Source: a virus. Taken from it: a stretch of DNA of 34,080 nt. The translations under genes and the position numbers were made by a program. Where the stretch lies: positions 1-34,080 of the IMG/VR virus record IMGVR_UViG_3300002225_000011. One strand, 5' to 3'. Within the stretch, counting starts at the first letter, position 1; every line of letters starts with the position of its first letter. The notes beneath the pieces are model-generated. The model searched no databases, had not been told where the DNA came from, and saw only the letters and a list, made by a program, of their open reading frames with translations. This document shows positions 1 through 34,080 of this stretch, in pieces.

Positions 1-71
1 GTAGAGAAATGTCAAGCGTTTTAAGATTAATACCCCCCTCCCCCTGATAATAATTGGCATGGCTTTTGATT
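1..71. other. Non-coding end region, possible cos/packaging site
   Basis: This stretch, joined to 34042-34080 if the genome is circular, is the roughly 110-base gap between the HNH nuclease stop and the small terminase start. It holds a C-rich tract at about 32-45 (runs of six and five C) that stands out in AT-leaning sequence. In HK97-type phages cos lies between the HNH gene and terS, so a packaging site here is plausible by position. No overhang or terminase-binding repeat can be proven from sequence alone. Confidence 0.3.
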
Positions 72-413
72 CTATTCTCCTCTGCCTGTCTTGCTATCGT
101 GACAGCTCTTGCATAGTGGCTGCCAGTTGCTCACATCCCAGAACAAAACCCTGTCACCTCTGTGCGGCTTGATGTGATCCACCACCGTTGCAGGTACTAT
201 CAAATGCTTTTGCTCGCAGTAGTTACAAAGAGGGCGAGCCTTTAAATACTTGACCCTTGCCTTCTTCCATCTGTAATTATACCCGCGCTGGTGAGACGCT
301 AGCCTGGTCTTCTCGTAGTGGTCGATCCTTACTGTATGTGCGTTACATCTGCCGCTAGTAGTAAGCTCTTGGCATCCCGCCTTACTGCAAATGATTAGCT
401 GCCGACAAGGCAT
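72..413 (-). CDS. HNH endonuclease (HK97 gp74-like, packaging-associated)
   Basis: This 113-aa protein has a phage HNH nuclease layout. An N-terminal Cys/His knuckle (C9, C14, C23, H26) is followed by the metal-binding core: C63-x2-C66, VVDHIKPHRGD at 77-87, N96, and CKSCH at 101-105. Such small HNH proteins beside terS/terL stimulate cos cleavage by the terminase in HK97-type phages. The ATG overlaps the TAA of the deacetylase tail gene by one base (TAATG), suggesting translational coupling. On a circular map the small terminase is the next gene downstream. A packaging role is inferred from family and position. Confidence 0.9.
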   Translation of the reverse strand: MPCRQLIICSKAGCQELTTSGRCNAHTVRIDHYEKTRLASHQRGYNYRWKKARVKYLKARPLCNYCEQKHLIVPATVVDHIKPHRGDRVLFWDVSNWQPLCKSCHDSKTGRGE

Positions 414-1885
414 TAGTAAATACCAATGATGCCGGTTGCAGTAGTACCAGTCGCCTTAACCTTTGCAGCTCTTAGCGGGATCTTTCCAGATGCGTTTAAG
501 TACGTCAGAGTAACCCCGCTCTCATCTTCTAGCGCTATACTTCCAGCGCCACCGACATACAAAAACCTTGGAATCATCTCCAGGTATACCGTATCGCTTG
601 GAGTTATCGCAAAGTGTCCACGCCCCGGGCTATCCAGTCCTGTGGATCGCGTCCTATATAAATCTGTCTGTGGTTCCGCACTATATTCCCATAACCCAAA
701 CTCTGTGCCCCATACTTGTGGGTCTAATACCTCAAGATCCCCGGCAGTTTCTTTCGCCGCAACGTAATCCACAATAGTCTGGAATTCAGACTCAATCATA
801 CTGGTGCCTGATCGAGTCGCGTCAGTAAGTGAATGCCAGCCCAGCATGATTGTTTGTTTTAATCGAATTGCTTTATCCACGGCAGCCAGAACTGTAGCTT
901 CAGATAAGCCATTATCCATCAGGTAGGTAGGCATATTACCAAGATCACCTAACAGCCCTCTATGCTCTGCATCGAAACCTGTGGCATATTTAGCTATCTG
1001 CCAACCGATCGTTTCACCATTAGCAAGCACCATATCTATCAACTCACGATTCGGATAGTTTGCTAGGTCGCCAGTCTCACCCTCCGCATATATAAAACAA
1101 TTGGCAGGAGTAGGCCATTGTGCTAGATCAGCTCTCCCTTGAGTTACCTCGCTGATAGCGGCGCTAATTGGCGTGAATGTTGTAAGTGGCGGACTTAGGT
1201 GCCCATGATTTCCTATCCAATAACCAGCATTATACAGCTCTGTAATCTGCTCAGCTGTCATTACAGTCGGCCCGGCACCTATATTATTACCGATAACAGA
1301 TACTAGCGGCTTATACCCCTTAGCCTGCATGATTGGAAAACTTCGATCATAGAAGTTAAGCAAGCCATCATCGTTCCTAAACATAACTCTAGCTTTAGAC
1401 ATATCATCTTGTAAGCCACGAAAAACCCTGTTGAACCTGACTGTTTGAGCTGCTGTTACTCTGGATTCAACGTCAACTATAATCCTGTCCACATTGCCTA
1501 GATCATTCCAGCCTGCCGTTTTTGAAGTCATGTCCTGCACTTGCCATACAGCTAAATGCCATCCGACAACACAATCCTGTGATAGTGATCTAGTCGCATA
1601 TTCAGTGCCCTGCCAGAAGTAAATATTTACCCGGCCAGTGTCATTGTTGGCGTTATCAACGGTTTCCCAATTTGGCATCTCTAGCCATACGCCATATATA
1701 TCATCTGCAGTTAGAGCAAATGGTGTTACATCCTTGCGCCACCGCTCTCTAGTAGAAGGAGCTGACTGAGTAACCTCGATTGCACTAGAGCCATCTTCTT
1801 TTGCATTCGCTGTCGTATACGCTAGCGTCCCAGACCCTTGGTACTGCACCCAACCTTCGCTAGTGTCGTCTATAATTGTCGCCAT
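413..1885 (-). CDS. Tail fibre/spike protein with NodB-like polysaccharide deacetylase domain
   Basis: This 490-aa protein has an N-terminal beta-rich domain of about 155 residues, resembling a jelly-roll carbohydrate-binding or virion-attachment domain. A polysaccharide deacetylase (NodB-like) region follows at about 165-395, and a beta-rich tail ends the protein. The signature TFDDG appears as FRNDDG (169-174), and the metal-binding histidine motif as GNHGHLS (225-231). A late GWHSLTD matches the family's final histidine motif. The second canonical histidine (H-x3-H) is replaced by serine, so activity is uncertain, though H229 might substitute. It follows the other tail-fibre genes with a good site (AAAGGGAATAAAT before ATG). 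The likely role is to modify capsule or O-antigen at adsorption; this is inferred. Confidence 0.75.
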   Translation of the reverse strand: MATIIDDTSEGWVQYQGSGTLAYTTANAKEDGSSAIEVTQSAPSTRERWRKDVTPFALTADDIYGVWLEMPNWETVDNANNDTGRVNIYFWQGTEYATRSLSQDCVVGWHLAVWQVQDMTSKTAGWNDLGNVDRIIVDVESRVTAAQTVRFNRVFRGLQDDMSKARVMFRNDDGLLNFYDRSFPIMQAKGYKPLVSVIGNNIGAGPTVMTAEQITELYNAGYWIGNHGHLSPPLTTFTPISAAISEVTQGRADLAQWPTPANCFIYAEGETGDLANYPNRELIDMVLANGETIGWQIAKYATGFDAEHRGLLGDLGNMPTYLMDNGLSEATVLAAVDKAIRLKQTIMLGWHSLTDATRSGTSMIESEFQTIVDYVAAKETAGDLEVLDPQVWGTEFGLWEYSAEPQTDLYRTRSTGLDSPGRGHFAITPSDTVYLEMIPRFLYVGGAGSIALEDESGVTLTYLNASGKIPLRAAKVKATGTTATGIIGIY

Positions 1886-1932
1886 ATTTATTCCCTTTAC
1901 CCTGTTTCGGTTTGTTTATAGTGCGAAAGTAG

Positions 1933-2214
1933 TTATCTAACGTAAATAGTCAACTCTGCTTTTGTTTTCTGGCCGTCCGCATAACTTGCAATACATGATA
2001 GCTGTGACTTTCCGATGTTTACCGCTGTGATTGTAGCAATAATTTCATTGCCTGACACAACTTGGCTATCTAGTGTTACACTCGCGCCTGAGTCAAGCGC
2101 CCACACCCCAGCAGATAACGCAGAATTAAGCCCTGTTACGTTTGCGCTTGTATCGTACGAATGCGCCAATACTTCGCCAACGCACAACTCAAATACCCCA
2201 GAATCGCAACTCAT
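1933..2214 (-). CDS. Small Ig-like virion protein (possible fibre-tail adaptor)
   Basis: This 93-aa protein has alternating beta-strand character and ends in a pattern typical of small Ig-like phage proteins (VSGNEIIATITAV, then LSCIASYADGQ). It has no catalytic motif. Its ATG overlaps the TGA of the upstream 66-aa gene (ATGA), and the deacetylase tail gene lies downstream. Small Ig-like proteins at this place in tail-fibre operons often bridge the fibre to the tail or capsid. That role is inferred from context only. Confidence 0.6.
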   Translation of the reverse strand: MSCDSGVFELCVGEVLAHSYDTSANVTGLNSALSAGVWALDSGASVTLDSQVVSGNEIIATITAVNIGKSQLSCIASYADGQKTKAELTIYVR

Positions 2215-2411
2215 TCGCCCTGCTCCGCCATTATTGTTCTGTCGGTATATTCTGCCTCGATAACTCTATCTAAATACTGAGCTGATATAGTAAAAAACGC
2301 ATTAGCGGCAACAAATTCAACCTGAGAATATCCGCCGAGAACGACACCGCCAACACTACCGCTAAGACCGCCAGCTCCATAACCACCTGTAACTACCAGC
2401 GCAATACTCAT
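2211..2411 (-). CDS. Glycine-rich small tail-fibre-region protein
   Basis: This 66-aa protein has a glycine-rich hydrophobic N-terminal half (VTGGYGAGGLSGSVGGVVLGG) and an acidic C-terminal half. Similar short Gly-rich proteins occur between fibre and adaptor genes in many siphophages; their function is unknown. Its ATG overlaps the upstream fibre stop (TAATG) and its own stop overlaps the next start (ATGA), so three consecutive genes are translationally linked. That supports it as a real gene despite its size. Confidence 0.6.
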   Translation of the reverse strand: MSIALVVTGGYGAGGLSGSVGGVVLGGYSQVEFVAANAFFTISAQYLDRVIEAEYTDRTIMAEQGE

Positions 2412-3589
2412 TATGTAGCCCTAGTCTTGCTTGTTGGGGCTGTGTCGCTGTCTAAAGTGTATGTAGCGGCTGTTGTCGCGCCGTCCAGCTCTTTTACGGT
2501 TACCGTTGTACCAGATATTGAGAAATCACCGAGCGATTGCTGAATAAGCATTAATGCCTGCGATAACGTTGGCGCCACCCCGTCCGCCGCGTAGCTCTCC
2601 GCCAATTGCGCTGTGAGTATATCTGCTGTAGATAAATCATTAAGCGCCGCGACATCTGCGCTCGTTGCCGCCGAATCTGTGCCGCGCATATCGGTGTTTG
2701 TGGCCACTGTGACAACATTAACAACCGCTCCGCCGGATGTGTCAATTGCTCCGTTTGAAACAATATCAGTTGCATCTATGCCCAGCACTGCGTAGCTAAT
2801 GTATATCTGATCCATGTGAAAAGTTGCAGAAGTCAGCCCAGAAGCCTTAGTGGCGCGAACACGAACAAGCCCAGCATTTGCGCCTATTCCAGTATGAGTT
2901 ATGTCAAGATTTATAACTGCCGGGGTATCAACGTCAGTATTTACGCCCTGTACGATTCCTGCCAGATCCCAGTCAGCTGCCACCCAATCATAAATATAAA
3001 CGTCAAGGTCGTCGTTTGAGCTATTTAACCTGCCGACTAAAGATGCCTCTGCGCCGATCCCGTTGGCACCTATATCAAACTCATAATAAAAGTCAATAGC
3101 ACCACCGACATCGCTTATTTGATGATAAATGCCATCTCTCAGCTTAGTTGATGCGAATGTGTTTACTTGTGTTCCTGTGGTTATCACTGCATTTGTTGCC
3201 GCCATACTGATTGCAGCCGTTCCAGTTGAAATTTGCCCTATCTGCTCCTGTAGATTGTTTATTCCTACAGCCGCAGCACTTAGACCAAGCGAGAACCTTT
3301 CAACAACCTTTCCAGCCAAGGAGGTGCCACCAACTGTCCCTGTCGTTATTACGGCAGCGTAATCCTTACCAGTCTCAAAGCCATTGCCAGCTGTCGCCAC
3401 AACAGTCGCAAGATTAAGCCCGGTAATTCCATCATGATCGACGCTAAGTGAAACGCCTGCTGTTATCTGTGCCAGACTAGAATCTTCATAAACGGAAACC
3501 ACCGGGGAACCCAAGAGCGCAATTGGAAATCCGTCTGCGTCTTCAGAAGTAAAGAGGATGTAAAATGTATCTTCTAGTGTTCTGTCCAT
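2411..3589 (-). CDS. Putative tail fibre protein
   Basis: This 392-aa protein opens with a conserved phage virion domain of about 100 residues (DRTLEDTFYILFTSEDADG, then GSPVVSVYEDSS and GNGFETGKDYAAVI). A long Ala/Thr/Asp-rich beta region follows, with no enzyme motif. Proteins with this N-terminus are usually tail-fibre or baseplate components of siphophages. It opens the fibre block just downstream of the lysis genes. The ribosome site is weak (AAAGCGCAAG). Receptor binding is plausible but not shown. Confidence 0.7.
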   Translation of the reverse strand: MDRTLEDTFYILFTSEDADGFPIALLGSPVVSVYEDSSLAQITAGVSLSVDHDGITGLNLATVVATAGNGFETGKDYAAVITTGTVGGTSLAGKVVERFSLGLSAAAVGINNLQEQIGQISTGTAAISMAATNAVITTGTQVNTFASTKLRDGIYHQISDVGGAIDFYYEFDIGANGIGAEASLVGRLNSSNDDLDVYIYDWVAADWDLAGIVQGVNTDVDTPAVINLDITHTGIGANAGLVRVRATKASGLTSATFHMDQIYISYAVLGIDATDIVSNGAIDTSGGAVVNVVTVATNTDMRGTDSAATSADVAALNDLSTADILTAQLAESYAADGVAPTLSQALMLIQQSLGDFSISGTTVTVKELDGATTAATYTLDSDTAPTSKTRAT

Positions 3590-3597
3590 CTTGCGCT

Positions 3598-4023
3598 TTA
3601 ATCCCCGATAATTATCTCGCCAGTTATCTTGATGGCTTTCGGGGGCATTGTTCTACTGAGCTGCTTTGTAATTTCGCTTGACCTCTTGCTGGCCAGCTTA
3701 TCAGTATCGATTGTAATACCTGCGAAAAACCACTTGCCTGACACTATATCAAAGTCTGAGCATTTCGCACTTGTAGCGCCCTTGACCTCTATCTGCCTAG
3801 TGTAAATCCCTGATTCTTTCCCGGCGTAGATCATGTATGCAGCTATCTCACTAGATTTTAGTGCTGTCCCATTCTCTCGCTGTGTCGGAGCCTGCCAAGT
3901 AAGGCTACAATCATCCCCATTACTTTTACTGGGCGGTATAGTAATTGGATCTATGCTGATATACAGGTAATCGGCACTTGCTAGCACTGGCATCATCAAT
4001 ACAGCTAATAATAAAATACGCAT
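3598..4023 (-). CDS. Secreted protein with fibronectin III-like fold
   Basis: This 141-aa protein has a clear signal peptide at residues 1-17 (MRILLLAVLMMPVLASA). A likely fibronectin-type III or Ig-like domain follows: LTWQAPTQRENG, AAYMIYAG, then a final strand around WFFAGITI. Two cysteines (about C39 and C88) could form a disulfide in the periplasm. It directly follows the endolysin gene. The place and export signal would fit a periplasmic accessory to lysis or a surface protein. It does not look like a known spanin, as there is no lipobox. Function unknown. Confidence 0.65.
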   Translation of the reverse strand: MRILLLAVLMMPVLASADYLYISIDPITIPPSKSNGDDCSLTWQAPTQRENGTALKSSEIAAYMIYAGKESGIYTRQIEVKGATSAKCSDFDIVSGKWFFAGITIDTDKLASKRSSEITKQLSRTMPPKAIKITGEIIIGD

Positions 4024-4401
4024 TTATTTCCCCAGCCAGGCCACCGGCTCTTCACATTCGCGCCATGACAAGTGTATGAAAGTTGGATAGACCCCGAACG
4101 CAGTAATGCCGCGAGCAAATCCAGCATCAAGTAGCTCAAAAAGCTCAACGCCATTCTTATACGGAACATCCACCGCCACGCAATTTTGATGATCTGCCGG
4201 GGTTGTTCTGTGCTTTTCGTTGTCGTGATACGGACAGCGACCGCCAGAATTTATAGTGATCGGGCGATGTAGATCTTCTCGAATGAGCTGCACTTGATTG
4301 AGCACTGATTGCTTCACACTGCGCTTATCACACAGCGGATGGCCACAAGTGCAAAGTAGCTTTGGATCAGTGTCAGGATGAAAGTTTTTAGTGCTTATCA
4401 C
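4024..4401 (-). CDS. Endolysin, peptidase M15 (D-Ala-D-Ala carboxypeptidase type)
   Basis: This 125-aa protein matches the phage M15 peptidase family, which cuts peptidoglycan stem peptides. The diagnostic SGGRCPYH lies at 52-59. Zinc ligands are H71 and D78 (seven apart, as in M15), plus H110 in FIHLSW. The length is typical of single-domain phage M15 endolysins, and no signal peptide is present, so release should need a holin. The start is GTG, sharing GTGA with the stop of the small membrane protein before it, which suggests coupled, possibly reduced translation. An N-terminal CTCGHPLC segment adds a Cys-rich strip. Confidence 0.88.
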   Translation of the reverse strand: MISTKNFHPDTDPKLLCTCGHPLCDKRSVKQSVLNQVQLIREDLHRPITINSGGRCPYHDNEKHRTTPADHQNCVAVDVPYKNGVELFELLDAGFARGITAFGVYPTFIHLSWRECEEPVAWLGK

Positions 4402-4652
4402 TGGTCAAATTTCCCGGTGATAGCGTGCTTGGCCAACTTCATGACTGTGTTTTTGCTGTTTTGCGGAGATGCTTTGCCCGTAGACATGGCGAAAATGTCG
4501 ATGATCGATGCTAGCCTGGTTAAAAAACGGTCGTCCTTTTGATTGGTGGTGTATTGCGCCAGCTTTGAAGCAGCCATTACAATAACGCCCATCGTACCTA
4601 GAATTTCTTCTTTATTCGCTAAGATCAAAGTAATTATTGTAGCAGCATCCAT
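4398..4652 (-). CDS. Small membrane protein, candidate holin
   Basis: This 84-aa protein has hydrophobic stretches in its first 35 residues (about AATIITLILA and ILGTMGVIVMAASKLA), then a charged cytoplasmic-type tail. It lies directly before the endolysin, with which it shares a GTGA overlap, and starts after a strong GGGAGTTAGGT site. Size, topology and position fit a holin that releases the M15 endolysin. Holins are too diverse to assign from motif alone. Confidence 0.6.
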   Translation of the reverse strand: MDAATIITLILANKEEILGTMGVIVMAASKLAQYTTNQKDDRFLTRLASIIDIFAMSTGKASPQNSKNTVMKLAKHAITGKFDQ

Positions 4653-4654
4653 AC

Positions 4655-4927
4655 CTAACTCCCGGCAGTTTCACCCACCTTTTCAGCTAAATTTGCTATA
4701 AATCCAGTGAGACCAATGCCTAGCATGGCGAGTATTATAGCACCTATTATTGTCCTGCGCACCATATCCGCAATCTTAGCATTGCGCTCATAAAGATCCT
4801 TCAGGAAAACCATGTGCTCAGCCTTGAGGCCGTACCTATCGAAAATCTTATTAATTTCAGACTCTGTGGTTTTTTCTGATTCAGTTTTAACTTGCGCATC
4901 AATGTAGTCTTTTGTGTCCTGATCCAT
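4655..4927 (-). CDS. Small membrane protein with C-terminal anchor (lysis cassette)
   Basis: This is a 90-aa protein if it starts at the ATG of MDQDTKDYID, chosen because GGTAGG lies just upstream. An ATG four codons earlier (4939) is also possible; a longer frame from TTG has no ribosome site. Residues 1-60 are charged and likely helical. One transmembrane segment follows near the C-terminus (TIIGAIILAMLGIGLTGFIA). It lies two bases upstream of the candidate holin. It could be a second holin, an antiholin, or an unrelated membrane protein. Confidence 0.55.
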   Translation of the reverse strand: MDQDTKDYIDAQVKTESEKTTESEINKIFDRYGLKAEHMVFLKDLYERNAKIADMVRRTIIGAIILAMLGIGLTGFIANLAEKVGETAGS

Positions 4928-5000
4928 CAGCCTACCCATAATGTAGTTTTTGCCACAGAATGAATTATAAATAAGATTTATTCTGTAATGCAATTACTAT

Positions 5001-5297
5001 TTATAGTTTGGCGTAATACATAGGGTGATTCCGCTTTAAATGATCTTTGCGTTTAAGCATAGCCTGCACTGGACTAACGTACATTTTCCGCTTACCTCCG
5101 CTTCTCGATGATAAGCACCCGCAGGATATATAGCCCTCGTTTAACAGTTTATATAAGCGCCATGATTTTTCATTGCCGCACTCGCATTCGCACTTACACG
5201 TAATTCCGCCTTTCTTTCCGATAGTGAAAGAAACCACTTCGAGACTGCCAAACCTTGTGCCGACAAGATATTTTTTGTCTATTTCTTCAACGTCCAT
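5001..5297 (-). CDS. Zinc-finger-like DNA-binding protein (AP2/HNH-associated N-domain)
   Basis: This 98-aa protein contains C-x-C-x-C plus GC-x(n)-SCGCL cysteines (CKCECECGNEK, then GYISCGCL) in the order seen at the N-terminus of phage AP2/HNH homing-endonuclease-like proteins (GTRFG motif near the start). The nuclease half is absent; only a short basic tail follows. It may be a stand-alone DNA-binding remnant. The start at 5297 is preferred over an upstream one because AAAGGCG precedes it and it follows the neighbour's TAG by one base. Confidence 0.6.
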   Translation of the reverse strand: MDVEEIDKKYLVGTRFGSLEVVSFTIGKKGGITCKCECECGNEKSWRLYKLLNEGYISCGCLSSRSGGKRKMYVSPVQAMLKRKDHLKRNHPMYYAKL

Positions 5298-5298
5298 G

Positions 5299-5511
5299 CT
5301 ATTCGCCTTTTTTATTGTTTCGAGCGCTGATAAATTGCTTTGCGTCTTCTTCACTGGCAAACCACTTGCCGTGCGCTGTGTTCCATCGATGCGTACCGGT
5401 AGTCTCTCCTTTGTCGTTAATCCTGATTATCCTTTCCGGAGTAAATCCCCTAACCTGGATTCGCTCCATTACATCGTTGAATTTCCCGACCCTGTACATG
5501 AAAACTTTCAT
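5299..5511 (-). CDS. Small hypothetical protein
   Basis: This 70-aa basic protein begins MKVFMYRVGKFN behind a strong site (AAGGAATTAAT). A longer frame upstream lacks such a site and runs into the preceding gene. The middle (IQVRGFTPERIIRINDKGE) and end (WFASEEDAKQFISARNN) suggest a small alpha/beta fold. It lies between a zinc-ribbon gene and the AP2-like protein in a tight gene string. No function is recognised. Confidence 0.55.
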   Translation of the reverse strand: MKVFMYRVGKFNDVMERIQVRGFTPERIIRINDKGETTGTHRWNTAHGKWFASEEDAKQFISARNNKKGE

Positions 5512-5522
5512 ATTAATTCCTT

Positions 5523-5672
5523 TTAAATTATTGGTTTTTGGCCCTTGTCTAACGGCCACTCCATTCTGTTTCCGCATTCAGTGCAAATCTTGATATCCTG
5601 ACTGCTTAATAGTGAAAGCCGGTCAGAGCCGCACTTGCTGCAAACTTTAGTTGTTTGGATGTCTTCGCTCAT
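5523..5672 (-). CDS. Small zinc-ribbon protein
   Basis: This 49-aa protein, read directly from the minus strand, has two CxxC pairs: C11-SK-C14 and C30-TE-C33. Their 15-residue separation is typical of a zinc ribbon. Its ATG overlaps the TGA of the MazG-like gene (ATGA), which supports translation. Such mini-ribbons in phage early operons may bind nucleic acid or a partner protein. The role here is unknown. Confidence 0.65.
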   Translation of the reverse strand: MSEDIQTTKVCSKCGSDRLSLLSSQDIKICTECGNRMEWPLDKGQKPII

Positions 5673-6298
5673 AGGATCACCGGGACGTAATTAGCCGGTT
5701 TTAACAGCTTGCCTTTGCTGTACTTCTTGCCGTTGCTGCCCTCTTGGTCTTCGATACTAACGAATGATACCAACTCGCCATCCAGGCACCTTATAGACGT
5801 CCTTACGCCTAGCTCGTCATACATTTTCGCTGTCTGCTGGATCTCCTCGTCGCTACTGCAAAATTTTGATAAATTGGATTCGTTCACAATCGCCATGTCG
5901 CGCTCTACGTCACCGCCAGCCCGCAATATTTCAGCAAAGCAAACGTTTATTATATCAGTCAAGCACCTGGCTTTATTAGCTGGCGATTTCAGTGTTAGCG
6001 CAGTAGAAATAAGTGATCTAATAACTCCAGTTGGAAAGCTGCAAAATGAGGCGCTAATTGTAAGATCCTCGCTCCAGTCAGGCTTTACAATATCAAGCAG
6101 CCCGGCAGTGACTACTATCAAGTCGCAAGCTTCTTTCCTTGTCGCTGACTGATCCTGGTTTATTTTCCCAAGCTCTATCTCAAGCTCTGTCCTTTCTTCA
6201 TTAAATAAATCAAGCTGAGAATCAAGCCGCGACATATCGCCTGGCTCGTTGCCGAATGCTTGGTTAAACCGGGTTATTTGTTTAAATAGGTGCTGCAT
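5669..6298 (-). CDS. MazG-like nucleotide pyrophosphohydrolase
   Basis: This 209-aa protein resembles the all-alpha NTP pyrophosphatases (MazG/PRA-PH). The metal-binding pattern is visible as EE-x2-E (NEERTELE, E34/E35/E38) and E-x2-D (KEACDLIVV, E56/D59). Its C-terminal half (VNESNLSKFC through the basic GKKYSKGKLLKP segment) is a typical phage MazG-like extension. These enzymes hydrolyse NTPs or alarmones and may adjust nucleotide pools during infection. The start at 6298 has GGAG eight bases upstream; a longer upstream frame does not. Confidence 0.8.
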   Translation of the reverse strand: MQHLFKQITRFNQAFGNEPGDMSRLDSQLDLFNEERTELEIELGKINQDQSATRKEACDLIVVTAGLLDIVKPDWSEDLTISASFCSFPTGVIRSLISTALTLKSPANKARCLTDIINVCFAEILRAGGDVERDMAIVNESNLSKFCSSDEEIQQTAKMYDELGVRTSIRCLDGELVSFVSIEDQEGSNGKKYSKGKLLKPANYVPVIL

Positions 6299-6311
6299 TT
6301 TATTTGCTCCA

Positions 6312-6476
6312 TTATTTATACTTTCTGCGAATGCGAATATATGTATCGACAAAAACAACTAAAAACGTAGCCCATATAGGTGAAAATACTAAAAGCCAAG
6401 GCCAGGTAATCATTCCAGCTATCTTGGCCAGAATTAACAATGAAGTGATAGGGAAAATAATGCTTTCGAGTGTCAT
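6312..6476 (-). CDS. Small two-helix membrane protein
   Basis: This 54-aa protein has two hydrophobic segments (about IIFPITSLLILAKIAGMI and WLLVFSPIWATFLVVFV) and a basic C-terminus (RIRRKYK), so it is probably an inner-membrane hairpin. The start at 6476 follows AGGAATTAAA. Its upstream region (6474-6501) is almost identical to the one upstream of the small membrane gene at 19040 on the other strand, so the junction appears duplicated. Function unknown. Confidence 0.55.
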   Translation of the reverse strand: MTLESIIFPITSLLILAKIAGMITWPWLLVFSPIWATFLVVFVDTYIRIRRKYK

Positions 6477-6486
6477 TTTAATTCCT

Positions 6487-6501
6487 GTTAATGCGCTGTT
6501 A
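6487..6501 (-). repeat. Cassette-boundary element TAACAGCGCATTAAC, copy 1
   Basis: On the minus strand the element starts with the TAA stop of the 66-aa gene. With 13 following bases it matches 19015-19042 at 26 of 28 positions, up to and including the next ATG. A 15-base version also lies at 12284-12298. TAAC is the inner edge of an attC R box, so this may be the far boundary of the cassette that begins at the attC-like site 6716-6773. Confidence 0.6.
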
Positions 6502-6699
6502 GCTGTCACGCAGGTATTCGATAACTTGATTATGTTCAAGCCCATACTCAGCAGGAACTTTGCAAAACGCTTCATCGTCATACGCGATAGAGTAGCCTTT
6601 ACTTAGTCTTTCTGAGTTCTCTGCCTTCATTCCCTCAATAGCTGCGTTGGCACAAACTACTTGTGAATTTATGAATGCAATTCTCTGTTCTTTATCCAT
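6499..6699 (-). CDS. Small conserved phage/cassette protein
   Basis: This 66-aa soluble helical protein (IAFINSQVVCANAAIEGMKA, then AYDDEAFCKVPAEYG, ending VIEYLRDS) is of a type common in phage accessory regions; its function is unknown. A strong GGGAGG site precedes it. The gene lies between the attC-like site 6716-6773 and the boundary element 6487-6501, and its stop codon is inside that element. It is therefore a candidate integron-type gene cassette. Confidence 0.65.
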   Translation of the reverse strand: MDKEQRIAFINSQVVCANAAIEGMKAENSERLSKGYSIAYDDEAFCKVPAEYGLEHNQVIEYLRDS

Positions 6700-6715
6700 T
6701 ATCTTAGCCTCCCAG

Positions 6716-6773
6716 CTAACAAGTTTGTCAATCGGACTGGCAAAAGCACCAGCCGCTTACAATCGGGCGTTAG
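6716..6773 (+). repeat. attC-like integron recombination site 1
   Basis: This 58-base imperfect palindrome starts CTAAC and ends GTTAG. After an unpaired spacer (AAGT against GCCCGA) the arms pair as TTGT-AA-CGG-CTGG, with two unpaired bases on the left arm only: C6729 and A6736. These lie seven bases apart, as at the classic aadA-type attC, where the complementary G and T are read by the integron integrase. Length and geometry match short attC sites. By this asymmetry the top strand runs on +, opposite to the neighbouring genes. Confidence 0.8.
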
Positions 6774-7039
6774 TTTTCTTCTTGGCTTAACCAGTTTTGC
6801 AACTCTTCTGCGGTTGGCTGCTTCCAATTTGTTATTTGACCCGTATCAATATCTATATCCAGGATCACATAATCCCCATAATGCTCACCTGGCATAAAGC
6901 AAGGAACGTAACCATCGAAATCTTTCAGTTCAGTTCCTGTTGCTGACTCCAGAACACCAGTAAACCTATCGCACACTTTTAAATGTAATTTCAAGGTTTT
7001 AGCGTTCACCTTCACTACTTCTGTTGCGTCAATCTCCAT
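6770..7039 (-). CDS. Cassette-borne small conserved protein
   Basis: This 89-aa acidic protein contains GYVPCFMPGEHYGDYVILD and DTGQITNWKQP, a pattern shared by small proteins of phages and mobile elements with unknown function. The start at 7039 has GGAG six bases upstream; earlier in-frame codons include only TTG and an ATG inside the ribosome site. The gene is bracketed by attC-like sites at 6716-6773 and 7062-7116, and its TAA stop lies within the GTTAG box of the first. It fits a single-gene integron cassette whose gene is opposite to the apparent attC orientation. Confidence 0.7.
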   Translation of the reverse strand: MEIDATEVVKVNAKTLKLHLKVCDRFTGVLESATGTELKDFDGYVPCFMPGEHYGDYVILDIDIDTGQITNWKQPTAEELQNWLSQEEN

Positions 7040-7061
7040 TATCATCTCCAATAATTTAAAA

Positions 7062-7116
7062 CTAACAAGTCGATCAAAATCGACCTCGTACCTCGGCTAT
7101 TTACCTAAAGCGTTAG
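7062..7116 (+). repeat. attC-like integron recombination site 2
   Basis: This 55-base site has CTAAC/GTTAG outer boxes. The left arm AACAAGTCGATCAAAATC closely matches site 3 (TAACAAGTCG-x-TCAAAAT is shared). L-box pairing T(C)AAA against TAAA leaves an unpaired C as in site 1. The inner stem is weaker than in site 1: the left arm can form its own hairpin (GTCGAT/ATCGAC, 7069-7084). A further hairpin CGGACA/TGTCCG (7118-7139) follows. Called attC-like from outer boxes, homology and position. Confidence 0.6.
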
Positions 7117-7117
7117 C

Positions 7118-7139
7118 CGGACAAGTCGCAACCTGTCCG
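7118..7139. repeat. Hairpin next to attC-like site 2
   Basis: The six-base inverted repeat CGGACA/TGTCCG with a ten-base loop lies between the stop of the 64-aa gene (7148) and attC-like site 2. It has no T-run on the minus strand, so it is not a clear terminator. It may belong to the recombination site or to a decayed neighbour. Confidence 0.5.
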
Positions 7140-7147
7140 ACGTTAAG

Positions 7148-7342
7148 TTAAAACGCAGCAATTCTCTCCCCAAGTATTTCGGAGTATTGCCACATGATGT
7201 CATTCTGCACCTTCAACCTTTCTTGTTCCGCAGAGTCGATGTTTTCAAAGTTTGGGCTGTTTCCTATAAAATCACTAAGGGCCTTTGCTTTTATGTCAAG
7301 CTCGTTTTTTTCGTTTACTACGCGTTGCTGATACTGTTCCAT
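7148..7342 (-). CDS. Small conserved phage protein (crAss001_48-like)
   Basis: This 64-aa helical protein starts MEQYQQRVVNEKNELD and ends MWQYSEILGERIAAF, the pattern of a widespread small phage protein annotated as crAss001_48-related. Function unknown. The ATG at 7342 is preferred over an upstream GTG because AGAAGG lies about nine bases ahead. The gene adjoins the attC-like region, and its TAA is again followed by C. Confidence 0.65.
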   Translation of the reverse strand: MEQYQQRVVNEKNELDIKAKALSDFIGNSPNFENIDSAEQERLKVQNDIMWQYSEILGERIAAF

Positions 7343-7358
7343 ATTTATCACCTTCTAA

Positions 7359-7406
7359 TTAAGCAGCGGCTAATTCCTCTTGGCGTTCCGCGTTTGTTTT
7401 TGCCAT
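7359..7406 (-). CDS. 15-codon micro-ORF
   Basis: The micro-ORF encodes MAKTNAERQEELAAA behind a strong GGAG site. Its ATG directly abuts the TAA of the upstream gene, and the next gene's start lies 16 bases after its stop. The TNAERQ segment resembles the N-terminus of common small phage proteins, so this may be a truncated gene, a leader peptide, or a genuine tiny protein. Translation is supported only by the ribosome site and tight spacing. Confidence 0.4.
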   Translation of the reverse strand: MAKTNAERQEELAAA

Positions 7407-7601
7407 TTAAACTCCTAAAACTTTTTTAATTTGTTTTGCTTTCAATTCCTGTCCGTATTCGATGCCTTCTCTTATCATTCCGCGAACAACGTGCAGTGAC
7501 TCCTCGGGAATATCCACCTCTTTCCAGCTAGCCCGGAATTCTGTATTAATCCATAGCTCTGTAGAACAGTCGTCGGGATTATTCTTTATTTCAATTATCA
7601 T
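7407..7601 (-). CDS. Small hypothetical protein
   Basis: This 64-aa protein begins MIIEIKNNPDDC with GGGAAG just upstream. A start four codons earlier (7613) lacks a ribosome site. Sequence character suggests two N-terminal beta-strands (IIEIK, TELWIN) and C-terminal helices (VVRGMIREGIEYGQEL). It has no recognised domain. It precedes the micro-ORF with no gap. Confidence 0.5.
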   Translation of the reverse strand: MIIEIKNNPDDCSTELWINTEFRASWKEVDIPEESLHVVRGMIREGIEYGQELKAKQIKKVLGV

Positions 7602-7652
7602 TTTGCTTCCCATTGGTTTGTGTTTCGATAAGGACAGCTTATGCCTGGTTAG

Positions 7653-7743
7653 CCCTAACGTAAAGTGGCTTATTAGATCGGTTGGGAATATTAAATTAGG
7701 TTTTTATTGCTGATTATCGAATTCTAATAAGTTATCGCTAGGG
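7653..7743. repeat. Structured intergenic inverted repeat
   Basis: In the 169-base gap between the HNH gene and the 64-aa gene lies a long imperfect hairpin. The outer arms CCCTAACG and CGCTAGGG pair at seven of eight positions. An asymmetric unpaired spacer (TAAAGTGG against TTAT) follows, then the perfect nine-base stem CTTATTAGA/TCTAATAAG. The layout recalls an attC site (R box, spacer, L box), but the right outer box is CTAGG rather than GTTAG. It could be a decayed attC or an unrelated RNA structure. Confidence 0.45.
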
Positions 7744-7770
7744 GGCGGAATTACTTTTATCTTCTCGGCT

Positions 7771-8379
7771 TTAATCCTGCGTTACGAATAAGCTTTCTAT
7801 ACCTACCCGCTTCTTTCTGCTGTCTTTAAACAAGCTGTCATAGACAGTCCACCCAGCCTTTATCCTGCATCGAACTGTATATCCAGGAACCTTAACTCCT
7901 GGCTCTCTGCCCCATTCCTCGGCAGTCAGTGTCTTCCCATCGTATTCTATAGCCATGTTCCCACTAGTATGGCAGTGGATCTTTCTTGTTCTTGCTACAT
8001 TGCAGGAATTACAAAGCGCCCGCAGATTTTCTATATTGTTGTTCGATTTAATCTCGTCTATATGATCGATATGGTCTTTGTATGTCCTCCACATCCACGG
8101 CGCGCCGCAAAACTCGCAACTTAACTCCTCACCTTTAAAATGCAAGTGGAATATATATCTGTGCTCATAAACGAGACCGGTTGATTTTTGAGCCAATGGA
8201 TGCGAAGGCATGTATAGTAAAATATACCCATTTGAATGAGGGTATTTAGCCTTTCTAATTAACCTTTTTTTAGTCCGCCTGCATTCTCTGCAATATGGGC
8301 ACAGCCCGTCTTTTCTTAATCGGTCTTTGTGGAATTCATTTTTTGATTTTTCTGTTTTGCATTTGATGCAGATTTTCAT
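7771..8379 (-). CDS. HNH homing endonuclease
   Basis: This 202-aa protein has an N-terminal zinc-finger-like segment (C4, C7, C27, C30, C33). The HNH core is C88-x2-C91, DHIDHIDE at 102-109, N118, and C123-x2-C126. A C-terminal DNA-binding segment (KTLTAEEWGREPG to IKAGWTVYDSLF) resembles the repeat associated with homing endonucleases. It is probably a free-standing homing endonuclease, a selfish gene inserted between ninG and small genes. It is flanked on both sides by structured non-coding DNA. Confidence 0.85.
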   Translation of the reverse strand: MKICIKCKTEKSKNEFHKDRLRKDGLCPYCRECRRTKKRLIRKAKYPHSNGYILLYMPSHPLAQKSTGLVYEHRYIFHLHFKGEELSCEFCGAPWMWRTYKDHIDHIDEIKSNNNIENLRALCNSCNVARTRKIHCHTSGNMAIEYDGKTLTAEEWGREPGVKVPGYTVRCRIKAGWTVYDSLFKDSRKKRVGIESLFVTQD

Positions 8380-8416
8380 GTAAACCCCTCAATCATAGGT
8401 TATCAATCAGAGTGTT

Positions 8417-8465
8417 GCGCCAGTGGGTGATTGAAGTCCACGTTTCAGCCGCTAAGCCTAGGCGC
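8417..8465. repeat. Intergenic stem-loop between HNH and ninG
   Basis: The 100-base gap 8380-8479 contains nested inverted repeats: GCGCC (8417-8421) with GGCGC (8461-8465), and inside them GTGG (8423-8426) with CCAC (8438-8441). No T-run follows. A CAATCA motif is repeated on its 5' side (8391-8410). It may be an RNA processing site or a relic of homing-gene insertion. Confidence 0.35.
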
Positions 8466-8479
8466 TAAAAAGATTATAC

Positions 8480-9070
8480 CTAGCATCCATTCTCTAATCT
8501 AGCTAGCCTTCTATATTTGGCTGTTTCTTTTTTGATACTTTCAATGTCCGGGTACTGCTCTAGCAATGATTTATGATTGGCCTCGCATTCTAGCCATTCC
8601 ACATGATCTATGCCTTTCTCTTCTATCATGCGCTGTCGGTACTCCATGCGCCTTCCAGAGTGTATCGAGTTGCACGAATAACATTGAATTCTCAAATTTT
8701 CCAGCATAAATCGACGAGGATCTACTTCTTTTGCGGGAACGAAGTGTCCGACATGGTGACAGTTACTTTGAGTTTGCGGATTGCCGCAGGTGTAGCATGG
8801 CTCGCCTTTTCTTAGGCAGTGCTTGACGTAGTAGTGCAGTGCCGTTTTTAAGTTTTCATAGTAGCCGCCCTTGCCGGTTCGCTTCTTCACTTGCTGCTTA
8901 GCCGCTTTGTGCTGCGCCCTGTCGCGCTTTGCCTTGGTAGCCTGAGCCTTTGCCTTGCCGTGCAAAATAACGTGATCCATGCTGCAAAACCGCCCCCCTG
9001 GCAGTGTTATGATCTGGCCACGGGGAAAGTATTTCTTGCAGTGCTTGCACTTTAGTGTTGAATTAGTCAT
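8480..9070 (-). CDS. ninG: NinG (Rap)-family recombination nuclease
   Basis: This 196-aa protein matches lambda NinG/Rap, a structure-specific nuclease acting on recombination intermediates in the phage RecE/Red pathway. Visible features are an N-terminal zinc pair (C8/C11 with C29), a basic linker rich in Lys/Ala/Arg, and the HNH-like core KGEPCYTCGNPQTQ, then VGHFVPAKEVDPRRFMLENL and IQCYSCN (C130/C133). Length is typical of the family. It sits downstream of the exonuclease genes in the same operon, consistent with a role in recombination during replication. Confidence 0.92.
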   Translation of the reverse strand: MTNSTLKCKHCKKYFPRGQIITLPGGRFCSMDHVILHGKAKAQATKAKRDRAQHKAAKQQVKKRTGKGGYYENLKTALHYYVKHCLRKGEPCYTCGNPQTQSNCHHVGHFVPAKEVDPRRFMLENLRIQCYSCNSIHSGRRMEYRQRMIEEKGIDHVEWLECEANHKSLLEQYPDIESIKKETAKYRRLARLENGC

Positions 9071-9107
9071 TTACTAATTTGTGTCGATATATTATTTCAG
9101 GCATGTA

Positions 9108-9401
9108 CTAGTCGCCACTCCATTTTTCGTCTGGGTTTGCTATCGACGCTGCAATAAGCCTATTTACAAAATCAAGCGCGCCATCAAAGCCTCCCCACCC
9201 GTTGCTAGGCTCAAACTCTAAAAGCCTATCCATGTTGTCTTCCATGTGTTCCCTGAGCTTTCGCAGCACTGGTACAGCCTCTTTTCCTGTCAGTCCGTAA
9301 TGCTCTCGTATCCCACTTGCCTGGTAGCAGTCGCACCACATCCCGGACACATTATAAGTGTAGTTAAAATTCATTCCGCCTATTTCCATGTCATAGCTCA
9401 T
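9108..9401 (-). CDS. Conserved phage protein of unknown function
   Basis: This 97-aa acidic protein starts MSYDMEIGGMNFNYTYNVSG and contains GLTGKEAVPVLRKLREHM and NGWGGFDGALDFV. This pattern recurs in many phages and mobile elements without assigned function. The ATG overlaps the TGA of the DUF1367 gene (ATGA). Its place in the recombination block between DUF1367 and ninG is its only functional clue. Confidence 0.7.
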   Translation of the reverse strand: MSYDMEIGGMNFNYTYNVSGMWCDCYQASGIREHYGLTGKEAVPVLRKLREHMEDNMDRLLEFEPSNGWGGFDGALDFVNRLIAASIANPDEKWSGD

Positions 9402-9835
9402 AAAAACCCCATTAATCTATCTTCTGTTTCTTTGTCGCAGTCCTGGAATACTTTGTCAATTACCGTATTAATCAGCGCAGAATAGAAAGCCTCGAATTCC
9501 TGCTGACTCATATTGCCGTATGACAGCGATTTGGCCTCGACCCTAGTTGAACCATCAAGTTTGTAATACGCATCGTAGTAGCCAGCCATAACGGTTAGCT
9601 GCGCCCTAAATACGTCAAACTGGCCAGCTTCGTCCATGAATTCGCGGTCGCTTTTCCAGTAGTGAAAGCTGAAATTAAACAGCGCGAACACTTTCTTGTG
9701 AAACTGCGGGTTACGTGTCCGCTTAACGCTAAACTCGTATATCTCGAATGATTTTAGTTTAGTCAGCTTTTCAGCGTCTATGTCGGATACCGCCGCTATC
9801 ACTCCTCCTGCTAGTTTTTGCGCGTTAAATTTCAT
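9398..9835 (-). CDS. DUF1367 family protein
   Basis: This 145-aa protein belongs to phage family DUF1367: the N-terminus is MKFNAQKLAGGVIAAVSD, with internal RNPQFHKKVFALFNFSFHYW and the C-terminal block EAKSLSYGNMSQQEFE. In lambdoid phages the family lies among recombination and nin-region genes; its biochemical role is not settled. The start at 9835 is preceded by GAGGTTTGTA; an 11-codon upstream extension lacks a site. It overlaps the Cys-rich gene before it by 11 bases and the next gene by four. Confidence 0.85.
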   Translation of the reverse strand: MKFNAQKLAGGVIAAVSDIDAEKLTKLKSFEIYEFSVKRTRNPQFHKKVFALFNFSFHYWKSDREFMDEAGQFDVFRAQLTVMAGYYDAYYKLDGSTRVEAKSLSYGNMSQQEFEAFYSALINTVIDKVFQDCDKETEDRLMGFL

Positions 9836-10046
9836 TACAAACCTCAAACTTATTACACAGAAAGTCACTGCTAACCGTCATGCCTTTCTTGCCGTGTAGG
9901 TGAACTTGCATATTGTCAGGGTGATAGCAAGACCAATCCATAATTCTATCTTGTACCTTTTTATTCATCTGGCAATGCTTACATTCTTTGCACGTTAAAA
10001 GGCATGAAAACGCAAACTCAAAATCATCAGAACTTCCAGTGCTCAT
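9825..10046 (-). CDS. Cysteine-rich small protein, probable metal binder
   Basis: This 73-aa protein has seven cysteines, three at regular spacing (C19-x2-C22-x2-C25, with H24), then C40, H42, H49, H51, C64 and C70. This fits a small zinc- or Fe-S-binding fold. Its start overlaps the exonuclease stop (TAATG), so it is translationally coupled to the exonuclease. A role with the recombination nuclease is possible, but no family is recognised. Confidence 0.6.
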   Translation of the reverse strand: MSTGSSDDFEFAFSCLLTCKECKHCQMNKKVQDRIMDWSCYHPDNMQVHLHGKKGMTVSSDFLCNKFEVCNEI

Positions 10047-10678
10047 TATTTATTCCCCTGTATTAACTCTATTGCCTCGTCAATCAAAAATCTAAACTCG
10101 TCCAGTCTTGTATCAATCATCTTGTATTCATCTGAAAAGTCTTTAGAGAGAATTCTGTGAATGAATAACTGATTATCAATTGGATAGTCTGAGCAATACG
10201 ATACAAAATCAAGCCATTCTCTGCCTGGGAATTTCATATTCCCGATGCACTGCCATCTATACGCTGGATCTACATTGTTGCGCTTGATATTTTTAAACTG
10301 CACGCTGTGTATCACCGATTTAATTTCAATTACTCCGTCATCGCCAACCAGTCCGTCAGGTGAGCACCCAGTTTCACCGTCAGTGAAAAAGCCGCCGTTA
10401 GTTACTGTGCTGAAAGTCCTGTCTTCATATAGCGCCCTACATATCGGCTCTTGTTCTACGCCTCTCTCCATGTGTTCGTTGGAATAACCGCCAGAAACCG
10501 GCTTGCCTGTTATCATTTCCAGTGCAATCTTGGCAGCGTAGTCTTTTGCTGGCTGCCCAAATGCCTTGCCGTAGTTTGCCATCACTACGCCAAGCTTTGA
10601 GCTAGTAGGCATCCCAGAGCGCGCCTGATACCACTTATCAGAGTTTTGTTCTATGTCATGGAAAACAAACCTACCCAT
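10046..10678 (-). CDS. Lambda-exonuclease-like (YqaJ) recombinase nuclease
   Basis: This 210-aa protein has the YqaJ/lambda Exo fold signatures: QNSDKWYQARSGMPTSSKL near the N-terminus and the PD-(D/E)xK centre SPDG (D108) with EIK (E118, K120). A later QCIGNMKF helix also matches. The family degrades one strand of dsDNA from ends and feeds a strand-annealing partner in phage recombination and replication. The start overlaps the end of the preceding 176-aa gene by eight bases, and no standard Beta/RecT/Erf annealing protein is seen nearby. The preceding protein is therefore the natural partner candidate. Confidence 0.92.
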   Translation of the reverse strand: MGRFVFHDIEQNSDKWYQARSGMPTSSKLGVVMANYGKAFGQPAKDYAAKIALEMITGKPVSGGYSNEHMERGVEQEPICRALYEDRTFSTVTNGGFFTDGETGCSPDGLVGDDGVIEIKSVIHSVQFKNIKRNNVDPAYRWQCIGNMKFPGREWLDFVSYCSDYPIDNQLFIHRILSKDFSDEYKMIDTRLDEFRFLIDEAIELIQGNK

Positions 10679-11201
10679 TTGTTATGCCTGCTGCCTGTTT
10701 AAGCAAAAGTTTGTTCTCGCCTGACATTGAGCACCGCTCCAAAACAGCATCTATCTTGCCATCACGCTTGCACGCCTCTACTGCGCTATTCCATCGCTGC
10801 GTATTGACAGGTGTTAATTCCGGCTTTGTTAGCACTGGCGGCTGCGGGCTTATCCTTAATCCTTCGACTGTGTCACGACCAAATCTAACGTTACTATCGA
10901 CATAAATAGTAACAGGTATGTTTTTCCAATCTTCTAAGAAATGTGATCCTGTCAAGTCTCGAAGTATTTTTGAATTATGAGCATTGAGAATCATCGGTTT
11001 AAGTTTCTCGCCTTGCCTAATCTCGCGCTCTACAAAGTGCGCCGTGTTGAATATATCCTTTGTCTTTTTTGTTTCGTCACCTGATAGCGTAACGTGCGAT
11101 ATAGTCAAAATTGTTTGGCCGACTATATCCGCGCTTGATAGATAAGGGCTATTGAAAGCTTTTCTGTAATGCGTCTTTCCTGCGTTATTTTGATTCGTCA
11201 T
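10671..11201 (-). CDS. Conserved phage recombination-module protein, candidate ssDNA binder
   Basis: This 176-aa protein includes AFNSPYLSSADIVGQTILTI, GEKLKPMILNAHNSKIL, and IPVTIYVDSNVRFGRDTVEG, a conserved set in proteins encoded next to phage exonucleases. The strand-rich first 130 residues suggest an OB-like or beta-barrel fold. A C-terminal charged helix follows. The start at 11201 has GAGG upstream (GAGGTGGAAA), and it overlaps the exonuclease. No biochemical function is established to my knowledge; a single-strand-binding or annealing role is inference from position. Confidence 0.75.
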   Translation of the reverse strand: MTNQNNAGKTHYRKAFNSPYLSSADIVGQTILTISHVTLSGDETKKTKDIFNTAHFVEREIRQGEKLKPMILNAHNSKILRDLTGSHFLEDWKNIPVTIYVDSNVRFGRDTVEGLRISPQPPVLTKPELTPVNTQRWNSAVEACKRDGKIDAVLERCSMSGENKLLLKQAAGITNG

Positions 11202-11343
11202 TTTCCACCTCGGCTTCTTTCTGTGATAGGTTTTTCTCTTTATAGAATTGATTGCTATAGCCTCGGTCATAATCAAAACTCTGATCCTTCTTATGGGGCG
11301 CGCCCATTACACAATCGAATACGCCGCGCTCATAATCATTCAT
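11185..11343 (-). CDS. Small conserved phage protein
   Basis: This 52-aa protein was read directly from the minus strand. It starts MNDYERGVFDCVMGAPHKKD and contains FDYDRGYSNQFY, a repeated D-x-ERG/DRGY pattern common in tiny phage proteins of unknown role. A strong AAAGGGGG site precedes it. It overlaps the upstream gene by eight bases and the downstream one by 17, as expected in a packed operon. Confidence 0.65.
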   Translation of the reverse strand: MNDYERGVFDCVMGAPHKKDQSFDYDRGYSNQFYKEKNLSQKEAEVENDESK

Positions 11344-11659
11344 CGTCATCCCCCTTTAATTCAATGCATTTTAGTTTTGAAATCCTATCTTCAATAGTTT
11401 CTAGCTGTTTTTGGAATTCAGTACGCATAACGTCACGCGCTTTGATTAAAGATTCAAGTTCAGCACCGTTTAGTAATGCGTCTTCCTCTTTGTCAGAAAG
11501 AATAGGTACATCTACTTCAATTTCACTGACTAACGCCCTGGCGAATAAATCATCACTAGTGATTTTAAAGAAGTAGATCCTCATCTCAACATCATCTTTA
11601 TACGTGCCGCCGGTGTATCGTTCCGCGAAAATATAAGCCTTACGTTTTTCAGTTTTCAT
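11336..11659 (-). CDS. Hypothetical coiled-coil protein
   Basis: This 107-aa protein starts MKTEKRKAYIFAERY (GGGAG 10 bases ahead). After beta-like segments it has a predicted coiled coil at about residues 60-100 (ESLIKARDVMRTEFQKQLET, then IEDRISKL). It ends in an acidic tail (KGDDDE). The ATG overlaps the upstream TGA (ATGA). No family is recognised. Its place between accessory genes and the recombination module gives no firm hint. Confidence 0.6.
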   Translation of the reverse strand: MKTEKRKAYIFAERYTGGTYKDDVEMRIYFFKITSDDLFARALVSEIEVDVPILSDKEEDALLNGAELESLIKARDVMRTEFQKQLETIEDRISKLKCIELKGDDDE

Positions 11660-11973
11660 ACTTCGCTTCTCCCTTGCCATAGCTCTACTGCTAGCTTACT
11701 TGAGGCATCAATAATAAGGTTATTCATTTTATGCCAGTTCTTATCAAGAATCTCTTGGTCGTCTAATGCGTAAATTCCGGCAACAAATTCAGCCACAACA
11801 TCGCTATCCAAACCTGGAATAATATCGCCCTGGATCGACCATGAATATCCGTCATAATAGACCTCTCCGCTTGCCAGCATCTTTAGCGTAAAATCACTAA
11901 CAAAATCCTGCATTGCGTTTTCTTCGTCTTCTTCGTTCCGGTGCGCGTTGTCTACTTCTCTGTATGCGTCCAT
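11656..11973 (-). CDS. Hypothetical acidic protein
   Basis: This 105-aa acidic protein (N-terminal HRNEEDEEN, C-terminal DASSKLAVELWQGRSEV) has helical character and Trp-rich spots (YSWSIQGD). The start has GGGGG upstream in a TATTTTAATG context that also occurs at 12254 and 12454, so three early genes share almost the same translation start region. It ends overlapping the next ATG. Function unknown. Confidence 0.55.
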   Translation of the reverse strand: MDAYREVDNAHRNEEDEENAMQDFVSDFTLKMLASGEVYYDGYSWSIQGDIIPGLDSDVVAEFVAGIYALDDQEILDKNWHKMNNLIIDASSKLAVELWQGRSEV

Positions 11974-11999
11974 TAAAATACCCCCAAATTTAATTTGTG

Positions 12000-12254
12000 T
12001 TATAGCTCAAAGAAGTGCCAAACAAAGCTACCCATCTGTACAGTTGAGATAAACCGCATAGAATCCTGCTCTATCTTGTTGCCAGTTCCGCAGCAAATAA
12101 TAGTTCTATCACGCTCTGGCTTACATGTGTCTACTCTCGCCCACGCACACAAGCAATTTCCTTGCTCTTGTATGCTTAATATCTGGGCGTCCGCTGGAAG
12201 GCTTAGGGCTTGTGAGTCAGTCAGTGCAATTTCGTATTTGTAAATTGTTTCCAT
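12000..12254 (-). CDS. DUF7352-like phage protein
   Basis: This 84-aa protein has the pattern of a small phage family (METIYKYEIALTDSQALSLP, AQILSIQEQGNCLCAWARVD, and final TVQMGSFVWHFFEL), consistent with DUF7352. It is probably a small beta-rich fold; function unknown. TGGAGATATTTTA precedes the ATG. A short gap follows upstream with the boundary-like element at 12284-12298. Confidence 0.7.
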   Translation of the reverse strand: METIYKYEIALTDSQALSLPADAQILSIQEQGNCLCAWARVDTCKPERDRTIICCGTGNKIEQDSMRFISTVQMGSFVWHFFEL

Positions 12255-12283
12255 TAAAATATCTCCAAATAAAATTAATTAAT

Positions 12284-12298
12284 GTTAATGCGCCGTTA
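12284..12298 (-). repeat. Boundary element TAACGGCGCATTAAC, copy 3
   Basis: This 15-base element differs by one base from copy 1 (6487-6501) and by two from copy 2 (19015-19029). As in both, it begins with the TAA stop of a small gene (here the 52-aa gene 12296-12454). No attC-like site lies upstream of that gene. The extended similarity up to the next ATG seen between copies 1 and 2 is missing. Confidence 0.5.
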
Positions 12299-12454
12299 AA
12301 TTTCACGCTCTTCTACAATCTCGCAGTCATATAAAGCATCATATTCACATTCGCTATGCTCTAGAGCCATGTCTTTTGCTTCTTCTGTGCTATATGCGGC
12401 CACCCATACATAGCCAACGTGTCTTTCAATTACTTTTACTAAATATTCTTTCAT
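12296..12454 (-). CDS. Small hypothetical protein
   Basis: This 52-aa protein was read directly from the minus strand. It begins MKEYLVKVIERHVGYVWVAA and ends with an acidic helix (CEYDALYDCEIVEEREI). It resembles small phage proteins with a beta-strand pair followed by STEEAKDMA (a helix seen in DpnD-PcfM-like or DUF-type families), but no firm assignment is possible. The ATG overlaps the TGA of the upstream gene by two bases, and CTGGAGATATTTTG precedes it. Confidence 0.6.
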   Translation of the reverse strand: MKEYLVKVIERHVGYVWVAAYSTEEAKDMALEHSECEYDALYDCEIVEEREI

Positions 12455-12702
12455 CAAAATATCTCCAGTTCAAAATTAATTCCCTTGTGCTGATCTGCCA
12501 CCTTATTCTGATAGTTTTTAAGCCGCAGGCAGTTCTCCATACTCAGACCAATAAAGGGCGTGTTTAGCTCTGGATATACAAGCATGGCACCTTTATCTGT
12601 TACGCAATCAACTAGGCCTGTTTCGCGCTGAATGTCGTCCAAGATGCGCTGAATGTCTCTGAATGGGCGCATTATCATTGTTGGGTGTATGTAGATTTCC
12701 AT
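12454..12702 (-). CDS. Hypothetical protein
   Basis: This 82-aa protein starts MEIYIHPTMIMRPFRDIQRI behind a strong AAGGAGCGATAAG. An N-terminal extension of 13 codons has no ribosome site. It has a mixed alpha/beta character with no known motif. The next gene upstream in the operon (12845-13048) is separated by 142 bases that hold an inverted repeat (12731-12738/12780-12787). Confidence 0.55.
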   Translation of the reverse strand: MEIYIHPTMIMRPFRDIQRILDDIQRETGLVDCVTDKGAMLVYPELNTPFIGLSMENCLRLKNYQNKVADQHKGINFELEIF

Positions 12703-12730
12703 CTTATCGCTCCTTGTTTGTATGGTTAAG

Positions 12731-12787
12731 ATTAACAGCAATTCACTAATCTAAAAGGAATGCTTTGCTATATAAATCACTGTTAAT
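12731..12787. repeat. Inverted repeat ATTAACAG/CTGTTAAT in intergenic gap
   Basis: The gap 12703-12844 has no ORF. It contains the perfect eight-base inverted repeat ATTAACAG ... CTGTTAAT spanning 57 bases, with AT-rich TATATAAA inside. It could be an operator pair or a promoter region for the downstream genes. The span is like attC, but the inner arms do not show attC-type pairing. Confidence 0.4.
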
Positions 12788-12844
12788 ATTGCTAATAGTT
12801 ATTTGCTTTTTGCTTAGTCGCACTCAAGAAATTTACTACAAGTT

Positions 12845-13048
12845 TCACGCCTCACCTTCTAGCTCTAAGCACCGCTTATCCGCAAATGCCCGCGCTTTTT
12901 CTGAGTCGCACCCCCAGTTGCAGGCGTCATGAAAGTGAGTGCTCCACAACGCATCTTCGAGCTTTTTTGCTCTACTTGCGTACCCCTCAAGGCCCAGCCC
13001 GAAGTCGCCAGATTTATGGTCTTGCTCTAATTGTTCGCTTAGTTTCAT
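12845..13048 (-). CDS. Small hypothetical protein
   Basis: This 67-aa acidic protein (MKLSEQLEQDHKSGDFGLGL, then CNWGCDSEKARAFADKRC) has three cysteines and helical character. AAGGATCGAGAAC precedes the ATG. A degenerate copy of the repeated early leader (13059-13092) lies upstream. No family is recognised. Confidence 0.55.
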   Translation of the reverse strand: MKLSEQLEQDHKSGDFGLGLEGYASRAKKLEDALWSTHFHDACNWGCDSEKARAFADKRCLELEGEA

Positions 13049-13058
13049 GTTCTCGATC

Positions 13059-13092
13059 CTTGTTTGCTTGGTGTGTAGTGAATATTAGCCGC
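13059..13092 (-). promoter_or_regulatory. Degenerate early leader, copy 5
   Basis: On the minus strand GGCTAATATTCACTAC matches the promoter-proximal half of copy 1 (CTGCTAATATTCACTACG). The second half diverges (ACACCAAGCAAACAAGG). The TAATAT box and start region are kept, while the conserved 24-base leader is only partly kept. Confidence 0.45.
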
Positions 13093-13094
13093 GA

Positions 13095-13334
13095 TTACTT
13101 TATAGCTGTTAGCGGCATCCAGGCAACAACATCATCATCATTAAAGCCTAAGTTGTAATCATAGTCCCATATAAGCATGTCGTTACCAGCAAACCAGTCG
13201 CCATCCTTTATGCCGCCAGTTACAACTATTTCATCTTCGCAATGGGTTCCAGCTACAAACCTTTGGAGTAAAATTTTAATAAGCGCTTTTTGCCCCTCTT
13301 TAGGCTTATCGTCTTCAGTGCTTATCCATTCCAT
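13095..13334 (-). CDS. DUF551-like protein
   Basis: This 79-aa protein resembles the phage DUF551 family: it opens MEWISTEDDKPKEGQKALI and ends DDDVVAWMPLTAIK, with an intervening GGIKDGDWFAGND. It is probably a small beta fold; function unknown. It is expressed behind leader copy 4 (13348-13379), whose GAGGCAATAAAAA supplies the ribosome site. Confidence 0.7.
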   Translation of the reverse strand: MEWISTEDDKPKEGQKALIKILLQRFVAGTHCEDEIVVTGGIKDGDWFAGNDMLIWDYDYNLGFNDDDVVAWMPLTAIK

Positions 13335-13347
13335 TTTTTATTGCCTC

Positions 13348-13379
13348 GTTGGTTTATGTCGTGTTCGTAGTGAATATTA
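13348..13379 (-). promoter_or_regulatory. Repeated early leader, copy 4
   Basis: The minus strand reads GATAATATTC and then the 20-base core ACTACGAACACGACATAAAC plus CAAC, identical to copies 1 and 2. It lies between the stop of the 104-aa gene and the DUF551-like gene. A TAATAT/GATAAT -10 box is visible but no good -35 box. Confidence 0.65.
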
Positions 13380-13385
13380 TCCGCA

Positions 13386-13700
13386 TTAAGCTAAAAACTT
13401 TTCGTTAAAATCAGAGAAAACAATTTCCACTGTGCATCGCTGCATTTTCCCATTTTGGTAATACTCGCGCCAAATATCGCCGCTTTCTTTCCCTTCCCCG
13501 CTTAGCTTAAATAGAGCCTTTTTGTGTAATGAGCTAAACGCCATTAATTCATCTTGGCGTCCATGCCATTTGCATGGTTCGCAGCTATCGCCGGTATTGG
13601 TTATGGCATAACTTGCCTCATAGCTCCAATCACGCAACTTTTCTATCAGTCCGATATCGCCCTTAACTACTTCTAATTCGTACCGCGTGTAATAACCCAT
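13386..13700 (-). CDS. Conserved phage protein of unknown function
   Basis: This 104-aa protein opens MGYYTRYELEVVKGD and contains GDSCEPCKWHGRQDELMAFS, GEGKESGDIWREYYQNGK. This pattern is common in phages and has no established function. It is read behind leader copy 3, with GGAGCAACGG before the ATG. The single CxxC is not enough for a zinc ribbon. Confidence 0.7.
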   Translation of the reverse strand: MGYYTRYELEVVKGDIGLIEKLRDWSYEASYAITNTGDSCEPCKWHGRQDELMAFSSLHKKALFKLSGEGKESGDIWREYYQNGKMQRCTVEIVFSDFNEKFLA

Positions 13701-13712
13701 TCCGTTGCTCCA

Positions 13713-13743
13713 GTTCGTTTATGTCGTGTTCGTAGTGGATATA
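13713..13743 (-). promoter_or_regulatory. Repeated early leader, copy 3
   Basis: The minus strand has TTATATCC, then the same 20-base core as copy 4, then GAAC in place of CAAC. Upstream it also shares ATGCGGATAA with copy 4, so the repeated unit extends into the end of the preceding gene. No clear -35 box. Confidence 0.65.
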
Positions 13744-13747
13744 AAGG

Positions 13748-13960
13748 TTATCCGCATAGTCTGCGGATAGCGTACTTATCTCTGTCAAATTCATCTCTCC
13801 CCTCGCTCTCAGCAAGCTCAATCTGGGCGAAATAAAGATCAAAGGCGCTAATTCTTTTATCTAAAGATGCCTGCGCTTTATTAATAATGTCTTGCTCTCT
13901 TTGAATATACGCTGTTGCATTTGAAATATTTTCCTTGTGCCATTCAATGCTACGTTTCAT
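13748..13960 (-). CDS. Small coiled-coil phage protein
   Basis: This 70-aa protein is helical: KRSIEWHKENISNATAYIQ, a coiled-coil centre, then EGRDEFDRDKY. It resembles a family of small phage proteins with a helix pair and a conserved G-x-D-x-FD-x-DR/KY end. Function unknown. It is read behind leader copy 2 with GGGGGAAATTGAA before the ATG. Confidence 0.65.
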   Translation of the reverse strand: MKRSIEWHKENISNATAYIQREQDIINKAQASLDKRISAFDLYFAQIELAESEGRDEFDRDKYAIRRLCG

Positions 13961-13973
13961 TTCAATTTCCCCC

Positions 13974-14004
13974 GTTGGTTTATGTCGTGTTCGTAGTAAA
14001 TATA
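13974..14004 (-). promoter_or_regulatory. Repeated early leader, copy 2
   Basis: The minus strand has TTTATATTT, then the 20-base core ACTACGAACACGACATAAAC and CAAC. TATATT (5/6 to the -10 consensus) lies just upstream, with no -35 box. It lies between the Gly-rich repeat gene and the coiled-coil gene. Confidence 0.65.
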
Positions 14005-14014
14005 AAAATAATTA

Positions 14015-14284
14015 TTAGCCATAGCCAGAGCCATCGCCAGAGCCGTCGCCAGAGCCATCGCCATAGCCAGAGCCATCGCCATAGCCATCGCCAGAGCCAT
14101 CGCTATAGCCATAGCCAGAGCCATAGCCAGAGCCATCGCCATAGCCATAGCCATCGCTATAGCCATAGCCATAACCAGAGCCATAGCCAGAGCCGTCGCC
14201 ATAGCCATAGCCATCGCCAGAGCCAGAGCTAGAGCTAGAGCCATCGCCAGAGCCAGAGCCGTCGCCATCGGTTATTGAACCCAT
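14015..14284 (-). CDS. Glycine-Ser/Asp/Tyr dipeptide-repeat protein
   Basis: This 89-aa protein starts MGSITDGDGSGSGDG and consists almost wholly of G-[S/D/Y] dipeptides, so it is low-complexity, hydrophilic and probably disordered. It is encoded by a hexanucleotide-type repeat (units such as GCCATA, GCCAGA, GCCATC, GCCGTC on the + strand). A GGGGGTTGACTC site precedes the ATG, which overlaps the end of the upstream DUF6948-like gene by 13 bases. That argues this is the translated frame; the alternative Ala/Met/Leu-rich frame has no such site. Function unknown. Confidence 0.6.
   Translation of the reverse strand: MGSITDGDGSGSGDGSSSSSGSGDGYGYGDGSGYGSGYGYGYSDGYGYGDGSGYGSGYGYSDGSGDGYGDGSGYGDGSGDGSGDGSGYG
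14018..14269. repeat. GCC(N)3 hexanucleotide repeat tract
   Basis: About 250 bases of imperfect tandem six-base units beginning GCC (GCCATA, GCCAGA, GCCATC, GCCGTC, GCTATA). All three frames on both strands stay open through it. It is expected to be length-variable by replication slippage in multiples of six, preserving the reading frame of the Gly-rich gene. Confidence 0.85.
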
Positions 14285-14616
14285 GAGTCAACCCCCATTA
14301 TTAAATTTTTAGCTGTCTCAGTGCATGGGATAACCTCAATTACTCCGAGCACTGTTATTTTATCTATCGCTGCTGGGAATTTGCACCCGCCTGGATCTGA
14401 TGTTCCAGCACCAGCAAGCTGTGATAAAGATGCAGCTCCCGACCATTTCCATATTCTTCTGGCATTTGATAGCTCTGCCTCACTTCCGTTCCGTGAAACT
14501 AAATATCCAGCGTGAACACCTGCAGATTCTGTTCTGACTATCACATAATCACTGTCTGCAGTTTCGTGAGTTTTTCTGATATATGTTTCGCCGTTTACTG
14601 TTATTTCATTTTCCAT
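14272..14616 (-). CDS. DUF6948-like phage protein (first early leftward gene)
   Basis: This 114-aa protein resembles the phage family DUF6948: NGETYIRK, SDYVIVRTESAGVHAGYLVS, and LSNARRIWKWSGAASLSQLA. It is probably a small alpha/beta fold; function unknown. It is the first gene after the leftward promoter and its leader copy 1. Being first suggests strong early expression, perhaps host-directed, which is inference. Confidence 0.75.
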   Translation of the reverse strand: MENEITVNGETYIRKTHETADSDYVIVRTESAGVHAGYLVSRNGSEAELSNARRIWKWSGAASLSQLAGAGTSDPGGCKFPAAIDKITVLGVIEVIPCTETAKNLIMGVDSWVQ

Positions 14617-14629
14617 TTTTTATTACCTA

Positions 14630-14661
14630 GTTGGTTTATGTCGTGTTCGTAGTGAATATTA
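14630..14661 (-). promoter_or_regulatory. Repeated early leader, copy 1
   Basis: The minus strand has TAATATTC, then the core ACTACGAACACGACATAAAC and CAAC, then the ribosome site TAGG of the DUF6948-like gene. The TAATAT is the -10 box of the leftward promoter (see 14656-14683). The conserved part would be the 5' end of the transcript, starting near ACTACG. Confidence 0.75.
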
Positions 14662-14683
14662 GCAGGTGTGCGGGGCATGTCAA
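14656..14683 (-). promoter_or_regulatory. Leftward early promoter
   Basis: On the minus strand a perfect -35 box TTGACA (14683-14678) and the -10 box TAATAT (14661-14656, 4/6) are separated by 16 bases. The predicted start lies near 14649. It is the only leader copy with a clear -35 box, so it probably drives the leftward operon. Confidence 0.7.
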
Positions 14684-14691
14684 TAAAAAAC

Positions 14692-14720
14692 TTTACTTTA
14701 TTTATATTTGCACTTACACT
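14692..14720 (+). promoter_or_regulatory. Rightward early promoter candidate
   Basis: TTTACT (14692-14697) and TACACT (14715-14720) lie 17 bases apart, about 30 bases before the Cro-like ATG. Both are 4/6 matches to sigma-70 boxes. It would drive the regulator and replication genes rightward. The short gap to the leftward promoter suggests shared control, presumably by the Cro-like protein. Confidence 0.5.
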
Positions 14721-14750
14721 TAATGCTCAAATTCAAAAAAGGGAAATGTA

Positions 14751-14972
14751 ATGAACATCGGCAGATCAACAAAAGTCGCTTTAGCGCAAAGAGATAAAAA
14801 AACAGCCTGGTTATGTGAGCAGCTTGGCGTTAGCAGGCAGCAGGCCCACGGAATTACTGTTCGGGCTAGTGCTAGCGCATCAACAATAGAGCGTTTAGCA
14901 AAGGCGTTTAACTTAAAGCCTTCTGAATTTGTAGCCTTGGGTGAAGACGAGCCAGAACGAAGCGGAGCATAG
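14751..14972 (+). CDS. Cro-like helix-turn-helix regulator
   Basis: This 73-aa XRE-type HTH protein has WLCEQLGVSRQQAHGITV as helix-turn-helix, followed by ASTIERLAKAFNLKPSEFVALG, the helix pair typical of small XRE/Cro repressors. Site AAAGGGAAATGTA precedes the ATG. It is the only regulator at the divergent promoter region, and no opposing CI-like repressor is present, so it likely times the early genes rather than maintaining lysogeny. This role is inferred. Confidence 0.8.
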   Translation: MNIGRSTKVALAQRDKKTAWLCEQLGVSRQQAHGITVRASASASTIERLAKAFNLKPSEFVALGEDEPERSGA

Positions 14973-14974
14973 CC

Positions 14975-15799
14975 ATGAGAGGCTGGATCAAGCTGAACAG
15001 AGAAATAATAAACAATTGCCTGTGGAATGATAAGCCTTTCACCAAAGGGCAAGCATGGATTGACCTCTTGCTTTCTGCTAACCATAAGCCAGCTAAGATT
15101 ATGATTAAAAACAATATTATTGCCATTGAAAGGGGGCAGCAAGCCAGGTCTGAGGTTACTCTTTCAGCTAATTGGGGTTGGTCAAGAACCAAGGTTCGAA
15201 GATTCTTAAAGCTGTTAGAAAGTGAAGGGATGGTGATACAGCAAAAGAGCAACGTCACCAGTATCATAACTATCTGTAATTACAGCAAATACCAAGACGG
15301 AGAAACATCTAGCGATACACCAAGCGATACAGCAGGAGAACAACAGGAAGACAGCAGGAAGACAGCAGGAGAACACCAGACGATACACAAACAAGAATGT
15401 AATAATGATTTAAATGTTAAAAATGGTAATAAAAGTTCAAAAGACTTGTCGCCCAAGGCCGACGACCCAGTGATTGAAATATTCGAGTTCTGGAAGCAGA
15501 TCATGAATAAAAACAATTCGTCGATACTGAACGCGAAACGATCCAAGGCAATCAAAGCTCGATTGAAAGAGGGTTACACCGTTGATCAAATCAAACAAGC
15601 AATACTTGGCTGTGCTGCAACACCGCACAACATGGGCCAGAACGATAACGGGAAACGCTACGATGATATTGAGCTGATTTGCAGGGATGGGACTAACGTT
15701 GAACGGTTCGCCAATAACTCAACCCCTCAACCAGTGCAAAAGTTTGGCGCAGCGGCAGAACGCACGATAAACAACATCATGAACGTGGAGCTTAAATAA
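14975..15799 (+). CDS. Phage replication initiator (lambda O-like)
   Basis: This 274-aa protein has a winged-helix-type DNA-binding region (RGWIKLNREIINNCLWND to about residue 105, including SANWGWSRTKVRRFLKLLES). A low-complexity linker (Ser/Asp/Thr/Glu/Gln-rich) follows, then a conserved C-terminal domain (EFWKQIMNKNN, RSKAIKARLKEGYT, RYDDIELICRDGTNVERF). This is a known layout for phage O-type replication initiators. The linker DNA holds iteron-like repeats next to AT-rich DNA (15311-15440), as in lambda O with ori. GGAG precedes the ATG, and its TAA overlaps the next ATG. Confidence 0.8.
   Translation: MRGWIKLNREIINNCLWNDKPFTKGQAWIDLLLSANHKPAKIMIKNNIIAIERGQQARSEVTLSANWGWSRTKVRRFLKLLESEGMVIQQKSNVTSIITICNYSKYQDGETSSDTPSDTAGEQQEDSRKTAGEHQTIHKQECNNDLNVKNGNKSSKDLSPKADDPVIEIFEFWKQIMNKNNSSILNAKRSKAIKARLKEGYTVDQIKQAILGCAATPHNMGQNDNGKRYDDIELICRDGTNVERFANNSTPQPVQKFGAAAERTINNIMNVELK
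15311..15440. other. Candidate replication origin (iterons plus AT-rich tract)
   Basis: Inside the initiator gene there are two AGCGATACA copies (15311, 15323) and a related CGATACAC near 15379. There are three CAGCAGGA copies (15330, 15352, 15363), two of them in an 11-base tandem AAGACAGCAGG. They are followed by an AT-rich stretch (about 15390-15440). This parallels lambda ori within O. The repeats also encode the linker, so they may be only low-complexity coding sequence. Confidence 0.5.
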
Positions 15800-16422
15800 T
15801 GAACAATGAAGATTCGGCAAAATTTAAAGAGCTAATCACCTTGATCTCTGAGACATGCGAGATGGACTTTAGCGAAGCAAAAATCAAATCATGGTGGGCA
15901 ATATTCAAAGACTACACAATCAGCGATTTTGAAACAGGCGTTTACGGTTACATTAGGTGCCCAGACGAAGGCATGTTCAAGCCGAAGCCATCGAACATAA
16001 TCAAATTTATAACCGGCACGTCAAAGCAAAACGAGACAGAAGCCAAGGATCGCGCTGAGGTGGCTTGGCTTAGTGTTTACGAACAGATCGGTAGGGTAGG
16101 CAGCTATGGCACCTTAAAACTCGATGACAAGCGCGCTATAGCGGCTGTGAAGGCAATCGGGGGCTGGGTAGACCTTACTCAACGCACTTATCAGGAATTA
16201 GAGTGGAAAAAGAAGGCATTCTTCTCTGCTTATGATTCATTCGACCGAGTACCACTTGAGGAGTTACCAGGCAATGCCCCAGGCTTAATTGCCCAAGATA
16301 AGGCCAAGAAATCAGAGCCTAAATCGCTATCAAGTTTAAGTAAAGGGCTTGATGAATACAGAAAGTCACAAGGATTAGCGCCAATTGGCGATATATTGAA
16401 CGCAACAAATAAAGGTGAATAA
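15799..16422 (+). CDS. Phage replication protein, DUF6475-like (possible helicase loader)
   Basis: This 207-aa protein starts in a TAATG overlap with the initiator. It has the pattern of phage replication P-like/DUF6475 proteins: KIKSWWAIFKDYTISDFE, CPDEGMFKPKPSNIIKFI, AVKAIGGWVDL, and WKKKAFFSAYDSF. Such proteins follow O-type initiators and may load the host DnaB helicase. A Ser/Lys-rich tail ends near residue 205. Function is inferred from the gene pair; no helicase or primase gene is present in the window. Confidence 0.75.
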   Translation: MNNEDSAKFKELITLISETCEMDFSEAKIKSWWAIFKDYTISDFETGVYGYIRCPDEGMFKPKPSNIIKFITGTSKQNETEAKDRAEVAWLSVYEQIGRVGSYGTLKLDDKRAIAAVKAIGGWVDLTQRTYQELEWKKKAFFSAYDSFDRVPLEELPGNAPGLIAQDKAKKSEPKSLSSLSKGLDEYRKSQGLAPIGDILNATNKGE

Positions 16423-16423
16423 A

Positions 16424-16630
16424 ATGGATAGTCGGCAAGAAGTAGCAGCAGAAGCTTACCAAGTCATAGCGACTTTAGCTTCTGATGCCGGCTTGTTTGA
16501 GAATATGGAAGTAATAAAAGCGCTGAATTACTTTGGAGATATTGCCAACGGACAAAGCGGGTCAAGAGTGAAAGAGATTCTACCTTTTTCCACTAAAACT
16601 TTTAGCAAAGAAGCAAATAAACATGGATAA
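16424..16630 (+). CDS. Small hypothetical protein
   Basis: This 68-aa helical acidic protein (MDSRQEVAAEAYQVIATLAS, then FENMEVIKALNYFGDIA) has no recognised family. AAAGGTGAATAAA precedes the ATG. It starts just after the replication gene stop and overlaps the start of the following membrane gene by eight bases. The upstream 17-base string (16399-16415) recurs at 17501-17517. Confidence 0.55.
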   Translation: MDSRQEVAAEAYQVIATLASDAGLFENMEVIKALNYFGDIANGQSGSRVKEILPFSTKTFSKEANKHG

Positions 16631-16862
16631 AGTGAATAAATCGGATGAAGAAAAAAACCATGTTAAGAGACTTGTTGCATGGATTAATATTAGATTGAAA
16701 TTTTGCTTGTTAACTATAATTGCTTTTTTGCCACTGCAAATATTTTTGGACTTTTGGCTGGGAATAATTATTTTTAGAGATTTTGGCGAATTCAATGGAG
16801 CGTTATTTGTTTGCTGCGTTATATTCTATGCTGAATTTTGTAAGAAGTTCAGAGACACGTAG
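16623..16862 (+). CDS. Small two-helix membrane protein
   Basis: This 79-aa protein has two predicted transmembrane helices (about CLLTIIAFLPLQIFLDFWLG and ALFVCCVIFYAEF) between charged ends. Its ribosome site is weak (AAGAAGC). It lies in the rightward early operon downstream of the replication genes. No family is recognised; roles such as membrane-linked exclusion are only possible. Confidence 0.5.
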   Translation: MDKVNKSDEEKNHVKRLVAWINIRLKFCLLTIIAFLPLQIFLDFWLGIIIFRDFGEFNGALFVCCVIFYAEFCKKFRDT

Positions 16863-16894
16863 CCGCACATCATAATGAATTAAAAGGGGTATTG

Positions 16895-17119
16895 ATGCGA
16901 AAAACACTTGATAATAGCGAATATTACTTCCGTTGCTTACACGGAATAATTGATAGCATCGAAGACCATAGGCCGAACAGAGATGGCGATTATACGCCTC
17001 TGTGCGGACGTGAGTGGTTCGAAGCCAACAAGGGCGCAGTAGAGCGCAATACAGGAGTGAGGCTCAAGCTAGACCGGCCTGGCGCGGCGCTGGATACGAT
17101 TAATTTTTATAAGTCATAA
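16895..17119 (+). CDS. Small hypothetical protein
   Basis: This 74-aa basic protein (MRKTLDNSEYYFRCLHGIID, then RDGDYTPLCGREWFEANKGA) has no known domain. The ATG at 16895 is chosen over an adjacent TTG because AAAAGGGG lies about seven bases upstream. It precedes the gene at 17131 in a close operon. Confidence 0.55.
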   Translation: MRKTLDNSEYYFRCLHGIIDSIEDHRPNRDGDYTPLCGREWFEANKGAVERNTGVRLKLDRPGAALDTINFYKS

Positions 17120-17139
17120 CGGAGAATAAAATGGCACGA
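17118..17139 (+). repeat. 22-base duplicate of translation start region, copy 1
   Basis: AACGGAGAATAAAATGGCAC plus GA is identical at 18138-18159, exactly 1020 bases downstream, where it starts the ssb gene. It includes the ribosome site, ATG and first codons (Met-Ala-Arg). It suggests duplication or recombination of gene starts. Confidence 0.7.
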
Positions 17140-17424
17140 AAAGAAGAAATAATATTGTCTATTATAGAGAGATTGGAGGTATTAGCAAACTATGATGAGG
17201 CGATGCTTATAAATAAAAACAAATTAATCATGCAATCAGCAATGGATTTAAGTTCGCTAATAAGCAATCAAGGTCATATCTCAGCCATTGAAGCACTTAA
17301 AGAGATCATAGAGATCTACGCTAATATGGAGGGCTTTATACCTGAGGCAGCGCCAGAAGATTACCAGCAACGCATTATTGAACAGATGTATGAATGCGCC
17401 AGGGGTGGCATTTACACCAAGTAA
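17131..17424 (+). CDS. Hypothetical helical protein
   Basis: This 97-aa acidic helical protein (MARKEEIILSIIERLEVLAN, then HISAIEALKEIIEIYANMEG and YQQRIIEQMYECARGG) begins behind CGGAGAATAAA, a site identical to the one of ssb. It has no recognised family. Its upstream 22 bases are duplicated in front of ssb. Confidence 0.55.
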   Translation: MARKEEIILSIIERLEVLANYDEAMLINKNKLIMQSAMDLSSLISNQGHISAIEALKEIIEIYANMEGFIPEAAPEDYQQRIIEQMYECARGGIYTK

Positions 17425-17445
17425 GAATAAAAACACCTATTCTTA
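17422..17445 (+). repeat. AT-rich hairpin after 97-aa gene
   Basis: The inverted repeat TAAGAATA/TATTCTTA (eight base pairs, eight-base loop) starts at the end of the preceding stop codon. The stem is AT-rich and followed by no T-run. It may slow RNA decay or act as a weak terminator. Confidence 0.45.
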
Positions 17446-17525
17446 TTCCAAAACGTTACTTTGATATTGGGAATTACCTGTTAGTATTTGTTACAACTTA
17501 AACGCAACAAATAAAGGATGACAAA

Positions 17526-17705
17526 ATGGGAAAGCAAGAGGCGTCACAATTATTAAGATTGCTAATATTAATAGCTGCGCTTTGTGCGACTATTTTCGCT
17601 ATTTATGCTGGCGTTTTTATTCCTAGTATAGATCAAGGGCGTGCATGGAACGTTGTATCAATGGCTTTATGGGGTCACGTAATAGCTAGCGAGCTATCCA
17701 TATAA
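17526..17705 (+). CDS. Small membrane protein
   Basis: This 59-aa protein was read directly from the + strand. It begins MGKQEASQLLRLLILIAALC and has one or two hydrophobic segments (LLILIAALCATIFAIYAGVF, then WNVVSMALWGHVIA). AAAGGATGACAAA precedes the ATG. The 17-base string AACGCAACAAATAAAGG before it also occurs before the gene at 16424, so start regions have been duplicated. Function unknown. Confidence 0.55.
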   Translation: MGKQEASQLLRLLILIAALCATIFAIYAGVFIPSIDQGRAWNVVSMALWGHVIASELSI

Positions 17706-17725
17706 ATAAATAGCAAGGAATTAAT

Positions 17726-17965
17726 ATGAGCATATCATCAGTAAGTATAATCATCGACCGAATCAAATCGGCACCAGTGTCTAATCCTATTGCAGTTTTT
17801 AAACTGAGCTACCCAGACGGCAAAACGCTCGAAGCAGTGTTTGGTAATACTGTGATAACTAAAAAGCGGATAGATGACGGTTGTAATTTATTCGTTGGAA
17901 ATTTCCATAGTGATATGGATAACAAATATGTTGCGTCTTTGCTGAAGATTGCGGCTAAGGAATAA
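17726..17965 (+). CDS. Hypothetical protein
   Basis: This 79-aa basic protein (MSISSVSIIIDRIKSAPVSN, then FKLSYPDGKTLEAVFGNTVI) has beta-strand character and a C-terminal helix. AAGGAATTAAT precedes the ATG, the same site type as at 5511. Function unknown; it precedes another tiny ORF and ssb. Confidence 0.55.
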   Translation: MSISSVSIIIDRIKSAPVSNPIAVFKLSYPDGKTLEAVFGNTVITKKRIDDGCNLFVGNFHSDMDNKYVASLLKIAAKE

Positions 17966-17967
17966 TT

Positions 17968-18138
17968 ATGCTCTTATTTCTAGTTTCACTTATATATTTT
18001 ACTTTGAAGAAGGATGAATACGCCCCTAGCGACCCCTACAAAAACACGCTAGGCCTAGGGAAAACAATGCCTAACAACTTCGCCACCGCGCATCTTTGGG
18101 ATGCGTATGGGGCAATTATCGGCATTAAAATTAATTAA
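17968..18138 (+). CDS. Small protein with N-terminal hydrophobic segment
   Basis: This 56-aa protein was read directly from the + strand. It begins MLLFLVSLIYFTLKKDEYAP, a likely membrane anchor, followed by a polar part (SDPYKNTLGLGKTMPNNFAT). AAGGAATAATT precedes the ATG. The DNA contains the perfect palindrome CTAGGCCTAG. The stop codon lies 12 bases before the ssb start. Function unknown. Confidence 0.55.
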   Translation: MLLFLVSLIYFTLKKDEYAPSDPYKNTLGLGKTMPNNFATAHLWDAYGAIIGIKIN

Positions 18139-18159
18139 ACGGAGAATAAAATGGCACGA
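18138..18159 (+). repeat. 22-base duplicate of translation start region, copy 2
   Basis: This copy is identical to 17118-17139 and supplies the ssb ribosome site and first codons. Confidence 0.7.
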
Positions 18160-18633
18160 GGAGTAAACAAATGGATCGGTATAGTCAATTGCTGCGCTGA
18201 TCCTGAAACTAAATATATGCCTTCTGGCGGCGCTGTGACTAATGTAACGGTTGCATGTAATAATTCGTACAAAGATAAAAACACTGGGCAGGAGGTCGAT
18301 ACCACAGAGTTTGTTAGAGTTGTATTTTTTAATAAGCTTGCTGAGATTGCAGGAGAATACCTCAGAAAAGGCTCAAAGGTTTATATTGAAGGATCGCTGC
18401 GTACAAGGAAGTGGCAGGACAAAGAAACCGGGCAAGACCGCTACAGCACTGAAATTGTTGCTAGTGAAATGCAAATGCTTGATAGCAAGCCTAATGTAGC
18501 TCAGAACGCGAATCACGCTCCACAACATCAGCAAGCAGCGCCACCGCCACAAGGGCAGCCAATGGGCACACAGCAAGCTCCGCAGAATGCCGCTGATGAT
18601 TATTTTGATGACGGATCCAGCATTCCTTTCTGA
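18151..18633 (+). CDS. ssb: Single-stranded DNA-binding protein
   Basis: This 160-aa protein has an OB-fold domain at about 1-110 ([60 protein letters not shown]). A Gln/Pro-rich linker follows, then the acidic tip DDGSSIPF that binds partner proteins in bacterial SSBs. It protects ssDNA during phage replication and recombination. CGGAGAATAAA precedes the ATG. Just downstream lie several hairpins and an attC-like site, so ssb is probably the last gene before an inserted cassette. Confidence 0.95.
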
Positions 18634-18647
18634 TGTGTACAAACAAA

Positions 18648-18675
18648 TGGCGCTCAACTATTACAGTTAGCGCCA
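18648..18675 (+). repeat. Hairpin downstream of ssb
   Basis: TGGCGCT-C-AACT pairs with AGTT-AGCGCCA around a five-base loop, an 11-bp stem with one bulge, starting 15 bases after the ssb stop. There is no T-run, so it is not a standard terminator. Its right arm GTTAGCGCCATAAC runs into the attC-like site 3 and includes a GTTAG box. Confidence 0.6.
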
Positions 18676-18761
18676 TAACGCCCCTTAATTGGGGCTAAGT
18701 TGGTGAAGGCTTTAGTTAAGCAGCCGCGCTTTTCGCGGTCTTATTTTGAACGACTTGTTAT
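18675..18761 (-). repeat. attC-like integron recombination site 3
   Basis: This 87-base site has outer boxes ATAAC (18675-18679) and GTTAT (18757-18761). On the minus strand the arm reads TAACAAGTCGTTCAAAAT, matching site 2 at 17 of 18 bases. The L box pairs as TT(C)AA/TTAA with an unpaired C, as in site 1, on the minus-strand arm. The centre holds hairpins GCCCC/GGGGC (18680-18695) and CCGCG-CTTTT-CGCGG (18724-18738). As with sites 1-2, the top strand runs against the neighbouring genes. The inner pairing is imperfect, typical of longer attC sites. Confidence 0.65.
18724..18747 (+). terminator. Terminator-like hairpin within attC-like site 3
   Basis: A five-base-pair GC stem (CCGCG/CGCGG, loop CTTTT) is followed by TCTTATTTT. 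It could end transcription after ssb, or be the variable apical stem of the attC-like site. The stem is short, so termination would be partial. Confidence 0.4.
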
Positions 18762-18777
18762 ACGTTTTGGAGTAGAT

Positions 18778-19017
18778 ATGAAAAAAGAAGTTGGTGTAAT
18801 GGTTATGAAGGATGGGAAGGCATGGGGCATAGAATATGCAGATGGTCATTCTACTTCATACGGTTGGATTGAGCCTGAAGATGCGCCGATACACAACCCT
18901 AAGTTTTGCAAAAAAACAACTGACGTTACATCCGAAGGTAGCAATTACATAGATGAACTTAAAACAGGAGAACTTGTTATGATCCAAAGAATAACGACTG
19001 TTACTATTGCCGTATAA
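18778..19017 (+). CDS. Conserved phage/cassette protein
   Basis: This 79-aa protein (MKKEVGVMVMKDGKAWGIEY, then STSYGWIEPEDAPIHNPKFC and ELKTGELVMIQRITTVTI) is of a type common in phages and mobile elements, with no known function. The start at 18778 has TTGGAGTAGAT upstream. An upstream ATG-type extension would run through the attC-like DNA and is rejected. Its stop TAA lies in the boundary element 19015-19029, so the gene with the attC-like site forms a cassette-like unit. Confidence 0.75.
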   Translation: MKKEVGVMVMKDGKAWGIEYADGHSTSYGWIEPEDAPIHNPKFCKKTTDVTSEGSNYIDELKTGELVMIQRITTVTIAV

Positions 19018-19029
19018 CAGCGTATTAAC
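19015..19029 (+). repeat. Cassette-boundary element TAACAGCGTATTAAC, copy 2
   Basis: It starts with the TAA stop of the 79-aa gene. With the following 13 bases it matches 6501-6474 on the minus strand at 26 of 28 positions, through the next ATG. The preceding GTATAAC is the reverse complement of GTTATAC at the gene-side end of attC-like site 3, as expected of a cassette with matching ends. Confidence 0.6.
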
Positions 19030-19039
19030 GGGAATTAAA

Positions 19040-19201
19040 ATGAACAATAGATTATTTGCACTAGCATTAGCCGGATTGCTTTTTGGATTAATGCTAAACG
19101 GCGAAGCAGACTACAAGGCAGAAATGGCCGAAAACGAGCTATATTGTGAAATGGTAGAAAAGGGTGCTTGGCCTGACTATGAGCGCAGAGATTGTAAATG
19201 A
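19040..19201 (+). CDS. Small secreted or membrane-anchored protein
   Basis: This 53-aa protein has an N-terminal hydrophobic segment (LFALALAGLLFGLMLNG) as signal anchor or signal peptide, then an acidic part ending YCEMVEKGAWPDYERRDCK with two cysteines. A similar end (CEMVE ... GWPDY ... C) recurs in small phage proteins of unknown function. CGGGAATTAAA precedes the ATG, and its TGA overlaps the next ATG (ATGA). Confidence 0.6.
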   Translation: MNNRLFALALAGLLFGLMLNGEADYKAEMAENELYCEMVEKGAWPDYERRDCK

Positions 19202-19503
19202 ATCATCTTTCAGATTTGGTAATGATGATGGAGCGAGGCAAAACAAGCAACGGCAGGGCTGTCGGCCAGATCATATCTATGCGGAATGAATTAAACATTG
19301 TAAATGCTAATCACATTGATATAGCTAAAGAACTAAACGCATGCGATGGTACAAAAATAGGCAGCTCAAGCGTGCTGAAATCACTAAATCATTTGGAGTC
19401 AAGTGATCAGATACGATTCATGAAAGACGGGTTTATTATAAATCCAGAAACTATACCTGCAAAGAACAAAGAGGCAGCGCTTAAAGCATGGGCGGAAGCA
19501 TGA
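19198..19503 (+). CDS. Possible winged-helix protein
   Basis: This 101-aa protein (LVMMMERGKTSNGRAVGQII, then HIDIAKELNACDGTKIGSSS and VLKSLNHLESSDQIRFMKDG) has the helix-helix-strand order of a winged helix. SSSVLKSLNHLES would be the recognition helix. The ATG overlaps the previous TGA, and its own TGA overlaps the next ATG. Regulation of late or host genes is possible but not shown. Confidence 0.55.
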   Translation: MNHLSDLVMMMERGKTSNGRAVGQIISMRNELNIVNANHIDIAKELNACDGTKIGSSSVLKSLNHLESSDQIRFMKDGFIINPETIPAKNKEAALKAWAEA

Positions 19504-19916
19504 AAGCATTTAAAAGGATTTTAATCATTACCACCCTGGCACTGCCTCAATTCGCAATGAGCGCTGAATTAATAATTGGCGGCTGGTCGTATCACCCAAG
19601 CAAAACATGGTATGACGGGGAGAAAGATATTGAATACCTGAATGATAATAAATTAATTGCATTGGATTTGAATAACGTGGTATTGGCATCGTTCACTAAT
19701 TCATACAACAATAAAACCAAGGCAATTGGTTACAATTTTAAAATCAATAAATACTTTGGAGTTATGCCGCTATTGACCGACACATACGAAAATGAAACTC
19801 CGTTAAAGCTCGGCCCGGTTAATCTGATGGGAATGCTAACCTTTAAAGCCGGGCCGGTTGTGCTGCTTTTTGTGCCGAATGAAGTTTATACCTTGGCGTT
19901 TAGCTTTAAGATCTAA
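19500..19916 (+). CDS. Secreted protein, predicted outer-membrane beta-barrel-like
   Basis: This 138-aa protein has a signal peptide (MKAFKRILIITTLALPQFAM, ending before AELIIGGW). Short amphipathic strands follow (LIALDLNNVVLASFTNSYNN, KAIGYNFKINKYFGVMPL) and end in an aromatic LAFSFKI, suggesting a small beta-barrel. Phage proteins of this type occur near operon ends, and some may change the host surface. Superinfection exclusion is a possible role but unproven. It is last in the rightward operon, and its TAA overlaps the tail-tip gene's TAG. Confidence 0.65.
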   Translation: MKAFKRILIITTLALPQFAMSAELIIGGWSYHPSKTWYDGEKDIEYLNDNKLIALDLNNVVLASFTNSYNNKTKAIGYNFKINKYFGVMPLLTDTYENETPLKLGPVNLMGMLTFKAGPVVLLFVPNEVYTLAFSFKI

Positions 19917-22660
19917 ATTTGGGTACGCATCACAACGCTATCCAGTATACTTCCGTGCGTGCCGCCAAATACTGCGACCTCTCCATTGCTAGCAGCACCA
20001 TAAAAATCTGTTTCATCGTCCATTACAAGCTCCCATACGCCATCATTTTTAATGCTGACGTAAACTTTATCTACACCAGAGGCCCACCCCATGCCATTTG
20101 CGAAACAAACTCCAGTTAGTTTTTTATGGTCTAGCCCTTCGTTCGGATTTGTTTCTTTTGTCCATGTTAGTCCGTCATCTGTGCTTGATATTATTACGCC
20201 ATTGTCGCCTACTGCAACAATTCTGCCGGTGTATGGATCTACGGCGGCACCATGAAGTGACTCTGTTATTCCAGCTGGGATAATTTGAGTCCAGCTAACG
20301 CCTATATTTGTGCTTCTTGCAATATAGCATTCTTGGTCTGTTCCGTTTGAATCGTACTCTCCGCCAAATGCTAGAAATGTAGCGCCTCCTGCGTGAATCA
20401 CTTCAGATAAATTGCTTGCCAAGTTGGCAGGAACCGGCATTGTTCGCAAAGTCCATGTTGCGCCATAGTCGGACGATGTAATCACTTGGTATTTTTCTGT
20501 ACATGCAACCATGTACCACCCGACACTATCAATAGTGACCAATCCATTAGACAGAGTTGGTAGTGAAACTGGAGAGAATGATAGGCTATCACCGCTAATT
20601 GATCTATGCATAACTTCATTACCAATGCTGTCCGACCCAACAACAACAACAGCAAATCCTTTATCTGTCGTATCAAAAAATGCTTGGTCGGATACGACAA
20701 GGCCAGTAGACTTAAAAATAATACCATTTTTTGATCTAAGAGAAGTCCCATTTCTTCCAGCCCCTCCATTCGAGCCGGACAAGTAAAAATAACCATTTTG
20801 GTATTTGCAGCTAGAAATATATGATACATCCAAGCCATCGGATCGTATTACAGACTCAACTAGACTCGCTCTTTTAGCGTAAAGCTTGTTTGTTTCCGCT
20901 GCGATAATTGACGTGCTCGCCTTTTGACTCTCAACAAAACCGTTTGAGACACTAACAGCTATAGTGTAGCTCTCGCCAAGTATCACTGGTGATATTGTGT
21001 ATTTGTTTTCCTTTGCAGCGAAAGACGATGTGTCCCCGCCAACAGTAATATAAATGATATATTCCTTGAAAAACACGTCCGTGCTCTTGTCCCATGTGGC
21101 CATAATTGCACTAGATGCCTCTTCATCAACATCCCCACCAGTATTAAGCGCCAATCCTGTTACAGCCGCAGGTATCACCATAGGGTTTGGTAGCCCTGTA
21201 TCTGCCGGGGTCACTTGCTCGTCTGGCACTGTTCGAGTGTAAAATGAATCAAAATGTTCTGATAAAACAAAGCTGATTTTCCCACTCATTAAATCAGTTG
21301 TTTTGTTTGCCACTCTGAATAGCTTGGACGTAATACCGTAGGCTTCTTCTGTAAGATCAACTATGTCTCCCTGCTCAACTCCAACCGCCATAAAATTAGA
21401 TGCGAATTTTACGGTCATACTCTCGCGTGATTTCTTAGCTGCAGTATGGCCAAAATCCAAAGCTCTGTATTTATTAGTCTCGCCAGCCAGCTGAATTTCA
21501 CTTGATAATTCATATCCTCCGTCATCTGTTTTAAATGCAGAGCTAGACCACGTTTGCGAGTCAGCTTCCCATGTCTCAGGATTAATATGGCTAACTGTAA
21601 CTTTATTTAATCTACTATCTTTTGAGCCTAAGCCAAGCGTTATAGACCCGACAATATTATCTGAATCAAATGAAAAAACGCTAGCGCCCGCATCTAAAAT
21701 ATACGGTACACGAGCGCCATCTTTTAGTCGCATTTTTCCACGGCATGACGAAAGTATAAGCGCGAAATTTTGCTTTATTGTGTTTCCTGTATTCACTACG
21801 TTATTACTTTCAAATCTTGCTACACTGCCGCCGCCTGAATATTCAGTTATTATTGCGTCACAAATATTAGCAGCAGCAATCCATTCAGAAAAGTCTGTTA
21901 CTGTTTCGCCTTTCCCATATCTTGTGCTTGTGTAGTAATCCAATGCGTGAATTATAGGGTTTTTTGTGAAAATTGTAGTAGATGTGCGCGGGTCATAGCA
22001 CACTTTACCGTCAACGATAAACTCAAATTTCGGAAAGCCTCTGAATATTTCAGGGTCGCGCTTTATTCTTATATGTACCGCTGCAGTGCCTAATAGCCTA
22101 TGATCGCTTGTCCACTCTGTTACGTTTGAAGTTAGCGTGCTAAATGATGCCTGCGTGTCCAAGCCAAGCTTGGATTCAGTTAACACAAGCCCGGTGTATT
22201 GCGCGTCAGTGCTTAAAATGCCATTGATTAATATTTGTGATACTGCTGAAATAGGGCCTTCGCATAATGCAAAAACAAAGTTAGCGTATTCGTTTGATGC
22301 GCCAGTTATGAATGGTGGGGCTAGTAATATGCCACCTACTTTCCTTGTCCCGTAAATTACTGGTATATAAAGGTCTGCACCGCGCTTTGTTACCGTAACT
22401 GCATTGGATTGGTCGGCAACGCTTGGTAACGCTGGCTCTTCCACCAAATAATCAATCAATGGATCGACTATAAGATCGCTGGCAGCTTGCTCTGTCATCG
22501 ACCAAAGTACATTAACGCCGCCGGTCAAAAGTGTTTCTAGCGGATCTTCTAGCGCCTCGTCTACTATCTCGTGGACGATATCATCTATTCCGCTGCCAAT
22601 GCCTTTTGCGTCATCTTCTGCATCGCTTAGCGCCTCTTTAAAACTACTCCAACCACCCAT
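19913..22660 (-). CDS. J-like tail-tip/host-specificity protein with C-terminal Asp-box repeats
   Basis: This 915-aa protein has a siphophage tail-tip hub layout. The N-terminal region includes LYIPVIYGTRKVGGILLAPP and FVFALCEGPISAVSQILING. Hub domains follow, then a fibronectin-type III stretch at about 480-590 (VTGLALNTGGDVDEEASSAI, FFKEYIIYITVGG). The C-terminal third carries Asp-box motifs: SSDYGATW (729), STNIGVSW (785) and STDDGLTW (826), as in sialidase/BNR beta-propellers. It likely binds the receptor at the tail tip. It adjoins the distal-tail genes with GGGGCAGTAG before the ATG. Confidence 0.85.
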   Translation of the reverse strand: MGGWSSFKEALSDAEDDAKGIGSGIDDIVHEIVDEALEDPLETLLTGGVNVLWSMTEQAASDLIVDPLIDYLVEEPALPSVADQSNAVTVTKRGADLYIPVIYGTRKVGGILLAPPFITGASNEYANFVFALCEGPISAVSQILINGILSTDAQYTGLVLTESKLGLDTQASFSTLTSNVTEWTSDHRLLGTAAVHIRIKRDPEIFRGFPKFEFIVDGKVCYDPRTSTTIFTKNPIIHALDYYTSTRYGKGETVTDFSEWIAAANICDAIITEYSGGGSVARFESNNVVNTGNTIKQNFALILSSCRGKMRLKDGARVPYILDAGASVFSFDSDNIVGSITLGLGSKDSRLNKVTVSHINPETWEADSQTWSSSAFKTDDGGYELSSEIQLAGETNKYRALDFGHTAAKKSRESMTVKFASNFMAVGVEQGDIVDLTEEAYGITSKLFRVANKTTDLMSGKISFVLSEHFDSFYTRTVPDEQVTPADTGLPNPMVIPAAVTGLALNTGGDVDEEASSAIMATWDKSTDVFFKEYIIYITVGGDTSSFAAKENKYTISPVILGESYTIAVSVSNGFVESQKASTSIIAAETNKLYAKRASLVESVIRSDGLDVSYISSCKYQNGYFYLSGSNGGAGRNGTSLRSKNGIIFKSTGLVVSDQAFFDTTDKGFAVVVVGSDSIGNEVMHRSISGDSLSFSPVSLPTLSNGLVTIDSVGWYMVACTEKYQVITSSDYGATWTLRTMPVPANLASNLSEVIHAGGATFLAFGGEYDSNGTDQECYIARSTNIGVSWTQIIPAGITESLHGAAVDPYTGRIVAVGDNGVIISSTDDGLTWTKETNPNEGLDHKKLTGVCFANGMGWASGVDKVYVSIKNDGVWELVMDDETDFYGAASNGEVAVFGGTHGSILDSVVMRTQI

Positions 22661-23221
22661 CTACTGCCCCCACTTTAAATTTGCATCAGCGGCTTGGTTA
22701 GTAAAATCAAAGCCTTTATCTGTAGTCGCAAAATTAGATTTTTGGCTTTCTGTATTTGTTCGCCGCCCTGATTTTTTGCCAAAATCATCAAACGGGTCGC
22801 CTATAATAATCGAAGCAATCGCCTTGCCGTCTTTCGGATTAACTGCCATTGCGACATCAACTATTCTGCCTTGGAATTGCTCGATAGCAGAATCTATTAC
22901 TGAGTCAGCATCATCCAAAAATACAGTGCTTAAAATCACCTCCTTGTTAATATAATCATTACTTAGGAATAATGAAAAGTAGGCTTGATCTACACCACTT
23001 AAAGTAAGCGTAAGGCGTGAATTTTTGGCAAGGGTAGAGCTAGGTATGGCCGGAATATCAAACAGGTGCGCGCTACTGTCCCAGGTTTTTGAGTCGTATG
23101 GAATGTCTTTGTAGTGTGACGTTAAGTAGATAGGCGCATCCATGCCAATTTCTACAAGAATCTTAGTAGTAAAGATACCACTATCTAAAGCTGCTTGGAT
23201 TCCGGCACCTGGTGTATTCAC
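22661..23221 (-). CDS. Distal tail/hub protein (DUF2163-like region)
   Basis: This 186-aa protein opens MNTPGAGIQAALDSGIFTTK and contains IYLTSHYKDIPYDSKTWDSS and RLTLTLSGVDQAYFSLFLSN. It ends with the polar RRTNTESQKSNFATTDKGFD. This is a conserved minor tail protein next to J-like proteins in siphophages, where it occupies the hub (lambda L/M-like) position. The start is GTG, and GTGA overlaps the preceding gene's stop. Its TAG directly precedes the J-like ATG. Confidence 0.75.
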   Translation of the reverse strand: MNTPGAGIQAALDSGIFTTKILVEIGMDAPIYLTSHYKDIPYDSKTWDSSAHLFDIPAIPSSTLAKNSRLTLTLSGVDQAYFSLFLSNDYINKEVILSTVFLDDADSVIDSAIEQFQGRIVDVAMAVNPKDGKAIASIIIGDPFDDFGKKSGRRTNTESQKSNFATTDKGFDFTNQAADANLKWGQ

Positions 23222-23814
23222 TCGATAACCTCTTCAAACTCTAAATTGTAGCTATACAATTCTGGAGGTATAACTGTATAGCTAGGCGTTCCAACAAGGT
23301 TGCACTTCATGACTGGCTCAATCGTAATTGCAGCGTTGTCTGCTGGCGTGAATTGTAATTTATTTGATAGCGATATAGTTGCCTCGTTGCCTGCGCTTAC
23401 ATCAACGTCATTGCGTAACAGATAAAGCTTTTCACTTCCTTCTATCGCTATGTATGTACCTGTTTCCAGCGCGGCAGAATTAGCACCTGTTGACCAGCTA
23501 TCTGTAACCAGCGTATAGCCAGACTGACCAGCCCCATTAACCAGCGGAGTCCCCCAAGCGAACACCGAGCTTTGTTTTTTGTGTGGTAACTGTAGGTAAA
23601 ACGTCTCGCCGCTATTCTTTATATAAGTTATAAAAGCGTCGATTGCAGAAAATTGAACTTTAGTAAGCAATGGAAAAGAAACGCTGCCAACAAATCTATG
23701 CGGCCCTACTCTCCTAATTAATCGTTTCCCGCTATTAGATAGAGATGCGTATTGCTTATCAGATGAAACTATATCGATGCTGGAATAATTCGTAAGCGGC
23801 AGATTGTCAGGCAT
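23218..23814 (-). CDS. Distal tail protein
   Basis: This 198-aa beta-rich protein (MPDNLPLTNYSSIDIVSSDK, RRVGPHRFVGSVSFPLLTKV, YLQLPHKKQSS) follows the tape measure with a TAATG overlap. Position, size and beta-rich character match the distal-tail proteins joining the tail tube to the tip. The WGTPLVNGAGQSGY segment is typical of phage tail proteins of this place. No enzyme motif is seen. Confidence 0.7.
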   Translation of the reverse strand: MPDNLPLTNYSSIDIVSSDKQYASLSNSGKRLIRRVGPHRFVGSVSFPLLTKVQFSAIDAFITYIKNSGETFYLQLPHKKQSSVFAWGTPLVNGAGQSGYTLVTDSWSTGANSAALETGTYIAIEGSEKLYLLRNDVDVSAGNEATISLSNKLQFTPADNAAITIEPVMKCNLVGTPSYTVIPPELYSYNLEFEEVIE

Positions 23815-25718
23815 TACGCAAATCTCCTGCTATTTTCGTGGAACATTCGCAGCACTTCACCTTCTATCATTGGCTTTATTTGCCGCCAGGTTTTTGCTGC
23901 GTTATTACCATCGCCACTGACTGTAATATTTACCACAGCAGTATTACCACCTCCATTTGCAGCATTTTTAAATATGTCCATCGTGTCAGATCTGCTTGTC
24001 ACGTTAGTTGGCCCGCTAATTAATTCAGGGCCAAATTCACCAACTAAACCATATTTGCCAGATGGGATGCTTCCGCCTGTATCGAATGCTCCAGCTAATA
24101 AGCCGCCTATTGCTGCGCTTACCGCCGCTACCCCTATCAATGCCCCTACCGAATTTCCGCCGCCTGTTGCAAGCGTTGTGGTGGCCGCTGCCGGTGCCAT
24201 CGCAGTTGTAATTGCCGCGCCTTCTGCCGCGGCATCTACCATTCGTTTTTTAGAATTGAGAGAATCAAGCGCGGCGATTGCCACTTTTTTAACGCCCAGC
24301 TCAATGAAGAAAGAGAGCATGTTTTTGGTTGTTTCAGCCATGAGAGATTTGATTTTATCGCCCATTTTTTCCTGTGTCAGCATTGTCTCAACGAATGCAT
24401 CTCCGATCCCGGCGGCAACTCTATTTCCTGCGCTAGTCCATGCGTCCGCCCACTCTGTTGAATCGTTAGCAGCATCGTTTACTAGTTTTTTTGTTGGCGG
24501 CTCTTCTGTTTCTGGCGTTGTCACTCCGGCAGGCGCGGTCATCTCGTTTATTTTCTTTCTTGCGTCAGCAGATGATTGTGCAATTTTCTCTGCAGATTCT
24601 TTTACGTCTGCCGCGAAACGCTTAATTTGAGTGGATGGCATTTCCTTCATGATTAATTCATCGAAGGATTCTCCGGCATCTTTTGCTGCCAAGGATGCAT
24701 TCCTAGCAAATATTTCTAATGATCGGTTTGGCTTTGCGTCCATCCCAATTTTTTTCATTAATTTTGTTATTTGCTTATCAATCCATGCAAAACCTGTTGC
24801 TAGTGTTGATATTTCCACTGCCCACAAATTCACAATCCCCGATATTATTACCTCCCACCCTCTGTATGCATCAGCAACAAAACCGACTCCTGACACGATC
24901 GCATCCAAGCCTTTTGCTATTTTGTCGCCTGCTCCGCTACCTTGTATTGCAAAGTCTCGCATTAAATCTGCTGCAGCAGTAATGTATGGGGCAAGCTCGA
25001 CCGCGAAAGTTGCACCAAGCCCCTTGGTTGAAGTTGCAACCCGGTTCATGGTATCGTTAGCGGCTTCTATCTTGGCCGCATCGACTCTGCTAATTGCTAT
25101 ACCTAGCGCTTCCGCCTCTTTTGTAAAGCCCTGTATAGAGTCTGGGCCTGACTCCATTAATGTTAGAAACTTGCGGCTTTCATCGCCCATTAGCGCGCTT
25201 GTCGCCGCCATCTTCTCGCCGCGAGTGTTTAAGCCGTTAATAGCTTTGGAGTATTCGTTAAAAAGCTGGTCTGGCTGGAGCTTGCCTAATTTCTCAGTAT
25301 CAAGATTGAGCTTTTCAAGCCACCTTGCTGCAGCTCCGCCACCACTGGCATTGAATTCACCAAGCCGTTTACTGGCTTTGGTTAGCGCCTCATCAATACC
25401 CTGGTATGAGCCAACAGTTTGCTCTGCTGCGAACCGTAGCCCGGAAAGAGCCTGAGAATTAATGCCGATTTTGTCCGCACTTTTTGCTAGTGCGTCTTGG
25501 TAGTCCATTTGAGACTTGATTAACGCACCAAGCCCTACAGCAGCTACCGCCGAGCCAAGCGCGCCCATACCAATGGCCATAGCCTTGCTGGCCTTTTGGG
25601 CATTACTGGCTTCTTTCTCGAATCGTTTTAGTTTTTTGTTTGAGCGGTCGAGGTCTTTGTGAAGCTTGCTGTTTTCTGCCTCCATTTTGACAACGAGGCG
25701 GGATATATTCTTAGGCAT
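23814..25718 (-). CDS. Tape measure protein
   Basis: This 634-aa protein has an N-terminal coiled coil (MEAENSKLHKDLDRSNKKLK), a long helical body with hydrophobic patches (AMAIGMGALGSAVAAVGLGA), Gly/Ala-rich segments, and a C-terminal VNITVSGDGNN. It sets tail length; by the family rule of roughly 0.15 nm per residue, the tail would be about 95 nm, which is an estimate. Its start overlaps the frameshifted chaperone by eight bases. Its length is short for siphophages, so the tail is probably short. Long open frames on the opposite strand are shadows. Confidence 0.9.
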   Translation of the reverse strand: MPKNISRLVVKMEAENSKLHKDLDRSNKKLKRFEKEASNAQKASKAMAIGMGALGSAVAAVGLGALIKSQMDYQDALAKSADKIGINSQALSGLRFAAEQTVGSYQGIDEALTKASKRLGEFNASGGGAAARWLEKLNLDTEKLGKLQPDQLFNEYSKAINGLNTRGEKMAATSALMGDESRKFLTLMESGPDSIQGFTKEAEALGIAISRVDAAKIEAANDTMNRVATSTKGLGATFAVELAPYITAAADLMRDFAIQGSGAGDKIAKGLDAIVSGVGFVADAYRGWEVIISGIVNLWAVEISTLATGFAWIDKQITKLMKKIGMDAKPNRSLEIFARNASLAAKDAGESFDELIMKEMPSTQIKRFAADVKESAEKIAQSSADARKKINEMTAPAGVTTPETEEPPTKKLVNDAANDSTEWADAWTSAGNRVAAGIGDAFVETMLTQEKMGDKIKSLMAETTKNMLSFFIELGVKKVAIAALDSLNSKKRMVDAAAEGAAITTAMAPAAATTTLATGGGNSVGALIGVAAVSAAIGGLLAGAFDTGGSIPSGKYGLVGEFGPELISGPTNVTSRSDTMDIFKNAANGGGNTAVVNITVSGDGNNAAKTWRQIKPMIEGEVLRMFHENSRRFA

Positions 25719-26306
25719 CTTTTTTCCTCGCTAGTGCGTCGAGCGCAGCAACAAAAGCCTTGTTTCGCTCCATCGCTTGTTCTGCACGCGTTTTCAGAAT
25801 GAAGTCGCTAGCACTGATCGGCTTAGTGTTCTTTCCTCTATTCGCGTTACATATCGCCGCAGCTACAAACCCAGAATGAAGATTATCTCTGATGGGGCCA
25901 AACGGCTCACACTGATAATAATCAGCTAGCCGGGCAAAATCATTGTACCCCATCGCATCAACATCAGACGGCAGCACGCCAAGCGAAACAGCTAGGCGGC
26001 ACTTGAAGCGCTCTTCTTCGCTGTCACTGGCTTTTTTTTAACTGTCAGCAAATCCATCAAGCCTGTGATCATCAGCTCTAAAGCTTGGCTAGATAAATCA
26101 GACTTGATTGCCGGTAGATCATCAAGCGTGAAGGCAGAGCACGAATAAGCAACGGCCACACACGCCTTTTCTGTGTCCGTTAGAGCATCATTACCGTATG
26201 ACGCAGCCCATTCGTCAACCGTAAGCTCTGACATGCTCACAACGTCACCGGAGGGTAACTCTACATCAATCGATCTGCGCTTATTACCACTTATTATACT
26301 ATTCAT
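25711..26306 (-). CDS. Tail assembly chaperone GT (product of -1 frameshift)
   Basis: This frameshift product has about 198 residues. The first 92 codons are those of the G-like gene 25992-26306. Ribosome slippage at A AAA AAG (26037-26031) then continues in the -1 frame to the TAA at 25713-25711. The -1 frame after the slip reads ASDSEEERFKCRLAVSLGVL and YYQCEPFGPIRDN, characteristic of phage T-like chaperones (DUF4035-like). The second frame has no good start of its own. In lambda the same design makes gpG and gpGT, which recruit tail tube protein to the tape measure. Confidence 0.8.
25992..26306 (-). CDS. Tail assembly chaperone G
   Basis: This 104-aa protein (SGDVVSMSELTVDEWAASYG, then KACVAVAYSCSAFTLDDLPA and ITGLMDLLTVKKK) ends in a Lys/Ala/Ser tail. 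It is the unshifted product made with the GT form. It is encoded between the tail tube and tape measure genes, the fixed position of lambda G. The start lies two bases after the tube gene stop. Near its end it carries an eight-A run that forms the slippery site. Confidence 0.8.
   Translation of the reverse strand: MNSIISGNKRRSIDVELPSGDVVSMSELTVDEWAASYGNDALTDTEKACVAVAYSCSAFTLDDLPAIKSDLSSQALELMITGLMDLLTVKKKPVTAKKSASSAA
26031..26037 (-). other. Programmed -1 frameshift slippery site A AAA AAG
   Basis: On the minus strand GTT-AAA-AAA-AAG in the G frame contains A AAA AAG, the efficient Escherichia coli dnaX slippery heptamer. The downstream T-like frame is exactly -1 and stays open to 25711. A stimulatory stem-loop downstream was not established by eye. 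Confidence 0.8.
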
Positions 26307-26308
26307 AA

Positions 26309-26728
26309 TTAAGCCGCCATAATTGCACCGCTGATTTTCAGACTAAACGAAAGGGTATTTTTGTCTGAAATGCTTGGGTTAGCAGTGTAAGATAACGGAA
26401 CAACGGCCATAGAATAAGTAGTTGTGTTCACTCCATCTGTGGCAACTATTTCGATATTTCTTGATTGCGTACCGCCCACAACATCAGCAATTAAAGCAAG
26501 CTGAACTGTGGCATCTAGTACCTGATTGCATTCAACTGATATTGTTTCACCATCGGCAAGACCGGGTATATATTCCATGCTGCCGTTGCTATCAAACGAG
26601 GTCACGTCAATTAAACTATTTGTCACCCCTAGTCCGCTAACATCAGTAACTTTCTCAAGGTTTGAAAACACCTCGGTTCCAGCACCATCGCCAATTTTTA
26701 CTGTTATACCGCCGTAATATTCAGGCAT
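26309..26728 (-). CDS. Major tail tube protein
   Basis: This 139-aa beta-rich protein (ITVKIGDGAGTEVFSNLEKV, TNSLIDVTSFDSNGSMEYIP, LADGETISVECNQVLDATVQ) has the pattern of short siphophage tail tube proteins and builds the tail tube by ring stacking. GAGGAATAAAAAA precedes the ATG, a strong site fitting a highly expressed structural protein. It lies between the tail completion gene and the chaperones, the standard order. Confidence 0.82.
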   Translation of the reverse strand: MPEYYGGITVKIGDGAGTEVFSNLEKVTDVSGLGVTNSLIDVTSFDSNGSMEYIPGLADGETISVECNQVLDATVQLALIADVVGGTQSRNIEIVATDGVNTTTYSMAVVPLSYTANPSISDKNTLSFSLKISGAIMAA

Positions 26729-26732
26729 TTTT

Positions 26733-27122
26733 TTATTCCTCGTATCCTATGTTGAAAGAAACTTCTGATATAAATTGCTTTAGTTCTGGTTCGTAATAGT
26801 TCAGCTCTTCAAAAGCATGGCACTTTGCAATATGCGCAGCACCCATGGCACCGACAAAGTTATCAAGCGCAGTTATTATTTTTTCAGATAGATCCGCAGC
26901 TCCGAATAACGAATCATCAAAACAAGCTACTGTAATAATTGATTCTCGCATGTCAATTTTATTCGTGGCAATATCCCTGAAAAAATTAGTGTCAGACTTT
27001 TTAAATGCAGCGCATGGGGTTTGTGTATCGGCTGGAATGACCAATGCATAAAGCCTATCTCCAATCACGTTAGTAATATCAGTGACAGACTGCAAATAGC
27101 TGTAAATGTTAGCCTCAATCAT
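26733..27122 (-). CDS. Tail completion protein (DUF3168 type)
   Basis: This 129-aa protein (MIEANIYSYLQSVTDITNVI, PADTQTPCAAFKKSDTNFFR, ITVACFDDSLFGAADLSEKI) matches DUF3168/SPP1 gp17-like tail completion proteins, which close the tail end that joins the head. It starts directly after the gp10-like gene and is followed by the tail tube gene. Length is typical. Confidence 0.8.
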   Translation of the reverse strand: MIEANIYSYLQSVTDITNVIGDRLYALVIPADTQTPCAAFKKSDTNFFRDIATNKIDMRESIITVACFDDSLFGAADLSEKIITALDNFVGAMGAAHIAKCHAFEELNYYEPELKQFISEVSFNIGYEE

Positions 27123-27569
27123 TTAAAGATTCTCGATCTTTTTGGCAACTTCTCTGGCAAATGTATCAATCATTTGTTTCTGGTTATCATCAAACGTTGA
27201 CTGCATCCACCTGTGCGCTCTTGAGCCGCCGCGCTTGTTGTTTATGGGGTTATCATACCACTGCCCGGCATAAAACGCTTCTGCATTTGTCCCAAGCCAG
27301 ATGTGCACCTTTCCGTATTTTACTTTCGATAAATGCTTTACGCTTCTTTTTGCAAACCCGCCAGATACTAATCTGCCGGTATATAATCTGTGTGCCTCGT
27401 CCCCTACTGGGATTTTGGCCTTCATTTTGGCTTTAACTGGTGAAACAGCTTTTACTGCTGCGCCCCTGACTGCCTTTGCCGCCGTTTTCTGGTCGAGCTT
27501 TTCCAGCTTTAATTGTAGCGCTGATAGTCCCAGCACTGTTTCGCGGCTAGTCTGTGAAAATAACGGCAT
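27123..27569 (-). CDS. HK97 gp10-like head-tail/tail completion protein
   Basis: This 148-aa basic protein (ETVLGLSALQLKLEKLDQKT, AVSPVKAKMKAKIPVGDEAH, GRLVSGGFAKRSVKHLSK) matches the HK97 gp10-like family, which acts at the head-tail interface. The TAATG overlap with the head-closure gene shows coupling. A basic helical C-terminus (FAREVAKKIENL) closes it. Confidence 0.85.
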   Translation of the reverse strand: MPLFSQTSRETVLGLSALQLKLEKLDQKTAAKAVRGAAVKAVSPVKAKMKAKIPVGDEAHRLYTGRLVSGGFAKRSVKHLSKVKYGKVHIWLGTNAEAFYAGQWYDNPINNKRGGSRAHRWMQSTFDDNQKQMIDTFAREVAKKIENL

Positions 27570-27886
27570 TACCGCACCGCCTCGCCAGTAATAATCATTT
27601 CTCTGTTCATACCGGAGGTATTTTCAATTGATAAATTATCGTATGTAACGCCTTTGAAAATTATAATGTCGGTCTGATCGAAAATAGATTGATACCTGAT
27701 TCTAAATTGTGTTTTAGTCGTGATTCTTTCGCCGTCTGCAAGGTGGTCTGTATCGTTTGAAACTTGTTTTACTGCAGCGCGCACTGCTTTTAATGTCGTG
27801 AATGTCTCGACACTTTCACCAATAGAGTTTTTTGACAGTGTTCGCGTCTTTATGATGATTGAATGCCTTAGCAATCCAGCTATCAT
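27569..27886 (-). CDS. Head closure/head-tail joining protein
   Basis: This 105-aa beta-barrel type protein (LLRHSIIIKTRTLSKNSIGE, ETFTTLKAVRAAVKQVSNDT, FRIRYQSIFDQTDIIIFKGV) matches the phage head-tail joining family (SPP1 gp16-like). It stacks below the connector to seal the filled capsid. The ATG overlaps the connector stop (ATGA). Confidence 0.85.
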   Translation of the reverse strand: MIAGLLRHSIIIKTRTLSKNSIGESVETFTTLKAVRAAVKQVSNDTDHLADGERITTKTQFRIRYQSIFDQTDIIIFKGVTYDNLSIENTSGMNREMIITGEAVR

Positions 27887-28437
27887 GGAATAAGCACCCG
27901 TTTTTTGTCTAGGAACGATTTAGCTCCCATTGGTATTTCTTTAAGCGTCACGGGGCTGGTATTTTCTCTGTTGTTGTACAAGTGCCCGACTATTAAAGCA
28001 ATCCCAGTTTTTATTGCCCCTGGCACCGAGTCAGGTAGTAAAAACCCTGATTCAACGGACACTTTAACGGCATTCGATCTTGAATATGTCGCAGGCCAGC
28101 TAGTTACGCATGTGATTGACGCGGGATATTCGACTAAATCAGCGTAATATTCTGCGCTGTCGAGCGTCTGTTCTGCGTTGTTTTCATCAAAATAGGTTAT
28201 CACTACGTTAGAAATCATCTTGTCTGGTATTAAAATATAGCTAAAATCATTAAAGTAATAATCCCATGACTGAGTGAGCACCGAACGGCCCATGTACATT
28301 TCCGCCCAGTCTGTCGCAGCGTCAATAAAATCAGCTATTATTTCGTCATCTTCTGTAAAATCGATAACTAATCGCTGCTTTACCTCGCCCGGAGTCAAAA
28401 CAGAATAGACAGATTTAGCGGTTTGTAATCGTTTCAC
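27883..28437 (-). CDS. Head-tail connector (HK97 gp6-like)
   Basis: This 184-aa protein (SVYSVLTPGEVKQRLVIDFT, FIDAATDWAEMYMGRSVLTQ, IKTGIALIVGHLYNNRENTS) is a gp6-like adaptor, which forms a ring under the portal. The family marks are an N-terminal LTPGEVK helix and a final helix with LIVGHLYNNRE. The start is GTG, with GTGA overlapping the small protein before it. Confidence 0.88.
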   Translation of the reverse strand: MKRLQTAKSVYSVLTPGEVKQRLVIDFTEDDEIIADFIDAATDWAEMYMGRSVLTQSWDYYFNDFSYILIPDKMISNVVITYFDENNAEQTLDSAEYYADLVEYPASITCVTSWPATYSRSNAVKVSVESGFLLPDSVPGAIKTGIALIVGHLYNNRENTSPVTLKEIPMGAKSFLDKKRVLIP

Positions 28438-28607
28438 AGAACAGCCTTTTCTTTTTTGACTGTAAGCTTTTCACGGCCCTGTTTTACCGGCACACAAAAT
28501 CCAGCCTTAACAAGGTCTTTGGCTAATTCATTATCAATTTCGCCTTCCTCGCCTTTTCTGTAGCTAAAGCCATTACCAGAAACAGACGTGTTAAATATTA
28601 CTTTCAT
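28434..28607 (-). CDS. Small conserved head-region protein
   Basis: This 57-aa basic protein was read directly from the minus strand. It begins MKVIFNTSVSGNGFSYRKGE and continues EGEIDNELAKDLVKAGFCVP. Small proteins of this pattern (FSYRKGE-x-EID-x-ELA-x-L-x-AGF) lie between capsid and connector genes in many HK97-like phages; their role is unknown. Its stop overlaps the connector start (GTGA), which supports it as a gene. Confidence 0.65.
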   Translation of the reverse strand: MKVIFNTSVSGNGFSYRKGEEGEIDNELAKDLVKAGFCVPVKQGREKLTVKKEKAVL

Positions 28608-28656
28608 AAGCACCCCAATTTAATAAAGGGGCCAGTTGCCCAGCCCCTAATCTAAC

Positions 28657-29844
28657 TTATGCCATTACCAAATGCTTTACTGCAGAGGTATCAAGCAACT
28701 CGCCATCAGCTCTATTAAAGCCAAGGAAAGCAACTTGAAAAAACTCCGCGTAACGCTCTGCTAGCCGCTGCATTACCACACCATTCACACGTCGAATGGT
28801 ATAAGCGCTGTGGTCGCCAAAAGTAGCAACTTTATTGCCAGTTGCAATGCTGGCGTAGCCAGTATCAATACCGAAACGATACCCATTGATAGTCGCCGGG
28901 ATAGATTCAGCTACACTTGGTCGCCACAAAGGCCGTCCGTCTGCATCCTCAAGGTCTTTAATTGCTTTGAACGTCGAGTCATTAAACAAAAATGTACCTT
29001 GCCCGCCCATGCGATACGCAGGATCAACCGAGTGCTCTATCGCAGTTAGATCACTAAGCGCGATGGCCGCCGCCGCAGCTGCAGTTGCTCCAGCAGTAGA
29101 CGCTGATAAGATGCCGTTTGGCTGCCCTGATCCAGTTCCAGTTGCAAAATGCGCAGCCTGAATTCTACCTAAACGCTTACCCAGGATGCCGACAAGATGG
29201 TTTTCAAGATTCACTTCGTTATCGGTCAATAACTGATTAGACACCCGAATCATCTTAGAACTGTACATATAAGCGCCCAAAACAGCCTGGCCGAATACAG
29301 TATCTTGCTCTGCCGTGGCGGTATTCTCTGCCAGCAACTCACCGATATTCCCGGTGTCATCGTTGGTAGGGAATGGGATATCATTACCTGTGCTAGTGGT
29401 AAGCACTGTGGCAAACTGCTCAAGGCCGCCGTACTGCTTCATTGCTTCGATTACACGCCCACCAAAACCCTCTGGGATAGTGTATCCACCGGCAGTAGTG
29501 GTGGTTGACTGTGCGCGCTGCTGTAGCTGTGAACGCTGCTCAGCGTTAAGCCCTGCCGCTCCGCTTCGCATGTAACGGTCGAATGTTTCGCCATAATCAA
29601 CTTCACCTTCTGGCTGTTCCATTGAGCCGTTTTCTTGGCCTAGACTGGAGCGCTCTTCAAGCTGTTTTAGCTCACCGGCTTCTTTCTGGTTTGCGATGCG
29701 CTCATCCAGGACAGCTAATGCGTCTTTCTGATCGCTCCACTTTTGCTTTTCATCGACGGTAAAGCCGCGCTTTTCTTCTTCGGCTTTGGCGTGCAGTGCT
29801 TGCATATCGTTAGCAAGCTGATTTCTTTCTTGAATTAATGACAT
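28657..29844 (-). CDS. Major capsid protein, HK97 fold
   Basis: This 395-aa protein has the HK97 gp5 layout. An N-terminal coiled-coil delta domain (LIQERNQLANDMQALHAKAE to about 110) is expected to be removed by the protease. The capsid body follows: TTTTAGGYTIPEGFGGRVIE, AGATAAAAAAIALSDLTAIE, RVNGVVMQRLAERYAEFFQV. The start at 29844 is preferred because AAGGTGATT lies upstream. It is followed by the small head protein gene and preceded by the protease, the standard order. Confidence 0.93.
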   Translation of the reverse strand: MSLIQERNQLANDMQALHAKAEEEKRGFTVDEKQKWSDQKDALAVLDERIANQKEAGELKQLEERSSLGQENGSMEQPEGEVDYGETFDRYMRSGAAGLNAEQRSQLQQRAQSTTTTAGGYTIPEGFGGRVIEAMKQYGGLEQFATVLTTSTGNDIPFPTNDDTGNIGELLAENTATAEQDTVFGQAVLGAYMYSSKMIRVSNQLLTDNEVNLENHLVGILGKRLGRIQAAHFATGTGSGQPNGILSASTAGATAAAAAAIALSDLTAIEHSVDPAYRMGGQGTFLFNDSTFKAIKDLEDADGRPLWRPSVAESIPATINGYRFGIDTGYASIATGNKVATFGDHSAYTIRRVNGVVMQRLAERYAEFFQVAFLGFNRADGELLDTSAVKHLVMA

Positions 29845-29893
29845 AATAATCACCTTATTTTTAAATAAAACTTCACTTCTTTGTTTGAGGTAA

Positions 29894-30457
29894 TCACCCC
29901 ATTAAAACAATTTCACGCTCTCGCGCCTCGTGCTCTAATTCGTTTTTCTTTTCTAAAATACTTTCGTTGCGCTTGTCCATTGATCGAACCGCAGCCGCTG
30001 TGTCTGGATATGCTGGGTAGGTCACTGGCGACACATCGAACAACTGATTAACTTCTAGGATTGTCCTGACAAGCTGGCCGTCAACTTCATCCCATGAGTC
30101 ATTTTTAACAGTAAAGCCAAAACTCGATTGATCTACGTCACCACGTTTAAGCGATTCTCGCAAATCATTAGCGTAGGTGGTGTCAGGCATATCAATATCG
30201 TACTTTAACCCGCGCTCATCGACAGATAAAGACAAGGTGCCTGACACTGTGCGCCCCAAAATTAAGCTAGGATCATGGTTGAACAGTGCCCTAACATCAT
30301 CATTTAGCGCATTATCAAATGCCCCTGGCGCTATTCTTTCAATAAATCCGCCAAGGTCTTCACTGTTTGAACTAAACACAGCACCATAACCAGAGGCGCG
30401 CTTACTGTCCGGCTCAATTGTTACTTTTTCACAAGTTAAACGTCTTTCAATTTCCAT
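29894..30457 (-). CDS. Prohead protease (HK97 gp4-like, S78 family)
   Basis: This 187-aa protein has the herpesvirus-like protease fold used in HK97: FNHDP with catalytic H61, and SSFGF with catalytic serine at 111-112. It begins IERRLTCEKVTIEPDSKRAS and ends with an acidic/basic tail (ERNE-rich, EREIVLMG). It cleaves the capsid delta domain and itself during maturation. The start overlaps the portal end by 11 bases. Length is near the family norm. Confidence 0.92.
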   Translation of the reverse strand: MEIERRLTCEKVTIEPDSKRASGYGAVFSSNSEDLGGFIERIAPGAFDNALNDDVRALFNHDPSLILGRTVSGTLSLSVDERGLKYDIDMPDTTYANDLRESLKRGDVDQSSFGFTVKNDSWDEVDGQLVRTILEVNQLFDVSPVTYPAYPDTAAAVRSMDKRNESILEKKNELEHEAREREIVLMG

Positions 30458-31964
30458 GAAACACCCCTGATATTTCCGCTTGTTCTAGTTTTTCGTCAAC
30501 TTCTAAAGATAATATTTTGTTACGCACTTCTTTAATTTTTTCTTCGAAGCTGTCAGGGTAGATTGTTTTTGCCGTGGCCAAAACGTGACGCTCTAAAGCT
30601 TGGTCTAATCCGCTAATGATCTTTGATATAAAGTCATCCTGGGTTTTCGCCCCGTCTTTTACGGAATTATACCACCTAGCTAAACACTCGCTAGACCGCT
30701 CAATGATTGGCGTAAAATCTCTTTCCTGGCCAGTATCATTGCTGACTTCTTCTTGTTCTGCTTCTTTAACTAAATTACTGGTGGTTGTCATGTTTAATGG
30801 CACTAAGTATTCATCAAGACCTTCTTGTTTATTAAGATCCTCAAGCTCTCTCACCTCGTTAGCGCTAAGAAATCCGGTTAAAATTCCTGTTTTGTACGAT
30901 TCGTAGCGGTCTTTTTGTGTGCCGCGAAGCAATCCATTTACGTTAAACTTGAAATAATACTTCCCCCTTTCTGCTGGGGTTAGTAGTTTACGGTCTAATT
31001 CCTGCTCCCACTTCACTATCCACGGCATCATTGTATAGCGAATGTATTCTATGCCCTGCTCGACAATGTTATTAAAGCTGGATTTCTCTAAATCCCTGAG
31101 CATGTGAGGCGGGATATTGTAAATGCGCGCTACTTCTGTCACTTGGAATTTTCTTGTTTCAAGGAATTGCGCTTCGTTCGGTGGTACGCCGATTCGCTTG
31201 TACTTCAGGCCTTCTTCAAGTACTGCAACCCCGGTATACCCTGAGCCTTTCAGCGCGTCCCATTGGGATTTCAAAGATACTTTAGCATCTTTACCAAGCG
31301 AATCATCCATCTCCAGCACTGCGCCCAAGCTGGCACCTTGGCCAAAAAACTGCGCGCCAAACTTTTCAGCAGCCAAGCCAATACCAAGGGTTTCAGCGTG
31401 CGCTCTAATCGGTGATACGCCAAGTATATTGCTTCCTGATGTCATCGCAGGAATGTGTAAAATGTTCGCTGGATCTATCTTTACTTTGTTGTTGTTGACG
31501 TTTACGTAAAAAACTAGCTTGCCGTTTTCTCTCGCCGCCGCAACGTTATTAGCTTCAATTGTTTCCAATGCTAGAGGCCTACCTGTATTTGTACCCCTAG
31601 CAACAAATGAGTATGCGTTTCCAGTAGACAACGACTGCTGCTGCATTGATTGCCGCCAGCAAAATGAGGTTTGATCGTCGTTTGGCGCTGTTTTTACAAG
31701 ATCATTTAATGGGTGACCATGAGCTATTACAGATCCATCGGCAGTCTTCTCGTGCAAATTAACTGGAATTTGGGCAATTGTTTCTGAAATCAATTTGATC
31801 GCAGCGCTAACGGCTGTAAGAGACTGCCCGGATGTTTCGTTAACAGACATTCCAGAGGCAGAAGGCCCGGACAAGAACGCGCCAGCTAATTCGCTCTCAA
31901 CATTAATGGCGCTAATTGGCGTGGTCGGATTATTGAGCGATGCTCTTTTACTAAACGGCCACAT
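30447..31964 (-). CDS. Portal protein (HK97 family)
   Basis: This 505-aa protein is a HK97-type portal: SLTAVSAAIKLISETIAQIP at the N-terminus, SFCWRQSMQQQSLSTGNAYS, VSPIRAHAETLGIGLAAEKF, EGLKYKRIGVPPNEAQFLET, and FQVTEVARIYNIPPHMLRDL. It forms the DNA entry ring with the terminase. It follows TerL (stop at 31977) at a short gap with a weak GAGTG site. An acidic and lysine-rich C-terminus closes it. Length is typical. Confidence 0.93.
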   Translation of the reverse strand: MWPFSKRASLNNPTTPISAINVESELAGAFLSGPSASGMSVNETSGQSLTAVSAAIKLISETIAQIPVNLHEKTADGSVIAHGHPLNDLVKTAPNDDQTSFCWRQSMQQQSLSTGNAYSFVARGTNTGRPLALETIEANNVAAARENGKLVFYVNVNNNKVKIDPANILHIPAMTSGSNILGVSPIRAHAETLGIGLAAEKFGAQFFGQGASLGAVLEMDDSLGKDAKVSLKSQWDALKGSGYTGVAVLEEGLKYKRIGVPPNEAQFLETRKFQVTEVARIYNIPPHMLRDLEKSSFNNIVEQGIEYIRYTMMPWIVKWEQELDRKLLTPAERGKYYFKFNVNGLLRGTQKDRYESYKTGILTGFLSANEVRELEDLNKQEGLDEYLVPLNMTTTSNLVKEAEQEEVSNDTGQERDFTPIIERSSECLARWYNSVKDGAKTQDDFISKIISGLDQALERHVLATAKTIYPDSFEEKIKEVRNKILSLEVDEKLEQAEISGVFHGN

Positions 31965-31976
31965 ATATTTTTACAC

Positions 31977-33668
31977 TCATAAGATAAAAAGCTCGTTTTC
32001 TTCGTATGTCGATACTTTTACACCTTGGAACATTGCGCGATTTAAAGCCATGATCCCAGCGATTATACCATCTATTTTATTTTGCGGCAGTTCCTTTCTC
32101 GGAAAGATGTTTTCTTTCACATCTACGTGTGCTACCACATTTGAAGCCTGCCATGCCAGGCATGGGTCATTGTTGTGGTGTAACCTTCCATCTAAAATTA
32201 AAGCCTCAAGCTCTTTCATTGGCTCGCTGAAATTTGCCACCGTTGCCCCGACCTCTACCATCGTTAATCCTGCTTCGCTGAGATGCGTGCTAATTTGCGT
32301 TGCCTGGTATGGATCATAACAGCACTCGACCACGTTAAATTCCATCGCTACGCGGTTCACCTCGTCTTCAATAAAATCAAAATCAATGATGTTTCCTTCG
32401 GTTGCCTCAATTATCCCTTGACTTGCCCATCCTGAGTATTGAGAATTCCGCGCGTTGCTAATTGTGTTTTCAGGCAGCCAGTATTTACCAAACAGATAGT
32501 AATGGATCTTGCCATCATCTTCTCGTCGCTTGAATAGCTGAGCAAGCGCAGCTATATCATCACGGCTCGCCAAATCAAGACCAAGCCAGCACGGTTCATC
32601 AATGAAGTCTTCTGGCGTAATCCCATCGATGCCGCACGATTCCCACTTACGCATATCAAGCCAAGCAGTGCCTGCGTTCACCCAAACATTCAATCGTTTT
32701 GTTAAAAAGTTATTTGTAGCACTGGGGAGGTTTTCAGCTTTAAGTGCTAGGCGCTCAATGTCCTGGGGATTTACTGAGATCCCGTAGTTCGGATTCGCTT
32801 TTATCCACGACTCCTTCTTCGTCCAATCGTCGCACTCGTCTATCGTGTAAATTATCCCGAAATATTGTTCGTCTGCGTGCGTGTGATCTAAGATTTTTCT
32901 TGCGTATGTTCTTTGCTCGAAGCATATACCCGCCCGATTAAATCCCGCTGTACTAATTAACCATAAAACAGGTTGCCGCCGCGCCCCTGTCCCCGTCTCT
33001 AACACGTCGAAAATGTCTCGGTACTTGTGCGCATGAAGCTCGTCGATTACTCCGCAATGAATATTAAGGCCATCATGGTTGCCGCCCTGGTCGCGACTCA
33101 ACGGCTTGAAAGCTGAATTAGTGCTGGTTGAAACAATGGTGTGCGGCTTGGCCTTCCCCATGATCTCGGCGTTAAAATATTCACCAAGGTCTGGCGTAAG
33201 CTTTAACATTTCGACAGCGTCATTAAAGACGATGGCAGCTTGGTCGCGGGTAGTTGCAGCACTGTAGCACTCTGCGCCACCTTCGCCGTCAGCGAATAGA
33301 CAGTAAAGAGCCACGCCGCTTGATAGTGTTGATTTGGCGTTCTTCCTTGGCACTTCGACATACATTGTCTTGAATCGTCTGTAGCCGTCTTTATCGATCC
33401 ACCCGAAACAGGTAGTAAGGATGAATAGCTGCCAAGGCTCAAGCTTGATCGATGTGCCGCGCAACTCGCCCTTTACGTGTGGCAACTTTTCTATAAATCG
33501 GCAAACTCTTTCTGCCCGGTCGGTGTCGAAGTGATACCCTGCAGGTGGTTTAAGCAGATCTTGCTGTTGGCGTTCTACGCATTGCTTCACGTAAACGCAC
33601 GCTGGAACCTTATCGGCGAGAACGTCTTCAATATATTGGTTTGCTTGTCCAATATAATCAGAATCCAT
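31977..33668 (-). CDS. terL: Terminase large subunit
   Basis: This 563-aa protein has the HK97-type TerL layout. The ATPase motif EVPRKNAKST (105-114) serves as Walker A, VIDE (207-210) as Walker B, and LISTAG follows as coupling motif. The nuclease half includes GLDLASRDDIAAL. It translocates DNA into the procapsid and cuts concatemers. The ATG at 33668 is preferred over an upstream TTG frame. It overlaps the terS stop by 11 bases. Confidence 0.95.
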   Translation of the reverse strand: MDSDYIGQANQYIEDVLADKVPACVYVKQCVERQQQDLLKPPAGYHFDTDRAERVCRFIEKLPHVKGELRGTSIKLEPWQLFILTTCFGWIDKDGYRRFKTMYVEVPRKNAKSTLSSGVALYCLFADGEGGAECYSAATTRDQAAIVFNDAVEMLKLTPDLGEYFNAEIMGKAKPHTIVSTSTNSAFKPLSRDQGGNHDGLNIHCGVIDELHAHKYRDIFDVLETGTGARRQPVLWLISTAGFNRAGICFEQRTYARKILDHTHADEQYFGIIYTIDECDDWTKKESWIKANPNYGISVNPQDIERLALKAENLPSATNNFLTKRLNVWVNAGTAWLDMRKWESCGIDGITPEDFIDEPCWLGLDLASRDDIAALAQLFKRREDDGKIHYYLFGKYWLPENTISNARNSQYSGWASQGIIEATEGNIIDFDFIEDEVNRVAMEFNVVECCYDPYQATQISTHLSEAGLTMVEVGATVANFSEPMKELEALILDGRLHHNNDPCLAWQASNVVAHVDVKENIFPRKELPQNKIDGIIAGIMALNRAMFQGVKVSTYEENELFIL

Positions 33669-34041
33669 TAAACTTGTTGCCCTTCGCTTTGGCGTTATTG
33701 GCAACCACTTTAGACCTTGATACAGGGGTCAGTCCTAGCTCGCCAGCATAGCCTCTCATTGCCGAAACCATAGCCGCTGAGAATGGTTCGCCGCCGCTCG
33801 CCGCCTTTGAAAAGTCTGTCCACATTTGGCAATAGATAGCCAAGGTGGTGAAGTCCATATCCGTGACCACTCCAGCTTTTTGAAGTATGCCAGATATTCT
33901 GTTCCACTCTGCCAAGCCTGGCCCCATCAGCCACGGCGGCGCGTCCGGCAGATTATCCGCTGGATATGTTGGCTCAAAGTCGTTGGTACGGCATGGCTGT
34001 GCTGTGCCTTTAAGCTTTTTTACTGCTGCCGGGAGTGCCAT
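33658..34041 (-). CDS. terS: Terminase small subunit (P27 family)
   Basis: This 127-aa protein matches the P27-family small terminase: KKLKGTAQPCRTNDFEPTYP, PPWLMGPGLAEWNRISGILQ, TDMDFTTLAIYCQMWTDFSK. It recognises the packaging site and recruits TerL. GAGG precedes the ATG (CTGAGGTTTTC). It is the first gene on the right end of the window. On a circular map it lies directly after the HNH gene at 72-413, the standard order in cos-type HK97-like phages. Confidence 0.92.
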   Translation of the reverse strand: MALPAAVKKLKGTAQPCRTNDFEPTYPADNLPDAPPWLMGPGLAEWNRISGILQKAGVVTDMDFTTLAIYCQMWTDFSKAASGGEPFSAAMVSAMRGYAGELGLTPVSRSKVVANNAKAKGNKFNGF

Positions 34042-34080
34042 GAAAACCTCAGCTTATAAGTGCATGTGTGAAAATTTAAC
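34042..34080. other. Non-coding right end region
   Basis: These 39 bases upstream of terS hold its ribosome site (GAGG) and a TATAAG box on the minus strand, without a clear -35 box. They adjoin 1-71 if the molecule is circular. Confidence 0.4.

Follow-up and report, generated by a model that had tools for sequence, protein, structure and literature searches.

Three small genes of the virus contig IMGVR_UViG_3300002225_000011 are probably integron gene cassettes that the integron integrase of a bacterial host moves in trans; there are no recombination data. The window analyzed here is the whole contig, 34,080 bases in length. Integron gene cassettes are movable units by which bacteria swap genes, e.g., those for antibiotic resistance, and bacteria shuffle cassettes mainly by means of integrons. 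The features observed in the window are attC sites that fit a covariance model, cassettes with complementary ends, array starts that match a chromosomal attI core, the absence of a recombinase, and genes that are antiparallel to attC (Table 1). A broader reading is put forward with less assurance and is only somewhat favored: this is a phage-side integron, where integrase-less phages keep attI-like docks, share a pool of reversed cassettes that carry phage genes, and borrow the integrases of their hosts. A first-pass annotation of the DNA had described two tandem cassettes with genes opposite to attC in a phage without an integrase. This description is supported by the model, by the complementary ends and by an unambiguous orientation. 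The third site with its third cassette, the attI-like boundary and the generality of the reversed polarity go beyond it.

The window represents a virus of bacteria, which are probably marine. The minus strand carries the terminase, portal, capsid, head-tail and tape-measure genes. The early genes of a leftward block include MazG-, endonuclease VII-, NinG-, NinB- and exonuclease-like ones; in a rightward block the gene for a replication protein comes first, and the SSB gene is also there. Phages of Vibrio, Marinobacter and others encode similar proteins, but no close relative of the window is present in the collections searched. The closest relative as determined by terminase (record G001, 67%) has only structural genes in common with the window and is without attC sites. 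GC skew tracks gene direction, and effects of replication and transcription cannot be separated by it. Rfam models show no match to the window at gathering thresholds. The protein encoded at positions 19488–19916 (+), adjoining a tail fibre gene, matches a PHROG family described as PagP-like, a description that refers to lipid A acylation and resistance to antimicrobial peptides.

A tyrosine recombinase of family PF00589 is absent from the whole window record, which bears out the view of an integrase-less phage. The window is not a complete integron in that it has attI-like sites and cassettes without an integrase. It meets the definition of a CALIN, i.e., at least two nearby attC sites and no intI: sites 1 and 2 are ~346 bp apart and there is no PF00589 match.

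Table 1. Positions of the attI-like sites, cassettes, cassette genes and attC sites in the window
Feature	Positions	Strand	Description
attI-like site 1	6488..6501	+	TTAATGCGCTG|TTA, cut G6498|T6499; bounds the two-cassette array on the left
Cassette A	6499..6769	+	TTAGCTG ... CAGCTAAC + attC 1
Cassette A gene	6499..6699	-	66 aa, phage-type; the boundary TAA serves as stop codon
attC 1	6715..6775	+ (top strand)	R'' CTAAC 6716-6720, R' GTTAG 6769-6773; R1 44.1 bits, E 2.8e-10
Cassette B	6770..7112	+	TTAGTTTT ... AAAACTAAC + attC 2
Cassette B gene	6770..7039	-	89 aa; 93 aa from TTG at 7051
attC 2	7061..7118	+ (top strand)	R' cut G7112|T7113; R1 42.2 bits, E 9.8e-10
attC 3	18706..18762	-	R1 19.7 bits, E 0.0022; R''/L side intact
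Cassette C gene	18778..19017	+	79 aa; relative in one Vibrio phage
attI-like site 2	19015..19028	-	TTAATACGCTG|TTA, cut 19018|19017

attC 1 and attC 2 have the layout CTAACAAG-N4-TCAA...GCGTTAG. The CTAAC/GTTAG boxes that the first-pass annotation placed at 6716–6773 and 7062–7116 are present as described, and the two unpaired bases it pointed out, C6729 and A6736, seven bases apart, align to unpaired columns 15 and 22 of an alignment of bacterial attC sites. The bacterial sites come from a scan of 84,980 bacterial and archaeal genomes with a pattern common to both window sites, which retrieved arrays from Luteimonas, Stenotrophomonas, Rhodanobacter, Colwellia and others. The alignment consists of 32 scan-derived attC sequences and shows clear covariation in the L stem. 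The covariance model made from it (R1) finds 390 attC sites in 62 bacterial loci. Both window sites match R1 over the full length with very low E-values, and the covariance-model check proposed in the annotation is passed. The R1 match to attC 3 covers 18706–18759 (-). No R1 match to either site is found on the opposite strand with filters off and E ≤ 10, and no match is found at E ≤ 1 in 884 kb of sequence from 80 other phage loci. The pattern used for training was selected for its fit to both window sites, which makes the conserved boxes of R1 partly circular as evidence. The L' arm, the adjoining TTA and the length were not in the training pattern, and the empty control and attC 3 are independent of the pattern. 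Judged by this model, both full sites are integron attC sites; recombination of these sites by IntI is inferred. A first scan of viral contigs with an attC pattern gave mixed results near the chance rate, and a stricter pattern together with the model was then used. The pattern YGTYTAATRCGCTGTTAG has a single match in 346 genomes, which is within repetitive coding sequence and was judged to be due to chance.

Folding of the bottom strand was expected from the annotation to yield the R/L hairpin. The computed fold of site 1 shows this hairpin, but for site 2 the structure of lowest energy differs from the canonical one. The folding energy of site 1 has a z value of -1.6, and energies computed for single sites carry little weight. 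The R' half of attC 3 is decayed and has GCCTT instead of GCGTT. Some of the sites may be dead, since attC 3 is decayed and attC 2 is non-canonical by energy alone. The sites are palindromic and are situated between stop and start codons in compact operons, and weak terminators are thought to lie in attC sites (PMC9892861). Hairpins that serve as transcription or translation signals (terminators, processing sites or start-codon coupling) and that converged on an attC-like shape could have these properties. Such convergence is very improbable, however, as a regulatory hairpin needs no exact attC boxes, no two unpaired bases, no end complementarity to a neighboring site and no attI core, and R1 has no match at E ≤ 1 in the 884 kb of other phage loci.

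In an integron cassette, the bases that follow G|TT are complementary to the bases that precede AAC of its own attC. Cassette A has complementary ends of 8 bases, GTTAGCTG (6498) and CAGCTAAC (site 1), and the ends of cassette B, GTTAGTTTT (6769) and AAAACTAAC (site 2), are complementary over 9 bases. Cassette C, at 18.7–19.0 kb, displays 8 complementary bases, GTTATACG and CGTATAAC, on the other strand. For neighboring attC sites in viral contigs (61 pairs), complementarity extends over a mean of 4.3 bases vs 1.7 for shuffled pairs; the corresponding values in bacterial arrays are 5.1 and 2.7. The further TAAC boundary noted in the annotation is real, with the cut at G6498|T6499. The stop codons of the cassette A and B genes are both in the R-box TAA, as had also been noticed (6499–6501 and 6770–6772). 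A perfect short inverted repeat, CGGACA...TGTCCG, without a T run, is found directly after attC 2 at positions 7118–7141.

The protein encoded by cassette A has a weak PHROG match (phrog_14827) and relatives with 38–63% identity in four phage records. Relatives of the cassette B gene are ordinary genes in other phage loci, with no attC nearby. In three of these phage loci the SSB gene adjoins the relative; it is 11 kb away in the window. The DNA homology of cassette B to record G004 covers only positions 7039–6788. A pattern search of 84,980 bacterial and archaeal species revealed no relatives of the cassette B protein, none were found in plasmids, and the DNA of the array has no match in plasmids. 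The ordinary, attC-free setting of these relatives and the distance of 11 kb from SSB in the window are indirect support, inferred from a comparison of loci, for cassette gain or loss.

Both arrays of the window start at TTAATRCGCTG|TTA, and the bases TTTTAATTCC flank both of these attI-like sites. The motif TTAATRCGSTGTTA is present at four distinct places in 3.0 Mb of loci, where 0.09 are expected, and an array begins at each of the four; two are in the window, and the phage contigs G002 and G003 have one each. With no tyrosine recombinase in the window record, its attI-like sites adjoin no intI. PF00589 is also absent from G002 and G003, and overall from 15 of the 16 records. The attI of Colwellia sp. 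BRX10-3 is CTAATACGCTG|TTAG; it is 217 bp upstream of intI and is followed by attC sites. The phage motif is identical to the core of this attI but for one base. The spacing YTAA-N6-G|TTA is present at the start of the window arrays, and Shewanella attI has this spacing as well (PMC9892861). A weight matrix derived from six bacterial attI sites, which ranks sites among GTTA sites, gives p values of 0.002 for the second window site, 0.012 for the G002 site and a modest 0.04 for the first window site. The identification of the sites as docks is based mainly on the conserved motif and the match to Colwellia, because the weight-matrix match of the first site is modest.

The literature describes cassettes that have inserted at attG sites, and it is conceivable that the cassettes entered ordinary G|TT secondary sites, where the motif to the left is inherited or accidental and does not represent a dock. 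The two window motifs have common flanks and may be copies of each other, and the left end differs in several other phage arrays. This explanation is nevertheless doubtful. In the 3.0 Mb the 14-base motif is confined to array ends, in three contigs that are otherwise unlike one another, and, apart from one base, it is the bacterial attI core with attI spacing.

The three window cassette genes are all antiparallel to their attC. A gene that runs with the attC top strand is the usual arrangement in bacteria, although it does not strictly define a cassette. In viral contigs 59 cassettes are reverse and 9 forward, compared with 5 reverse and 87 forward in bacterial loci (Fisher p 7e-28). Polarity was assigned by the same rules in both sets, i.e., complementary ends of at least 8 bases and a single ORF that takes up at least 60% of the cassette; the viral count omits one contig whose array is of bacterial type. 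When counted by contig, 31 are reverse and 7 forward in the viral set vs 2 and 28 in the bacterial set. The contig counts are safer, since cassettes within one contig are not independent. In 50 of the 59 reversed cassettes the stop codon is within the R box. Reversed arrays occur in varied phages, with matches to terminase, capsid, portal, baseplate and polymerase, although not every contig was examined. The reversed cassettes encode DNA methyltransferases (Dam-type, MT-A70-type and N6/N4) and many short proteins that are unknown. Orphan DNA methyltransferases are encoded by reversed phage cassettes in L040, L239, L270 and L277, and protection against host restriction is a possible role.

Forward cassettes of bacterial type do occur in some IMG/VR contigs (L290/L298, L025, L054 and L238), and those in L025 and L238 have 84% DNA identity to bacterial cassettes, as expected if they are bacterial. 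Their presence would fit a fragment of a bacterial integron wrongly assembled or binned into a viral contig. As an explanation of the arrays described here this is hardly credible: terminase, portal, capsid, tape measure and replication genes surround the arrays, the cassette genes have phage relatives (the pattern search yields none for cassette B in 84,980 bacterial and archaeal species), and the polarity is unlike that of bacterial integrons.

A sign of movement is seen in G003 (L317 13353 and 14292), where one stretch of 265 bp, with no mismatch, follows two different attC sites. The identity begins at the G|TT cut, and one copy stops at the contig end. A duplication, variation within the population or a fork in the assembly could each account for this repeat; the G003 array has no match to known phages. 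For the window, no empty site and no cassette gain or loss in a close relative was found in the collections searched. The neighboring MazG-like protein is without relatives in viral contigs, so that no empty site was obtained by way of it. The lack of a relative with a different cassette set is also what would be seen if the cassettes had been acquired once by way of an integron and are now fixed and inactive, with the attC sites as fossils. The R' box lost from attC 3 and the absence of a stable canonical hairpin in attC 2 by energy are consistent with such a history. It is thought unlikely, however, as attC 1 and attC 2 retain every conserved box and complementary ends, recombination in E. 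coli has been shown for attC sites of other phages (PMC9892861), and G003 has a junction precisely at a cassette boundary.

According to the proposed mechanism of movement by a host enzyme, the integron integrase of the bacterial host would act in trans on phage DNA; the host and its integrase are unidentified. The folded attC bottom strands would recombine with the attI-like sites of the phage, and by this means phages could exchange short early genes. IntI recombines only the folded attC bottom strand (PMC11023631), and for this reason the orientation of a cassette at attI is fixed. A dock that opposes the phage operon would accept any cassette but express only reversed ones, and bacterial sense cassettes would be silent there. 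The antiparallel cassette genes are inferred to result from this, i.e., from a dock that points against the operon and allows only reversed cassettes to be expressed. Expression restricted in this way would select a phage-specific pool. Selection on polarity is thus an inference, as are the use of a host enzyme, present activity and the role of the attI-like sites as IntI targets. Chromosomal arrays hold the attC bottom strand on the template of the leading strand, and excision in Vibrio cholerae increases when the array is inverted (PMC11023631). Provided that phage genes are oriented along the replication fork, reversal would put the bottom strand on the lagging-strand template, the arrangement with the higher excision.

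CALINs are known in both virulent and temperate phages (Qi et al. 2023, Front Microbiol 14:1091391, PMC9892861). They are similar to the window arrays in having attC sites around small phage genes without an integron integrase, but neither an attI-like dock in integrase-less phages nor reversed polarity was described. Prophage-borne integrons, such as those of Vibrio anguillarum phages and Shewanella prophage M16-3, also place integron parts on a phage genome; they differ in carrying intI and host-type arrays captured from the host (PMC9892861). Chromosomal integrons of Colwellia and other Alteromonadales share the attC design and the attI core (C/T)TAATRCGCTG|TTA (L333). In bacterial integrons, however, intI adjoins attI and the genes are parallel to attC in 87 of 92 oriented cassettes. 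Insertions at attG sites likewise put cassettes at G|TT without an integron platform, whereas the target in the window has a conserved attI-like core. The Colwellia sp. BRX10-3 integron (L333 1266, -) is a candidate for the host lineage or the source of the enzyme.

The literature searched, which leaves out most subscription papers and preprints, has no report of an attI-like dock without intI in phages or of the opposite polarity of phage cassettes. Relative to this literature, both the attI-like dock and the pool of reversed cassettes appear to be new. If the proposal is true, phages exploit a host enzyme to shuffle their own early genes, the methyltransferase cassettes are possible counters to restriction, and polarity separates the phage cassette pool from the bacterial one. 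A gene antiparallel to attC, together with an attI core without intI, provides a search signature for such arrays. It also becomes directly testable whether transcription or the replication strand determines the polarity.

In published assays, five of six phage attC sites tested, including attC of H101 (PH101), recombine with attI1 by means of IntI1 (PMC9892861). The structure in PH101, a phage of Pseudoalteromonas, is typical according to the same paper, yet by R1 the annotated cassette genes are on the strand opposite to attC, i.e., antiparallel. The H101 array is at L327 25920–27987, which corresponds to KR534323 positions 75920–77987.
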